Notes under the pieces: generated by a model
What the model was told of the DNA's origin: nothing
Databases searched by the model: none
Seen by the model: the letters and a program-made list of their open reading frames with translations, nothing else
Source of the DNA: Martelella mediterranea
GTDB taxonomy: Bacteria; Pseudomonadota; Alphaproteobacteria; Rhizobiales; Rhizobiaceae
Reading direction: 5' to 3'
Length of the DNA stretch: 64,000 bases
Assembly: GCF_021021415.1 (NCBI RefSeq)
Contig: NZ_JAINWJ010000005.1
Span: 62,001-126,000, forward strand
In this document: piece after piece, positions 1 to 64,000 of the stretch
Layout of the letters: each line of letters begins with the position of its first letter
Position numbering within the stretch: position 1 is the stretch's first letter
Made by a program: the position numbers and the translations under genes

Positions 1-227
1 TGGAATATCAGCTCAGCGCCCCGCGCCGCGTTCTCCACGTCCGCGCGGCGCATCGCATCGCCCTTGATCCATTCATAATGCGCCAGACGTCCGTCCAATC
101 TGGACGGGTCGCGATTGAGCGCGCGGATATGGTAGCCGCGATCATTGAGCGCCCGGGCCACAGCGCCGCCAACGCCGCCCGTGGCTCCAAGAACAAGCGC
201 CACGGGTTGTCTGTTCATGTCTGACAT
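1..227 (-). CDS. NAD(P)-binding NmrA/SDR-type protein (partial, 3' end off window)
   Basis: The frame reads leftward from ATG 227 and runs off the window edge, so only about 75 N-terminal residues are visible. It opens with hydrophobic residues followed by GATGGVGG (about residues 14-21), the glycine-rich dinucleotide-binding turn of atypical short-chain dehydrogenases. RALNRDPSRL follows, the second strand that selects the cofactor. This supports an NmrA-like or epimerase-type NAD(P)-dependent protein; substrate and catalytic residues lie outside the window. AAGGAG sits a few bases before the ATG. It is divergent from the LysR gene at 321, so it is a likely target of that regulator (inference from arrangement only). 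Confidence 0.8.
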   Translation of the reverse strand, partial: MSDMNRQPVALVLGATGGVGGAVARALNDRGYHIRALNRDPSRLDGRLAHYEWIKGDAMRRADVENAARGAELIF

Positions 228-320
228 TTCCGTCTCCTTCATTCGAGTGTGACCGCAATATCGGGGTAAATCTCATTAAACGGAATTGTATAAAATCGTT
301 CCATTGGTATACATAATTTT
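228..320. promoter_or_regulatory. divergent promoter/operator region between dehydrogenase and LysR gene
   Basis: This 93-base gap separates two divergent genes and is clearly AT-richer than its surroundings near 275-320. It holds AATTGTATA at about 284 and GGTATACATAATT just before the LysR start, two roughly inverted arms of the T-N11-A style bound by LysR proteins. The arms are imperfect and I cannot assign exact promoter boxes. A role as shared operator is inferred from the classic divergent LysR arrangement. Confidence 0.4.
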
Positions 321-1223
321 ATGGATACGCAGAGTTGGGATTATTACCGCACCTTTCTGGCGGTGCTTGAAAGCGGATCGCTTTCCGGCGCCGCGCGGCG
401 TCTGGGCCTGACCCAGCCGACCGTTGGCCGCCATATCGAGGCGCTGGAGCGCGACGCCGGCCAGCAGCTTTTCACCCGCTCGCAGCGCGGACTGGAGCCG
501 ACCGACACGGCACGCGCCATGAAACCGCTGGCCGAGGCCATGGCAGCCTCGGCCGACGCCATGCGCCGGGCCTCCTCCGAGACCCGCGACGAAGTCTCCG
601 GGAGCGTACGCATCAGCGCTTCCGATGTCATTGCGGTGGAAGTCCTGCCGGATATCCTGGCGCCGGTCATGACCGCTTACCCCAGGCTGGAACTCGAACT
701 TTCGGTTTCCGATGCGGTCGAGGACCTTTTGAACCGGAAGGCGGACATCGCGCTCCGGCTGGTGGAGCCCAGCCAGGCGGCGCTGGTGGTGCGCCATATC
801 GGCAAGATCCCGATCGGGTGTTTCGCCCGGCAGGATATCATCGCCCGCTTCGGCGTGCCGCAGACGATCGGGGATTTGATGGGCCGGCCCACAATCGGCT
901 TCGACCGCGAACTTTCCTATGTGCGCGATGTGCTGGAGGCCTTTCCGGACTTCGCCGTGCCCGGTTTCACCTTCCGCTCCGACAGCAACCTCGCCCAGCT
1001 TGCCGCCATTCGCGCCGGCTGCGGGTTCGGCCTTTGCCAGCGGCCGCTCGGCGAGCGCGATCCCGCGCTGACGGAGGTGCTGCACGGCCAGATCCCGTTC
1101 CACCTCCCGCTCTGGATCGCCATGCACGAGGACCTGCGTCGCTCGCCCCGCTGCCGCGTCGTCTTCGATGCGCTGGTCAAAGGCATGTCCGCCTATATCG
1201 GCAGATCGGTCAAGGGTGCCTAA
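321..1223 (+). CDS. LysR-family transcriptional regulator
   Basis: A 300-residue protein of typical LysR length. Residues 1-65 form the winged helix-turn-helix: YYRTFLAVLESGSLSGAARRLG then LTQPTVGRHIEALE, the usual recognition helix. Residues about 90-290 form the periplasmic-binding-protein-like effector domain. It is divergent from the NmrA-type dehydrogenase across a 93-base gap and so probably controls that gene and itself; the effector is unknown. Its TAA overlaps the stop of the convergent channel gene by a few bases. The call is secure at family level, not at target level. Confidence 0.9.
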   Translation: MDTQSWDYYRTFLAVLESGSLSGAARRLGLTQPTVGRHIEALERDAGQQLFTRSQRGLEPTDTARAMKPLAEAMAASADAMRRASSETRDEVSGSVRISASDVIAVEVLPDILAPVMTAYPRLELELSVSDAVEDLLNRKADIALRLVEPSQAALVVRHIGKIPIGCFARQDIIARFGVPQTIGDLMGRPTIGFDRELSYVRDVLEAFPDFAVPGFTFRSDSNLAQLAAIRAGCGFGLCQRPLGERDPALTEVLHGQIPFHLPLWIAMHEDLRRSPRCRVVFDALVKGMSAYIGRSVKGA

Positions 1224-2353
1224 CGCACGCCCGACGCCAGATAGCGCTCAAGGATGAGATGCCATTGCTGGGACTCGAGCGTCTGCAGGATCGCGACGTT
1301 GATCGCGTCGCGCTCCGGATCGTTCTGGGGAAGGATCAGGGCGTAGTTCTGCTGCATGAACTCCAGATTGCTCAGATAAAGGTCACGGTAGTTGTCGAGC
1401 GACCATTGCAGGATCGCCCGGTCATAGACGAGCGCGTCGATATCGTGGTTTTCAAGCGCATCGAGGCCGTCCGGAACGGTCTCGAAAGTGGTAAAGGAAA
1501 GGTTGAGCAGGCCGAGTTCGGTGGCGGCCGGCGAATCGGCGATGGTGCCGACCGTCAGCCCGGAGAGATCGTGGATGTTATCAACGAAATTGGTGTGCAG
1601 CGACGAAGTCAGCCCGGCAGCCAGCTGCGCGGTGGTGATCGCGGCAAGGATAAGCGCCGTGAACATCCAGGCCATCGCCAGAAGTCTGCCGAAGAAGGTC
1701 ACCGGCGCCTTGTCGCCATAGCCCACCGTGGTCATCGTCACGGTCGCCCACCAGAAGCCGGAAAAGACGCCGCGCGCGGGACGCGGCTCGAACTGTTCGG
1801 GATTGGCCCGCCGCTCCAGGAGCCAGATCAACGCGCCGATGACGAAGACCGGCCCGGTGAGCAGGCCGAGCATATAGAGAAAGGCTGGCGACGTCAGAAG
1901 CTGGAACATCATCGTCGGGCCGATCTTGTCGACCACGCGCAGCGCGACGCCAAGGTCGCCGCTGTAATAGGGAACCGAGAAATCGATCACCGCCTCGTCG
2001 GCCGCATTGATCGGCACTCCGCCCAGCGCCATGTCGAGCTTGCCGCCCGCCACATCCTGCACCATCGTCTCCGGCAGGACTTCCACCAGACGGAACGTCT
2101 TGCCGAGCCGACCGCCCATCGTGTTCAGCATGTCGATGCCGAGCCCGTACCAACTGCCATCCTTGTTCTGCATGACATAGGGCGGCAGGGCATGCACGCC
2201 GACCGTCATCGGCGCGTCGACGGTTGCCTGTGGCGCTGGCGCGCTCTGGGCGACGGCGGGACCGATGGCGGCGAGCAGCAGCAGGCACGCCGCCAGAAAT
2301 CCCGCCGCAACAAGGCGGCGCAGCAAGAGATTGTCGTGGAAGGCGTTGCGCAT
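1220..2353 (-). CDS. GluR0-like ligand-gated potassium channel (substrate-binding domain split by a pore)
   Basis: A 377-residue protein whose architecture is that of prokaryotic ionotropic glutamate receptors. It has a signal peptide (about 1-36, ending AVAQ) and a first half of an SBP_bac_3 ligand-binding domain (about 47-146). A membrane helix at about 157-182 is followed by a P-loop with the potassium filter TVGYGD (about 209-214), an inner helix (about 221-250), and the second half of the binding domain to the C terminus. In this family a periplasmic ligand gates K+ flux. ATG 2353 is preferred over an upstream GTG because GGGAG lies just before it. In the segment ending VIDFSVPYY, the place where amino-acid receptors carry the carboxylate-binding arginine reads as Asp (about 119), so the ligand may not be an amino acid. 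Annotators could mistake it for a transport binding protein. It overlaps the LysR stop. Confidence 0.88.
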   Translation of the reverse strand: MRNAFHDNLLLRRLVAAGFLAACLLLLAAIGPAVAQSAPAPQATVDAPMTVGVHALPPYVMQNKDGSWYGLGIDMLNTMGGRLGKTFRLVEVLPETMVQDVAGGKLDMALGGVPINAADEAVIDFSVPYYSGDLGVALRVVDKIGPTMMFQLLTSPAFLYMLGLLTGPVFVIGALIWLLERRANPEQFEPRPARGVFSGFWWATVTMTTVGYGDKAPVTFFGRLLAMAWMFTALILAAITTAQLAAGLTSSLHTNFVDNIHDLSGLTVGTIADSPAATELGLLNLSFTTFETVPDGLDALENHDIDALVYDRAILQWSLDNYRDLYLSNLEFMQQNYALILPQNDPERDAINVAILQTLESQQWHLILERYLASGVR

Positions 2354-2745
2354 GATCTCCCGCACTCATTCAGACCCCGCGCCGCCTGAAGCAAGTCCGG
2401 CAAACGCGGTGACAGTCTATAGCTGCATCACGCCGCGACCCGCAACGAAAAAGGGCGCGTCTTGCGGCACGCCCACGAGGCTGCTGACGAAGCACCAAGC
2501 TTGGTCCATCATCTGTCATCGACCCTTCGTTCTTGGGTCATGCTCGGGCTTGACCCGAGCATCCAGGCGAATTAGCCCCTTGAATTTGCTACGATTTACA
2601 AAGCCCCTGCCGGGCGGCCTGGATCCTCGGGTCAAGCCCGAGGATGACTCGGAATATGGGGAGACGTTTGGGAACAAACTGAGGGCGCGCCTTGCGGCAC
2701 GCCCCGTTTTCAAATTGCTTCCGTCACGAAACCGGAGCGCGGGCC
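2354..2745. repeat. intergenic region with an inverted pair of CTCGGG palindromes
   Basis: No gene is visible in this gap of about 390 bases. It contains two 23-base hairpins. The first, at 2540-2562, has arms ATGCTCGGG and CCCGAGCAT around CTTGA. The second, at 2623-2645, has arms ATCCTCGGG and CCCGAGGAT around TCAAG. The loops are reverse complements, so the two copies lie in opposite orientation and the whole 2540-2645 unit can fold back on itself. Related copies occur near 14.6, 19.6 and 23.7 kb. The sequence GCGCGTCTTGCGGCACGCCC near 2455 is also echoed near 2690 (GCGCGCCTTGCGGCACGCCC), which suggests a short duplication flanking the unit. Confidence 0.85.
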
Positions 2746-4071
<1,326 letters not shown>

Positions 4072-4240
4072 TCAGGGCGCAACCGCAGATATTCCGACGC
4101 CTCAACGCCTGTGACGGCACAAATCCCCTCCCATGATTCCGCCTCAAAATGGTTCGTGTTGGACCACCTTTCACCCAGAAGACGACGCATTTACATGGCG
4201 TTATGGCCATGCGCTGAAACATTGCCGAAGGAGAAGGCAT

Positions 4241-4627
4241 ATGAGGATGGTCAAACGGATGGCGAGAGGGATCGCCAGGCGCTCGATTCTCATCAAACGC
4301 GGGATTTTTGCTTTTGCGGCGCTGCCGGTCCTGACGGCGTTCGCGCCGGCCGGGGCTTCGGCCGAGCAATCATGGCAGGCCGCCCCTCTTTCGGGAACGA
4401 ATGGCGGGGCGATGCTGTTCGACGGCTACCTGCCCTTTTCCTCGCCGGGCGGCAGCGCGCTGCAGGGCCTTCTGTCCCACACCGCCGCGCGCGACCTGAT
4501 GATCGCGGCGATGTTCGCAATCTGCCTCGCCATGGTCTTCGGTGCGTCCTATCTCTGGCGCGAAAATGTGAGCCACCTGAAGGCCGACGCCGAACGCAGG
4601 CAACGCAACGACCTCGAAGACTTCTGA
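4241..4627 (+). CDS. small exported/membrane protein of unknown function
   Basis: I do not recognise a family. With ATG 4241, preceded by AAGGAG, the product has 128 residues. A basic N terminus (MRMVKRMARGIARRS) leads into a hydrophobic segment (about 17-38) ending AGASA, which fits a signal peptide or a first membrane helix. A second clear membrane helix lies at about 85-107, followed by a charged tail (ENVSHLKADAERRQRNDLEDF, about 108-128). The layout resembles the sensor-input end of some rhizobial histidine kinases, but no kinase part follows before the next gene. It could therefore be a free-standing small membrane protein or the remnant of a longer one. The start and membrane segments are seen directly; the function is not known. 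Confidence 0.6.
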   Translation: MRMVKRMARGIARRSILIKRGIFAFAALPVLTAFAPAGASAEQSWQAAPLSGTNGGAMLFDGYLPFSSPGGSALQGLLSHTAARDLMIAAMFAICLAMVFGASYLWRENVSHLKADAERRQRNDLEDF

Positions 4628-4722
4628 ACAGAAGTGTCGCGGTTCACGGGTTTGTGTAGGCCGCGCCACTTGAGCGGCGGGTAAAGCGCCATAGGTCACC
4701 GGTAAAACGAGAGGAGACTTTG

Positions 4723-5835
4723 ATGAAAGCCACCCCCGTCCTGGCCGGCATGATCGCGGCCCTTGCATTTTCGCCGCTTCCTTCGGTAGCGCAGGAGGCG
4801 ACCCCGCCGCTCGAGGTCGAGCGTATCGCCGATGGGCTTGTCCACCCCTGGGCCGTCGAGGTTCTGCCCGATGGCGCCTATCTGGTCACCGAGCGGCCCG
4901 GCCGCCTCAACATCGTTTCAAAGGACGGCGCGACGCAGGAGGTGAGCGGTGTTCCCGAGGTCTATTCCGCCGGCCAGGGCGGCCTGCTCGATGTCGCGCT
5001 CGATCCCGCCTTCGGCGAAAACGGCCGCATCTATCTGACCGCCTCCGTTTCCGGCGACGGCGGCCAGGGAACGGCGGTCTTCCGCGCAACGCTCGACCGT
5101 CAGCAGGCGCGCCTTGAAAACGTCAGCCAGATTTTCGCGATGAACCGGTTTTCCGGCACCAACCGTCATTTCGGCTCGCGCATTGCGATCGACAGCGCCG
5201 GCAATCTGTTCTTCGGCATCGGCGATCGCGGCGAAAGCGAGCGGGCGCAGGACCCGGGCGATCACGCCGGCTCGATCCTCCACATCACGCCCGATGGCGG
5301 GATCCCGCAAAACAACCCCACGCCTGATGGCTGGGAGCCGGAAATCTGGTCGATCGGCCACCGCAACCCGCAGGGCATCACCATCGATCCGGAGACAGGC
5401 ACGCTCTACACCGTTGAACACGGCGCGCGCGGCGGCGATGAGATCAACATACCGCGCGCCGGCCAGAACTATGGCTGGCCGGAAATCTCCTACGGCGTGC
5501 ATTATTCGGGCGCGAAGATCGGACAGGGCACGAAGGCGCCGGGGCTTGAACAGCCGCTCTACTACTGGGACCCGTCGATCGCGCCAGGCGCGATCGCGGT
5601 CTACCGGGGCGCGATGTTTCCGGAATGGGACGGCGATTTCCTGGTCACCGCGCTGAAGGACCAGTTGCTGGCCCATATCGGCCTTGACGAGAGCGGCATG
5701 CCCGCGACCGAAAACCGGCTGTTTGCCGGCGAATTCGGCCGGCTGCGTGACGTCAAGGTCGCGCCCGACGGCGCGGTTCTGCTGCTGACGGACGAGCCCG
5801 ACGGCGCGCTGTTGCGGGTCTACCGGGCGGAGTGA
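4723..5835 (+). CDS. periplasmic PQQ-dependent sugar (aldose) dehydrogenase, soluble GDH type
   Basis: A 370-residue protein with a signal peptide (about 1-24, ending SVAQ). It shows the six-bladed beta-propeller motifs of the soluble glucose/aldose dehydrogenase family (YliI-like): LVHPWAVEVLPDG, NRHFGSRIAID, GIGDRGESERAQDP, IWSIGHRNPQG and EHGARGGDEIN. Family members oxidise aldose sugars with pyrroloquinoline quinone in the periplasm. No PQQ biosynthesis genes lie in the window. ATG 4723 follows GAGGAG at six bases; a TTG one codon earlier is less likely. Its end nearly touches the convergent DUF1176 gene. Confidence 0.9.
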   Translation: MKATPVLAGMIAALAFSPLPSVAQEATPPLEVERIADGLVHPWAVEVLPDGAYLVTERPGRLNIVSKDGATQEVSGVPEVYSAGQGGLLDVALDPAFGENGRIYLTASVSGDGGQGTAVFRATLDRQQARLENVSQIFAMNRFSGTNRHFGSRIAIDSAGNLFFGIGDRGESERAQDPGDHAGSILHITPDGGIPQNNPTPDGWEPEIWSIGHRNPQGITIDPETGTLYTVEHGARGGDEINIPRAGQNYGWPEISYGVHYSGAKIGQGTKAPGLEQPLYYWDPSIAPGAIAVYRGAMFPEWDGDFLVTALKDQLLAHIGLDESGMPATENRLFAGEFGRLRDVKVAPDGAVLLLTDEPDGALLRVYRAE

Positions 5836-5838
5836 GCG

Positions 5839-6936
5839 TCAGCGCTCCTCCCTCTCGTCCGCCGTCATCTGCGGGCGCCAGATCTCCGGCCAGTTTTCCG
5901 GGCCGATATCGACGCCGTCACACGCCGTCTTGGAGCGCTCCAGCGTGAGCGCCAGCGGGTTGCCGGCGGCCGCCTCGTTGATCGTCCAGTAATGCGCCAG
6001 CCCGCAATCGCCGAGCCCGCGGCCGAGATAGACCGAGGACAACAGCTTTTCCTTCAGATCGAAATTGACGTTGTAGACGGTATCGAGAACGGTGATCCCG
6101 GCATCGCTGACATTGGGAAATTCCGCGCGATGGAACTCGTCATCCTTGCCGACATAGAGCTGGTAGGGCTGGTTATAGGCGCCGGAAGGCCCGCAGGGCA
6201 GAAGCATGATGGTGCTCTTGCCGGTGCTGAAGGCGAAGGCATCCGCCTGATCGATATGGGACTGATCGGTATAGCACGCGCTTTCGGGATCGCTCAGATT
6301 ACGCAGGATCGAGGGCGGGAGCTCATCATAGCTGTCGATCGTCCAGACATCGACGCTTTCTGGCGGCGTCTTCTCCCCGACATCGATTAGGGCATCGGTG
6401 CGGCCGCCGCGGCCCTGCCAATCATCGATGAAACGGGCGGCATCGGAAAGCCCGGTCAGCACGATCCCGGAGGAAAACGATCCGATCCCGCCCTCATAGC
6501 GGATCGTCGCCCTGGCGCCGTCGGCCATCTTGCGGAACAGCGCCACCAGAACCTCGGGCTCGTTGACGCCGAACATGCCAAGCGCATCCTCCCGCACGAG
6601 GTTCGCTATATCGGCGGAAAATCCCGTGACGCCGTCGACCGCGATGGTGATCGCGCCGGAGGCATCGCCCCGCGGCAGGAATCCGGGCGGATAAGGAATG
6701 CTGAGGGTGAGCGGGGCCGATGGCGCGACCGAGCGCTGCCACTGGATCGCGGCAAGCGTGGCGCCGCCGCTCGCGCCGGCGGCCGAGGTCAGGGAAATGT
6801 TGCAGGTATAGGCATTGTTGCAGCTGACCGCCCAACCCTCGATCTGGCGATACTCGAACGCGCGCGCGCCGTCAGACGGGAAAGAGCAAACCAAGACAAC
6901 AGACGCAAGAAAGCGTATGAACATGTCACGACGCAT
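5839..6936 (-). CDS. exported DUF1176-domain protein
   Basis: A protein of about 365 residues with a signal peptide (MRRDMFIRFLASVVLVCS..., cleavage near ARA-F). Conserved cysteine pairs are seen in WAVSCNNAYTCN near the N terminus, in SACYTD and LPCG in the middle, and GRGLGDCG near the C terminus. That pattern is typical of the rhizobial DUF1176 family, secreted proteins of unknown function. The start at 6936 is chosen because a G-rich stretch precedes it and the signal peptide is complete. It converges on the PQQ dehydrogenase with a gap of three bases, so the two messages probably overlap at their ends. Confidence 0.8.
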   Translation of the reverse strand: MRRDMFIRFLASVVLVCSFPSDGARAFEYRQIEGWAVSCNNAYTCNISLTSAAGASGGATLAAIQWQRSVAPSAPLTLSIPYPPGFLPRGDASGAITIAVDGVTGFSADIANLVREDALGMFGVNEPEVLVALFRKMADGARATIRYEGGIGSFSSGIVLTGLSDAARFIDDWQGRGGRTDALIDVGEKTPPESVDVWTIDSYDELPPSILRNLSDPESACYTDQSHIDQADAFAFSTGKSTIMLLPCGPSGAYNQPYQLYVGKDDEFHRAEFPNVSDAGITVLDTVYNVNFDLKEKLLSSVYLGRGLGDCGLAHYWTINEAAAGNPLALTLERSKTACDGVDIGPENWPEIWRPQMTADEREER

Positions 6937-7496
6937 GGCGGACCCCCGATATTTGCCAGTCAAGTATTTGCGCACCGCCCGCGCGCTCGTCATGCTTGGC
7001 CGGTTATTCGCTCCTACACCAGCTTCGTCGGCAAAAGCTAGGCCCGGCCCGGTTAGGCCACAGGCTTTGTAGAACTCCCCTCATCCAAGGGTAGCACAGG
7101 GCGAACGCTTTGACACAGTATAACCCAAACTAGTTCCGTCTAATCATCTGATTAGAGCCGGATAATACACAAATACCCGGCCGAGAACGCAGCCTGCAGG
7201 TCCGATTCCAAAGTTTCGCTTGCCAAAAACCCGCAAACACCGCATTCTGTTCATGTTCGGGCATTTTGCGAGCACGGGAAGACCATATAATCTGATGCGC
7301 GCCGGAAACGCTAATTTTTCGGGCGGACCTTGATTTGGCCTGCTTTCGTTGTCCAGGCAAATCGGAACCCGCGGTAATAAAAGGCACCTTTCCTCCAAAT
7401 TCGAGAAACGCCTGCGCTGCCCCTTAGGGCAAAACGAGCATCGAAATATCTGCCCCTCCATCAGCAAGCGGATGGGCGAGAAAAGGACCTTGAAGC
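6937..7496 (+). promoter_or_regulatory. 560-base intergenic region; probable promoter and long leader of the cold-shock gene
   Basis: No convincing gene is present; the short frames here have no ribosome site or family resemblance. A perfect TATAAT lies at 7286-7291 with a weak -35 (ATTTTG) 17 bases upstream, which would give a leader of about 200 nt before the cold-shock ATG at 7497. Long structured leaders that respond to temperature are characteristic of cspA-type genes, so this is the likely arrangement here. TTGACA at about 7110 has no good partner box. The ribosome site AAAAGGA precedes the gene. Confidence 0.45.
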
Positions 7497-7712
7497 ATGG
7501 CCGAAACTGGCATCGTAAAGTTTTTCAATACCGACAAGGGGTACGGTTTCATCAAGCCGGACAATGGCGGCGCGGACATCTTCGTCCATATCTCCGCCGT
7601 GCAGTCATCCGGGCTGACGGGCCTGACCGAAAATCAGAAGGTCAGCTACGACACCGAGCCGGACCGCCGCGGCAAGGGCCCCAAGGCCGTCAATCTGCAG
7701 GTCACGGAATAG
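7497..7712 (+). CDS. cspA: CspA-family cold-shock protein
   Basis: A 71-residue single cold-shock domain. RNP1 is KGYGFIKP (about 14-21) and RNP2 is DIFVHISAV (about 27-35). It binds single-stranded RNA and DNA and acts as an RNA chaperone in the cytoplasm. The length and motifs match the alphaproteobacterial one-domain type. The AAAAGGA ribosome site and the strong hairpin terminator at 7742-7767 indicate a monocistronic unit with a long leader. Several csp paralogues usually occur per genome, so the exact symbol is only by family. Confidence 0.95.
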   Translation: MAETGIVKFFNTDKGYGFIKPDNGGADIFVHISAVQSSGLTGLTENQKVSYDTEPDRRGKGPKAVNLQVTE

Positions 7713-7741
7713 GTTTCTGTTCCCTGCGCCACAACGCCTTG

Positions 7742-7767
7742 AACCGGCGCGCGGCAGGGCGCCGGTT
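7742..7767 (+). terminator. rho-independent-like terminator after the cold-shock gene
   Basis: Perfect nine-base arms AACCGGCGC and GCGCCGGTT enclose an eight-base loop and are followed by TGTTGGT. It lies 30 bases after the csp stop and before the end of the convergent gene, so it may serve mainly the csp message. Confidence 0.8.
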
Positions 7768-7808
7768 TGTTGGTGGTCTGGCAGCCATCGGTCATTGGTG
7801 GAACCAAA

Positions 7809-8039
7809 TTAAAGATTAAACGTGCGTTGAAGCAGTTTATACAACTGCTCGGCGCCTTCTTTATCGAACTGAATTGTCTGGCTCGTCTTGCCGGGAATTT
7901 CTCGGTCGGGACGACCATAGGTGTCGATCTGCAACAGAGCGCGACCATCTACCTCAAATGAGGAAATAGACGCCTCCACTTCATCGTGAAGTGACAAGCG
8001 TCTAGGTTCTTTCTCTTTAAAGGTCCGAACGAGCGCCAT
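7809..8039 (-). CDS. conserved small protein coupled to rpoD, function unknown
   Basis: A 76-residue protein starting [15 protein letters not shown]. It contains an [14 protein letters not shown] core and a C-terminal helix rich in Q, L and K ([14 protein letters not shown]). I recognise it only as a short conserved protein common in rhizobia, sometimes labelled as methionyl-tRNA formyltransferase-like without clear support. The start codon follows the rpoD stop by a single base (TGA-G-ATG). Its translation is therefore probably coupled to that of rpoD and it shares its message. No membrane segment or known catalytic motif is visible. Confidence 0.75.
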
Positions 8040-8040
8040 C

Positions 8041-10092
<2,052 letters not shown>

Positions 10093-10506
10093 AAATATTG
10101 TTTCCCTGACGCTTTGTCGCTGTTGCCAAGCGGCATACCGGCAAATGATTAAGGACCTCTTTTGCGAGGCCTGCCGGATTTAAAAAACCACACATGAACA
10201 GGACAGTCTTCAACGCGGCGGTTTTCATTACCCCCGGTGAATGCTGTCCAGATCATGAAAATGTGCTGCTCACTGCCATCCGAACTGGTGATTCCCAGAT
10301 TTTCGCCATCCGTCAAGCATCATTTCCGTATTTGCGCGATTTCATATCGAAAATCCGCCGATGAGACGCTTCTGACGATGACAGGAACCGATGCAGCTTC
10401 TCTGTCGGCCCTAGACCGCTTAATTTAGAATGCTTCGCCACAAATACAAGTGGCGGGCGAAAGGAATCGGTTCGGACGCATCCCGGAATTGCCGTTTGAA
10501 GGTCCC
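10093..10506. other. dnaG-rpoD intergenic region
   Basis: No gene is visible in these 414 bases. The stretch 10290-10440 is less GC-rich than the flanking genes and on the leftward strand includes TTGACG near 10313, a possible -35 box. I cannot pair it with a convincing -10 box. It most likely carries the rpoD promoter and leader. Confidence 0.4.
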
Positions 10507-12492
10507 TTATCCGCCCGCTCCGGACTTTCCGCCGCGTCCCGACATCAGGCCGAAACCGTCGATTTCGGCCTCCTGATTGTCGATGCGGGCGATTTCGTTT
10601 TGAACCGAAACCAGCGCCGGCATCAGTTCGGCCAGCAGATCCGCATTGCCCTCCTCCGTCGCCTCCGCGATCTCGCGTTCCAGCTCGCTCTTGTGACGGG
10701 CCAGCGAACGGGCGCGGTTATGCAGCGCCAGCGCCTGATGGTAGACCTCGCGGACATCCTCAAGCGCGGCATCTGGCCCAGCGATCCAGTGGACATTGCG
10801 CCCAACATGGGCGGCGATCTGATCGACAAGGCCGGCAAAGCCCGCCTCCTCCAGCCGCTGTCGCAGCTTTTCCCGGCCCATGTCGGGGCGCGAGGCTTCG
10901 GCAAGAAAGACCGGCCAGAACGCGCGCATCTCCGCTGCCTCGAAGGAAAGCGTCGACACACTGTCGAAATCCTCGCGCACCAGTTCGGGATGCGAGATCA
11001 GGCAGAACACGAGCTGGCATTCGCGAAAGGTGAGATTGGCTGTAACCGGGCGCAGGCTCGCAAGCGGCGAGCGCGACAGGCGTTCGGACGCCGAGAGAAG
11101 GCCGTTGCCGCGCGGCGCGTTGAACCGCCCGCCCCCCTTGGCGGACCCGGAAAAACTGCCCCTGCCGCCGGCGAAACTCCCGCCGCCGCGCGATGGACCC
11201 CGAAACCGCTGGTAAAGCCGGTTGCGGAAATCCTGCTGGTAGTGCCGGCGCACGCTTTCGTCCGCAATCGTCGCCACCAGCGCGTTGACCCGGGCCTCGA
11301 TCGCCGCCCGCCGCTCAGGCGTCTCGCCGGCCTCCGGGCTGCCTGCCTCGCGCTCGAACACGGTATCGGCCAGCGGACGGGCCTGGGCGATCACGGCGTC
11401 AAACGCCTGCCGTCCGCCCTCGCGCACCAGATCGTCGGGGTCCTTGCCGCCGGGAAGCAGCGCGAATTTCAGCGAATGGCCGGGTTTGAGCATCGGCAGC
11501 GCCAGGCCGGCGGCGCGTTCAGCGGCGCGGATGCCGGCGCCATCGCCGTCGAAACACAGCACCGGCTCGCTGGTCATGCGCCAGATCAGTTGCAACTGGT
11601 TTTCGGTCAAGGCCGTGCCGAGAGGCGCGACGGCGTTTTCGATGCCGGCCTGATGGAGCGCGATCACATCCATATAGCCTTCGACCGCGATGATCGTCTT
11701 CGCCCCCTCCGCGCCGGAAAGCGCGCGGCGGGCGCGGGCGAAGTTGAACAGGACATTGCCCTTGTGAAACAGCTCGGTCTCGTTGGAATTGAGATATTTC
11801 GCCGGCGCGTCGGGCCGCATCGCCCGGCCGCCAAAGGCGATCACCTGCTCGCGCGATGACAGGATCGGGAACATGATCCGGTCGCGGAACCGGTCATAGG
11901 AAACCGCGATATCCGGCCCGTGGACCACCAGCCCGCAGGCCTCGATCTCCTGCTTCTCGACGCCCTTGGAGGCCAGAAATTCCTTCAGCGCGTTGCGGCT
12001 TTCCGGGGCGTAACCGAGGCGGAACGTGTCGATCGTGCGCGCCGAAAGGCCGCGTTCGCGCAGGTAAGCCCGCGCCTTTGCCCCTGCCCCGGTCTGAAGC
12101 TGATCCTGAAAGAAGCCTGCGGCAAGCTCCATGACATCGATGAGCGTGCGGCGTTTTTCCTCGCGCCGTTCGGCCTGCGGGTCGCGCTCCGGCATCGCAA
12201 CGCCCGCCATATCGGCAACGCGCTGCACGGCTTCGGGAAAGCTCATGCCGTCGAGATCGGTGAGGAAGCGGAAATGATCGCCGGAGACACCGCAGCCGAA
12301 ACAGTGGTAGCGACCCTTGCGGTCCTCGCAGTGAAAGCTCGGGGATTTTTCGCCGTGGAACGGGCAGCAGGCCCAGTAATCGCCGCGCCCGACATTGGTC
12401 TTCTTGCGATCCCACGTGACCCGCTGGCCGATCAGCGCCGAGATCGGCACGCGGTCGCGGATTTCATCGAGAAAGGATGGCGGAAAACGCAT
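10507..12492 (-). CDS. dnaG: DNA primase
   Basis: A 661-residue primase that makes RNA primers for replication. The N-terminal zinc ribbon (CCPFHGEKSPSF about 42-53, CFGCGVSGD about 64-72) recognises template. The TOPRIM catalytic core includes IIAVEGYMDVIALHQAG and the metal-binding CFDGDGAG. A glycine/arginine/serine-rich linker (about 427-460) then separates it from the C-terminal DnaB-binding domain. The Gly-rich linker is longer than in enteric primases. It lies upstream of rpoD and downstream of the YqeY gene, the conserved alphaproteobacterial order. Confidence 0.97.
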   Translation of the reverse strand: MRFPPSFLDEIRDRVPISALIGQRVTWDRKKTNVGRGDYWACCPFHGEKSPSFHCEDRKGRYHCFGCGVSGDHFRFLTDLDGMSFPEAVQRVADMAGVAMPERDPQAERREEKRRTLIDVMELAAGFFQDQLQTGAGAKARAYLRERGLSARTIDTFRLGYAPESRNALKEFLASKGVEKQEIEACGLVVHGPDIAVSYDRFRDRIMFPILSSREQVIAFGGRAMRPDAPAKYLNSNETELFHKGNVLFNFARARRALSGAEGAKTIIAVEGYMDVIALHQAGIENAVAPLGTALTENQLQLIWRMTSEPVLCFDGDGAGIRAAERAAGLALPMLKPGHSLKFALLPGGKDPDDLVREGGRQAFDAVIAQARPLADTVFEREAGSPEAGETPERRAAIEARVNALVATIADESVRRHYQQDFRNRLYQRFRGPSRGGGSFAGGRGSFSGSAKGGGRFNAPRGNGLLSASERLSRSPLASLRPVTANLTFRECQLVFCLISHPELVREDFDSVSTLSFEAAEMRAFWPVFLAEASRPDMGREKLRQRLEEAGFAGLVDQIAAHVGRNVHWIAGPDAALEDVREVYHQALALHNRARSLARHKSELEREIAEATEEGNADLLAELMPALVSVQNEIARIDNQEAEIDGFGLMSGRGGKSGAGG

Positions 12493-12613
12493 GAGGTCCT
12501 CGGGTGTGCCGGCAGGCCTGACAGCCTACAGGCCCCGCAACGGTTTAGCGGGCGCGGGGCGGGTTATCCCACATATCCACTGCTGATATCCACAGCGGTC
12601 CGGCAACAGAATG

Positions 12614-13066
12614 CTATTTCAGCATGTCCTTGACCACGCCGGAGGCCTTGGAGAAGTCCATCTGGCCGGAATAGCGGTCCTTCAGCGTTTCGATGCACCT
12701 GCCCATGTCGCGCAGGCCCTGCGCGCCGGTCTCCTCGACCACGGAGGCGCAGACTTCGCGGATCTTGTCCTCTGGCAACTGGGCGGGCAGGAATTCGCGA
12801 ATCACCGCCATTTCCTGACGCTCCTGCGCGGCAAGGTCGGGCCGGCCCTTCTCTTCGTAGAGGCGGGAGGATTCCTTGCGCTGCTTCAGCATCTGGAACA
12901 GAATCCCGGCGATATCGTCATCGCTGACGGGGTCCTTGCCGTTGGCGCGATGAGCCAGGTCGCGATCCTTGATGGCCGCGTGAACCAGTCTCAATGTGCA
13001 GAAGCGTACCGGATCTTCCTCTTTCGAAGCGTCTTTTTGTGCAAGTGCGAGTTTATCGCGCAACAT
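12614..13066 (-). CDS. GatB/YqeY-domain protein
   Basis: A 150-residue YqeY-type protein, usual length for the family. It shows LRLVHAAIKDRDLA, YEEKGRPDLAAQERQEMAVIREFLP and a C-terminal domain ending KASGVVKDMLK. The fold matches the tail domain of GatB amidotransferase that contacts tRNA, but free-standing YqeY has no proven reaction. Divergent from carA and upstream of dnaG, the same arrangement as in many alphaproteobacteria. Confidence 0.93.
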   Translation of the reverse strand: MLRDKLALAQKDASKEEDPVRFCTLRLVHAAIKDRDLAHRANGKDPVSDDDIAGILFQMLKQRKESSRLYEEKGRPDLAAQERQEMAVIREFLPAQLPEDKIREVCASVVEETGAQGLRDMGRCIETLKDRYSGQMDFSKASGVVKDMLK

Positions 13067-13378
13067 TCATTCACTCCTGGCAACGCCATCTTCAAGGTAC
13101 CGCATCGACACATGCCGAATGGCGGCGGCGTTTACCGAATACCGGGGCTGCGATCAAATCAAATCTTCGGGCGCGTCATTTATTTTGAGCAGATGCCACA
13201 AGTCTGCCTTAAGAGCAATTGACCCGCAAGCGCGGTTTCTCTATTTTCCCGCAACCGCATCAAAAAGTGGCCTACCCGAACGCAGCTTGCCCGCGAACCC
13301 TTTGGTTCGGGCTCATATATAGGATCGGGACGGGGCCCGTTCAATCGGCCCCGGGCCGGCGACTAGCAAGGAATGATC
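13067..13378. promoter_or_regulatory. divergent YqeY/carA promoter region
   Basis: These 312 bases hold no gene that I can support. A short hairpin (CGAACC and GGTTCG around CTTT, near 13299-13314) is followed by CATATATAGG, which could be a -10 region for carA near 13315. The ribosome site AAGGA is at 13368-13372. Assignment of promoter boxes is tentative. Confidence 0.4.
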
Positions 13379-14581
13379 ATGACTGCCCCATGGACACAGG
13401 AAACGCCGACGGCCGCGCTGGTTCTGGCCGACGGTACGGTAATCTACGGCAAGGGCGTCGGCGCCACAGGCAGCGTCGAGGCGGAGGTATGCTTCAACAC
13501 CGCGCTGACCGGCTATCAGGAAATCCTGACCGACCCCTCCTATCTCGGCCAGATCGTCACCTTCACCTTCCCGCATATCGGCAATATCGGCGCCAATGGC
13601 GAGGATATCGAGGATCTTGTGCCCGCCGCCCGCCGCGGCGCCGTGGGCGCGATCTTCAGGGCCGATATCACCGCGCCCTCCAACTACCGCTCGAGCGAAG
13701 ACCTTGATGCCTGGCTGAAGAAGCGCGGCATTATCGGCCTTTCCGGCATCGACACCCGCGCGCTGACCGCCTGGATCCGCGAGCATGGCGCACCCAATGC
13801 CGTGATCGCCCACGAGCCGTCCGGCAAGTTCGATCTCGACGCGCTGAAGGCCAAGGCAAAGGCGTGGGGCGGGCTTGAAGGTCTCGACCTCGCCATCGAA
13901 GCCACGTCCGGCCAGTCGTCGAAATGGGACGAGAAGCCGTGGGTCTGGAACGAAGGCTATGACACGCTCGCCGAAGACGAGGCCCGCTATCACATCGTCT
14001 GCGTCGACTACGGCGTGAAGCGCAACATCCTGCGGCTGTTCGCCGGCCTTGATTGCAAGGTCACGGTCGTGCCGGCCAAGACCTCGGCGGAACAGATTTT
14101 GGCGCTTTCGCCCGATGGCGTTTTCCTGTCGAACGGCCCGGGCGACCCGGCCGCGACCGGTGAATACGCCGTGCCGGTGATTCGCGCGCTGATCGACAGC
14201 GGCCTGCCGATCTTCGGCATCTGCCTCGGCCACCAGATTCTCGCCATCGCGCTCGGCGGCAAGACGGTGAAGATGCATCAGGGCCATCACGGCGCCAACC
14301 ATCCGGTGAAGGACTACACCACCGGCAAGGTCGAGATCGTTTCGATGAACCACGGCTTCGCGGTCGATTCGGCCTCGCTGCCGGAGGGCGTTGCAGAAAC
14401 CCATGTGTCGCTGTTCGACGGCTCCAATTGCGGCATCGCGCTTGCCGGCAAGCCGGTATTCTCCGTCCAGCACCACCCGGAAGCCTCCCCCGGCCCGCAG
14501 GACAGCCACTACCTCTTCCGCCGCTTCATCAATCTTGTGCGCGAGAAGAAGGGCGAGGCGCTGCTGGAAGAGCGCGCCTGA
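13379..14581 (+). CDS. carA: carbamoyl-phosphate synthase small (glutaminase) subunit
   Basis: A 400-residue CarA. The N-terminal domain (about 15-160) carries CFNTALTGYQEILTDPSY and GIDTRALT. The C-terminal class I glutaminase has the nucleophile in FGICLGHQ and the His/Glu pair in QHHPEASPGP. It releases ammonia from glutamine for the large subunit CarB in pyrimidine and arginine synthesis; carB is not in the window. Two ATGs lie six bases apart (13373 and 13379). AAGGA abuts the first and sits six bases before the second, so 13379 is preferred. Confidence 0.97.
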   Translation: MTAPWTQETPTAALVLADGTVIYGKGVGATGSVEAEVCFNTALTGYQEILTDPSYLGQIVTFTFPHIGNIGANGEDIEDLVPAARRGAVGAIFRADITAPSNYRSSEDLDAWLKKRGIIGLSGIDTRALTAWIREHGAPNAVIAHEPSGKFDLDALKAKAKAWGGLEGLDLAIEATSGQSSKWDEKPWVWNEGYDTLAEDEARYHIVCVDYGVKRNILRLFAGLDCKVTVVPAKTSAEQILALSPDGVFLSNGPGDPAATGEYAVPVIRALIDSGLPIFGICLGHQILAIALGGKTVKMHQGHHGANHPVKDYTTGKVEIVSMNHGFAVDSASLPEGVAETHVSLFDGSNCGIALAGKPVFSVQHHPEASPGPQDSHYLFRRFINLVREKKGEALLEERA

Positions 14582-14626
14582 GCATTATTGGAAGCCCTTG
14601 CGGCTCCCTCGGCACTCTCCGGTGTC

Positions 14627-14699
14627 ACCCTCGGGCTTGACCCGAGGGTCCAAGCGACATTCCCCGCACGGCATGCATGCTCGTGTCACGCACGAGCAT
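14627..14699. repeat. inverted pair of palindromes, CTCGGG-type plus variant
   Basis: The first hairpin (14627-14649) has arms ACCCTCGGG and CCCGAGGGT around CTTGA. The second (14677-14699) has arms ATGCTCGTG and CACGAGCAT around TCACG. The pair has the same layout as at 2540-2645, and the variant arms stay self-complementary, so compensating changes kept the hairpin. It lies between the 3' ends of carA and the convergent membrane-protein gene. Confidence 0.85.
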
Positions 14700-14727
14700 G
14701 ACGCATGAGAGGGCAGCGAAGCGGTCG

Positions 14728-15342
14728 CTACGCTCCCTCACCGCCCTCTCCGGCGGCCGAGGCAATCTCCGCACCCTTGCGGTGGCCATAGCGCAGGCTC
14801 CACGAGATCATCAGCGCGAAGACCACGATCCACATCGCCTCCGAGACCACCAGGAATATATCGACCGGCAGCAGCGGGATGAGCAACGCGCGCGCCGTCG
14901 CCTCGCAGACCAGCACGACCGCCCAGGCGATCGTCATCCGGCGCATCAGCGCCCGGTAGGGCGGCGAGACCGCCCAGAGCCGGTTGCCGTCCTCGCGCTC
15001 CTCCCCGCCCTTTTCGGTCGCGAAATAGAACACCAGCGGCCGCGGCATCAGGAGCGAGCCGGCGAATACCAGGCCGATGAAGCCGGTGATCAGCGAATTC
15101 TTCAGAAGCGCCAGATAGGCGCTGTTGAAATAGAGGCTGCCGACGAGCGAGGCGAGCGTCGCCGCAAGCGTGATCACGCTGACCGGGGCGAGCCTGCGGT
15201 TTCTGACATAGGTGATCAGGATCACCGCGATCGGAAAGATCGAGCCGATCGCCAGCGCGTGAACGGTGGACAGGCCGAAATGCCGAGCGATCAGAAACGC
15301 CACATAGGGCAGGACCGCGCCGAAGATGATGTCGTTTCGCAT
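14728..15342 (-). CDS. VC0807-like integral membrane protein
   Basis: A 204-residue protein with about six hydrophobic segments (about 5-25, 30-48, 55-72, 78-100, 135-155, 158-182). A charged loop lies between the fourth and fifth (FATEKGGEEREDGNR, then VSPPYRALMRR). This pattern, with the WAVSPPYR-like loop and MTIAWAVVLVCEA helix, resembles the VC0807/DUF3159-type family, whose function is unknown. It is read in the same direction as chaA, which lies 27 bases upstream, so the two are probably co-transcribed. Confidence 0.6.
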   Translation of the reverse strand: MRNDIIFGAVLPYVAFLIARHFGLSTVHALAIGSIFPIAVILITYVRNRRLAPVSVITLAATLASLVGSLYFNSAYLALLKNSLITGFIGLVFAGSLLMPRPLVFYFATEKGGEEREDGNRLWAVSPPYRALMRRMTIAWAVVLVCEATARALLIPLLPVDIFLVVSEAMWIVVFALMISWSLRYGHRKGAEIASAAGEGGEGA

Positions 15343-15369
15343 GCCCTCTTCTGCCTTCCCCCGCAGGGT

Positions 15370-16491
15370 CTAGAAATCGCCGTCGAAGATCAAGATAACG
15401 TAAGCGAAGAATACCGCCAGATGCACAACGCCCTGAAGCGAATTGGTGCGGGTGCCGACGAATGTGACGATGCTGATGGCGAGCGACAGCGTCAACACCA
15501 CGACGCCGGCCGGCGTCAGGCCAAGCTCGATCGGCAGGCCGACGAAATGCGCGGCGATCAGCACCGCCGGCACCGTCAGCCCGATCGTCGCCAGCGCCGA
15601 GCCGAGACAGATATTGACGGCGCGCTGAAGCTGGTTCTTGCGGGCGGCTTCCAGCGCCGCCAGCGCCTCCGGCGTCAGGATCATGATCGCCACGATGAAG
15701 CCGCCAAGCGCCACCGGAGCGCCGACCTGGGCAATGCCGAAATCGACATAGACCGCGAGCTTCTTCGACATCAGCACCAGCGGCAGCAAGGCCAGCAGCA
15801 GGCCCGCGGCATGAAAGCCCGCGCTTTTCGGGCGGAGATGATGGTGATGCGCATCCGGCTCCTCATCGCCATGGCGCGGCTGCTGGAAGCTGACGGGGTT
15901 CTGCACCGTCTGAAACAGCAGGAAGATGCCGTAAAGCACCAGCGAAATCACGATCTGAAACACGGTCTGAAGCGTCGACAGCCCGCCGCCCGGCGCCGAC
16001 GAGGTGAAGCTCGGCAGGATCAGGCTGGTAATCGCCACCGGCAGAAGCACGATCAGATAGGCATTGGCGCCGGAGAGGTTGAACACCTGCAACCCGTGCC
16101 GCAGCCCGCCGATCAGGAGGCTGAGCCCCACAAGGCCGTTCAGCACGATCATCAGCACCGAAAACATGGTGTCACGCGCGAGCGTCGGCACGTTGTCCCC
16201 GGTCAGCATCACCGCGGTGATCAGTGCCACCTCGATGCCGATCACCGAAAGCGTCAGGATCAGCGTGCCAAGCGGCTCCCCAAAGATCGCCGCCAGACAT
16301 TCGGCGTGATGCACCACCCGAAACACCGCCATCAGCATGACCGCGAAGATCACGGCAAGCACAGCGAACGAGGCCATCGTCCCAAGATAGTCAGGCTTCA
16401 ATGAATTGCCCGCGAAGGTAAACAGGGCAAACGCGCACCAGATCAGCACAATCGGCCATTCGCGCCAGAGTGCATTCTTGTCTGATGTCAC
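15370..16491 (-). CDS. chaA: calcium/proton (sodium/proton) antiporter ChaA
   Basis: A 373-residue CaCA-family exchanger of the inner membrane. There are two homologous halves of about five helices each. Acidic repeat motifs are visible as HAECLAAIFGEPLGTLILTLSVIGIEVALI in the first half and ILTPEALAALEAARKNQLQRAVNICLGSALATIGLTVP in the second. The cytoplasmic loop between halves is histidine/acid-rich (HGDEEPDAHHHHLRPK), a plausible metal-sensing site. It exports Ca2+ or Na+ in exchange for protons. Probably co-transcribed with the membrane protein downstream. Confidence 0.92.
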   Translation of the reverse strand: MTSDKNALWREWPIVLIWCAFALFTFAGNSLKPDYLGTMASFAVLAVIFAVMLMAVFRVVHHAECLAAIFGEPLGTLILTLSVIGIEVALITAVMLTGDNVPTLARDTMFSVLMIVLNGLVGLSLLIGGLRHGLQVFNLSGANAYLIVLLPVAITSLILPSFTSSAPGGGLSTLQTVFQIVISLVLYGIFLLFQTVQNPVSFQQPRHGDEEPDAHHHHLRPKSAGFHAAGLLLALLPLVLMSKKLAVYVDFGIAQVGAPVALGGFIVAIMILTPEALAALEAARKNQLQRAVNICLGSALATIGLTVPAVLIAAHFVGLPIELGLTPAGVVVLTLSLAISIVTFVGTRTNSLQGVVHLAVFFAYVILIFDGDF

Positions 16492-16592
16492 GGATAAGCC
16501 TCGCAGGTGATGGATTGCGCCGGAAACGCGGCGCGTTCAATTCACCATGTTATAGCCGATGGCGCAAGGTTTCACGCGCCGAGCGGCGTTGC

Positions 16593-17264
16593 TCAGGCGA
16601 CATTCCAGCGGTCACCGAAAAGCGCCCTCATCGCCGCCGCGCTCTGGTGTCGCCCAACGATCGAAAATCGAGAGAGGTGTGGCAAGACCACGAGTTGGCC
16701 ACCTGGGAAACGCCCTTTCAACGCCTTCACCCGCCCCCAATTCACATCGACTTTTGACAGCTCCGGGCTACCCAAGATACGTCTCAAGGGGTCAGCCAAC
16801 TCCCGCCCCATGCCGATCACAAGCTCCGGTCCCGAGCGATCCAGAATCTCACGCCACAATTGCTCGCCGAACAGGAGAGCTGAATCTTTATTTTCAAGGC
16901 TCGCCCAACTCGGCGACCGAAAGGGCACAAGATTTCCAGCAAGAACATCTTCGGGCACCAATGAAAGCCCGAAAAACAGAGCCCTAATCTGCTTTTGAAG
17001 TGGATTTTCACCCGCAGCGCTCGCTCGATCCCACACTTCATCCACATAAGCACTGCCACGAGACATAGCGAGTTCGCCGTGATCATTGCGGCGGATCGCA
17101 CCACCAGGATTTAGACCGATAAACGCAACGGAGGCACCGTCCAAAACCGATGGCGGACTGCACAGCAGCCGCCAGCCAAGTCTATAACCAGACTCACGGT
17201 AGACGGCCTCAATGCGAGTTTGCAATCCAAGACAGAATTGGCTGTTGGTCGACCGATCCGCCAT
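16593..17264 (-). CDS. uracil-DNA-glycosylase-superfamily-like protein
   Basis: A 223-residue cytoplasmic protein with the UDG-fold landmarks. VAFIGLNPGG (about 44-53) stands in the place of the first catalytic motif, which resembles the MUG/SMUG type GMNPG. LPHLSRFSIVGR near the C terminus stands in the place of the second motif (HPS-type). VLAGNLVPFRSPS and ELVIGMG match the central strands. It may remove damaged bases, but the lack of a clear catalytic Asp or Asn beyond the motif-I Asn makes activity uncertain. ATG 17264 is preceded by AAGGGAG. An in-frame extension to 17456 runs into AT-rich non-coding DNA and is not used. Confidence 0.7.
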   Translation of the reverse strand: MADRSTNSQFCLGLQTRIEAVYRESGYRLGWRLLCSPPSVLDGASVAFIGLNPGGAIRRNDHGELAMSRGSAYVDEVWDRASAAGENPLQKQIRALFFGLSLVPEDVLAGNLVPFRSPSWASLENKDSALLFGEQLWREILDRSGPELVIGMGRELADPLRRILGSPELSKVDVNWGRVKALKGRFPGGQLVVLPHLSRFSIVGRHQSAAAMRALFGDRWNVA

Positions 17265-17515
17265 CTCCCTTCCCTTTCGAGCCCAAACTACCCTTGACCG
17301 GTGGGAGTGGAAAGCACATGGCATTGTCAACGCACCGCTTCGGAACGATGCCCCTTGAAGCGAACCTCCTGCCGAGCCGAGCGCAGCAACCAGACCTTTT
17401 GCATTTTCTCTAAATAAATCATGTAAAAATACATGTATAAACCAAAATAAAATCAACTTTACCGGGTTTAATATTTAATATATACGAATATATAGGGGAA
17501 ATATACTACAGGTAA
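17265..17515. other. AT-rich divergent intergenic region
   Basis: Bases 17405-17515 are markedly AT-rich (runs such as TTTAATATTTAATATATACG) in an otherwise GC-rich window. No gene is visible. It probably holds the promoter of the sialidase-like gene; several -10-like words (TATAAA, TATATA) occur but none can be chosen. The base composition suggests acquired DNA or an H-NS/MucR-type silenced promoter (inference). Confidence 0.5.
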
Positions 17516-19060
17516 ATGATCATGAGGGAAAATACGAAATTAGTATTTATTGACAATGATAATCGTGATTTCTGGGCGTCCGGAAATCACGGCAGCAGCA
17601 TATCGTTTCTCGGTGAAAAATTACTTGTATCCTGGTCCCACAAGCATGCGCGTGACGGCCAATCCTCCGCCATCTATGCTTCATCGGCGGACCCCGTGGA
17701 CTATGCCTGGCGACCGCTGGCGAAAATCGCGGACAATGGCGAAGGCGGCGCTGTTTCCAAATATCCGGCCGCCAACCCGGTGTTTCATTGCGATGCCGGG
17801 AAGATGCGCCTGTTCTGGCAGGTGACCAGTGACGGAACGCAGGCAAGTGCCCAGCTTCGGATGCGCGCCGGAAACATGTCCGATGCCTTCGACAGCATTC
17901 ATTCGGTGGGATGGACCACGCCGGTCGATGGCGATCCTCTGACGACATCGGTGAGCGGCGATGATTTCCTCAATGCCGCCGCAGCGCTCTATCCCAACGC
18001 CTGGCCGCTTCTGAACGGCGCGTTCGAGCCGAAAAAGAGCTTCGAGAAAGCGCCGTCGTTCAGCGCCGAGAAGGGACACAATCTGGCAGCGCCGGACGTG
18101 GATGCCGCCGCAATCGACGCGATGATCGATGCACTGTTCGCCAGGATAAGGGAATTCGACAACACCTATCTCAAGGACGTCAAGCAGCAATTGCTGGAGA
18201 ACAGGCCGGCGCTCCGCCCCATACTGGACAGGTTACGCAGGTTTTCCGACATCCTGCGGTTCTTCGATGCGCTGCACGCGCATATGAGGAGAAACACGCT
18301 CATCGTGTTCCTGTACATGGTCTACGACACCTACAACATGGTCGTCATGCGGCTCACGGTGTTCAACATGTTCAGCCCGGATCGCTATGAACGGGGCTGG
18401 CAGACGCGGTCCCAGCCGCAAAAGATCAGACTGGAAAACGGCGCCGACCGTCTGCTGCTTCCGGTCCATTCCGACGTCGTCAACCTCTCGGTCGTGCTTT
18501 ACTCGGACGATGACGGAGCGAACTGGCACTATGCCGAAACGCCGATCCTCGGCCGCGGCACCGTCGAGCCGAGCATCGTCCAGCGCCCGTCCGGCAAACT
18601 CACGGCCTTTCTGCGCACCAAGGCGCCGGATTTGTATCTCGACCGCATTGCCGTGAGCGATTCCTGCGATTACGGGATCACGTGGTCACCGGCCGTGCCG
18701 ATCCTCAATGCCAGCATCAAAAGTCGAGATTCCGGCATCTCGGCCCTGTCGCTGAAGCATTCGAGATTCGACCCGTCGCTCGGCCCGTTCGTCGTGGTCT
18801 ACACGCCCGACGAGGATTGCCGGAACCTGCATCTTTGCGTCGGGTTCTTCGGCACGACAGCGAGCGGCGGCAACCGGCCGCTCGCCTGGCTCGAACCCGT
18901 CTGCCTGGAGACGGCGGAAGACGGCAGCCGGATCGGCGACCCTTCCGTCACGGAAGGAGACGACGGAACGCTCTATATTTCCTGCAGCTACCGTGTTTCC
19001 AACGGGGACGGCGTCTGCGAGAAAATCTGCGTGATACAATATGATGGCCTCAGTGGCTGA
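17516..19060 (+). CDS. sialidase-like (BNR/Asp-box) beta-propeller protein with helical insertion
   Basis: A 514-residue protein with two canonical Asp boxes (S-x-D-x-G-x-x-W): SDDDGANW at about 330-337 and SCDYGITW at about 383-390. EPSIVQRPSGKLTAFLRT lies between them, typical of BNR_2-type exo-sialidase propellers. The N-terminal third (about 1-135) looks like propeller strands. Residues about 195-290 are a predicted helical insertion with a hydrophobic stretch (TLIVFLYMVYDTYNMVVM) that splits the propeller. No signal peptide is visible, which is odd for a glycan hydrolase. The catalytic Arg triad and Tyr cannot be placed by eye, so activity on sialic or other nonulosonic acids is not shown. 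A second ATG at 17522 is an equally good start. No partner genes for sialic-acid uptake are adjacent. Confidence 0.72.
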   Translation: MIMRENTKLVFIDNDNRDFWASGNHGSSISFLGEKLLVSWSHKHARDGQSSAIYASSADPVDYAWRPLAKIADNGEGGAVSKYPAANPVFHCDAGKMRLFWQVTSDGTQASAQLRMRAGNMSDAFDSIHSVGWTTPVDGDPLTTSVSGDDFLNAAAALYPNAWPLLNGAFEPKKSFEKAPSFSAEKGHNLAAPDVDAAAIDAMIDALFARIREFDNTYLKDVKQQLLENRPALRPILDRLRRFSDILRFFDALHAHMRRNTLIVFLYMVYDTYNMVVMRLTVFNMFSPDRYERGWQTRSQPQKIRLENGADRLLLPVHSDVVNLSVVLYSDDDGANWHYAETPILGRGTVEPSIVQRPSGKLTAFLRTKAPDLYLDRIAVSDSCDYGITWSPAVPILNASIKSRDSGISALSLKHSRFDPSLGPFVVVYTPDEDCRNLHLCVGFFGTTASGGNRPLAWLEPVCLETAEDGSRIGDPSVTEGDDGTLYISCSYRVSNGDGVCEKICVIQYDGLSG

Positions 19061-19075
19061 GGCCTGACCCACCGA

Positions 19076-19468
19076 TCAGTGCGGCGCGGCCTCGCGCGCC
19101 CGTGCCAGTTCGGCAAGGTCGGCGGCCTTGAGTTCCACCGATTCGCCGCAGCCGCAGGCCGAGGTTTCGTTGGGATTGCGGAACACGAAGCCGGTGCGCA
19201 ATTTGGTGACCTCGAAATCCATCTCGGTGCCCAGCAGATAGAGCGAAGCGGCGGGATCGACCCAGACCTTCGCGCCGGCATGTTCGACGGTGTCGTCGCC
19301 GGCCTTCGTGCTGTCGCTCGTGACGAGGTCCACGGCATATTCGAAGCCGGCGCAACCGCCCTTCTTGATCGATATGCGGATACCGAGCGCATCCGGCCCG
19401 GCATTGCCGGTGATTTCGTTGATGCGGGTCGCTGCCGCATCTGTGAGGGTGATGACCTGAAAGCCCAT
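19076..19468 (-). CDS. sufA: Fe-S cluster carrier SufA (HesB/IscA family)
   Basis: A 130-residue A-type carrier that receives [Fe-S] clusters from the SufBCD scaffold and passes them to apoproteins. The three cluster cysteines are visible in GGCAGFEY and in the C-terminal ACGCGES. ATG 19468 is preferred over 19474 because GGAGA lies eight bases before it. It is the last gene of the suf operon, separated from sufT by a gap of about 350 bases holding palindromic repeats. Confidence 0.93.
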   Translation of the reverse strand: MGFQVITLTDAAATRINEITGNAGPDALGIRISIKKGGCAGFEYAVDLVTSDSTKAGDDTVEHAGAKVWVDPAASLYLLGTEMDFEVTKLRTGFVFRNPNETSACGCGESVELKAADLAELARAREAAPH

Positions 19469-19604
19469 TTCCATTCTCCATCAACATCCGGGTTCAAGGC
19501 CCGGCGTTAGAGGTGCATTGCATCAGCGCGCGAAGGCGGCGTCAATAGGCGCTCTGCGTGTCTAATCGAGCTGCCTGCCGAAGCCTTTCCTTCCATTCTG
19601 CGTC

Positions 19605-19747
19605 ATCCTCGGGCTTGACCCGAGGATCTAATCCCGTCTCAATACGAGCGGAGTGCCGGGTCGCATTCTGCCTTGCCAGTCACGCTCGAACAAACCCACA
19701 CATCATTGCCGGCCCTGTGGTTGGATCCTCGGGTCAAGCCCGAGGAT
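19605..19747. repeat. inverted pair of CTCGGG palindromes inside the suf operon
   Basis: The gap 19469-19820 between sufA and sufT holds no gene. It has hairpins at 19605-19627 (ATCCTCGGG-CTTGA-CCCGAGGAT) and 19725-19747 (ATCCTCGGG-TCAAG-CCCGAGGAT), which are exact reverse complements of each other. Transcribed through the operon, they could form either two small hairpins or one long 23-bp stem with a loop of about 100 nt. That may lower sufA expression or protect the upstream mRNA (inference). Confidence 0.88.
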
Positions 19748-19820
19748 GACGCCCGTGGGTTGGGCTGCCGCCAGGAGCAACGCAATTAAGCAGGCATTGG
19801 CCGCCTGCCCTCTTGCTGCC

Positions 19821-20195
19821 TCAATACCAGCCGACGGCCACCTTGGCCTCTTCCGACATCCGGTCGGGCGTCCACGGTGGATCGAAGGTCATCTCGACCT
19901 CGACGCCGGAGACACCTTCGACCGTGCTGACGGCATTTTCGACCCAGCCGGGCATTTCGCCGGCGACCGGGCAGCCGGGCGCGGTCAGCGTCATATCGAT
20001 CTTGACCACCCGGTCGTCGTCGACATCGATCTTGTAGATCAGGCCCAGCTCGAAGATATCGGCCGGGATTTCCGGATCATAGACCGTCTTCAGCGCGGAG
20101 ATGATGTCGTCGCTCAGCCGCGCGAGCTCTTCCGGCGGGATGGAAGAGCCCGGCCCGGCTTCCGTCTGGTCTTCAGTCTTTTCCTCGACACTCAT
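19821..20195 (-). CDS. sufT: SUF-system DUF59/MIP18-family protein SufT
   Basis: A 124-residue protein with a charged N-terminal tail (about 1-22) and a DUF59 domain. The domain shows VYDPEIPADIFELGLIY and TLTAPGCPVAGEMPGWV, whose single cysteine is the conserved one of the family, then VEVEMTFDPPWTPDRMSEEAK. Family members assist Fe-S protein maturation. It sits between sufS and sufA in the operon, where rhizobial genomes carry the gene often called sufX. Confidence 0.92.
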   Translation of the reverse strand: MSVEEKTEDQTEAGPGSSIPPEELARLSDDIISALKTVYDPEIPADIFELGLIYKIDVDDDRVVKIDMTLTAPGCPVAGEMPGWVENAVSTVEGVSGVEVEMTFDPPWTPDRMSEEAKVAVGWY

Positions 20196-20239
20196 GGCAA
20201 TCCTCTTATCGGGCCTTTGCGACCCCTGTCAGGCCCCTA

Positions 20240-21475
20240 TCAGGCAAAGAATGTGCGCGCGTATTCCAGCGCTTCCACCAGCGCGTCCACCTCCGCGCGG
20301 GTATTGTACAGGCCGAACGAGGCCCTGCAGGTCGACGTGACCCCGAAACGCGCCAGAAGCGGCTGGGCGCAGTGGGTGCCGGCGCGAACGGCGACGCCGC
20401 GCCGGTCGATGATCGTCGAAATATCATGGGCATGCACGCCTTCGATCGCGAAGGAGAAGATGCTGCCCTTTTGCGCGGCATTGCCGATGACCCGCAGCGC
20501 ATTGACGTGGCCAAGCTGCTCGCGGGCGTAAGCCGTCAGATCCGCCTCATGGGTAGCTATCGCCGCGCGGCCTACCCCTTGCATATAGTCAAGGGCGGCG
20601 CCCAGTCCAATAGCCTGAACGATCGGCGGCGTGCCGGCCTCGAAGCGATGCGGCGGTTCGGCATAGGTCACGCGGTCCTCGAACACATCGGCAATCATCT
20701 CGCCGCCGCCCTGGAACGGCCGCATCTCGGCGAGCCGATCATACTTGCCGTAAAGCACGCCGATACCGGACGGGCCGTAAAGCTTGTGGCCGGTCATCAC
20801 ATACCAGTCGCAATCGATATCGCGGACATCGACCGGCAGGTGAACCGCGCCCTGCGAGCCATCGACCAGCACCGGGATATCGCGCTCATGAGCGATCCGG
20901 CAAACCTCTTTCACATCGACGATGGTGCCGAGCGCATTCGACATCTGGGTGATGGCGACGAGCTTGGTGCGCTCGCTCAGGCATTTTTCGAAGTCCTCGA
21001 TATGAAACTCGCCGTCATCATCCACCGGGACCCAGACCAGCTTGACGCCCATGCGCTCGCGCAGGAAATGCCAGGGCACGATGTTGGAATGGTGCTCCAT
21101 GATCGAGAGCACGATCTCGTCGCCCTCCTTCAGGTGCTCCATCGCCCAGCCATAGGCGACCGTGTTGATCGCCTCGGTGGTGTTGCGGGTGAACACGATC
21201 TCGTTCACCGAGCCGGCATTCAGGAAGGCGCGCACCTTCTCGCGCGCGGCCTCATAGGCATCGGTCGCGGCATTGGAGAGGAAATGCAGCCCGCGATGCA
21301 CATTGGCGTATTCATGGCTGTAGGCGTTCGAAACCGCGTCGATCACGACCTGCGGCTTCTGCGCCGACGCGCCATTGTCGAGATAGACCAGCGGCTTTCC
21401 GTAGACCTCGCGCGAGAGGATCGGAAAATCCTGCCGGATCTTTTCGACGTCATAGGTGGAGACCTTAGTGTCCAT
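20240..21475 (-). CDS. sufS: cysteine desulfurase SufS
   Basis: A 411-residue group-II cysteine desulfurase that takes sulfur from cysteine as a persulfide for Fe-S cluster assembly. The pyridoxal-phosphate lysine is in MTGHKLYGPSG (about K231), and the catalytic cysteine is in RAGTHCAQP near the C terminus. The short RAGTHC loop is the SufS/CsdA type, not the long IscS loop. No sufE is adjacent. It lies between sufD and sufT; the gap to sufD is 44 bases. Confidence 0.96.
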   Translation of the reverse strand: MDTKVSTYDVEKIRQDFPILSREVYGKPLVYLDNGASAQKPQVVIDAVSNAYSHEYANVHRGLHFLSNAATDAYEAAREKVRAFLNAGSVNEIVFTRNTTEAINTVAYGWAMEHLKEGDEIVLSIMEHHSNIVPWHFLRERMGVKLVWVPVDDDGEFHIEDFEKCLSERTKLVAITQMSNALGTIVDVKEVCRIAHERDIPVLVDGSQGAVHLPVDVRDIDCDWYVMTGHKLYGPSGIGVLYGKYDRLAEMRPFQGGGEMIADVFEDRVTYAEPPHRFEAGTPPIVQAIGLGAALDYMQGVGRAAIATHEADLTAYAREQLGHVNALRVIGNAAQKGSIFSFAIEGVHAHDISTIIDRRGVAVRAGTHCAQPLLARFGVTSTCRASFGLYNTRAEVDALVEALEYARTFFA

Positions 21476-21519
21476 AACCGATGAACCCCGTCAATGTCCC
21501 GTCCGGATCGCGGAGCCGG

Positions 21520-22785
21520 TCACTCATGGCGATCGAGCCAGTCCGCGATGATCGCCTCTACGGCCTCGGACAGCGCTTCGTTCTCGAGCTCCTCCACAAC
21601 TTCGGCGACGAAGGCGTGAATCAGGAGACCTTCGGCCACCTTGCGCGGAATGCCGCGCGCCATCAGGTAATAGAGATGGTTCGGGTCGATATCCGTCACC
21701 GTCGCGCCATGGCCGCACTGCACGTCGTCGGCGAAGATTTCCAGCTCCGGCTTGGCGTTGAACGATCCGAAATCGCTCATCAGCAGCGTGTTGCACGACA
21801 TCTTGGCATCGGTCTTCTGGGCATCGGGCGCAACCCGGATCAGCCCCTGGAACACGCCCTTTGCCTTGTCGAACACCACATTGCGGATGATCTCGGTCGA
21901 GGTCGTGTTGGGCACGTTATGGCCGAGGTCGAAGGTGATGTCGGTATGGGTCTCGCCGCCGAGCAGGTTGACGCCGCGAAGCATCAGGTCCGCGCCCTCG
22001 CCGACAACCGCGCAATCGATCTCGTGGCGCACCAGCTTGCCGCCGGCATTGACGATCAGCAGCTTCAGCTTCGCGTTTTCGCCGAGTTCGATCTTCAGCT
22101 TTCCGAGATGGGTGTCGTTTGCGCCCTGGCTCTGCATCACCACATAGGTAATCTCGGCGTCCTTGCCGAGCGTCAGCGCCGAAAGGTTGCTGACGAGCGC
22201 CGCAGCGCCTGCCGGCGCGACATGACGTTCGATCACCGTGCCGGTCACGCCCTCGGCGAAATTCAGGCGATTGCGGGTATGCACCTGCCCGCCGCCATGC
22301 ACGGCCTGCAGCTCCAGCGGCGCTTCGAGCGAGGCCGCGATATCAAGCACGTAGCCGTCGCTGACCAGCGCGCCATTGATCCGGCCGATCGCGTCATCGG
22401 CATGCGACAGCGCAAACCGCACCGTCTTGTCGCCGCCCGAAAGCGCGTCGGAGACCTTGCTTCGCGCGACGCCATCGATAGCCGGTCCGTCACCCGCGCG
22501 GCCCTGCACCAGCGGCAGAACGGCGCTGCCTTGCAGCAGGGCCGGCAACGGGTTCACCGCCTCGCCGGCATCCTCAGGCACCGTGCGCAGCAGATTGCGC
22601 AGGTCGGTGTAATGCCAGGCCTCGATCCGTCGGGTCGGCAGGCCGGTCTTGCGCAGTTCGCCCGCCAACCGGTCGCGTTCCGTCGTTACATCGGCATTGC
22701 CGGGCAGCGAGCCGGAGAGCCGCCCGAAGGCGGCGACCAGCGCTTCCTCGGCAGCCGTCAATGTTATCTTGCTTTGCACATTCAT
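21520..22785 (-). CDS. sufD: Fe-S cluster assembly scaffold subunit SufD
   Basis: A 421-residue SufD that forms the SufBC2D scaffold complex. The N-terminal helical part is followed by a right-handed beta-helix core. The C-terminal signature includes FADDVQCGHGATVTDIDPNHLYYLMARGIPRKVAEGLLIHAFVAEV, with the conserved Cys-Gly-His implicated in cluster assembly. ATG 22785 is preferred to the adjacent GTG; GGAG is at the right distance. It starts 15 bases after sufC ends, so the two are probably translated together. Confidence 0.95.
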   Translation of the reverse strand: MNVQSKITLTAAEEALVAAFGRLSGSLPGNADVTTERDRLAGELRKTGLPTRRIEAWHYTDLRNLLRTVPEDAGEAVNPLPALLQGSAVLPLVQGRAGDGPAIDGVARSKVSDALSGGDKTVRFALSHADDAIGRINGALVSDGYVLDIAASLEAPLELQAVHGGGQVHTRNRLNFAEGVTGTVIERHVAPAGAAALVSNLSALTLGKDAEITYVVMQSQGANDTHLGKLKIELGENAKLKLLIVNAGGKLVRHEIDCAVVGEGADLMLRGVNLLGGETHTDITFDLGHNVPNTTSTEIIRNVVFDKAKGVFQGLIRVAPDAQKTDAKMSCNTLLMSDFGSFNAKPELEIFADDVQCGHGATVTDIDPNHLYYLMARGIPRKVAEGLLIHAFVAEVVEELENEALSEAVEAIIADWLDRHE

Positions 22786-22800
22786 CACAACGCTCCCGCC

Positions 22801-23556
22801 TCAGGCCGCTTCGCCGATGATATCGGCATAGCCATTGGCTTCGAGTTCGTGCGCCAGTTCCTTGCCGCCGGTGCGGATGATCTGGCCCTTGTAGAGCACG
22901 TGGACCGTGTCCGGCACGATGTAGTCCAAGAGGCGCTGGTAGTGGGTGATGACCATCACCGAACGATCGGGCGCGCGCAGCGCATTGACGCCATCGGCGA
23001 CGATCTTCAGCGCGTCGATATCAAGGCCCGAGTCGGTCTCGTCCATGACGCAGAGCTTCGGCTCCAACAGCGCCATCTGCAGGATTTCGGCGCGCTTCTT
23101 CTCGCCACCGGAAAAGCCGACATTCAGCGGCCGCTTCAGCATGTCGTAATCGATCTTCAGCTCGGCGGAGGCCTCGCGCACCTTGCGGATGAAGTCCGGC
23201 GTCGAAAGCTCTTCCTCGCCGCGCGCCTTGCGCTGCTCGTTGATCGCGACCTTCAGAAACTGCATGGTGGCGACGCCCGGAATTTCGACAGGATACTGAA
23301 ATGCCAGGAACAGCCCCTTGGCAGCGCGTTCGGCGGCATCGAGCTCCAGAATGTTCTCGCCATTATAGAGCACCTCGCCCTCGGTGACCTCGTAATCCTC
23401 ACGGCCCGCGAGAATATAGGAGAGCGTCGACTTGCCGGACCCGTTCGGCCCCATGATGGCAGCCACTTCGCCATCCTGGATGGTCAGGTTCAGTCCGCGA
23501 ATGATCTCCGTGCCATCCTCGGCAATGCGTGCGTGCAGGTTCTTGATCTCAAGCAT
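22801..23556 (-). CDS. sufC: Fe-S assembly ATPase SufC
   Basis: A 251-residue ABC-type ATPase of the SufBCD complex. The Walker A motif is GPNGSGKS (about 36-43), the signature is FSGGEKKRAEI, and Walker B is LCVMDETDSGLD, with the SufC-typical Asp-Glu-Thr-Asp. It drives conformational change of the SufB-SufD scaffold. It lies between sufB and sufD in the operon. Confidence 0.96.
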   Translation of the reverse strand: MLEIKNLHARIAEDGTEIIRGLNLTIQDGEVAAIMGPNGSGKSTLSYILAGREDYEVTEGEVLYNGENILELDAAERAAKGLFLAFQYPVEIPGVATMQFLKVAINEQRKARGEEELSTPDFIRKVREASAELKIDYDMLKRPLNVGFSGGEKKRAEILQMALLEPKLCVMDETDSGLDIDALKIVADGVNALRAPDRSVMVITHYQRLLDYIVPDTVHVLYKGQIIRTGGKELAHELEANGYADIIGEAA

Positions 23557-23675
23557 TTTTCGTTTCCTTCACAAGGCGACTGCTCTGTCGTGCATTCCGG
23601 CAAGACCGGAGGCGGTCGCTGTCAATCTTTCCAAGGGCGCGGCATCATTGCCGCTGCTCCATCTAATTCTGAGTC

Positions 23676-23698
23676 ATCCTCGGGCTTGACCCGAGGAT
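23676..23698. repeat. single CTCGGG palindrome between sufB and sufC
   Basis: ATCCTCGGG-CTTGA-CCCGAGGAT forms a 9-bp stem with a five-base loop in the 159-base gap between sufB and sufC. Unlike the other loci it has no inverted partner nearby. Confidence 0.85.
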
Positions 23699-23715
23699 GA
23701 CGCCTGAGAGAGTGG

Positions 23716-25203
23716 TCAGCCGACCGAGCCTTCCAGCGAAATCCCGATCAGCTTCTGCGCCTCGACCGCGAATTCCATCGGCAGTTCCTGGATGACTTCG
23801 CGGACGAAGCCGTTGACGATCAGGGCGATCGCCTCTTCCTCGGGAATGCCGCGCTGCATGCAGTAGAACAGCTGATCCTCGGAAATCTTCGAGGTGGTGG
23901 CCTCATGCTCGAAACGGGCGGACGCATTGCCGGCCTCGATATAGGGCACGGTGTGGGCGCCGCATTTGTCGCCGATCAGCAGACTGTCGCATTGCGTGAA
24001 GTTGCGCGCGTTTACCGCCTTGCGGTGGGCCGAGACCTGGCCGCGATAGGTGTTGTTGGAAACGCCCGCCGAGATGCCCTTCGAGATGATGCGGCTCGAC
24101 GTGTTCTTGCCGAGATGGATCATCTTGGTGCCCGAATCGATCTGCTGATGACCGTTGGAGACCGCGATCGAATAGAACTCGCCGCGCGAATTGTCGCCGC
24201 GCAGCAGGCAGGACGGGTATTTCCAGGTGATCGCCGATCCGGTTTCGACCTGGGTCCACGAGATCTTCGAATTGTCGCCCCGGCAATCGCCGCGCTTGGT
24301 GACGAAGTTGTAGATGCCGCCCTTGCCTTCCTTGTCGCCCGGAAACCAGTTCTGGACGGTGGAATACTTGATCTCGGCATCATCAAGCGCAATCAGCTCG
24401 ACGACGGCGGCATGAAGCTGGTTCTCGTCGCGCTGCGGCGCGGTGCAGCCTTCGAGGTAGGAGACGTAGGAGCCTTCCTCGGCGATGATCAGCGTGCGCT
24501 CGAACTGGCCGGTGTTCTTTTCGTTGATGCGGAAATAGGTCGACAGCTCCATCGGGCAGCGAACGCCCTTGGGCACATAGACGAAGGAGCCATCGGTGAA
24601 CACGGCGGCGTTCAGCGCGGCATAGTAATTGTCGCCGCGCGGCACGACCGAGAACAGATATTTCTGAACCAGTTCCGGATATTCGCGGATCGCCTCCGAG
24701 ATCGACATGAAGATCACGCCGGCCTTGGCGAGTTCCTTCTTGAAGGTGGTGACGACGGAAACCGAATCGAACACGGCGTCGACGGCAACGCGGCTCTTCG
24801 GCTGATACTGCTTGTCCTCGACGCCCGCGAGGATTTCCTGCTCCTGCAGCGGAATGCCGAGCTTCTCATAGGTCCTGAGCAGTTCCGGGTCGACCTCGTC
24901 CAGGGTCTTCGGACCGGTGAAGGATTTCGGCGCGGCGTAGTAGTAGATGTCGTTGAAATCGATCTTCGGGTAGCTGACGCGCGCCCAGCTCGGCTCTTCC
25001 ATGGTGAGCCAGCGGCGATAGGCCTCCAGACGCCATTCCAGCATCCAGTCGGGCTCATTCTTCTTGTGCGAGATGAAACGGATGATGTCCTCGGACAGGC
25101 CCTTGGGCGCCTTGTCCACTTCGATCATCGTCTCAAAACCGTATTTGTACTGATCGACGTCGATCTCGGCGACCTGATCGACGGTCTCTTTTACGGCAAC
25201 CAT
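23716..25203 (-). CDS. sufB: Fe-S cluster assembly scaffold SufB
   Basis: A 495-residue SufB, the subunit on which the cluster is built. The N-terminal helical domain includes [22 protein letters not shown]. The beta-helix core contains [64 protein letters not shown], and a C-terminal [21 protein letters not shown] and [21 protein letters not shown]. These carry the conserved cysteines and the Glu/His involved in assembly. The upstream cysteine desulfurase gene is 124 bases away in the same direction. Confidence 0.97.
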
Positions 25204-25327
25204 ATTGTCACTCCACTCATAACCGGGTTCAAGGTCCGGCGGTTGGTATTCCCAAGCGGGTTCACCGCTCTATTTAATCAGACTGCGCGGCAATTACACC
25301 CCGCGCGGCCTGCGATTCGTCAATTTT

Positions 25328-26494
25328 TCAGGCCGCCTGTCCGGCCGCCCTGCGTCGCGCGGCGATTTTGCCGAAAGCCGCGATCGCCGCATCGATATCC
25401 TGATCCGTGGTCGCCCAGCCGAGCGAGACACGCAAGCCGCCAAGGCGCGGGTCGCGCCCCATCGCCTTCAGCACCTGGCTTTCGCCGACCTTGCCGGAGG
25501 AACAGGCAGAGCCGGCGGACAGTGCTATACCCTCGAGATCGAAGGCGATCTGGCCGGTTTCCGCCTTCAGCCCCGGCAGGGTAAAGAACGAAGTATTGGC
25601 AACCCTCGGCAAGTCGGCCCCGTAAATCTCGACATCGGGGCACGCGGCGCGCATGCCATCCTCCAGCCGGTCGCGCAGCGCCGCGATTCGCGTATTCCGA
25701 GCCTCGATATCATCCGCGGCGAAGGCGGCGGCTGCGGCGAAACCGAGAATGCCGGGCACGTTTTCCGTGCCGGAATGATGGCCCTTTTCCTGACCGCCGC
25801 CACGCACCAGCGGGGCCGGCATCAGCGTCTCGCCGCGCGAGATCAGCGCGCCCACGCCCTTCGGCCCGCCAAGCTTGTGCGACGACAGGATCAGGAAGTC
25901 GGCGTCCAGCGCCTCGATGGACACCGGGATACGGCCCGCGGCCTGCACCGCGTCGACCACCAAAAGCCCGCCATGCCGGTGCACGATCTCGGCCGCATCC
26001 GCGGCGGGCTGGATAATGCCGGTCTCGTTATTGACCAGCATCAGCGCCACCATCGGCAGGCCGCGGGCCTTGTCATGGGCGGCGAGCATGGCGTCAAGCG
26101 CATCGAGATCGACGACGCCTGTCGGCAGGACCGGAATTTCATGACGCCTGTCGGCGGGAAAACGACCGCCTTCAAACACAGCCGGATGCTCGATCGCCGA
26201 GACATAAAGCCCGCCGAGCGTCACAGCCCTGCGGCCCATGCGGAAATCGGGCGTCAGCACCAGATTTGCCGCTTCCGTGGCGCCGGCGAGGAACGTGACA
26301 TGCGCGGGGTCCGCCCCCGCAAGCGCCGCCACCTGACGCCGGGCCGCCTCGACGCGGGTGCGCACCGCCCGCCCCTCGCGGTGTACCGAAGAGGCATTGC
26401 CGGAAAGATCGAGACCGTCCAGCACCGCTTCGCGCGCTTCGGGCAGAAGCGCGGCGGTGGCATTCCAGTCGAGATAGATCCGGTTCGTGCTCAT
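25328..26494 (-). CDS. cysteine desulfurase, NifS/IscS type (first gene of the suf operon)
   Basis: A 388-residue group-I desulfurase. The pyridoxal-phosphate lysine is in LSSHKLGGPKG (about K207) and the catalytic cysteine in SAGSACSSGKV near residue 330, on the longer mobile loop of IscS/NifS enzymes. The operon therefore carries two desulfurases of different groups, the arrangement of rhizobial sufS2-BCD-S1 clusters. ATG 26494 gives the normal N terminus (MSTNRIYLDWNATA); a longer in-frame start at 26563 lacks a ribosome site. The promoter lies just upstream with an Irr-box-like element. Confidence 0.93.
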   Translation of the reverse strand: MSTNRIYLDWNATAALLPEAREAVLDGLDLSGNASSVHREGRAVRTRVEAARRQVAALAGADPAHVTFLAGATEAANLVLTPDFRMGRRAVTLGGLYVSAIEHPAVFEGGRFPADRRHEIPVLPTGVVDLDALDAMLAAHDKARGLPMVALMLVNNETGIIQPAADAAEIVHRHGGLLVVDAVQAAGRIPVSIEALDADFLILSSHKLGGPKGVGALISRGETLMPAPLVRGGGQEKGHHSGTENVPGILGFAAAAAFAADDIEARNTRIAALRDRLEDGMRAACPDVEIYGADLPRVANTSFFTLPGLKAETGQIAFDLEGIALSAGSACSSGKVGESQVLKAMGRDPRLGGLRVSLGWATTDQDIDAAIAAFGKIAARRRAAGQAA

Positions 26495-26607
26495 GTTCTT
26501 TCTTTTGGCGGCCCTGTTTACACGGGCAAAACAGCCCGGCAACGCATTTTCCTTGAAATTCACTGCCCGCTTGCCCTATTTGGACCGCAGAACAGAAGAC
26601 CTCTTTC

Positions 26608-26661
26608 TTTCGAACAATTCTAAACTGGTTTTAGAAAAGATGACCCTATTAGTCAAGTCAA
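26608..26661 (-). promoter_or_regulatory. suf operon promoter with Irr-box-like palindrome
   Basis: On the leftward strand, TTGACT (26656-26651) is followed after exactly 17 bases by TAAAAC (26633-26628), a good sigma-70 pair. Overlapping and just downstream lies TTTCGAACAATTCTAAA (26608-26624, plus strand). It matches the interrupted palindrome TTTAGAA-N3-TTCTAAA bound by the haem-responsive iron regulator Irr at all but one position. A perfect second inverted repeat, TTCTAAA-N5-TTTAGAA, spans 26618-26636. The position over the -10 and start site fits repression under iron limitation. The match is seen; the regulator is inferred. Confidence 0.65.
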
Positions 26662-26714
26662 ACGGGTCGCTGCAAGCCGGTTGGAGTGTTTGAGCCGAAA
26701 TTTCCGGAGAGCAA

Positions 26715-27392
26715 ATGCCCGAAGTGATTTTCAACGGTCCGGCCGGTCGCCTTGAAGGCCGTTACCAGCCGTCCAAGGAAAAGAATGCACCGATCGCGAT
26801 CGTGCTGCATCCCCATCCCCGCTTCGGCGGCACGATGAACAATCCGATCGTCTACGAACTTTTCTACATGTTCCAGAAGCGCGGCTTCACGACGCTCAGG
26901 TTCAATTTCCGCGGCATCGGCCGCAGCCAGGGCGAGTTCGATCACGGCTCGGGCGAATTGTCGGATGCGGCGGCTGCACTCGACTGGGTGCAGGGCCTGC
27001 ACCCCGATTCGAAGACCTGCTGGGTCGCCGGCTATTCCTTCGGCTCCTGGATCGGCATGCAGCTTCTGATGCGCCGGCCGGAGATCGAGGGCTTCATGTC
27101 GATCGCCCCGCAGCCGAATATCTACGATTTCTCGTTCCTGGCCCCCTGCCCCTCCTCCGGCCTGATCATCCACGGCGATGCCGACAAGGTGGCCCCGCAG
27201 CGCGACGTCAACGGGCTGGTGGAAAAGCTGAAGACCCAGAAGGGCATCCTGATCACCCAGAAGACGGTGGCCGGCGCCAACCACTTCTTCTCCGGCAAAA
27301 ATGACGAGTTGCTCGCCGAATGCGAGGACTACCTCGACCGTCGCCTCGACGGCGAACTGGTGCCGGAACCGGCGCCGAAGCGGATCAGGTAG
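26715..27392 (+). CDS. alpha/beta hydrolase (dienelactone-hydrolase-like, COG2945 type)
   Basis: A 225-residue cytoplasmic hydrolase. The nucleophile elbow is GYSFGS (about 104-109), the acid lies near IIHGDADKVAP, and the histidine is in AGANHFF near residue 195. The N terminus has the family motif VLHPHPRFGGTMNN and LRFNFRGIGRSQGEFD. The substrate is unknown. GGAG precedes the ATG. It is divergent from the suf operon and 34 bases ahead of tyrS, so it probably shares a message with tyrS. Confidence 0.88.
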   Translation: MPEVIFNGPAGRLEGRYQPSKEKNAPIAIVLHPHPRFGGTMNNPIVYELFYMFQKRGFTTLRFNFRGIGRSQGEFDHGSGELSDAAAALDWVQGLHPDSKTCWVAGYSFGSWIGMQLLMRRPEIEGFMSIAPQPNIYDFSFLAPCPSSGLIIHGDADKVAPQRDVNGLVEKLKTQKGILITQKTVAGANHFFSGKNDELLAECEDYLDRRLDGELVPEPAPKRIR

Positions 27393-27426
27393 TTACTACT
27401 TATAGCGAAAATACAAGCAGATAGCC

Positions 27427-28680
27427 ATGTCGACGTTCAAATCCGAATTCCTGCACACGCTTTCCGAGCGCGGTTTCATTCATCAGATTTCCGATGAGAC
27501 CGGGCTTGATGACCTTCTTTCGAAGGAGCGGGTGACGGCCTATATCGGCTTTGATCCGACAGCGCCGTCGCTGCATGCCGGCTCGCTGATCCAGATCATG
27601 ATGCTGCACTGGTTGCAGAAGACCGGCCACCGGCCGATCTCGCTGATGGGCGGCGGCACCGGCATGGTCGGCGACCCCTCGTTCAAGGACGAGGCCCGCA
27701 AGCTGATGACCCTCGACATGATCGAGGACAATATCAATTCGATCCAGCGCGTCTTCGCCAATTACATGGATTACGACGCCGGCGAGACGTCCGCGCTGAT
27801 GATCAACAATGGCGAATGGCTGCGCGGGTTGAACTATCTCGAATTCCTCCGCGATGTCGGCCGCCATTTCTCGGTCAACCGGATGCTGTCCTTCGAGAGC
27901 GTCAAGATGCGCATCGACCGCGAGCAGTCGCTGTCTTTCCTGGAATTCAACTACATGATCCTCCAGGCCTATGATTTCGTCGAGCTTTGCAAGCGCTATG
28001 ACTGCCGGTTGCAGATGGGCGGCTCGGACCAGTGGGGCAATATCGTCAACGGCATCGATCTTGGCCACCGCATGGATTGCCCGCAGCTCTACGCGCTGAC
28101 CTCGCCGCTTTTGACCACGGCATCGGGTGCCAAGATGGGCAAGTCGGCCAATGGCGCGATCTGGCTCAACCCGGACATGCTGTCGGCTTATGATTTCTGG
28201 CAGTACTGGCGCAACACCGAGGACGCCGATGTCGGCCGCTTCCTGAAGCTCTACACCACACTGCCGATGGACGAGATCGCGCGGCTTGCCGCCCTTGGCG
28301 GATCGGAGATCAACGAGGTCAAGAAGATCCTCGCCACCGAAGTGACCGCGATGCTGCATGGCCGCGCCGCCGCCGAGGAAGCCGCCGAGACCGCGCGCAA
28401 GACCTTCGAGGAAGGCGCACTTGCCGAAAACCTGCCGACGATCGAGGTGGCGAAGGCCGAACTCGACGGCGGCATCGGCATTCTGACGCTCCTGGTCCAG
28501 GCCGGTCTCGCCGGCTCCAACGGCGAGGCCCGCCGCCATATCAAGGGCGGCGCGGTAAAGCTGAACGACAAGGCCGTCTCCGACGAACGTCTCTCGGTCG
28601 GCGCCGATGCGCTGTCGCAGGAAGGCGTTGCCAAGCTGTCGGTGGGCAAGAAGAAGCACATTCTGGTGCGGCCGGTGTGA
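27427..28680 (+). CDS. tyrS: tyrosyl-tRNA synthetase
   Basis: A 417-residue class I synthetase that charges tRNA-Tyr. The HIGH-type motif is PSLHAGSL (about 47-54), the tyrosine-binding [11 protein letters not shown] is intact, and the KMSKS loop reads KMGKS. The C-terminal S4-like RNA-binding domain (about 350-415) includes [14 protein letters not shown]. Length and motifs match the bacterial TyrRS type. A 172-base repeat follows its end. Confidence 0.97.
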
Positions 28681-28751
28681 GAGACGGTGTCGGCGTCCTG
28701 CGGTCGCCCTACTCGCCTCCTGCTCTAAGGCCGGGTGTCGGACACAGCCCT

Positions 28752-28923
28752 GCAGCTTGCTCCCGATACTCTCTCCCGCTGGCGGGAGAGATGCCCCGAA
28801 AGGGGCAGTGAGGGTGGCGCGGCATCTCGTCTCGTGAGGGCGTTCGCGGTGATAGTCTCCCCCCTCACTGTCGCTGTCGCGACATCTCTCCCCTCCGGGG
28901 CGAGAAGACTTGGGGGCTCTGCG
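28752..28923. repeat. 172-base dispersed repeat, copy 1 (RIME-like)
   Basis: The unit opens with GCAGCTTGCTCCC and contains three hairpins: CTCTCCCGC-TGG-CGGGAGAG, GCCCC-GAAA-GGGGC, and a CCCCTC...GAGGGG-type arm. It ends with GGGGCGAGAAG and a copy of the first segment. CCTCACTGTCGCTGTCGC is partly complementary to the AGTGAGGGTGGCGC segment, so the whole can fold on itself. It is nearly identical to 53465-53636. It sits between the convergent 3' ends of tyrS and the AsmA-like gene, and resembles rhizobial intergenic mosaic elements. Confidence 0.88.
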
Positions 28924-28971
28924 GATAAGTCCCCTGAATGTGATCATCAGGACAAACCGCGACGCTTCCCG

Positions 28972-31900
28972 TCACTGAAACTCGAAGATCTTTCGGAACA
29001 CGCCGGGCGCGATGGCGGAGAGCGGGTTGACGATCAGCTCGGGCTTTTCGGTCTTGCCGGTGAGGCGGAAGGTGATGCCGAACAGGCCCTTGTCGTTGCC
29101 GTTGCCGAGCAGCGGGCCGAAGATCGGGATTTCCGCGAAGATCCGGTTGAGGCCGTAGGCCGGCATGAAGGTGCCGGTCATGTCGATATTGCCGGCGGCA
29201 TCGCGCACCACGCCCTTGATGGTCGCGCCCACCTGATCGCCGCGCACGAAGGCGTCGGAGACCCGCAGCACGCCGTTGGAGATATCGATCACCGCCTGGG
29301 CGCGCTGGAAGCGCTGGTCGGTCTCGTTGATCTGGTTCTTGTAGGCGGCGTTCAGGCTCTTGCCGTTGCCGACCGTGGGGTCCGTCAGGATTTTCTTGAG
29401 CTGCTCGTCCTTGATCAGCCGGAAATCCGTCAGTGTCGCCATGCCCTGCCAGCCGGCATCGGTCTCGATCATGTCGAGATTGAGCGAACCGCCCGTCATC
29501 TTCTGGTAGATGCCAAGGAAGCGCAGCAGCGCGCCGGCGCCGCTGGTCTTGAGCGACACCGACTGCCGGTCGCCGTCTGGCGCCACGGTCAGCGCCATCG
29601 GCTGCGACGAGGCGGTGGTCGCCTTCAGCGTGGCATCCGCCATCTTGCCCGCGCGAACCTTGATGTCGCCATTGACGCCGGAAAGCTGACGGTCGTTTTC
29701 GCCGGAAACCCGGGCAATATCGAAATGAACGTCGACATTGCCGCCGCCGCTTCCCCCGCTGCCGATCGAACCGCCATTGCCGCTTTTGACAAGCTGATCG
29801 AGCAGCGGCTTGGCCGAGAAGGACCGGCCGGTCAGCGTCACGTCGAGCCCGCTCTTGCCGCGCTGCATGCCGACATTGACGCTGTCGCCGGGCGAGATCG
29901 CCACATCGGTCAGCGTCGCAGCCAGAAGGCCGCCCTTGTCGAGGGTAACCTGCCCCCTTGCGCCAAGCCCGCTGCCCGACAGGCGCAGATCGTCGAGCGT
30001 CGTCACGCCGTTTTCGCCGGGCGTGAGCGTGAAGGACAGCGTCGCGGGCACACCCGCCGGCTTCTGCCAGCCGATGAAGGGCAGAGACAGGGTCGCCTGC
30101 TGCAGGTCGACCGCGATCATATTACCTTCATCACTGCCTTCGACCGTGACGGAAACCGGGCCGCTGACATAATCCTCAAGTCCGGGCGCAAGCTGGTTGC
30201 GTTGGGCATCGCTCAGATTGCCGGCGAGCCACAGCACCGACTGAGCGTCCTCGCCATCCGCCCCTTCTTCCGGCTTGCCGAGCGGCATGCTCCACTGCAC
30301 CTCAAGCGGTATGCCGTCGGCGCTGCCGCTGCCTTCGTAGGATATCCGGCTGGGCACGATCTCGACAAGGCCGTCGAGGCCGCTGACCTGATGGCCGTTG
30401 ATCGGCGTGGCGATCGCGCCATCGGTGACATCGGCGACGACATGCCAGACCGGATCGAAGGCAACGTCCCGATCGAGCGGGAAGCTTGCCCTGAGATTGA
30501 CCTCGGTGTTTCCCGAAAACTGGTCGGAGGTGAAATCCGTCGATTTCAGCGCGTTGATCGGCGGCGCCTCGGCGAGCTTCACCAGATCGCGCACTTCGCC
30601 GGCGAGCATGATGTCGACAACGCCGGTCAGCGGCTTGGAATAGGTGTCGGCGATCGCGAAGGTGCCCTCCTTCAGCTTCACCGTGCGGGATTTGGCGACG
30701 CTGAGCGAGCCGTCCCTGATCTCGACATCGACCCTGCCGCCATTGATCGCGACGCGGGCGTCGCTGCGCTCGACGTCGGGCATCTGGTCGCTGAGCGTGA
30801 TCCTTGTGTCATCGATATCGAAGGCGACCTTCATCTCGGTCTCGTCGAGCTGGACCGGGATTCCCGGCCCCTCGATCCGCCCCGCCTTCATGAAAATCGC
30901 GATATCGCCATTGGTGACCACGCCGCCGTGGAGATTGCGGCTGACCCATTCGCGCGGCTTCCGGGCGATCCAGAACGGCCAGAGCTGCTTGACCGCCTCG
31001 GTATCCATCCGCTCGATCCGCGCGCCGAAGCTGAGTTCCGGGCTGGCATCGCCGAACACCGCCTTGAACGAGGCCGCCATCATGCCCTGCGGAGAACTGA
31101 TCGAAATATCGTCGAGCAGCAGGCGCGGGATCGAGGCGCGGTACTCCCCGGTGAACTTGGCGTCGAAGATCAGCGGCGGCAGGCCCGGCTCGCGCGACTT
31201 GAACCGTCCGCCGCGCACCAGCACGTCCAGCGCATAGCCATCCGTGGCATCCGGCTGATAGCGGTCGAGATCGATGATCCCGGCGGTGAAGGGAAACCGG
31301 CTGCCGTCGAATTCGAACGAGGAATCGCTGATTTCGATCGATTTCTTGGTGGTATCGTAGATCAGGTTCAGATTGGCGTCGTTGAACGGCCGAGCGATCG
31401 AATCCGCGATGAAACGGCCGGCGCCGACATCGATCTGCGCGGCAACCGCGGGCTCGCCGTCAACACGCGCCCGCTCGAGCGAAAGCACGAGGTCGGCCGT
31501 CCCCTCAAGACCGAGCATCGGTTCGCCGTCTTCCTTCGTCCTGAGCAGGAACGGCGTCAGCACCAGGTTGGAAACCTCGGCTTGTAGGCTCTGCGTGCGG
31601 CCATCCTGTTCCACCGATTCGGCCGAAAACGCGGCGGCCGTTCCGTCCAGTAGCACTTCGCCATCGACCCGCAGGATGCCGTCGGCCAGGAGGTTGAGGT
31701 TGATCTCGCGGATATCGACATTGACGGATTTGCCCGGCGACGCGCTGCCGACCGGGAACACGATATCGCTCAGATAGATCGAGCGAGTATCGGCGGCGGT
31801 GAGAATGCCGCGGGCGAAATCGGTCTGGGTGAACATCTGCTCGACCAGAACCGGAAGGCTGTCGACCCTGTGCTCGGTGAGGCGGAACGTGCCGGTCGAG

Positions 31901-32412
31901 GGCAGCGCCGCGGAATCGACCGCGATGTCGTCAACCGACACCGAGTTCACGGTGACCTGCCCACCGATGAGCTTTACCGGGTCGACGGCAAAATCCATGG
32001 TTCCGATCGAGGCGATCTGCTTCTCCGCCGGGCCGAGCAGCGTCACGCCGCGCACGCTGAGGTTCAAATCCAGATCACCGCTCAGCCTTAACCGCGCTGT
32101 CTCAATGCGAGCGTGATAGCCCTCAGGCATCGCCGCCGCGATCTGCTCATTGGCCTTGGCGGCCAGGAACCGGTCCAGCGACCCGCTTTCGATCACGTAA
32201 TAGACGATGAGGAGAAGACCGCCGGCAATCAGTCCGAAAAACGTCAGGAAACGAAAGCAGTGACGGGTGAAGCTGCGATGCGTCGACGCGCGCACGATCA
32301 TCGGCTCATGCGCCTGGGCCGAGGGCAGCTTGTGGAGCGAAACATTTTCGCCGCGGCCGAAACGGGTACGCTCGCCTCTGATCAGTGAATCTTTTTGCTT
32401 GCTGTCGTCCAA
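28972..32412 (-). CDS. AsmA/YhdP-like DUF3971 envelope protein
   Basis: A protein of about 1146 residues with one N-terminal membrane helix (RHCFRFLTFFGLIAGGLLLIVYY, about 45-70). A very long beta-rich extracytoplasmic part follows with the DUF3971/AsmA-2 pattern of repeated short strands. A glycine/serine spacer (GGSIGSGGSGGGNVDV) lies near residue 880. The C-terminal segment (FMPAYGLNRIFAEIPIFGPLLGNGNDKGLFGITFRLTG) is highly typical of the family. Relatives form bridge-like tubes that move phospholipid between membranes; that role here is inference. The chosen start is TTG 32412 with GGAG five bases upstream; ATG 32301 is an alternative. A longer open frame to 32670 would run over the divergent bcp gene. 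Confidence 0.85.
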   Translation of the reverse strand: MDDSKQKDSLIRGERTRFGRGENVSLHKLPSAQAHEPMIVRASTHRSFTRHCFRFLTFFGLIAGGLLLIVYYVIESGSLDRFLAAKANEQIAAAMPEGYHARIETARLRLSGDLDLNLSVRGVTLLGPAEKQIASIGTMDFAVDPVKLIGGQVTVNSVSVDDIAVDSAALPSTGTFRLTEHRVDSLPVLVEQMFTQTDFARGILTAADTRSIYLSDIVFPVGSASPGKSVNVDIREINLNLLADGILRVDGEVLLDGTAAAFSAESVEQDGRTQSLQAEVSNLVLTPFLLRTKEDGEPMLGLEGTADLVLSLERARVDGEPAVAAQIDVGAGRFIADSIARPFNDANLNLIYDTTKKSIEISDSSFEFDGSRFPFTAGIIDLDRYQPDATDGYALDVLVRGGRFKSREPGLPPLIFDAKFTGEYRASIPRLLLDDISISSPQGMMAASFKAVFGDASPELSFGARIERMDTEAVKQLWPFWIARKPREWVSRNLHGGVVTNGDIAIFMKAGRIEGPGIPVQLDETEMKVAFDIDDTRITLSDQMPDVERSDARVAINGGRVDVEIRDGSLSVAKSRTVKLKEGTFAIADTYSKPLTGVVDIMLAGEVRDLVKLAEAPPINALKSTDFTSDQFSGNTEVNLRASFPLDRDVAFDPVWHVVADVTDGAIATPINGHQVSGLDGLVEIVPSRISYEGSGSADGIPLEVQWSMPLGKPEEGADGEDAQSVLWLAGNLSDAQRNQLAPGLEDYVSGPVSVTVEGSDEGNMIAVDLQQATLSLPFIGWQKPAGVPATLSFTLTPGENGVTTLDDLRLSGSGLGARGQVTLDKGGLLAATLTDVAISPGDSVNVGMQRGKSGLDVTLTGRSFSAKPLLDQLVKSGNGGSIGSGGSGGGNVDVHFDIARVSGENDRQLSGVNGDIKVRAGKMADATLKATTASSQPMALTVAPDGDRQSVSLKTSGAGALLRFLGIYQKMTGGSLNLDMIETDAGWQGMATLTDFRLIKDEQLKKILTDPTVGNGKSLNAAYKNQINETDQRFQRAQAVIDISNGVLRVSDAFVRGDQVGATIKGVVRDAAGNIDMTGTFMPAYGLNRIFAEIPIFGPLLGNGNDKGLFGITFRLTGKTEKPELIVNPLSAIAPGVFRKIFEFQ

Positions 32413-32578
32413 AGCCGCTCCGTAAGCGTATAAACTGCGCTGACACAGGTCTGCCCGGCGCGAATCTCTGAAGGCATATTCACGACGAAGCGCATCGCTG
32501 GCAAGCGCGCAACCCTCCATCCGGTCGCCATTTATGCCGACCGCCGCTTGAACGCTAAATGAACAAAGGAGTGAGAAT

Positions 32579-33046
32579 TTGACCGAACTGAAAGAAGGCG
32601 ACAAGGCCCCCGATTTTTCCCTTCCCGTTTCCGAGGAAGAGAACTTCGCGCTGTCGGACGCCAAGGGCAAGAACCTGGTGCTTTACTTCTATCCCAAGGA
32701 CGACACCAAGGGCTGCACCGTTGAAGCAATTGCGTTCACCGCCCTTGCGGAAGCCTTTGAAAACGCAAACACAATTGTTCTGGGCGTTTCGCCTGACGGG
32801 CTCAAGAGCCATGCGAAATTCGCGAAGAAACACGACCTTTCCGTTCTGCTGGGCGCCGATGAGGATCATGCGGTGGCCGAGGCCTATGGCGTGTGGAAGG
32901 AAAAGAGCATGTACGGCAAGACCTATATGGGCATCGAACGCTCCACCTTCCTGATTGCGCCGGACGGCACGCTCAAGCGCATCTGGCGCAAGGTGAAGGC
33001 GGACGGCCATGCCGAAGCCGTGCTTGAGGCCATCAACGGCGGGTAA
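32579..33046 (+). CDS. bcp: thioredoxin-dependent peroxiredoxin Bcp/PrxQ, lacking the usual resolving Cys
   Basis: A 155-residue Bcp that reduces hydroperoxides in the cytoplasm. The peroxidatic cysteine is in YPKDDTKGCTVEA (about C46). In the two-Cys form of the family a second cysteine follows five residues later; here that place is Ile (GCTVEAIAF) and there is no other cysteine in the protein, so it should work as a one-Cys enzyme. The start is TTG 32579, supported by AAGGAG seven bases before it. It is divergent from the AsmA-like gene and followed by a strong hairpin terminator. Confidence 0.92.
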   Translation: MTELKEGDKAPDFSLPVSEEENFALSDAKGKNLVLYFYPKDDTKGCTVEAIAFTALAEAFENANTIVLGVSPDGLKSHAKFAKKHDLSVLLGADEDHAVAEAYGVWKEKSMYGKTYMGIERSTFLIAPDGTLKRIWRKVKADGHAEAVLEAINGG

Positions 33047-33055
33047 CCGACGAAA

Positions 33056-33085
33056 AAGGGCATTTCATTGCGTTGAAATGCCCTT
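33056..33085 (+). terminator. hairpin terminator after bcp
   Basis: Perfect 12-base arms (AAGGGCATTTCA and TGAAATGCCCTT) enclose a six-base loop, starting ten bases after the bcp stop. The T-run that follows is weak and displaced (GGTTTTC). Confidence 0.75.
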
Positions 33086-33100
33086 GATCGCCCGGTTTTC

Positions 33101-33129
33101 TTGACTCTCGGGCCGTTTGCGACTATCCC
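33101..33129 (+). promoter_or_regulatory. probable sigma-70 promoter of the DEAD-box helicase gene
   Basis: TTGACT at 33101 is followed after 17 bases by TATCCC at 33124. It lies between the bcp terminator and the helicase start. It also explains why a TTG here should not be taken as the start codon. Confidence 0.5.
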
Positions 33130-33142
33130 GCCCCTCGTACGC

Positions 33143-34606
<1,464 letters not shown>

Positions 34607-34625
34607 CGCCGGGACAATTCATTGA

Positions 34626-34673
34626 ATATGATGAGAGCCGCATCTCCTTCAGGAGGTGCGGCTCTCATCATAT
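34626..34673. terminator. near-perfect 22-bp hairpin after the helicase gene
   Basis: Two 22-base arms with a single G-T wobble enclose a four-base loop (TTCA). It begins 20 bases after the helicase stop. There is no T-tract, so it may act as a factor-dependent terminator, a 3' mRNA stabiliser or a source of small RNA. The following 34674-34819 is AT-rich and I see no gene in it. Confidence 0.75.
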
Positions 34674-34819
34674 GCCCGATATGCCGTCAAAAAATCGTCA
34701 GTAAGCTTGCCTTTACAGCAATACATACAGATAAAAATCTCTCAATATTCATTTGGTATGCACTTTATATACTACAAATGCGCACTATTGGTCAATTGTA
34801 TTTTCGAGACGGCCAAACT

Positions 34820-35359
34820 TCACGACAAGTAATGGTAGCCGCGCCTGTAGTATAGCAAGGCTTCGCCGGGCGCGCTCATCTTCACGCCGACGACCTCGCC
34901 GATCAGGATCCAGTGCGTCGTCATCGCCTTGGCTTCGACGAGCCTGCAGTCGAAACTGGCGAGCGCATCGGCCAGAACCGGCGCGCCGCTTGCCTCGATT
35001 TCCCACTCGGCCATGGCGAAACGCTCCTCGGCCGAAAGCCCGGTGAAGCCCGCGAAGGCATCGGCGAGCGGACGATGATGGGCGGCAAGCGTATTGAGCG
35101 CGAAATTGCCGCTTTCCTCAAATATCGCATTGTGCTCGTTCAGGCGATTGACGCAGGCCAGCACCGTCGGCGGCGCGTCCGATACCGAGCAGGCGGCGGT
35201 CGCCGTCACGCCGCGCATCACGCCGCCGCTGGCGGTCGTCACGATCTGAACATGGCCGGCATAATGGGCCATTGCGTCGCGATAGTGTTTGGAAAACTGC
35301 GGATCATCATGCATGGGAAATGCCGCGTTCATGCGTGGAAAAAACTGCCAAGGAACCAT
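34820..35359 (-). CDS. flavin reductase-family protein (FMN-binding split-barrel)
   Basis: A 179-residue protein of the RutF/HpaC type that reduces free FMN or FAD with NAD(P)H for a partner monooxygenase. Visible marks are YRDAMAHYAGHVQIVTTASGG, GVTATAACSVSDAPPTVLACVN (the flavin-binding loop), NFALNTLAAHH and a C-terminal YYRRGYHYL. No partner oxygenase gene is adjacent. The start is not settled; ATG 35332 and 35314 lie downstream in frame and the conserved domain begins near 35300. Confidence 0.85.
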   Translation of the reverse strand: MVPWQFFPRMNAAFPMHDDPQFSKHYRDAMAHYAGHVQIVTTASGGVMRGVTATAACSVSDAPPTVLACVNRLNEHNAIFEESGNFALNTLAAHHRPLADAFAGFTGLSAEERFAMAEWEIEASGAPVLADALASFDCRLVEAKAMTTHWILIGEVVGVKMSAPGEALLYYRRGYHYLS

Positions 35360-35461
35360 CCCTTTGATATTCAGTTGCGGTACTTACGGCGTTGCCCCTG
35401 CATCTGGCAAGGGTTATGACAGGGTTCATTGCGGCAAGTTTTGAGAAGAGGACGCGCGATC

Positions 35462-36553
35462 ATGAGATCCATTCACGCCTGTCTCCTTGGCCTCGCCATC
35501 ACCGGGCTCGCCGCCGCTCCTTCCCTTGCGGCCGAGAGCCTGAAGATCGGCGTTGTCGCGCCGGTGAGCGGAGACTACGCCATTCTCGGCGAACAGGCGC
35601 TCGATGGCGCGAGCCTTGCCGCCCGCAACCGTGATATCGCGCTCACTCCCGTGGATGAAAGCTGCGAGGATGGCAGCGGCGCGGACATCGGCCGCACGCT
35701 TGCCGATGCCGGCGTCGATATCGCCATCGGCTTTTTCTGCAGCGAGACCGTGCGCGGGGCCATGCCGGTGCTGCGGGATGCCGGCATTCCGGCGATCACC
35801 CTTTCCGCCCGGTCGATGCCACTGATGGCCACCGCGCTGAAGGAAGGCTGGCCGCTGTTCCGCATGGCGCCCAATGATCAGGACGAGACCGACGCGATCG
35901 TCGATTTCATCATGGGCGAATGGATCGACCAGCCGGTCGCCCTGCTCGATGACGGCACGATTTATTTCCGCGAGATGGTGAATGCCGTGCGCAACGCGCT
36001 GGAGGAGCGCGGGCTGCAGCCCGTTCTCGTCGAGACGTTCCGGCCCGCGCAGGAACAGCAATTGTCGCTGGTCCGCCGCCTCTCCCAGGCCGGCGCCACC
36101 CATGTTTTCATCGGCGGCGCGCGCGGCGATGTCGCCATCGTGGCGCGGGACGCGCTGAAGCAGGGCGTCGATCTCACGCTGCTCGGCACCGAGGCGCTCA
36201 GTGCCCGGGAAACCGATGTGCCGCTCGAACCCGGCGTTCTGGCGATCGGGATTCCCGAATATGGCGAGCTTCCCCCTGCCGCCGAGCTCGTGGATCTTGC
36301 CGCAAGTGAAGGCATCATCCCGGAAGGATACGTTGTGCCTGCCGCAAGCGCGGTCGAGGTTGCCGCCCAGGCATTGGCGGCGGCGGAAGGCGATACCGCC
36401 CGTCTCGCCGCGATGCTTGCCGCCGGCCAGTTCGACACCGCGCTCGGCCCCGTTTCCTTCACCGGCCGCCACGAACTTGCGGACAGTCCGTATTTTCTTT
36501 TGCGCTGGCAGGGTAATCAATTCGTACCGGTGTTCGATTCGGCCCGCCAGTAA
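35462..36553 (+). CDS. periplasmic substrate-binding protein, branched-chain-amino-acid type (orphan)
   Basis: A 363-residue protein with a signal peptide (about 1-24, ending SLAAES) and a Peripla_BP_6 fold. It shows [28 protein letters not shown], a middle [29 protein letters not shown], and TALLDDG-type second-lobe strands. Relatives bind leucine, amides or other small ligands for ABC import or sensing. No permease or ATPase gene is nearby, and rpe follows after 20 bases, so it may serve a distant transporter. The start follows GAGAAGAGGA at good distance; an earlier ATG at 35429 is less likely because the signal peptide begins at 35462. Confidence 0.85.
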
Positions 36554-36573
36554 TACCAAGAAGGATACATGCA

Positions 36574-37239
36574 GTGAAACGTCCCCTGCGCATCGCCCCC
36601 TCCATACTTTCCGCCGACTTTTCCCGACTGGGAGAGGATGTGCGCGCCGTCGTCGATGACGGCGCCGACTGGGTGCATCTCGATGTCATGGACGGCCACT
36701 TCGTGCCGAACATCACTTTCGGCCCGCCGATCATCGCCAAATTGCGCGGCCACACGGATGCCGTCTTCGACTGCCATCTGATGATCGCGCCCGCTGATCC
36801 CTACCTCGAGGCCTTCGCCAAGGCCGGTTCGGACAGGATCACGGTGCATCAGGAGGCTGGCCCGCACCTGCACCGCTCGCTCCAGACCATCCGCAACCTG
36901 GGCAAAAAGGCGGGCGTGGCGTTGAACCCGGCGACCCCGGTTTCGACGATCGAAAACGTGATCGACGATCTCGACCTCATCCTGGTGATGACCGTCAATC
37001 CCGGTTTCGGCGGACAGGCGTTCATCTCCGCCATGCTCGACAAGATCGAGCAGGTCAACGCGCTGATCGGCGACCGCCCGATCGAGCTTCAGGTTGATGG
37101 CGGAATCGCGCCGGATACGGTGGAGGCGGTCACGAAGGCCGGCGCAAATGTGCTGGTCGCGGGCTCGGCCATCTTCGGCAAGGCCGAGGGCGGCAGCTAC
37201 CGGCCGGCCATCGATGCGATGCGGTCGGCCGCAGTTTAG
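36574..37239 (+). CDS. rpe: ribulose-phosphate 3-epimerase
   Basis: A 221-residue TIM-barrel enzyme of the pentose-phosphate and Calvin pathways that interconverts ribulose- and xylulose-5-phosphate. Motifs are [51 protein letters not shown] and [11 protein letters not shown]. The start codon is GTG 36574, with AAGGA eight bases upstream; the nearby ATG is out of frame and stops at once. It probably shares a message with the binding protein upstream. Confidence 0.97.
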
Positions 37240-37359
37240 CGTACAGCGTTTCAGGCGTATCTTGGAAATGGGTCAACGGCCGGGTGCGATGTCACGCGCC
37301 CGGCCCGATAAGGTTTGCCGATATGCCGGCGCCGCGCCGGCCAATAAACAGGAGCTGCA

Positions 37360-38076
37360 ATGCCAGGTCTTAAACGCTTTCTCGGCGCAACGGTGGTCTC
37401 CGCCCTTGCCGCCGCCAACGCGAACGCCGGTGATTTCGCCGCCTTCACTCCGCTCGGTTTTTCGGAAGACGGCAAGGTCTTCGCCTTTGAGGAATACGGT
37501 CAGGAAGACGGGTCCGGTTTCGCCTATTCCAACATCTTCTTCATTGACACGCAAAACGACGCCTTTCTGGACGGCACACCCTTCCGCCTTCGCACCGAAA
37601 CCGACAATGCCTCGATCAGCGCGGCCCGCGCGCTCGCCGTGCGCGAGGCTCTGCAGATGATCCAGGACTATCAGTTGCTGGACCATCCCGGCTGGCTCGC
37701 CGCCTTCAATCCGGTGACGGAGAACAATGGCGATAGCGACACCATAAAGTATCGCGCCCACCCGAACCTGTCGCCCGTCAGCGAGATGGTCCTCGAAACC
37801 TTCCCGCTCGCCCCGAACCCCGCCTGCGCCGATATCACGCCGGATGCCCGCGGCTTTCGCCTGACCTATCGCAGCCCTGAGGGCGCGGAGCGGGAAATTC
37901 ACGCCGACACGCGCCTGCCGGAAAGCCGCAACTGTCCGCTCGACTACCGCCTTGGCGGCATGATGACCTATGGCGGCGGCGGGCCGGATGCCGTCCACGT
38001 CGCGCTGGTGATCGTGCTGTCGCAAGGCTTCGAGGGACCGAACGGGCGCTGGATCGCCGTGCCGTTCCGCCCTTAA
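37360..38076 (+). CDS. exported DUF2259-family protein
   Basis: A 238-residue predicted secreted protein. It has a signal peptide (about 1-23, ANANAG). The pattern FTPLGFSEDGKVFAFEEYGQEDGSGFAYSNIFFID near the N terminus is the hallmark of DUF2259, and two cysteines in the second half (NPACADI, RNCPLDY) may form a disulphide. Function unknown. AGGAGCTGCA precedes the ATG. It lies between rpe and purB in the same direction. Confidence 0.85.
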   Translation: MPGLKRFLGATVVSALAAANANAGDFAAFTPLGFSEDGKVFAFEEYGQEDGSGFAYSNIFFIDTQNDAFLDGTPFRLRTETDNASISAARALAVREALQMIQDYQLLDHPGWLAAFNPVTENNGDSDTIKYRAHPNLSPVSEMVLETFPLAPNPACADITPDARGFRLTYRSPEGAEREIHADTRLPESRNCPLDYRLGGMMTYGGGGPDAVHVALVIVLSQGFEGPNGRWIAVPFRP

Positions 38077-38176
38077 AATACAGGGACACGGAGCATTTTG
38101 ACGGCGCAAAGATTTCATTTGCGTCGGAAATGGTCTATGCGCATTGCCAGATCGAAATGTGAAGGACGAAGCCTCG

Positions 38177-39484
38177 ATGATACCGCGTTATTCCCGCCCC
38201 GAGATGACGGAAATCTGGTCGCCGGAAACGAAATTCCGGATCTGGTTCGAAATCGAGGCCCATGCCTGCAACGCGCTGGCCGAGATCGGCGTGATCCCGG
38301 AAAGTGCGGCCAAGACCATCTGGGAAAAGGGCAGCGCCGCGACCTTCGATGTCGCCCGCATCGACGAGATCGAAGCCGTCACCAAGCATGACGTCATCGC
38401 CTTCCTCACCCACCTTGCCGAAATCGTCGGCCCCGATGCCCGTTTCGTCCATCAGGGCATGACGTCGTCGGACGTGCTCGACACCTGTTTCAACGTCCAG
38501 CTTACCCGCGCAAGCGACCTGCTGCTGGCCGATCTCGACAAGCTGCTGGCAGCCCTGAAGCGCCGCGCCTTCGAGCACAAGGACACGGTCACGATTGGCC
38601 GTTCGCACGGCATCCATGCCGAGCCGACCACGTTCGGCATCAAGCTCGCCCAAGCCTATGCCGAGTTCGACCGCTGCCGCGACCGGCTTGTCGCCGCACG
38701 CGCGGAAATCGCCACCTGCGCCATCTCCGGCGCCGTCGGCACCTTCGCCAATATCGACCCCAGGGTCGAAGAACATGTCGCTGAAGCCATGGGCCTGAAG
38801 CCCGAGCCGGTCTCGACCCAGGTGATCCCGCGCGACCGTCATGCGATGTTCTTCGCCACGCTCGGCGTGATCGCCTCGTCGGTGGAGCGGCTTGCGACGG
38901 AAATCCGCCACCTGCAGCGCACCGAGGTGCTGGAAGCCGAGGAATATTTCTCGCCGGGCCAGAAGGGCTCGTCGGCCATGCCGCACAAGCGCAATCCGGT
39001 TCTGACCGAAAATCTCACCGGCCTTGCCCGCATGGTGCGCAGCTTCGCGCTGCCGGCGATGGAGAATGTGGCGCTCTGGCATGAGCGCGACATTTCGCAC
39101 TCCTCGGTCGAACGGATGATCGGCCCCGATGCGACCGTAACGCTCGATTTCGCGCTCGCGCGGCTCACCGGCGTTGTCGATAAGCTGCTCGTCTACCCCG
39201 AGACGATGATGAACAATCTCAACAAGTTCCGCGGGCTGGTTCATTCACAGCGCGTGCTGCTGGCCCTCACCCAGGCAGGCGTATCGCGCGAGGATGCCTA
39301 CCGCCTCGTCCAGCGCAACGCCATGCGCGTGTGGGAGGAAGGCAAGGATTTCCTCGAGGAACTGCTCGCCGACGAGGAAGTGCGCGCCGCCCTTTCCGAA
39401 GAGACGATCCGCGAGAAATTCGACCTCGGCTATCACACCAAGCATGCCGACACCATTTTCAAGCGGGTTTTCGGCGAAGCCTGA
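38177..39484 (+). CDS. purB: adenylosuccinate lyase
   Basis: A 435-residue fumarase-superfamily enzyme. It cleaves SAICAR and adenylosuccinate in purine synthesis, releasing fumarate. Seen are the N-terminal YSRPEMTEIWSPETKFRIWFEIE, HQGMTSSDVLDT with the catalytic residues, TIGRSHGIHAEPTTFG, and the signature KGSSAMPHKRNP. ATG 38177 gives the family N terminus; AAGGA lies ten bases before it. A longer frame from 38144 is not needed. Confidence 0.97.
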   Translation: MIPRYSRPEMTEIWSPETKFRIWFEIEAHACNALAEIGVIPESAAKTIWEKGSAATFDVARIDEIEAVTKHDVIAFLTHLAEIVGPDARFVHQGMTSSDVLDTCFNVQLTRASDLLLADLDKLLAALKRRAFEHKDTVTIGRSHGIHAEPTTFGIKLAQAYAEFDRCRDRLVAARAEIATCAISGAVGTFANIDPRVEEHVAEAMGLKPEPVSTQVIPRDRHAMFFATLGVIASSVERLATEIRHLQRTEVLEAEEYFSPGQKGSSAMPHKRNPVLTENLTGLARMVRSFALPAMENVALWHERDISHSSVERMIGPDATVTLDFALARLTGVVDKLLVYPETMMNNLNKFRGLVHSQRVLLALTQAGVSREDAYRLVQRNAMRVWEEGKDFLEELLADEEVRAALSEETIREKFDLGYHTKHADTIFKRVFGEA

Positions 39485-39514
39485 CGCCCGCTCCTATCCA
39501 AGACGACGATCCTC

Positions 39515-40063
39515 ATGAAAGCCTCCGAAGCAGATATCCTCCTCATCCCCGGCTACAAGAATGCCGGGCCGGGACACTGGCAGAGCCGCTGGGAACAGAA
39601 GCTCTCGACGGCCCGGCGGGTGGAACAGGCGGAATGGAACAAGCCGGTCGTGGAAGACTGGGTCGAAAAGCTTGTGGAAGCGGTCAACGCTTCGACGCGC
39701 CCGGTCGTGCTGGTCGCCCACTCGCTTGGCATCCCCACCGCCATCCTCGCGCTGCCCAAATTCGAGAAACCGGTGGCCGGCGGCTTCTTCGTCGCGCCGC
39801 CTGAGGTCGACAATCCGAAGATCCGGCCGAAGCATCTCCAGACCTTCGGTCCCTATCCGCGTGATCCGCTGCCGTTTCCAAGCATCGTGATCGCCAGCCG
39901 CAATGATTCTTTCGGCTCATTCGATCATGCCGGCGATATCGCCAATGCATGGGGGGCGGCCTTCTTCGATGTCGGCGAGGCCGGGCACATCAACGAGGAA
40001 GACGGCTTCGGCCCCTGGCCCGAGGGCATATTGATGTTCGGGCGTTTTCTGTCGCATCTGTGA
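39515..40063 (+). CDS. RBBP9/YdeN-type serine hydrolase
   Basis: A 182-residue alpha/beta hydrolase with the short RBBP9 fold. It opens with ILLIPGYKNAGPGHWQSRWE, has the nucleophile in VAHSLG (about 72-77), the acid in IASRNDSFGSFDHA, and the histidine in GEAGHINEEDGFGPWPEG. That layout is diagnostic of the family, whose bacterial substrates are unknown. It follows purB by 30 bases and is probably co-transcribed. Confidence 0.88.
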   Translation: MKASEADILLIPGYKNAGPGHWQSRWEQKLSTARRVEQAEWNKPVVEDWVEKLVEAVNASTRPVVLVAHSLGIPTAILALPKFEKPVAGGFFVAPPEVDNPKIRPKHLQTFGPYPRDPLPFPSIVIASRNDSFGSFDHAGDIANAWGAAFFDVGEAGHINEEDGFGPWPEGILMFGRFLSHL

Positions 40064-40153
40064 GGGCAGGATAAGACTGGAGGACGCCGGGAATTCGCGA
40101 TATCGCGAACGCCGCTTCAGCGAACTGAAATCATTGCGGCTTTCAAATCAGAA

Positions 40154-40199
40154 TTGACTTTCTCCATTCATGGACCACACTTGTAGTGTTGGTCCATGA
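40154..40199 (+). promoter_or_regulatory. promoter and operator-like palindrome before the GGDEF-EAL gene
   Basis: TTGACT (40154-40159) is followed after 17 bases by ACACTT, a possible weak -10. Across it lies an inverted repeat with ten-base perfect arms, TCATGGACCA (40168-40177) and TGGTCCATGA (40190-40199), extended inward by CACT and AGTG. The position over the -10 suggests a repressor operator. A hairpin in RNA is possible too. No such repeat is seen elsewhere in the window. Confidence 0.5.
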
Positions 40200-40260
40200 T
40201 GACTTTTGCATCCGGATCGGCCAAATATAGAAAATTGAGGGGAGCGCGCGAACCGGGCTG

Positions 40261-42873
40261 ATGCGGCCTTGCAGCCGAGCAAAGCAAGTCCAGCATCTGT
40301 CAAAACCGCCTCCAGCAAGAGGGCAAACGTTGACGGAGGACAGGAGTGAGTTTTGGAGCAAATCCGGAATAGCGGCCGCCGCGATCGAAGGCTCGGCAGT
40401 CGCGATGGCGGTGCTTGACGTCTTCAGTTTCAAGATCCGCGCCGTCAATGACAGCTTCAAGGCGATCGCTCAGGGAAGCGACCTTGTCGGCGCAAATATT
40501 CTCGATTGGGTTCACGGTGACGACCGGCCGGTGCTGCAATCCTTGCTGACCACGGCGGACAAGAACGGCAAACCGCTTTCCCGGGAAATACGGTTCGGCC
40601 CGCGGCACGATGGCCCCAAGCGATGGATGCTGTGTTCCAACACCGTTTTGCCGCTTGAACACAAAGGCAGCAAAACGCTTTCCCTGCTAAGCTGCACGGA
40701 TATCAACGCACAAAAGCTGCGCGAGCTGGAAGCCAACGAACGCGCCCATCGCTGGGACTATGCGCTCGTCAGCTCGGGGCTCGGCGTCTGGGACCATGAT
40801 TACCGGCGCGGCCAGTTCTTCTATTCGCAAACCTGGCTGACGATGCGCGGCTATCCCGGCGGCGGCCCGCAGCCCTTCGGATCGACCGAGGAATGGCTGC
40901 AACTGGTCCACCCCGACGATCGCGACTTCGTTGCCAACGCGATCGAGCGCCAGAAGACCGGCGATCCTCAATACATGAACTTCGAATACCGCGAGCGCCA
41001 TGCGGACGGACACTGGATCTGGATCGAGTGCCGGGGCGATGCGGTATCGAGTTTCTCCGACCACAAACCGGCCCGGATCGTCGGCACGGATCGCGACATC
41101 ACCGACCGCAAGAATGCCGAAATGCTGCTTTCGCGGACCAGACAGCGGCTCGAACTGGCCCTGAGCACGTCTCGCATAGGCGTGTTCGAGTACAATCCGG
41201 CGACGGGCCTGGTGATTGCCGACAAGCGCATCTGCGAGATTTACGGATTTGGGGAAGAGGCCGAAACCTACCACGCCAGCCGTCTCGGCGCGATCACCGC
41301 CCCGGAAGACCTGAATCGCATCAGGACGGCATTGAGTTCGCTGAAACCCGGCGACCCTCCGGTTTCCGACGAGTTCAGGATCAACCGGGAGGACGACGGC
41401 GCCGTGCGTCATGTTCGCGCTCTGATGACCATGCGGATCGATGATGAAGGGCAGCAAAACATTCTGGGCATCAACTGGGACGTGACAGAAGAGGTCCGGC
41501 TGCGCCAGGATCTGATCACCGCGAAGCAGCTCGCCGAAGCCCGCAATTTCGAGCTCGACCGCGCCAAATCCGATATTGAGCAGGCGGCCCTGCACGACTA
41601 TCTGACCAGCCTGCCCAACCGGCGCTTTCTGGACGATGAATTGTCGCGCCGCGTCGAGATGGTGCCGACAACGGCCGGCAAGCTCGCGCTGATGCAGATC
41701 GATATCGATGACTTCAAGGCCGTCAACGACAGCTATGGACATGGCGCCGGCGATGCGGTGCTGCGCCATGCCGCGCAGGTTCTGCTGAGCGTCAGCCGGC
41801 ACAATGATTTCGTCGCGCGCGTGGGCGGCGACGAATTCGCCTTCATCTGCAGCTATGGCAATGGCGCGACCAGTCTGGAACAGGTCGCAAAGCGCATGCT
41901 TCTGGAACTTTCCAAACCGGTCGAATTGGGCGAGCATCGCATCCGCATTGGCGCCTGCGTCGGCATCGTCACCGCGGACGCCTGCGAAGACCTGTCCGCC
42001 GGCAGCCTCATGAAGAACAGCGACCTCGCCCTCAAGCTGGCAAAACAGCAGGGCAAGAACCGGATCGCCTTCTACTCACCCGATCTGAAAAGCGCGGTTG
42101 CCGCCAACCGCACGCCCACCGACCGGCTGATGCAGGCAGTGGAGCAATGCGACTTCATCCCGTTCTACCAGCCGCAGTTTGACGCGAAGACGCTGAGGCT
42201 GACCGGCATCGAGACGCTGGCGCGCTGGCGCCACGCCGATGGCAGTTTCGGCCAGCCTTCGGAATTCATGCCACTGGCGGAAACGCTGAACCTGATGAAC
42301 ATGATCGATACCAGCATCCTCGCCCAGGCGACCAGCGATTTCCGGCGCTGGAGCGATCTCGGGCTCGATCCGCCGGGCATATCGCTCAACCTTTCGCCAC
42401 GCCGTCTGAGCGATCCGGCGCTGGTTTCCGCGCTGGAGGAATTCGAGCTTCCGGCGGGCAAGCTGACCTTCGAGCTCCTGGAATCGATCTTTCTGGACGA
42501 GCCCGACGACATCAGCGCCTACAATCTGAAGCAGCTCAGAAGGCTCGGCATCGGGATCGACGTGGACGATTTCGGCACGGGATATACATCGATCAGCGGC
42601 CTCTTGAAGGTCGCGCCCAACGGTCTCAAGATCGCCCGCGAACTGGTCCTGCCGCTGCCGCACTCGCCCGATCAGCGCGCGATCGTCAAATCGATCATCG
42701 ACATCGCCAAGACGCTGAAGATCAAGGTGATCGCCGAGGGCGTGGAAACCAAACGGCACGCCGAGATCGTGACCAAGCTTGGCTGCGACGTTCTTCAGGG
42801 CTACTGGCTGGGCCGGCCAATGCCGGCCGCCGAGTTCGAGAAGGTGCTGCGCGAGCAAACCGAACTGGTATAG
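40261..42873 (+). CDS. PAS-GGDEF-EAL cyclic-di-GMP signalling protein
   Basis: An 870-residue cytoplasmic protein. It has an N-terminal PAS-like unit (about 40-155), a PAS/PAC unit (about 160-285, WDYALVSSGLGVWDHDY ... RDITDRKNAE), and a third PAS unit (about 290-420). A GGDEF domain follows with intact RVGGDEF (about 520-526), then an EAL domain. The EAL motif reads ETL (651-653) and the usual LKIDR reads LKIAR (789-793), while ESIF, DVDDFGTGY, AEGVET and LGCDVLQGYWLGRP are kept. It probably makes c-di-GMP; hydrolysis may be altered. No membrane helix is seen. The start is uncertain: TTG near 40331 has a better ribosome site. Confidence 0.92.
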   Translation: MRPCSRAKQVQHLSKPPPARGQTLTEDRSEFWSKSGIAAAAIEGSAVAMAVLDVFSFKIRAVNDSFKAIAQGSDLVGANILDWVHGDDRPVLQSLLTTADKNGKPLSREIRFGPRHDGPKRWMLCSNTVLPLEHKGSKTLSLLSCTDINAQKLRELEANERAHRWDYALVSSGLGVWDHDYRRGQFFYSQTWLTMRGYPGGGPQPFGSTEEWLQLVHPDDRDFVANAIERQKTGDPQYMNFEYRERHADGHWIWIECRGDAVSSFSDHKPARIVGTDRDITDRKNAEMLLSRTRQRLELALSTSRIGVFEYNPATGLVIADKRICEIYGFGEEAETYHASRLGAITAPEDLNRIRTALSSLKPGDPPVSDEFRINREDDGAVRHVRALMTMRIDDEGQQNILGINWDVTEEVRLRQDLITAKQLAEARNFELDRAKSDIEQAALHDYLTSLPNRRFLDDELSRRVEMVPTTAGKLALMQIDIDDFKAVNDSYGHGAGDAVLRHAAQVLLSVSRHNDFVARVGGDEFAFICSYGNGATSLEQVAKRMLLELSKPVELGEHRIRIGACVGIVTADACEDLSAGSLMKNSDLALKLAKQQGKNRIAFYSPDLKSAVAANRTPTDRLMQAVEQCDFIPFYQPQFDAKTLRLTGIETLARWRHADGSFGQPSEFMPLAETLNLMNMIDTSILAQATSDFRRWSDLGLDPPGISLNLSPRRLSDPALVSALEEFELPAGKLTFELLESIFLDEPDDISAYNLKQLRRLGIGIDVDDFGTGYTSISGLLKVAPNGLKIARELVLPLPHSPDQRAIVKSIIDIAKTLKIKVIAEGVETKRHAEIVTKLGCDVLQGYWLGRPMPAAEFEKVLREQTELV

Positions 42874-42905
42874 ATCCAGCGGCAGCGTCCGCTTTGAATG
42901 TAAGC

Positions 42906-44558
<1,653 letters not shown>

Positions 44559-44671
44559 TCAAACCGATTCTGCCAGAGCCTTTGCGCAAAAAAGCCCATG
44601 CATCCCCGGTCGATTGTCACAACAATGCCGCATCGCCGACGCTTGCGCGCGACGAGCGGCCCAAAGAAATA

Positions 44672-44691
44672 CCGGCGGGATGGCCCGCCGG
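44672..44691 (-). terminator. rho-independent terminator of secG
   Basis: Perfect eight-base arms (CCGGCGGG and CCCGCCGG) enclose a four-base loop. On the leftward strand they are followed by TATTTCTTT, giving a U-rich tail 25 bases after the secG stop. Confidence 0.8.
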
Positions 44692-44715
44692 CTGATGTCA
44701 GTTCGAGTGCGGCGA

Positions 44716-45147
44716 TCAGTCGCCGGTGGGAACGCCGGTGGCGTTCGAGTTCTGCGCCGGCGTGCTGACGGCCGGAGCCGAAGAACCTTCGCTGCCGCTC
44801 GGAACGCCGCTCTCATTGGGCGCGGCCGGCGTCGTGGTGGTCACGGAACCGCCGAGCTGGTCGAGAATGCCCTGCCCGTCCGTTTCGGCGTTCTGCTCGA
44901 TCCGGTCGAGAATATCCGACGGATTGCCCTGGTAGCGGGCGAGAATGCCGAGACCGAGCGAGGTCACGAAAAACAGCGTTGCGAGAATGGCCGTGGTGCG
45001 CGTCAGCGCATTGGCCGTGCCGCGCGCGGTCATGAAACCGGAACCACCGCCGATGCCGAGCCCGCCGCCTTCAGACCTCTGGATGAGGATCACACCGGCC
45101 AGCGCAACGACGATTATCAGGTGAATTACGATCAATACCGTCTGCAT
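44716..45147 (-). CDS. secG: preprotein translocase subunit SecG
   Basis: A 143-residue inner-membrane subunit of SecYEG. Two helices (about 1-22, 50-70) flank the conserved loop IQRSEGGGLGIGGGSGFMTARGTANALTR. A long Thr/Ser/Pro/Ala-rich disordered tail (about 85-143) extends beyond the core and is typical of alphaproteobacterial SecG. It lies between tpiA and pyrG. Confidence 0.95.
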   Translation of the reverse strand: MQTVLIVIHLIIVVALAGVILIQRSEGGGLGIGGGSGFMTARGTANALTRTTAILATLFFVTSLGLGILARYQGNPSDILDRIEQNAETDGQGILDQLGGSVTTTTPAAPNESGVPSGSEGSSAPAVSTPAQNSNATGVPTGD

Positions 45148-45274
45148 GAATGTCCAATCCGGCCCCGCCTTGAAGGTCCGGGCCCGCTAGAATAACTGGC
45201 GTCTCTCTACATGAGGCCGGCCAGCAATCCAACCCCTTTTTCTGGCCGTTTTCGGCCCGATCCGCCGTCGATTC

Positions 45275-46057
45275 CTACTTTGTCGAGGACAGGATATCCT
45301 CATAGGCCTGATAGATGGCGAGGAAATCGGCCGCTTTCAAGCTGGCGCCGCCGATCAGCGCGCCGTTGACATTGGCGACACTCAGCAGTTCGCGGGCGTT
45401 TGCCGGCTTCACCGAACCGCCATAGAGAAGCCGGATCTTTTCGCCCGCCTCGCCGAAACGCTCGACCAGATCCGCGCGCATGGCGGCGTGGACCTCGGCG
45501 ACCTGTTCCGGGCCCGGCGTCTGACCGGTCCCGATCGCCCAGATCGGCTCATAGGCGATGATCGTGTTTTCGGCGGTGGCGTCGTCCGGCATCGACTGGA
45601 AGAGCTGGGTCTTCAGCACCTCCATCGTCAGCCCGGCGGCGTGCTCCTCGCGGGTCTCGCCAATGCACACGATCGCCGTCAGGCCCTGGTCGTAGGCCGC
45701 GCGCGCCTTGGTGCAGACCGTGCGGTTGGTTTCATGGTGCTCGGCGCGCCGTTCCGAATGGCCGACGATGACATGGGTGGCGAGGCAGTCCTTGATCATC
45801 TCCGCCGAGATATCGCCTGTATGGGCCCCGGAGCGCGCCTTTTCATGGCAGTCCTGACCGCCAATCATGAGGTTTGTGTCCTCCGTCAGCGTGGTCGCGA
45901 CGTAGAGCAGCGTGGCCGGCGGGCAGATCAGCGCGTCGACCTTGTCGGCGAGCCCGCCGCTCACCCCTTCGGCGATGGCCCGGATCTGAGCCAGCGAGTC
46001 GCGGGTGCCGTTCATCTTCCAGTTACCGGCGACCATGGGGCGTATTGCGGCAGTCAT
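45275..46057 (-). CDS. tpiA: triosephosphate isomerase
   Basis: A 260-residue TIM-barrel enzyme interconverting dihydroxyacetone phosphate and glyceraldehyde 3-phosphate. The catalytic Lys is in VAGNWKMNG, the His in VIVGHSERR, and the Glu in [11 protein letters not shown]; the phosphate loop [11 protein letters not shown] is intact. ATG 46057 follows GGGAG, while the upstream in-frame ATG at 46078 has no ribosome site. Confidence 0.97.
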
Positions 46058-46336
46058 CTTCGTCTTTCTCCCGTTCATTATTTCAAGGCCGGCCCGGCCG
46101 GCAAAGGTTCTCCCTTGTCGTCCGTTTTGCGCGCGCCGTCAAAGGGCGTTTTGCCGCCCGCAGTTTGACAGCAGGCGCAATCACGGCTTTATAAGGCGCA
46201 CCATGCTATCCACACCCTTATAGCGAGAATTTGGCGCGGCATCGCTTCGCGACCAAAACTTTGCCAGAATAGCAGGGTGATTCGCCGCAAAGCGCCGGCA
46301 CCAGCGCAAATCGATCTTTACAGGCTGCCCGACCCT

Positions 46337-48388
46337 ATGGACAACAGCAAAGACCTCTTCGCCGATCTTGGCGGCAGCAAGGCCGAAACCGATACCACGC
46401 CGCCCGAGCGGAAGAGCGCGGCCAAGCCGCGAGCATCCGCCCCCGCCTCCGTGGAAAACGCCGACTACGGCGCATCCTCGATCCGCGTGCTCGAAGGGCT
46501 GGAGCCGGTGCGCATGCGCCCTGGCATGTATATCGGCGGCACCGATGAAAAGGCGCTGCATCATCTGTTTGCGGAAGTCATCGACAACTCCATGGACGAG
46601 GCGGTCGCCGGCCATGCCGATTTCATCGACGTCCATCTCGACGCCGAGGGCTTCCTGACGGTTACCGACAACGGTCGTGGCATTCCGGTGGAAAACCATC
46701 CGCAGGTGCCCGGCAAGTCGACGCTCGAAGTGATCATGACCAAGCTGCATGCCGGCGGTAAGTTCGACGGCAAGGCCTATGAGACCTCCGGCGGCCTGCA
46801 CGGCGTCGGCGTCTCGGTGGTCAATGCGCTGTCCGATGTGCTGGAGGTCGAGATTGCCCGTGACCGGCGGCTCTACCGGCTTTCCTTCTCGCGCGGCGTG
46901 CCGCAGGGCGAACTCGAGGATTGCGGCCCGACCCAGAACCGGCGCGGCACCAAAATCCGCTTCCATCCCGATGCCGAAATCTTCGGGCCGCGCGCGAAAT
47001 TCGATCCGGCCCGCATCTTCCGGATGTCGCGCTCCAAGGCTTACCTGTTCGGCGGCGTGAAAATCCGCTGGTCCTGCGACCCCTCGCTGGTGGAAGGCAA
47101 GGAGGATCTGCCGGAAAAGGCAGAGTTCCATTTCCCCGGCGGGCTGAAGGATTACCTCGCCGCCACCATCGGCAAGGACTTCACCGTCACCCGCGAGATT
47201 TTCGCAGGCAAGAACGAGAAGACCGGCGGCCACGGCGCTGTCGAATGGGCGGTCGCCTGGTATGGCGGCGACCCGAATGTCCATTCCTACTGCAACACCA
47301 TCCCTACGCCCGAGGGCGGCACCCATGAGGCCGGCCTGCGCCAGGCGCTGATGCGCGGGCTGAAGAACTATGCCGAGATGATCGGCAACAAGCGCGGCGC
47401 GCAGATCACCACCGACGATGTGATGATATCGGCCGTCGGCATGCTCTCCGTGTTCATCCGCGAGCCGGAATTCGTCGGCCAGACCAAGGACAGGCTCGCC
47501 ACCGTCGAGGCGCAGAGGATTGTCGAAAACGCACTGCGCGACCCCTTCGACCTTTACCTCTCGGCCAATCCCGCCGAAGCCGAAAAGCTGCTCGACTGGG
47601 TGGTCGAACGCTCCGAGGAGCGGCTGCGCCGGCGCAAGGAGCGCGAGGTCAACCGCAAGACCGCAGTCAAGAAACTGCGCCTGCCCGGCAAGCTCGCCGA
47701 CTGTTCGCAGAACACCGCCGCCGGCGCGGAACTGTTTCTGGTCGAGGGCGATTCGGCTGGCGGCTCCGCCAAGCAGGCGCGCAACCGCGCCAATCAGGCG
47801 ATCCTGCCGCTTCGGGGCAAGATCCTGAACGTGGCGAGCGCCGGGCGCGACAAGTTCACCTCGAACCAGTTGCTCGCCGACCTGATCCAGGCGCTCGGCT
47901 GCGGCACGCGCACCAAATACCGCGAGGAAGACCTGCGCTACGAACGCATCGTGATCATGACCGATGCGGATGTCGACGGCGCGCACATCGCCTCGCTGCT
48001 GATCACCTTCTTCTATACCGAGATGCCGGAGCTGATCCGCCAGGGCCACCTCTATCTGGCGGTGCCCCCGCTCTACAAGCTTTCCCAGGGCGGCAAGACG
48101 GCCTATGCCCGCGACGACGCCCACCGCGAAGAGCTGATGAAGACCATGTTTTCAGGCCGCGGCAAGGTCGAGATCAGCCGCTTCAAGGGGCTTGGGGAAA
48201 TGCTGCCGGCCCAGCTCAAGGAAACCACGATGGACCCGAAGAAGCGCACGATTCTGCGCGTCGACATCGACGACGTCGATTTCGAAGGCACCAAAGCCGC
48301 CGTCGAAGACCTGATGGGCACCAAGGCGGAAGCCCGCTTCCGCTTCATCCAGGAAAACGCGGCGTTTGCGGAAAATCTGGATATCTGA
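46337..48388 (+). CDS. parE: DNA topoisomerase IV subunit B
   Basis: A 683-residue type IIA ATPase subunit that decatenates chromosomes with ParC. It shows the GHKL motifs EVIDNSMDEAVAGHA, VTDNGRGIP and SGGLHGVGVSVVNALS. The TOPRIM domain carries VEGDSAGGSAKQARNR, ILPLRGKILNV and MTDADVDGAHI. The C-terminal SRFKGLGEM is also present. It is of ParE rather than GyrB size, without the long GyrB insertion. ATG 46337 gives the family N terminus; an upstream GTG at 46277 is possible. Confidence 0.93.
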   Translation: MDNSKDLFADLGGSKAETDTTPPERKSAAKPRASAPASVENADYGASSIRVLEGLEPVRMRPGMYIGGTDEKALHHLFAEVIDNSMDEAVAGHADFIDVHLDAEGFLTVTDNGRGIPVENHPQVPGKSTLEVIMTKLHAGGKFDGKAYETSGGLHGVGVSVVNALSDVLEVEIARDRRLYRLSFSRGVPQGELEDCGPTQNRRGTKIRFHPDAEIFGPRAKFDPARIFRMSRSKAYLFGGVKIRWSCDPSLVEGKEDLPEKAEFHFPGGLKDYLAATIGKDFTVTREIFAGKNEKTGGHGAVEWAVAWYGGDPNVHSYCNTIPTPEGGTHEAGLRQALMRGLKNYAEMIGNKRGAQITTDDVMISAVGMLSVFIREPEFVGQTKDRLATVEAQRIVENALRDPFDLYLSANPAEAEKLLDWVVERSEERLRRRKEREVNRKTAVKKLRLPGKLADCSQNTAAGAELFLVEGDSAGGSAKQARNRANQAILPLRGKILNVASAGRDKFTSNQLLADLIQALGCGTRTKYREEDLRYERIVIMTDADVDGAHIASLLITFFYTEMPELIRQGHLYLAVPPLYKLSQGGKTAYARDDAHREELMKTMFSGRGKVEISRFKGLGEMLPAQLKETTMDPKKRTILRVDIDDVDFEGTKAAVEDLMGTKAEARFRFIQENAAFAENLDI

Positions 48389-48502
48389 CGAGGAGCGCCG
48401 GCCCGGAGACGTTCTCACGGGGCCGGTGTCATACACCTGATAACGAGCGAGGGCACTACCTCCATGACGGTCAACTCCCGCCGTCTGAAACGAGGTGCTG
48501 CC

Positions 48503-49642
48503 ATGAAATCCCTGCTTTCCGCCACTGCCCTTATCGCCGTGCTCGCCGCCGGCGCCCATGCCGCCGATATCGGCAAGACAATTGCCGTCGATTGCCCGAT
48601 CAACGACTGCGCCGCCCCCGTCAACCTGATATTCGCCGGTGAATTCGCCATCGATACCGGGACCATGGTCGACGGCGTCGAGTTCGGCGGGATTTCCGGG
48701 ATCGATTACGATGCCGCAACCGGCCGTTACATCGCGATCTCCGACGACCGTTCGCAAAAGGCCCCCGCCCGGTTCTACGAACTCGACATCAAATCCGGTG
48801 CCGACGGTATCCAGGATGTCTCCGTCGTGCGGACCGTTACGCTGAAGGACAAGGACGGATCGCCCTTCGCGGAAAAGACGGTCGACCCGGAGCAGATCCG
48901 CCTGTTCGGCGACAATCTGATCTGGTCCAGCGAGGGCGACGGCAAGGCGATGATCGCGCCGTTCGTGCGCGTCACATCGGCCGACGGCGATTTCGTGCGT
49001 GAATTCGCCCTGCCGGACGGCTTCGCGCCGAGCGAGGATCATGCCACCGGCATCCGCAACAACAATGCCTTCGAGAGCATTGCTGTGCTGCCCGAAGGCG
49101 ACGTGCTGGTGGCCAATGAGGCAGCGCTCTATCAGGACGGCCCCGCCTCATCTCTGACCACGGCGAGCCCCGCCCGGATCGTGCGCTACGATGCCCAAAC
49201 CGGCGAGCCGACGGCGCAGTACATCTACATGATCGACCCGATTCCCCACGCACCGGTCGATGGCGGCGCATGGAACGATAACGGCCTCTCCGACATGATG
49301 CCGCTCGACGACACCCGCCTTCTGGTTTCCGAGCGCAGCTTCGCCGAAAACCGCGGCTTTACCATACGGATCTTCATGATCGATCTCGATGGCGCGACCG
49401 ATGTTTCGGCCATCCCCTCGCTTGCCGAAAGCGACGAGACCATCGTGCCGGTCGCCAAGACCCAGATCCTCGATCTCGGCGCCATCGGCCTTGAGCCGGA
49501 CAATATCGAGGCAATGACGATCGGCCGCGCCGAAGACGGATCGCCGCTCCTGCTGCTGGCCTCCGACAACAATTTCAATGCCGAACAGAAGACCCAGTTC
49601 CTGGCTTTCAGGATCGAAAGCCTGCCCGGTCTGAACCGCTGA
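48503..49642 (+). CDS. exported phytase-like (esterase-like) beta-propeller protein
   Basis: A 379-residue protein with a signal peptide (about 1-20, GAHAAD) and a Phytase-like (PF13449-type) domain. Typical strings are FGGISGIDYDAATGRYIAISDD, DPEQIRLFGDNLIWSSEGD, RNNNAFESIAVLPEGDVLVANE and LEPDNIEAMTIG. Such proteins are periplasmic or secreted and often annotated as esterase-like activity of phytase; the substrate is not known. ATG 48503 is chosen since it starts the signal peptide. A GC-rich hairpin follows. Confidence 0.85.
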   Translation: MKSLLSATALIAVLAAGAHAADIGKTIAVDCPINDCAAPVNLIFAGEFAIDTGTMVDGVEFGGISGIDYDAATGRYIAISDDRSQKAPARFYELDIKSGADGIQDVSVVRTVTLKDKDGSPFAEKTVDPEQIRLFGDNLIWSSEGDGKAMIAPFVRVTSADGDFVREFALPDGFAPSEDHATGIRNNNAFESIAVLPEGDVLVANEAALYQDGPASSLTTASPARIVRYDAQTGEPTAQYIYMIDPIPHAPVDGGAWNDNGLSDMMPLDDTRLLVSERSFAENRGFTIRIFMIDLDGATDVSAIPSLAESDETIVPVAKTQILDLGAIGLEPDNIEAMTIGRAEDGSPLLLLASDNNFNAEQKTQFLAFRIESLPGLNR

Positions 49643-49666
49643 GACGGCGCTGGCCGAATTGATGAG

Positions 49667-49699
49667 GCGGGGCCGCGTCACCGTGAAACGCGGCCCCGC
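49667..49699 (+). terminator. GC-rich hairpin after the phytase-like gene
   Basis: Perfect 12-base arms (GCGGGGCCGCGT and ACGCGGCCCCGC) with a nine-base loop lie 25 bases past the stop. There is no T-tract, so it is a hairpin of possible termination or stabilising role. The rest of the gap to 49899 is AT-rich and contains no gene. Confidence 0.6.
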
Positions 49700-49899
49700 T
49701 CGGGTTGCGAAAAAGCTGGTGTTAAGGTTAATTATATCTTTAATAAACATGGCGTTACGGAAGAAACTCAATCCATGGTAACAACGACTTAAACCAGTTT
49801 CTCCGCAAACACCACGAATGAGCCGGTTTCCGCGCTTGTCGGGCATGGATACGCTCTCTATAGTCTGTGCCTGACAAAAAAGAAAAGCTCTGTGAAACA

Positions 49900-50862
49900 A
49901 TGACTTCGCGCCGAAACTTCATCATCGCCTCTGCCGCCGGTCTGGCCGGCGCGACCGGTCTTGCCAGGGCCGAAACCCGACCGGGAACGATTACCCGCAA
50001 TCTGCCCGGCGTCGCGCTGGAGGCTGAGCCTGTCGGTCGCGATGGCTTTGCGCTGGCGCTCGGCGGCGGCGCGGCCAAGGCCTTCGCCCATATCCCCTAT
50101 CTCCAAAGCCTGGATGAACTCGGCATCAAGCCGAGAGAGATGACCGGCACATCGATGGGTTCTATCATCGGCGCGCTCTACGCCAGCGGTATGAGCGGCG
50201 ACGAAATCCGGGAATATGCCGTCGACTTGCTGACCCAGCGCCAGTCGCTGCTGAAGCGCCTGCTGATCGATACCGGTGAGACCTGGGGCTCGCTGTTCAA
50301 CCTGTTCCGGCCGGCGGTGATCGAGCCGGAGGTGCTGTTTGCGGCGCTTCTTCCGGCAGACCTGCCCGCCGATTTCGCCGGGCTGGAGATACCGCTTGCA
50401 ATCGTCGCGACCGACTTCTACGAACAGAACGAATATGTGATGCGGGACGGTCCGCTGCTGTCGGCGATCGCCGCGTCCTCCGCCCTGCCCGTTCTGCTGA
50501 CGCCGGTCAAACGCGACGGCCGGGTGCTGATCGATGGCGGCTTCGTGAACCCGACGCCCTTCGACCTTCTCGACGCCGACCGCTACATCACCATCGGCAT
50601 CGACGTGACCGGATCGACGATCGAGAATGACGGCAGCATTCCGGGGTCTTTCGAGACCTGGGCCGGGTCGTTTTCGATCACCGAGCACTCGATCGTGGTG
50701 GAAAAACTCAAAAACGCGGCGCCGGACCTTTTCGTGGCGCCGAATGTCGGGCGTTATCAGCCTCTGGATTTCTTCAATATCGAGACGATCCTTTCGACCG
50801 TTGACAAGGATCAGGATGCCTTCAAGCGGCAGATGGAAGAGCTCTCAGAGCAGAACAGATAA
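49900..50862 (+). CDS. Tat-exported patatin-like phospholipase
   Basis: A 320-residue lipid acyl hydrolase. The N terminus TSRRNFIIASAAGLAG is a twin-arginine signal. The patatin catalytic parts are the oxyanion-type loop LALGGGAAKAFAH, the nucleophile elbow GTSMGS, and the catalytic Asp in DGGFVNPTP. The enzyme should act in the periplasm after Tat export, which is unusual since most bacterial patatins are cytosolic or type-III secreted. It ends 17 bases before a membrane hydrolase gene, so both are probably one operon. Confidence 0.88.
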   Translation: MTSRRNFIIASAAGLAGATGLARAETRPGTITRNLPGVALEAEPVGRDGFALALGGGAAKAFAHIPYLQSLDELGIKPREMTGTSMGSIIGALYASGMSGDEIREYAVDLLTQRQSLLKRLLIDTGETWGSLFNLFRPAVIEPEVLFAALLPADLPADFAGLEIPLAIVATDFYEQNEYVMRDGPLLSAIAASSALPVLLTPVKRDGRVLIDGGFVNPTPFDLLDADRYITIGIDVTGSTIENDGSIPGSFETWAGSFSITEHSIVVEKLKNAAPDLFVAPNVGRYQPLDFFNIETILSTVDKDQDAFKRQMEELSEQNR

Positions 50863-50878
50863 GGACGGGTCAGCCGCA

Positions 50879-52552
50879 ATGCAGACGGAAACGCCAACAA
50901 CCGCGCGCTGGTTCTCAATCAGCCTTTTTTCCCTGGCGCTCGGCTTGGCATTCTTCGCCGCGTCCCTGACACCATCGCTGATCCCGCGGGCATGGCCGCT
51001 GCAGGCCGTGCTGGCCGGCCTCGTGATGGCGCTTGGCTACATGATCGGGCGGTTCTTCGTGGCGCTGTGGCGCGGATTGCAGATCCCCGAGCCGCGCGGT
51101 CGCTGGCGCGCCATCAGCCTCGCGGTGGTGAACGCCGCGGCGCTCATCCTTCTCGTCTATTGCCTGTCGATGATGACCGAATGGCAGAATTCGGTGCGCT
51201 CCCGCGTCAATATGGAGCTGCTGGAAGGCGGCACGGTGCTCGGCATCCTAGCCGTCGGGCTTGCCGTCTTCATCGTGCTGTTCCTGATCGGCGCCCTGTT
51301 TCAGAAGGCGTTCGATATCGTCCGGCTGCGGCTTTACCGGGTGATGTCGCCGCGCGCGGCCAATCTGGCCGGCGTCGTCATCGTGCTGCTGGTCGTGCTC
51401 GTGGCCAGCCGCGACTGGGTGGTGCCCGCGATCTTCGACTTCCTCGACGAAAGCTACGAGACCGCGCAGGACCTGTTCGAAACCGCCCCGCCGCCGCCGA
51501 CCGATTCCTTCATCGCGGGCGGCCCCGGCTCGCTGGCGAGCTGGGAGGCGATGGGCCAGCCCGGCCGCAACTTCGTCACCAGCGCGCCGTCGGCCGAGGA
51601 TATCGAGACCTTCACCGGCCGCCCGGCCGAACGGCCGATCCGCGTCTATGTCGGCCGGTCGCAGGCCGACGAGCCGCATGAGCGGGCGAAGATCGCGCTT
51701 GAGGAAATGCAGCGCCTCGGGGCCTTCGATCGCGCCTACCTCATGATCGCGAGCCCGACCGGCACCGGCTGGCTTGATCCCGGCGCCCACGATACGTTCG
51801 AATACATGCATAATGGCGATGTCGCGACGGTCGCGGTTCAGTACTCCTTCCTGCAATCGCCGCTGGCGCTGATCTTCGAGACCGATACCGGCCTCAGGCA
51901 GGCCACCGCGACCATGGAAGAGGTCTATCGCTACTGGCGGACCCTGCCGGAAGACAGCCGTCCGGAACTCTACATGCATGGAATCAGTCTCGGCGCGTGG
52001 TCGTCGATGTACTCCTTCAATGTGTTCCAGATGCTGGATGAACCGGTCGCCGGCGCGGTCTGGGCGGGCCCGCCCTTCCCGTCCTACCTCTGGCGTCACA
52101 CGGTGGCCGCCCGCAATGCCGGCACGCCCTATGTACTGCCCGTGATCGACAACAGCGCCGTCGTCCGCTTTTCCTCGCAATTCAGAAAACCGCAGGCGGA
52201 AGGCGATGACTGGGGCAGAGTGCGGATCAACTTCCTGCAATATGCCTCTGATCCGATTGTGTTTTTCGAGCCCAATGCAAGCTTCATCGAACCGGAGTGG
52301 ATGCGCGAGCCGCCCGCGCCCGATGTTTCGCCCTATCTGCGGTTCGTGCCCGTGGTCACCCAGTTCCAGCTTGCGCTCGACATGGCGCTTTCCAAGGCGC
52401 TGCCGGCCGGCTTCGGCCACAACTACCTCGCCCGCGACTATATCGACGCCTGGGTCGCCGTCTCCCGTCCGCAGGACTGGTCGCCGGCGCGCACAACTGC
52501 GCTGAAAGCGATCTGCAATCTGGGCAAGGATACCGGCTGCGCGGTGGAATAA
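50879..52552 (+). CDS. membrane alpha/beta hydrolase, Abhydrolase_9 family
   Basis: A 557-residue inner-membrane protein. The N-terminal part has four to five membrane helices (about 12-32, 36-58, 72-95, 110-140, 155-175). The C-terminal hydrolase domain has the nucleophile in YMHGISLGAWSS (about Ser 365), and motifs IRVYVGRSQADEPHERAKIALEEMQRLGAFDRAYLMIASPTGTGWLDP and VQYSFLQSPLALIFE. This is the Abhydrolase_9_N plus Abhydrolase_9 arrangement of COG4425. The substrate is unknown, plausibly lipids given the patatin gene upstream (inference). Confidence 0.88.
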   Translation: MQTETPTTARWFSISLFSLALGLAFFAASLTPSLIPRAWPLQAVLAGLVMALGYMIGRFFVALWRGLQIPEPRGRWRAISLAVVNAAALILLVYCLSMMTEWQNSVRSRVNMELLEGGTVLGILAVGLAVFIVLFLIGALFQKAFDIVRLRLYRVMSPRAANLAGVVIVLLVVLVASRDWVVPAIFDFLDESYETAQDLFETAPPPPTDSFIAGGPGSLASWEAMGQPGRNFVTSAPSAEDIETFTGRPAERPIRVYVGRSQADEPHERAKIALEEMQRLGAFDRAYLMIASPTGTGWLDPGAHDTFEYMHNGDVATVAVQYSFLQSPLALIFETDTGLRQATATMEEVYRYWRTLPEDSRPELYMHGISLGAWSSMYSFNVFQMLDEPVAGAVWAGPPFPSYLWRHTVAARNAGTPYVLPVIDNSAVVRFSSQFRKPQAEGDDWGRVRINFLQYASDPIVFFEPNASFIEPEWMREPPAPDVSPYLRFVPVVTQFQLALDMALSKALPAGFGHNYLARDYIDAWVAVSRPQDWSPARTTALKAICNLGKDTGCAVE

Positions 52553-52716
52553 GCCGCGCGGCGGCAGCCGTTTCTCACGGAAATGCGTGTTTTCCGCCAC
52601 ACTCATCGCTCCAAGTGCAGCGATCCCGTGATTGTGATCACGCGCCGCTATGAAGCGGCAATCCGGTCGGATAAAAGCCGTAATCGATTTACATATCACC
52701 AATACAAGAGGCTTGA

Positions 52717-53418
52717 ATGCTCGTTGATAAAACGATGTCGCGCCGGATTTTTCTTCTCGGCGCCGTTTCGACCACCGCTGTGCTTGCAGGCTGCGTCAGC
52801 CAGCGCGATATCACCCCGGTCGCCCCGCCCTCCCCACGCGTCCAGGACACCCCCTACACGGTCGCCGAGCTTGATGCCATGTATGGCCCGGTTGAGGACA
52901 ATGGCTATCTGATCCCGGCCGTGCCCTACCAGCAGATCGACCCGATCTATTATCGCCAGCGCGTGAAGGATCCGACCGGCGAAGCACCCGGCACGGTTGT
53001 CGTCGACACCCCCAACCGCTTCCTCTATCTGGTGGAAGAAAACGGCACCGCCATGCGCTATGGCGTCGGCATCGGTCGCGCCGGCTTCTCCTGGGGCGGC
53101 AATGGCGTGATCAAGTGGAAGCAGGAATGGCCGAAATGGTTCCCGCCGGCTGAAATGATCGAGCGCGACCCCAAGCTCAAGGAATACTCCGAAGCCAATG
53201 GCGGCATGCCGGCCGGCCTCATGAACCCGCTCGGCGCGCGCGCCCTTTATATCTTCGAAAACGGCAAGGACACGCTCTACCGCGTCCACGGCAATCCGGA
53301 CTGGACGTCCATCGGCAAGGCGGTCTCCTCGGGCTGCATCCGCATGCTCAACCAGGATGTGATCGACCTTTACAACCGGGTCGACAACCTGCCGACGCCG
53401 ATCGTCGTTTATCAGTGA
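52717..53418 (+). CDS. L,D-transpeptidase (YkuD) lipoprotein
   Basis: A 233-residue protein with a lipobox LAGC at about residues 24-27 and an N-terminal SRRIFLLG that could also be a Tat signal. The YkuD catalytic domain (about 95-233) holds the histidine in YRVHGNPDWTSIG and the catalytic cysteine in SSGCIRM. Family enzymes make 3-3 cross-links in peptidoglycan or attach proteins to it; alphaproteobacteria with polar growth carry many. The start follows AAGAGG. A second in-frame ATG at 52735 would shorten the N terminus. Confidence 0.92.
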   Translation: MLVDKTMSRRIFLLGAVSTTAVLAGCVSQRDITPVAPPSPRVQDTPYTVAELDAMYGPVEDNGYLIPAVPYQQIDPIYYRQRVKDPTGEAPGTVVVDTPNRFLYLVEENGTAMRYGVGIGRAGFSWGGNGVIKWKQEWPKWFPPAEMIERDPKLKEYSEANGGMPAGLMNPLGARALYIFENGKDTLYRVHGNPDWTSIGKAVSSGCIRMLNQDVIDLYNRVDNLPTPIVVYQ

Positions 53419-53464
53419 ATTGCATCGGCACCGGTTTTCCGGCAGGGCTATCGCATATGGCGTA

Positions 53465-53636
53465 GCAGCTTGCTCCCATTACTCTCTCCCGCTGGCGGGA
53501 GAGATGCCCCGAAAGGGGCAGTGAGGGTGGCGCAGTGCTTCAGATCGTGAGAGCGCTCGCGGTGAAAGTCTCCCCCCTCACTGTCGCTGTCGCGACATCT
53601 CTCCCCTCCGGGGCGAGAAGATTGGGGAGCTATGCG
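53465..53636. repeat. 172-base dispersed repeat, copy 2 (RIME-like)
   Basis: Nearly identical to 28752-28923, from GCAGCTTGCTCCC through the three hairpins to GGGGAGCTATGCG. The main differences lie in the middle (GCAGTGCTTCAGATCGTGAGAG against GCGGCATCTCGTCTCGTGAGG region). It again lies between convergent 3' ends, here of the L,D-transpeptidase and the HxlR gene. No gene is visible in 53419-53689. Confidence 0.88.
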
Positions 53637-53689
53637 ACAAAGTCATATGCGATAGTCCCCGGTTTTTCGGGGGCATCTGTCATAGCCCG

Positions 53690-54091
53690 TTACCGGGCGT
53701 CGTAGGTTTCCCGTGACGCCTCAATCCTACCGATATTGTCCCGCACCCAGTCGCCAAGACGCAGCACCGGCTCGCTCAGCGAAAGTCCGAGCTCGGTCAG
53801 GGCATATTCCACCTGCGGCGGGCTGGTCGGATAGGTGGTTCGGCTGATCAGCCCGTCCCGCTCCAGCGCCTTCAGCACCCGCGTCAGCATCTGCTGGGAA
53901 ATCCCGTCGATCTTGCGCTTCAGGACGCTGAACCGACACGGCCCGTCAATCAGCACGATGATGATCAGCATCGACCATTTGTCGCCGACGCGCTGCAGGA
54001 TGGGCGCGACATTTCGACACCGTTCCAGAACATGTCTGGTTTCGGGCCTTGTTTCGGGCTTTGTTTCGGGCTTTGATCCCGTATTAGTCAT
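53690..54091 (-). CDS. HxlR-family transcriptional regulator
   Basis: A 133-residue winged-helix regulator. Core strings are PILQRVGDKWSMLIIIVLIDGPCRFSVLKRKIDGISQQMLTRVLKALERDGLISR and VEYALTELG. HxlR proteins often sense electrophiles or formaldehyde through an N-terminal Cys; here a Cys is present in HVLERCRNVAP. The N terminus holds a tandem KPETKPETRPETR stretch. ATG 54091 is chosen; an earlier start at 54133 is possible. It is divergent from an FMN reductase gene, its likely target. Confidence 0.92.
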   Translation of the reverse strand: MTNTGSKPETKPETRPETRHVLERCRNVAPILQRVGDKWSMLIIIVLIDGPCRFSVLKRKIDGISQQMLTRVLKALERDGLISRTTYPTSPPQVEYALTELGLSLSEPVLRLGDWVRDNIGRIEASRETYDAR

Positions 54092-54264
54092 CTCGATGTG
54101 ACCTGGTTCCAAGAAATTGCGTTCTTGCATCAAGGTATGCGGTCATTTAATTTTAGCAAGTCATTTTTTGTGACCTTCATGGTCGCGTTCCTCCCCGGAA
54201 ATGACACCCATTAAGGGTTTTGAATTTGAAGACCGGCGCGCCCGCGCCGGCAAGGAGAATGATT

Positions 54265-54831
54265 GTGAAACTGAACATCATCATCGGCAGCACCCGTCCC
54301 GGCCGCGTCAGCCCCAAGATCGCAAAATGGGTCGAAAGCGCTGCCCGCGAACATGGCAAGTTCGAGGTCGAACTGGTCGACCTCGTCGATTTCAACCTGC
54401 CTCTGCTCGATGAAGCGGCGCATCCGCGCATGCAGAAATACGAACATGAACACAGCAAGAAATGGAGCGCCAGCGTTCAGGCGGCCGATGCCTTCGTCTT
54501 CGTTACGCCGGAATACGACTATTTTCCGCCGGCAGCATTGATCAACGCCATCCAGGCGCTTTCGCTGGAATGGGGCTACAAGCCGGCCGGCGTCGTCAGC
54601 TATGGCGGCATTTCGGGCGGCCTTCGCTCCGCGCAGGAACTTCGCACGCTGCTCGGCAATCTCAATGCCCATGCCATTCCGCAGGTCGTTCCGGTTCCTC
54701 TGTTTCCCAAATTCATCAGCGAAGACGGCGTATTCACGCCCAACGACGAAATGAACGCGGGCGCCAAGGGCATGCTCGATGAGCTGTTCAAATGGGCCGG
54801 GCCGCTGGCGACGATCCGCAGCGCTGGCTGA
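54265..54831 (+). CDS. NAD(P)H-dependent FMN reductase / quinone reductase
   Basis: A 188-residue flavodoxin-fold enzyme. The phosphate loop is GSTRPGR (about 8-14), and TPEYDYFPPAALINAIQALSLEW is the family signature, with the GGISGGLRSAQ segment following. Such enzymes reduce quinones, azo dyes or chromate with bound FMN. The best start is GTG 54265, because AAGGAG lies seven bases before it; an ATG at 54259 would be too close to that site. Divergent from the HxlR regulator, which probably controls it. Confidence 0.9.
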   Translation: MKLNIIIGSTRPGRVSPKIAKWVESAAREHGKFEVELVDLVDFNLPLLDEAAHPRMQKYEHEHSKKWSASVQAADAFVFVTPEYDYFPPAALINAIQALSLEWGYKPAGVVSYGGISGGLRSAQELRTLLGNLNAHAIPQVVPVPLFPKFISEDGVFTPNDEMNAGAKGMLDELFKWAGPLATIRSAG

Positions 54832-55012
54832 TTCGGCTCGGACGTGATTGCGGTCCGCATCCACAACGACCGCAAACGCGAAAATCGCAGAAATTTCACG
54901 AACCCGAAGCATATCCGTCACAAATGACGTGGATAGACCCGCCCGCCGCTTGAAACCGGCGGGCGTTTTGTCATTCTGCAGCCCGACGGAGACCCGGTTG
55001 GAGGAATGACGC

Positions 55013-55687
55013 ATGGACATTCGCCGCATGAAAGTCTGGCTGCTTGGCTCCCATGAGCCCCTGCCGTTCGATCCCCGAGAGACCCAGCCCGATTGCCTCT
55101 GTCTTGCCGTTGCCGGCGAGAGGGACCTTGCCGGTCGCGTCGCCTCGCTTCGCAATCTGCTACCGTCGCTGCCGATCTTCCTGATCTGCGAGCCGATCTC
55201 CAAGGCCTATAATATCGCGGACTTCTCCGAGGCCGCGAAATGCGCGCCGGACGGCATCATCCTGCGCGGCGTCGAAAGCGCCGCCCGGATACAGATGGCC
55301 GAGACGCTGCTGAGGGTCGCCGAGGCCCGCGAAGGCCTGACCGAGAACGCGATCGCCCTGATCGCGATGATCGGCGACAATGGCGGCGGCCTGCTGAACG
55401 CCCGCCACTTCATCCACAAGCTCGGCCGCCTGATCGCACTCGGCTATGATGCCGAGCCGCTGGACGGCGAAACGGCGGACAGTGACATCGCCCGCCACGG
55501 CGCGGTGGCGACCATGCTGGCGGCGCGCAATCTCGGCATACCGGCCATCGATTTTTCGGGCGCTGGAAGCGCCACCGCCGCCTTCAAAACCGCCTGCCAC
55601 CAGTCCGCCCGCACCGGCTTCACCGGCAAGCTGACCGGCAATCCCGACCATATCGGCATCATCAAACACGCCTTCGGCGCCGCCTGA
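55013..55687 (+). CDS. CitE/HpcH-HpaI-aldolase-like protein, divergent
   Basis: A 224-residue protein that I assign only tentatively. The C-terminal part (AARNLGIPAIDFSGAG ... SARTGFTGKLTGNPDHIGIIKHAFG) aligns with the end of CitE-type lyases (GIPAID ... GF.GK..IHP.QV...N.AF), and APDGIILRGVESAARIQMAETLL matches their middle strands. The usual IHPxQ reads TGNPDH and no clear GTEDL-like metal site is seen, so activity may be lost or changed. GGAGG lies eight bases before the ATG. It is monocistronic. Confidence 0.6.
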   Translation: MDIRRMKVWLLGSHEPLPFDPRETQPDCLCLAVAGERDLAGRVASLRNLLPSLPIFLICEPISKAYNIADFSEAAKCAPDGIILRGVESAARIQMAETLLRVAEAREGLTENAIALIAMIGDNGGGLLNARHFIHKLGRLIALGYDAEPLDGETADSDIARHGAVATMLAARNLGIPAIDFSGAGSATAAFKTACHQSARTGFTGKLTGNPDHIGIIKHAFGAA

Positions 55688-55769
55688 GGCCGATCGGCAG
55701 GTTCGGGTGATCCGCCGTGAGTACAACCACGGCGAAAACGTCGGGCGCCCGCAGCGTCCCTGAATTGCC

Positions 55770-56378
55770 TCAGCCGCGCCTTGGACGCTTCATCTGGAAC
55801 GGCGTGCCGCACTCGGCATAGTCCAGATAGCCCATGCGACCGACAGGGCGGATCCTGGCCATATCGAGAAGACCATTCTCGCCGATTGCTTCGTCGCGGA
55901 TGTGGATGCCGACCACCTGACCGAACACCAGCCTGCTCTCGGTGGAAAACCCCTCAAGCGTGGGAGCCGCCATCATCCGGGTCACGCGGCACTCAAGCGC
56001 CGCATAGGCTTCGCCCACGAAGGCGGCGTCCACCAGTTGCCCGTTGACGGCGGTCAGGCCGGCCGCCTCGAACTCGCTCTCGCCGCGCGACAGGGGCGCG
56101 GAGGTTGTGTTCATCTGTTCGGCGAGGTCGCGGCTCACGAGACTGGCGGTGAACATGCCGGTCTCCTCGATATTGGTGAAGCTGTCCTTGACCGTGTCGG
56201 AGGAAAACATCACCACCGGCGGCGCGGACGAGACCGCGTTGAAAAACGAATAGGGCGCCAGATTGTCCTTGCCGTCCCGGCCGCGCGAGCCGATCCAGCC
56301 GATCGGCCGCGGCGCGACGATCGCCTTGAACGGATCGTGCGGCATGCCATGGGCATTGGTGTCGGTGGTGTAAAACAT
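55770..56378 (-). CDS. flavin reductase-like FMN-binding protein
   Basis: A 202-residue protein of the flavoredoxin/DIM6 branch. Marks are IVAPRPIGWIGSRGRDGKDNLAPYSFFNAVSSAPPVVMFSS (flavin-binding loops), SFTNIEETGMFTASLVS and the C-terminal RMGYLDYAE. It probably reduces or binds FMN in the cytoplasm. It starts two bases after the nitroreductase stop, so the two are co-translated and may act on the same substrates. Confidence 0.88.
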   Translation of the reverse strand: MFYTTDTNAHGMPHDPFKAIVAPRPIGWIGSRGRDGKDNLAPYSFFNAVSSAPPVVMFSSDTVKDSFTNIEETGMFTASLVSRDLAEQMNTTSAPLSRGESEFEAAGLTAVNGQLVDAAFVGEAYAALECRVTRMMAAPTLEGFSTESRLVFGQVVGIHIRDEAIGENGLLDMARIRPVGRMGYLDYAECGTPFQMKRPRRG

Positions 56379-56380
56379 GA

Positions 56381-56965
56381 TCAGGCCTCTCCGCGCCAGG
56401 TGACGATATCTTCCAGCGCCGGCCGCACGCGCTCGAACGGCGCTTCCGTGCGGGTGCCGATATGGATAAAGCCGGCGATCTTCTCGTCCGCTTCCAGGCC
56501 CAGCGCCGGCTTGGCGCGCTCATCGAAGGCGTACCATTCGGTGAGCCAGGTCGCGCCGTAGCCAAAGGCATTGGCCGCGACCACGAGATTGTAGCAGACC
56601 GCGCCCGCCGACATTACCTGTTCCCATTCCGGGATCTTGGGATGAACCGCCGCCCGGCTGACGACAGCGATCACCAACGGCGCGCGCGAAAGCCGCTCGC
56701 GCTCCAGCTTCAGCCGCTCCGCCGAGGCTTCCGGATCGTCCGTCTTGACGATATCGGCGAGCTTCTCGCCCGCTTCCTCGCGCGCCGCGCCGGCAAAGAC
56801 GATGAAGCGCCAGGGCGCGAGTTTGCCGTGATCGGGAACACGCGAGGCGATGGTCAGCATTTCCGCTATCTCGCCGCGGTTCGGACCGGGGGCCGCAAGC
56901 TGCAGCACCGGCGTCGAGCGGCGGGTTTTCAGGAAATCGATGAGGGTGTCATTCTTGGCAGTCAC
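56381..56965 (-). CDS. nitroreductase-family protein (YdjA-like)
   Basis: A 194-residue FMN-dependent oxidoreductase. Seen are LKTRRSTPVLQL, RVPDHGKLAPWRFIVF (the YdjA-type FMN loop), EWEQVMSAGAVCYNLVVAANAFGYGATWLT and GFIHIGT. The start is GTG 56965, since GAGG is six bases before it; GTG 56977 is the alternative. It forms a two-gene operon with the flavin reductase. Confidence 0.9.
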   Translation of the reverse strand: MTAKNDTLIDFLKTRRSTPVLQLAAPGPNRGEIAEMLTIASRVPDHGKLAPWRFIVFAGAAREEAGEKLADIVKTDDPEASAERLKLERERLSRAPLVIAVVSRAAVHPKIPEWEQVMSAGAVCYNLVVAANAFGYGATWLTEWYAFDERAKPALGLEADEKIAGFIHIGTRTEAPFERVRPALEDIVTWRGEA

Positions 56966-57086
56966 GGCGGGCCTCACTCAATCAAAAAATCATGCGACGC
57001 TCTTGAAAACGCCACGATATTCGGGTCACTACGCAATCGGACATTGAAGTGAACACTTGCGTCAGGCAAGTCAACCGGCGAGCAGC

Positions 57087-58046
57087 ATGTTTCCGCACAG
57101 AACGCCCAGACATCAGACCCTTCGCCCCCTCGTCGCAGTCATGGCCGGGCTTTTGCTGGCCGTGCCGGCCGCGGCGCTCGCCCAGAGCACGCCATCGGTT
57201 CACTCCGACGATCCCTTCTCCCTGATGCGGGGAACGCAACAGCCCGGCGAAAAACGCCCGGTGAAGCTCGAGGCGCGGTTGGCCGAGGACGGCCATGTGA
57301 TGCGCGACGGCCTGTTCTGGCGGGTGTTCACCACCATTCCCGATACCAGCGGCCGATTGCGGCTGGTCGCATCGGCCGAAGGCGGCAGCAAAACCATCGA
57401 GCTTTCCCCCGGCGACTATTTCATCAACTGCGCCTTCGGCCGCGCTTCGGCAACGCGCAAGGTGCGCATCGCTCACGAGGCCGGCCAGGCGGAGCAGATT
57501 TCCTTTGTGCTGAACGCCGGCGGGCTGATGCTCAATGCCCGGCTCGGCGACGGCAAGCCCGCCAGCGCCAGCGAACTTCGCTTCTCGGTCTATGAAGACC
57601 GCGATGACCGCCGCGAACTGGTGGCCGAGGATATCGCGCCCGGCAGCATTCTGCGCCTGCGCGCCGGTACCTATGACGTGGTATCCTCCTATGGCTCGCT
57701 GAATGCAGAGACCCATGCCAGATTGAAGGTCAAGGCCGGCGAGATCACCGACGCCAAGTTGAAGATCAACGCCGCGGAGGTGACGTTGAAGCTGGCCGGC
57801 GAGGCCGGTGGCGAAGCGCTCGCCGACACGGCCTGGACGGTGCTCGGCGCCTCCGGTGACGTGCTGACCGAAAGCAGCAACGCGATGCCGACGATGATCC
57901 TCGCCGAAGGCAGCTACACCGCCGTTGCCCGCAACCAGGACAGCCTCTTTGAGAAGACCTTCACGGTCTCCTCCGCCGGCACCGAGGATGTCGAGCTGCT
58001 GCTGTCCGAAAACAAGGCGAACACCGATGGCGACGCATTCGATTAG
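57087..58046 (+). CDS. exported protein with three internal beta-rich repeats, function unknown
   Basis: About 319 residues with a signal peptide (ending AAALAQ, about 33). The mature part shows three repeats of roughly 85-90 residues. Each starts with a K/L-rich strand (KLEARLAEDG, MLNARLGDG, TLKLAGEAGG), then FWRVF / RFSVYE / AWTVLG, then a strand pair around SPGDYFINCAFG / RAGTYDVVSSYG / AEGSYTAVARN, and ends with an acidic strand. The repeats look like stacked beta-sandwiches. I do not recognise a named family beyond rhizobial hypothetical proteins. A TTG at 57057 could extend the N terminus. Confidence 0.75.
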   Translation: MFPHRTPRHQTLRPLVAVMAGLLLAVPAAALAQSTPSVHSDDPFSLMRGTQQPGEKRPVKLEARLAEDGHVMRDGLFWRVFTTIPDTSGRLRLVASAEGGSKTIELSPGDYFINCAFGRASATRKVRIAHEAGQAEQISFVLNAGGLMLNARLGDGKPASASELRFSVYEDRDDRRELVAEDIAPGSILRLRAGTYDVVSSYGSLNAETHARLKVKAGEITDAKLKINAAEVTLKLAGEAGGEALADTAWTVLGASGDVLTESSNAMPTMILAEGSYTAVARNQDSLFEKTFTVSSAGTEDVELLLSENKANTDGDAFD

Positions 58047-58156
58047 TCGCCCTGCCTCTACCCCTGCCAAACGGCCCCTTGCAACTTCTTTAGGTTGTAT
58101 TCTTTCATCAGAGCAGCCAAGGAGATACCATTCAGACAAATCGCGGGAGTCAAGAT

Positions 58157-59011
58157 TTGCTGGTATATGCAATCAGCCTTAGAGAACATGCAGACAGGCG
58201 TCAGCATCTCGCAGACGCGTGCGATGCGGCCGGTCTGAACGTGGTGTGGTTCGATGCGGTCGATGGCCGCACGGTTTCGAGCGACGAGATCGCAAGCCGA
58301 GAGACCTACCCCGAAGCCGGAAGTTACCCGCTCACGCCCACCCAGTACGGCTGCTATCTCAGTCATGTCAGATGCTGGCAGGCTTTCCTGGAAACGGAGG
58401 CTCCGTTCGTCGCGATCTTCGAGGATGATGTCCATCTTGCCGACGACATCGGCCCGTTTCTGCAACAGGCGGAAGACCGGTTTCCCGAGAACGGCGATAT
58501 CGTCAAGCTGGAGACGTGTCTTCAGCCTGTCAGACTCGAAAGCCGCCCCGAGAACACTGTTTTGGGGCGTGACCTCTATCGGCTGAAAGGCAAGCATCTG
58601 GGTTCGGCCGCCTATATTCTCAGCCGAAAAGGCGCCCGCAAACTACTGGAAAACAGCGAGAAATTCGCCATGGGCGTCGACGCGGTCATGTTCAATCCGC
58701 GCGCCCGGCTGAAGCATAGCATGGTCAACTACCAGGTCGATCCGGCCATCTGCATTCAAGACGACATCGGCCATCGCTGCGGCCTGCCAAGTCTCGGCTT
58801 TTTCTCGGTCAATCCCATTCGCGAAAGCCGGAAATCGCGCGGCGCCAATCCGGTCGAATACGGAGACTATCTGATCCGCGACTGCCTGCGTCGAACGAAG
58901 CTGCAACTGGGTTATCTGATCGGCGGCTGTCGGAAGCGAACCGTGGATTTTCGCCAAAACGCTGCCCGATCTTGCCAGAACGCGAAGCCGAGCTATAAAG
59001 CTGCATTGTAG
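58157..59011 (+). CDS. glycosyltransferase family 25 protein (LPS-type), copy 1
   Basis: A 284-residue enzyme of the LgtB/LOS glycosyltransferase family. Marks are VYAISLREHADRRQHL, FDAVDGRTVSSDEI, GCYLSHVRCWQAFLETEAPFVAIFEDDVHL (with the DxD-like EDDV) and a central GSAAYILSRKGARKLL. It probably adds a galactose- or glucose-type sugar to a surface glycolipid. The start is TTG 58157 with GGGAG seven bases upstream. The C-terminal 50 residues are basic and variable. It is followed by a paralogue. Confidence 0.88.
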   Translation: MLVYAISLREHADRRQHLADACDAAGLNVVWFDAVDGRTVSSDEIASRETYPEAGSYPLTPTQYGCYLSHVRCWQAFLETEAPFVAIFEDDVHLADDIGPFLQQAEDRFPENGDIVKLETCLQPVRLESRPENTVLGRDLYRLKGKHLGSAAYILSRKGARKLLENSEKFAMGVDAVMFNPRARLKHSMVNYQVDPAICIQDDIGHRCGLPSLGFFSVNPIRESRKSRGANPVEYGDYLIRDCLRRTKLQLGYLIGGCRKRTVDFRQNAARSCQNAKPSYKAAL

Positions 59012-59089
59012 TCCGGGAGCTTTTCTGCGAATCGCCGAAACACTCCGTTTCATTATTCCAGAGGCGATCCGCCAGCGCGAAAGGGCTCC

Positions 59090-59884
59090 GTGCTCACACT
59101 CGTCATCAATCTCGACCGCGATACGGAAAGGCTGAAACGTATCGAAGCCCTGCTTGCCGAACGGGACGTTGCCTTCACCCGGGTCCCGGCGGTTGATGGC
59201 CGGTTGCTTGCTCCAGACGAAATCGCGGCGGTCTGCGCTTATCCGACGCCGGTCAGCATCCGGCTGCAACCCGGTGAGATCGCCTGCTATCTCAGCCATA
59301 TCAAGGCCTGGCGCCTGCTGCTCGACAGCGACGAGGATTGCGCCGCGATTTTCGAAGACGATATCGACCTCAGCCGTGACGCGGCGGAGGTCCTGTCCGC
59401 AATCGCAGACTGGATGCCGGACGACGCCGACATCGTCAAACTGGAAACCAGCCTGAGGCCGATAGAGATCGCGCCCGGCGAGGAAGCCGCCATCGGAGAC
59501 CGTGCGGTCCGGCGTCTTGCCGGCTGCCACATCGGCTCCGCCGGCTACTTGATCTCGCGCGAGGCCGCCGCCCGCATGCTGGCCGAAAGCAAAAAGCTTC
59601 GCATGGCGGTGGACTCCACGCTCTTCGATCCGCGCGGCGGCGTTGCCGAAACGCTGTCGCTCTACCAGCTCTCGCCCGCGCTCTGCATCCAGACGCGCCT
59701 GCAGAGCACCGACGAGTCCGCAGACAAGAGCAATATATCCGAGAGGGCCAATCACAAATCCTATGGCGCGACGCTGGGCGAAAGACTGGCGAACAGGATC
59801 AGGGATAGACTGGCCTATGCCTGCCGCAGGATCCGCAATTTCGCGAGCGGAGCGCGCGCGCAGGTGATCGATTTCAAGCCATAA
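59090..59884 (+). CDS. glycosyltransferase family 25 protein, copy 2
   Basis: A 264-residue paralogue of the preceding gene. The same order of motifs is seen: LTLVINLDRDTERLKRIEALL, VPAVDGRLLAPDEI, ACYLSHIKAWRLLLDSDEDCAAIFEDDIDL, and GSAGYLISREAAARML. The two proteins diverge strongly outside these motifs, so this is an old duplication or a pair recruited for successive sugars. The start is GTG 59090 after AAGGG. A shared terminator with thrS follows. Confidence 0.88.
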   Translation: MLTLVINLDRDTERLKRIEALLAERDVAFTRVPAVDGRLLAPDEIAAVCAYPTPVSIRLQPGEIACYLSHIKAWRLLLDSDEDCAAIFEDDIDLSRDAAEVLSAIADWMPDDADIVKLETSLRPIEIAPGEEAAIGDRAVRRLAGCHIGSAGYLISREAAARMLAESKKLRMAVDSTLFDPRGGVAETLSLYQLSPALCIQTRLQSTDESADKSNISERANHKSYGATLGERLANRIRDRLAYACRRIRNFASGARAQVIDFKP

Positions 59885-59888
59885 GAGA

Positions 59889-59912
59889 GGGCGGAGCCAA
59901 AAGCCCCGCCCC
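59889..59912. terminator. terminator shared by the glycosyltransferase and thrS genes
   Basis: A GGGCGGAGC / GCCCCGCCC hairpin with one mismatch and a short A-rich loop lies in the 38-base gap between the convergent genes, with CCCTTTG after it. It can act for the rightward message, and perhaps weakly for the leftward one. Confidence 0.65.
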
Positions 59913-59922
59913 TTTGTGGTTC

Positions 59923-61890
59923 CTACGCCCGTTTGCGCTTCAGGTCGGGCGGCGTTGCCTCGTCGATCAGCAGGGCCAGCGCATCATCGAGCGACATCGA
60001 CTGCTGGTCGCGGGAGCCGAGGCGGCGGATGTTGACGGTTTCCTCTTCCGCCTCGCGCATGCCACAGACGAGAATCACCGGAACCTTGGCCACCGAATGC
60101 TCGCGGACCTTGTAGTTGATCTTCTCGTTGCGGAAATCGGTTTCGACGGAGAGCCCCGCATCGCGCAGACGGTTCGCAACCTTTTCGCCGTAGCCATCCG
60201 CTTCGGTGGTGATCGTGGCGACCACCACCTGCAGCGGCGCGAACCACAGCGGCATGTGGCCGGAATGGTTCTCGATCAGGATGCCGAGGAAGCGTTCCAG
60301 CGAACCGCAGATCGCGCGGTGGATCATCACCGGCTGCTTCTTTTCCGAAGTCGAGTCGATGTAGAAGGCGCCGAAGCGTTCCGGCAGGTTGAAGTCGACC
60401 TGCGTGGTGCCGCACTGCCATTCGCGGCCGATCGCGTCCTTCAGCGTATATTCGAATTTCGGCCCGTAGAACGCGCCCTCGCCCGGCAGGATGCCGGTCT
60501 TGATGCGGCCGCCGGACTGCGCCTCGATGGTCTTCAGCACCGAGGTCATGATCGCCTCGGCGTGATCCCAGCTCTCGTCGGAACCGACGCGCTTTTCAGG
60601 CCGCGTGGAAAGCTTCACCACGATCTCGTCGAACCCGAAATCCTCGTAAACCGACAGGATCAGATCGTTGATCTTCAGGCATTCTTCCGCAAGCTGCTCC
60701 TCGGTGCAGAACACATGGGCATCGTCCTGGGTGAAGCCGCGCACGCGCATCAGCCCGTGCATCGCGCCCGACGGTTCGTAGCGGTGCACGACGCCGAATT
60801 CCGCATAGCGGATGGGTAGTTCGCGGTAGGACTTCAAGCCGTGCTTGAAGAGTTGGACGTGGCCGGGGCAGTTCATCGGCTTCAGCGCGAAGACGCGCTT
60901 GTCCTCGGCCTCCTCATCGGCGCAGGCAACGGCGAACATGTTTTCGCGATACCACTCCCAGTGGCCGGAGGTCTTCCAAAGCGAGGTATCGAGCACCTGC
61001 GGCGCATTGACCTCCTCATACTCGCCCTCAAGTCGGCGACGCATATAGGAGGTCAGCAACTGGAACATGCGCCAGCCCTTGGAGTGCCAGAACACGACGC
61101 CCGGACCCTCTTCCTGGAAATGGAAAAGGTCCATCTCACGACCGAGGCGACGGTGGTCGCGCTTCTCGGCTTCCTCAAGGAAGGTCAGATAGGCGTCGAG
61201 GTCCTTCTGGTCGGCCCAGGCGGTCCCATAGATGCGGGTCAGCATCGGGTTGTTGCTATCGCCGCGCCAGTAGGCGCCGGCCACCTTCATCAGCTTGAAG
61301 GCGCTGCCGATCTGGCCGGTCGAGGTCATGTGCGGGCCGCGGCAGAGGTCGAACCAGTCGCCCTGGCTATAGATCTTGAGGTCCTGCCCTTCCGGGATCG
61401 CGTCGACGAGTTCGACCTTGTAGGCCTCGCCCTTTTCGGCGAACACCTTCTTCGCCTTTTCGCGCGACCAGATCTCCTTGGTGAACGGCGCGTTGCGGGC
61501 AATGATCTCCTTCATCTTCTTTTCGATCTTCGGCAGGTCTTCCGGGGTGAACGGAACCTCGCGGGCAAAGTCGTAGTAGAAGCCGTTTTCGATCACCGGA
61601 CCGATGGTCACCTGGGTGCCAGGCCAAAGCTCCTGCACGGCCTCGGCCATCACATGGGCGGCGTCGTGGCGGATCAGCTCCAGCGCGCGGTCATCGGTGC
61701 GGGTGACGATCTCGATGCGGCCATCGGTCACCGGGTCAGCAAGATCGCGCAGCTCGCCATCAAGGGCGATCGCGATGGCCTTCTTGGCCAGCGACTTGGA
61801 GATGGATTCGGCGACATCGCGGCCGGTCGTGCCGGCGGCATAATCGCGCTTCGAGCCATCGGGAAAGATGAGGGAAATCTGGTCAGACAT
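59923..61890 (-). CDS. thrS: threonyl-tRNA synthetase
   Basis: A 655-residue class II synthetase. It has an N-terminal TGS domain (about 1-62), an editing domain with [11 protein letters not shown], and a catalytic core with [45 protein letters not shown] and [23 protein letters not shown]-terminal anticodon-binding domain ends in [20 protein letters not shown]. It is complete and of normal length. Its 5' leader of about 90 bases to the next gene's terminator shows no obvious T-box, consistent with a proteobacterium. Confidence 0.98.
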
Positions 61891-61980
61891 GTCATGCTCC
61901 TTGAAACCAGTCCCGCCAACGAATGCGGGTGGACAAACTGCCGTATCGCACGGCGTCTTAAACGAGGCAGGTCAATAAAG

Positions 61981-62012
61981 AAAAAACGGCCCTGCGTAAA
62001 GCCGCAAGGCCG
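61981..62012 (-). terminator. rho-independent terminator after the outer-membrane barrel gene
   Basis: On the leftward strand a ten-base stem (CGGCCTTGCG / CGCAGGGCCG with one G-T pair) and a six-base loop are followed directly by TTTTTT. It is the clearest terminator in the window and lies 30 bases after the barrel gene stop. Confidence 0.9.
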
Positions 62013-62042
62013 GTTCCTGTCAGACGCCGAAATAAGACGGGA

Positions 62043-62732
62043 TCAGAATTTCACGCCGAGACCGGCCATCACCGCATGGGTATGCATCTTGAACTTGGCC
62101 GTGCCGCCGGCAGCGGACGCCAGATCCTCGACGACCTTCTGATCCGGGTAGCCGGTATAGCGATATTCCAGCCGCGTGAAGATGCTGTCGGTGACGGCGT
62201 AGTCGAGGCCCGCGCCGACGGTATAGCCGTAGATCGTATCGCTGACGCTGACGTCCAGAGCGCGAATATAGGCATTAGCGACCGCGGCGCCGCCGGTCAC
62301 ATACACCAGCGCATTGCCGAAGGAATACCCCAGCCGGCCGCGGAGCGTACCGCTCCAGTCGGAGCCGATCTCGCCGTTGAAGCCGAGGCCGGTCGGAACC
62401 TCACGCTTGCCCCAGCTATATTCGGCATCGCCCTCAATGCCCACGACGATATTGTTGTCGAGCTGCTTGTTGTAACCGGCAAACAGGTTGGCAATCGCGC
62501 CATTATAGTTCAGCCCGCGCGACCCTGCGCCGCTGATCGTGCCGCGACCGCCGGTCCAGCCATAGCCGCCGCCGAGGCCCGCATAGGGGCCATTCCAAAG
62601 CGGCTCTTCCTCCACATAGACTTCCTGATAGGCCACAGGCTGAATTGGCGGGCGCAGCGCCAGATCGGCGGCAAATGCCGGAAAGCATGACGCGCCGTAA
62701 ATGGCGAGAAGTGACGCTGACAGTTTTCTCAT
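62043..62732 (-). CDS. outer-membrane beta-barrel protein, Omp25/Omp31 type
   Basis: A 229-residue protein with a signal peptide (about 1-22, AFAA-D). The eight-stranded barrel pattern shows WNGPYAGLGGGYGW, GAIANLFAGYNKQL, VVGIEGDAEYSWG, WSGTLRGRLGYSFGNALVYVTGG, VGAGLDYAVTDSIFTRLEYRYTGY and a C-terminal aromatic ending GLGVKF typical of barrel insertion. Members stabilise the outer membrane in rhizobia and Brucella. ATG 62732 starts the signal peptide; the longer frame to 62774 is not needed. Confidence 0.92.
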   Translation of the reverse strand: MRKLSASLLAIYGASCFPAFAADLALRPPIQPVAYQEVYVEEEPLWNGPYAGLGGGYGWTGGRGTISGAGSRGLNYNGAIANLFAGYNKQLDNNIVVGIEGDAEYSWGKREVPTGLGFNGEIGSDWSGTLRGRLGYSFGNALVYVTGGAAVANAYIRALDVSVSDTIYGYTVGAGLDYAVTDSIFTRLEYRYTGYPDQKVVEDLASAAGGTAKFKMHTHAVMAGLGVKF

Positions 62733-62841
62733 GGAAGGCTCCGTAGGTGATGACTTATCGGAGCCATAGCGCATGAAGCGTTAAAAAAGCGTCAGCTTAT
62801 GGTTTACATACCCTTAATTCGCACAACCTCAGGAGGATGCA

Positions 62842-63327
62842 TCATTCGCCGTTGCGGGCGGGCTCGAGCTTCATGTAGTCGAGCGGCAGTTGCGTCGAGA
62901 ACTTGATCTGCTCCATGGCAAAGGAAGACGAGACGTCGCGGATCTCGATCTTGGCAATCAGCCGCTTGTAGAAGGCGTCATAGGCCGCGATATCGGGCAC
63001 GACCACGCGCAGCAGATAATCGACCTCGCCGCTCATGCGATAGAATTCCAGCACTTCCGGGAACTCCGCAATCACCTCGGAAAACCGCCGCAGCCATTCC
63101 ACCGAATGGGTATTGGTACGAATCGCGACGAAGACGGTGACATTGGCGTTGACCTTTTCAGGATCCAGCAGCGCCACGCGGCGCTGGATGATGCCCTCTT
63201 CCTCCATCTTCTGAATGCGCCGCCAGCAGGGCGTGGTCGAAAGCCCGACCTTCTTGCCGATATCGGCAACTGCCAGCGTCGAGTCCTCCTGTATGAGGCG
63301 CAAAATTTTCCTATCCAGGCGATCCAT
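62842..63327 (-). CDS. Lrp/AsnC-family transcriptional regulator
   Basis: A 161-residue regulator. The N-terminal helix-turn-helix is seen in LDRKILRLIQEDSTLAVADIGKKVGLSTTPCWRRIQKMEEEGII. The ligand-binding RAM domain shows VTVFVAIRTN, VLEFYRMSGEVDYLLRVVVPDIAAYDAFYKRL and IKFSTQLPLDY. Such proteins respond to amino acids; the ligand and targets here are unknown. It has its own gap on both sides. Confidence 0.95.
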   Translation of the reverse strand: MDRLDRKILRLIQEDSTLAVADIGKKVGLSTTPCWRRIQKMEEEGIIQRRVALLDPEKVNANVTVFVAIRTNTHSVEWLRRFSEVIAEFPEVLEFYRMSGEVDYLLRVVVPDIAAYDAFYKRLIAKIEIRDVSSSFAMEQIKFSTQLPLDYMKLEPARNGE

Positions 63328-63386
63328 TTCCGCTCTCCGTAAAATATTTTTGCTCTTATAGCATCAATTTTTCGATTTGAAAGGGG

Positions 63387-64000
63387 TCAATCAGCCTGAG
63401 AGCGGACGCCATCGCCCGCAAAAAGCCGCACCGCAGCCTTCAACTCCGGCAGCACCTCGGCTTCGAACCACGGGTTGCGTTTCAGCCATGCGGTATTGCG
63501 CCAGCTTGGATGCGGCAGCGGCAGGATGCGGGGGCTGGTATTGGCGAAATAGCTGGCGCGCCAGTTGCGCACGGTTTCCGTAAGCGACTTCCGGCTCGCC
63601 TCCCCCATATGCCATTTCTGGGCATACATGCCGATGGCGAGCACGAGCTCGATCTGCGGCATGGCCGCCATCGCCCGCTCGCGCCATTGCGGCGCGCATT
63701 CGCGGCGCGGCGGCAGGTCGCTGCCGCGCGCGTCATAGCCCGGAAAACAGAAGCCCATCGGCATGATGGCGAAACGCGCTGTGTCGTAAAACGCCGCGCG
63801 ATCGACGCCCATCCAGTCGCGCAGCCGGTCGCCGGAGCGGTCGTTGAAGGGAATGCCGGTCTCGTGCACCCTCAGCCCCGGCGCCTGACCGGCGATCAGC
63901 ACCCGCGCGGTGGGCGAGAGAATCGCCACCGGACGCGGTTCATGCGGCAGCGGCTCGGCCATCTGCGGACAATCGCGGCAGATGCGGCAGGCCGCGATCC
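63387..64000 (-). CDS. uracil-DNA-glycosylase-family protein (partial, 5' end off window)
   Basis: At least 204 residues; the frame is still open at the window end. The residues before the internal ATG 63962 read IAACRICRDCPQ and belong to the protein, so the true start is beyond 64000. Then LPHEPRPVAILSPTARVLIAGQAPGLRVHETGIPFNDRSGDRLRDWMG matches the first motif region of the family 4/5-like uracil-DNA glycosylases. LPLPHPSWRN near the C terminus is the second motif. Cysteines in a C-x2-C-x2-C array could bind metal or an Fe-S cluster. It may remove uracil from DNA; activity is not proven from sequence. Confidence 0.85.
   Translation of the reverse strand, partial: IAACRICRDCPQMAEPLPHEPRPVAILSPTARVLIAGQAPGLRVHETGIPFNDRSGDRLRDWMGVDRAAFYDTARFAIMPMGFCFPGYDARGSDLPPRRECAPQWRERAMAAMPQIELVLAIGMYAQKWHMGEASRKSLTETVRNWRASYFANTSPRILPLPHPSWRNTAWLKRNPWFEAEVLPELKAAVRLFAGDGVRSQAD

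Follow-up and report, generated by a model that had tools for sequence, protein, structure and literature searches.

The window analysed here, a stretch of 64,000 nucleotides (64 kb) from Martelella mediterranea, carries an open reading frame (positions 17516 to 19060, forward strand) for a protein of 514 amino acids that is related by sequence to the propeller of sialidases. It is an accessory gene of Martelella and is under purifying selection. The propeller contains an insertion, and residues at several of the sialidase catalytic positions are replaced. Most likely the protein does not work as a sialidase. The reading that we prefer, and to which we give about an even chance, is that it binds an acidic sugar or a small acidic ligand in the cytoplasm without cutting it. 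Genes with Asp boxes are easily taken for sialidase genes, and this is a conserved, selected member with an incomplete catalytic set.

A TAA codon lies immediately 5' of Met1, so that no in-frame upstream signal peptide has been missed. In the orthologue of one other Martelella genome (G006), ATC replaces the first ATG and the next in-frame ATG is the equivalent of Met3; translation from Met3 (17522) is therefore more likely than from Met1. No N-terminal hydrophobic segment or signal peptide was seen, which agrees with the preliminary description of this gene, and the protein is most likely cytoplasmic. The whole protein matches nothing in NCBIfam or PADLOC.

The Pfam family PF13088 (BNR_2) matches the protein with 60.1 bits (E 2.9e-16; curated cut-off 31.4 bits) in two stretches, the better at residues 306-487. 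It matches all five members of the family considered here: the window protein, its orthologues in genomes G007, G012 and G006, and a second copy in G012 (the paralogue). All five also carry the two perfect Asp boxes already pointed out in the preliminary description, SDDDGANW (residues 330-337; 18503-18526, forward strand) and SCDYGITW (383-390; 18662-18685, forward strand). Among 20,000 shuffles of the window protein the mean number of Asp-box matches was 0.0058 and none had two. A profile built from five neuraminidase-like relatives matches the protein at residues 24-119 and 325-416, in the correct order. The N-terminal propeller part (residues 22-132; 17579-17911, forward strand) is delimited by the first of these matches (envelope 20-132, c-Evalue 2.2e-5) and by an hhalign alignment starting at residue 22; we read it as blades 1-2. 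The C-terminal part (residues 299-512; 18410-19051, forward strand) holds both Asp boxes and the better BNR_2 match. It is also here that the GH33 intramolecular trans-sialidases (IT-sialidases) of the leech and of R. gnavus align (307-469/470) and that a GH33 sequence (L049) matches; the L049 match begins at residue 311 of the window protein and at residue 299 of the second G012 copy.

Between the two profile stretches there are 205 residues as against 54 profile positions, that is, about 150 extra residues. We place this insertion at about residues 134-297 (17915-18406, forward strand), the edges being set by judgement. As judged from the alignments, it interrupts the propeller between blades, after blade 2; alternatively, it could itself be a degenerate blade. 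It has no match in Pfam. Two PHROG matches (E 0.13 and 0.19) were regarded as chance hits and, when a family profile was compared with the PDB, the insertion was matched only in one designed helical bundle (E 0.61). AlphaFold models are of low confidence (mean pLDDT 31.1 for the full length, using the window protein and a relative, L006, and 45.3 for the insertion alone). Both predict two long helices within residues 197-259 (18104-18292, forward strand): the first covers 197-229, and the second starts at 231 and ends at 253 or 259, depending on the model. There follows a hydrophobic stretch (residues 260-286; 18293-18373, forward strand), whose KD value peaks at 1.32 over 19 residues in the window protein and at 1.78 in the paralogue, the usual cut-off for membrane segments being about 1.6. 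Residues 262-286 are a strand in the full-length model and a helix in the insertion-only model, both models being poor. An insertion, with helices in these low-confidence models, thus stands from the preliminary description, but it is longer than the 195-290 given there and its hydrophobic part is strand or helix depending on the model.

The residues that GH33 enzymes use for catalysis are listed for R. gnavus NanH, in the available text of PMC4510645, as Arg257, Arg575 and Arg637, Glu559, Tyr677 and Asp282. The 4x6k chain has Glu at 559 and Arg at both 575 and 637, all three with the same offset of 237, and the register of the alignment to the window protein was checked in this way. Glu351 (18566-18568, forward strand) is the equivalent of the catalytic Glu559, and Arg367 (18614-18616, forward strand) that of Arg575, the second arginine of the triad. 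The glutamate is kept in four of the five family proteins (Gln in the second G012 copy) and Arg367 in all five. Thr349, two residues ahead of the glutamate, is also present in all five and is a feature of the IT-sialidase subgroup; in R. gnavus NanH, Thr557, two residues before Glu559, is a residue with a described role, according to the part of PMC4510645 that deals with it.

The other positions were assigned by eye, Arg1, Arg3, the aspartate and the tyrosine on motifs, with Asp47 placed by spacing. In the order window protein, G007, G012 first copy, G006 and G012 second copy, the Arg1 position, located through the NHAAN motif of the relatives, reads His, His, His, Arg, His (His25 in the window protein; 17588-17590, forward strand). 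In the same order the Arg3 position, located through an R-x-N-L motif, reads Cys, Gly, Gly, Gly, Arg (Cys435; 18818-18820, forward strand), and the tyrosine position, nine residues ahead of the Gly in the last D-G turn, reads Asp, Asp, Asp, Ala, Tyr (Asp475; 18938-18940, forward strand). The Asp47 position has Asp in four of the five and Gly in G006, where an Asp lies two columns further on.

None of the five proteins has the full arginine triad, which in the window protein reads His25/Arg367/Cys435, and none has the complete set of six residues. The tyrosine nucleophile is nowhere paired with the glutamate: the window protein has Glu351 with Asp475, and the paralogue has the tyrosine but Gln for Glu. 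Because Arg1, Arg3 and the tyrosine nucleophile are lost, sialidase activity of the window protein is unlikely and a ligand is probably bound uncut. Of the two possibilities raised in the preliminary description, a transferred gene acting on nonulosonic acids or a non-catalytic propeller, the second therefore fits better. Several features weigh against a pure binder. Glu351 (in four of five), Arg367 (in five) and the presumed acid/base aspartate (in four) could mean that catalysis of some kind is retained; G006 has Arg at Arg1, and the paralogue has both Arg3 and the tyrosine. In addition, the program alignment sets Arg436, kept in four of the five proteins and adjoining the lost Arg3, one column from Arg637, and this residue might stand in for Arg3.

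The gene occurs in four of 13 Martelella genomes (E 1e-10). Protein identity to the window protein is 97% in G007, 86% for the first and 53% for the second copy in G012, and 71% in G006; the reading frame is open in all five copies. In samples that overlap and that each cover their group incompletely, six of 394 genomes of the family gave a match (E 1e-5), of which three belong to Martelella and the other three match only in part (residues 324-418 or 325-416), and three of 398 genomes of the phylum (E 1e-4), two of them partial. The window's own genome was the sole match among 385 of the class (E 1e-6) and among 397 of the order (E 1e-5). No full-length relative outside Martelella was thus found in the four samples. 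The refuting condition set in the preliminary description, a gene conserved in place across the order with normal composition, was not borne out in the order sample of 397 genomes. Six exact peptide patterns hit 16 stretches in contigs of about 85,000 species; of these, a single one codes for a relative (L006). Searches of plasmids and phages found no relatives, nor did scans of viral contigs with the window protein, A1 and the protein of the neuraminidase-like relative L009. In the literature, nothing was found on Martelella with sialidase or on sialidases combining an arginine triad with a helical insertion, and nothing on such a protein for Martelella with neuraminidase, as judged by titles, or with Asp-box or BNR repeat.

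All four carriers have the gene immediately 3' of sufA, in convergent orientation; its stop codon (19060) and the end of sufA (19076) are 15 bases apart in the window. The exact names of genes at this locus are those we presume to apply, the identities following Pfam matches. The other flank is chaA in G007 and in G012 (there with the second copy between), a uracil-DNA-glycosylase-like gene and then chaA in the window, and lysE and fumC in G006; in G006 and G007 there are only about 300 bp on this far side. The remaining nine genomes have no copy at sufA: in eight of them fumC-lysE lies near sufA, and in G003 chaA is 129 bp away. The surroundings of sufA differ between groups of Martelella (fumC-lysE-sufA as against carA-chaA-sufA) and, in four genomes, the roughly 600 bp between lysE and sufA contain a putative Lrp/AsnC-like reading frame, seen by eye. 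Between sufA and sufT the window has a 32-nt inverted repeat (19600-19631 and 19721-19752, 97% complementary), which we take to resemble a repetitive extragenic palindrome.

The glycosylase-like gene (16596-17264, reverse strand; PF03167 at 2.1e-4, below the cut-off) has a codon-adaptation value of 0.312 and a GC3 of 56.7, and is the most foreign of 14 genes tested. In G009, a non-carrier of the fumC-lysE type, a 61% homologue stands next to sufA, between the genes there. Taken together, the foreign codon usage and the G009 homologue suggest that the 3' side of sufA may accept foreign genes.

A tree of six Suf proteins places G006 inside a group of non-carriers, so that, by our count, the gene must have been gained twice at the same site or lost three to four times. 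Identities to the window protein (96.7, 85.6 and 71.2%) rank like those of the Suf proteins (98.4, 93.6 and 90.1%), which fits inheritance in place. In G012, where the two copies stand in tandem, a stretch of 43 nt with 81% identity to the 3' end of that genome's sufA follows the second copy (50.5% GC, GC3 58.0). Next come 147 nt with 89% identity to the window sequence just outside chaA. It is likely that these pieces were left when two alleles of the locus recombined, and the second copy looks like another allele brought in by this event. The two G012 copies are about 53% identical and have complementary losses: one has the glutamate and lacks Arg3 and the tyrosine, the other has Arg3 and the tyrosine and lacks the glutamate. 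A bolder idea, which we think improbable, is that the site 3' of sufA serves for allele exchange of a diversified cytoplasmic recognition protein of the sialidase fold. In that case its members would be polymorphic sensors of a ligand or decoys, or a pair that together makes up a single site, having arisen by insertion of a new domain into a sialidase propeller.

The codon-adaptation value of the gene is 0.558, below those of 12 of the 13 other window genes (0.614-0.800), and GC3 rises from 56% over the first 80 codons to 80-85% in mid-gene. The AT-rich upstream stretch noted in the preliminary description is a leader of 113 bp (17403-17515, forward strand) with 22.1% GC, the lowest-GC place in the 64 kb (the next separate place has 31%). 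The suggestion made there of a transferred gene is supported in part. Presence in four of 13 genomes, the lack of a full-length relative in the outside samples, the codon value and the leader all agree with transfer; against it, no donor was found, the gene is always beside sufA and its distances rank as those of the Suf proteins.

Among the four orthologues, dN/dS (Nei-Gojobori, our own script; the G006 row begins after its first codons) is 0.197-0.277 over the full length of the gene and 0.141-0.222 within the insertion (0.277 and 0.220 between the window and G006); in comparisons with the paralogue, whole-gene synonymous distances are saturated. Purifying selection acts on propeller and insertion alike, and this constraint indicates a function.

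The leader, a presumed promoter, includes a ATACATGTAT palindrome and an AGG that resembles a ribosome-binding site. Its identity to the leaders in G007, G012 and G006 is 95.6, 80.5 and 70.8%, where the gene's synonymous distances would predict 93.6, 71.2 and 55.5%; base bias inflates these identities and the excess is supportive only. Identity to the leader of the second G012 copy is 54.2%. No sigma-70-like promoter match was found on the forward strand of the scanned region. The 16-bp TATACTACAGGTAAAT of the leader occurs once in the genome when up to two mismatches are allowed, and a regulon promoter was rejected, as the genome search returned the propeller gene alone. At the 3' end, an inverted repeat, GGCCTCAGtggCTGAGGCC (19046-19064, forward strand), lies across the stop codon, where the ends of the gene and of sufA converge, in all four orthologues. 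It was rejected as a terminator: there is no T run, and a 61-nt fold is ordinary (z -0.70; 40 of 200 shuffles equally good).

None of the 16 window genes lying at 8-29 kb and scanned with Pfam (one without a family) is a sialic-acid gene, in line with the preliminary description, and there is no sugar-catabolism gene among the neighbours mapped or scanned. A NeuB synthase is encoded in two of the four carriers (the window's genome and G012) and in none of the nine other genomes (two of 13 in all). As G006 and G007 carry the propeller gene without NeuB, the cell's own nonulosonic-acid metabolism was rejected as the source of a substrate and is suggestive at most. With this and with an incomplete carboxylate-binding triad, the action on nonulosonic acids that had been proposed for the protein is not borne out. 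The window's genome has one other BNR_2 gene (L052, on G000:C29), which is uninterrupted. Next to it lies a gene whose matches to iron-containing alcohol dehydrogenases fall short of the curated cut-offs.

In the model that we prefer, the conserved AT-rich leader would drive an accessory gene for a propeller whose blades 2 and 3 are separated by an additional domain. The remaining pocket (Glu351, Arg367 and perhaps Asp47) would hold an acidic ligand without cleaving it, the insertion would serve as a lid or as a surface for contact with a partner and, given the absent export signal, the protein would act in the cytoplasm. Given the incomplete triad and the constraint on gene and insertion, ligand binding in what remains of the pocket would be the simplest account.

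The alternative that deserves most attention, possible in our view though somewhat unlikely, is an active enzyme of the broader BNR_2 or predicted-neuraminidase kind whose catalytic set has been rearranged and whose substrate is an acidic sugar, though not sialic acid. In its favour, Glu351 and Arg367 are kept. The neuraminidase-like relatives also have His at the Arg1 position, and two of them adjoin genes of catabolic type (the alcohol-dehydrogenase-like gene just mentioned and one that we take to be dihydrodipicolinate-synthase-like). Against such an enzyme, the motifs of these relatives are mostly not kept in the window protein, and its mapped or scanned neighbours lack sugar catabolism. 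Far less probable is a genuine GH33 sialidase that carries an unusual insertion, even though IT-sialidases are the closest solved sequences, the V. cholerae sialidase appears to have an insertion near this junction and NeuB is encoded in the window's genome. Three orthologues have substitutions at two of the three triad arginines and G006 has one, the tyrosine is replaced in all four, the carriers G006 and G007 lack NeuB and an export signal is absent.

A single accessory gene with its own AT-rich leader and a patchy presence might also be an orphan effector or surface factor, exported by a specialised secretion system and acting on a glycan of a neighbour or host. We give this little credence. 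The type VI sheath family PF05943, which covers type VI alone, is found in none of the 13 Martelella genomes, carriers included (the control was positive in E. coli); there is, moreover, no room for a partner gene between the propeller gene and sufA, nor much in the roughly 300 bp on the other side in G006 and G007. Least probable of all is a decaying gene without function. Lost catalytic residues and absence from nine of 13 genomes would suit it, but the five open copies, the dN/dS values of gene and insertion and the conservation of the leader above synonymous expectation speak against it, and selection largely refutes it.

Of the systems with which the protein can be compared, the neuraminidase-like relatives of the same bacterial family (among them L007, L009, L050 and L052), which we take to be COG4692 predicted neuraminidases, have the propeller halves in the same order. 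They share with the window protein about 30% identity, the His at the Arg1 position (NHAAN) and, by eye, an Arg-Gln-Pro near the start of blade 3. They differ in having no insertion and a Tyr at the nucleophile position, where the window protein has about 150 inserted residues and a replaced Tyr, and in their motifs VHMN, NNNSS, NHSN and WGVPRAP, mostly not kept in it. The pattern of an uninterrupted propeller with these motifs and the Tyr (the latter absent in four of five family proteins) does not fit the window protein, the pattern being that of five relatives used here and not of COG4692 itself. Two of their loci were viewed in context and both adjoin metabolic-type genes, one of them the open reading frame presumed to be dihydrodipicolinate-synthase-like. 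A literature search on COG4692, judged by titles, found nothing on the subject.

The best matches among solved structures are the IT-sialidases (leech NanL, 1sli; R. gnavus NanH, 4x47 and 4x6k), which have the Glu, the second Arg and the Thr two before the Glu in common with the window protein. In R. gnavus NanH, as far as the available part of PMC4510645 describes it, there are four Asp boxes, a complete triad with Tyr and Asp, in contrast to the incomplete set here, and an I-domain that extends between two propeller blades and is mainly beta. The insertion of the window protein has no sequence match to the solved IT-sialidase chains and is partly helical in the poor models. The GH33 query L049 matches the V. 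cholerae sialidase (1kit) in two pieces with about 180 residues between, and this break appears to lie near the same junction of blades 2 and 3. In that secreted enzyme a lectin domain forms the interruption, and the full catalytic set is present. The insertion of the window protein, which belongs to no known family, stands near a junction at which known sialidases also carry additional domains.

Inactive trans-sialidases of trypanosomes are eukaryotic surface proteins and, to our knowledge, have no such insertion. They keep the sialidase fold with the nucleophile Tyr replaced (Tyr342His), the Tyr being likewise missing from the window protein, and are described in the available text of PMC5504189 as having lectinic properties, which by analogy offers a precedent for the binding reading. 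If the window protein is indeed a binder, it would be a bacterial counterpart of these lectin-like inactive enzymes, and a warning not to label genes of this sort as sialidase genes.
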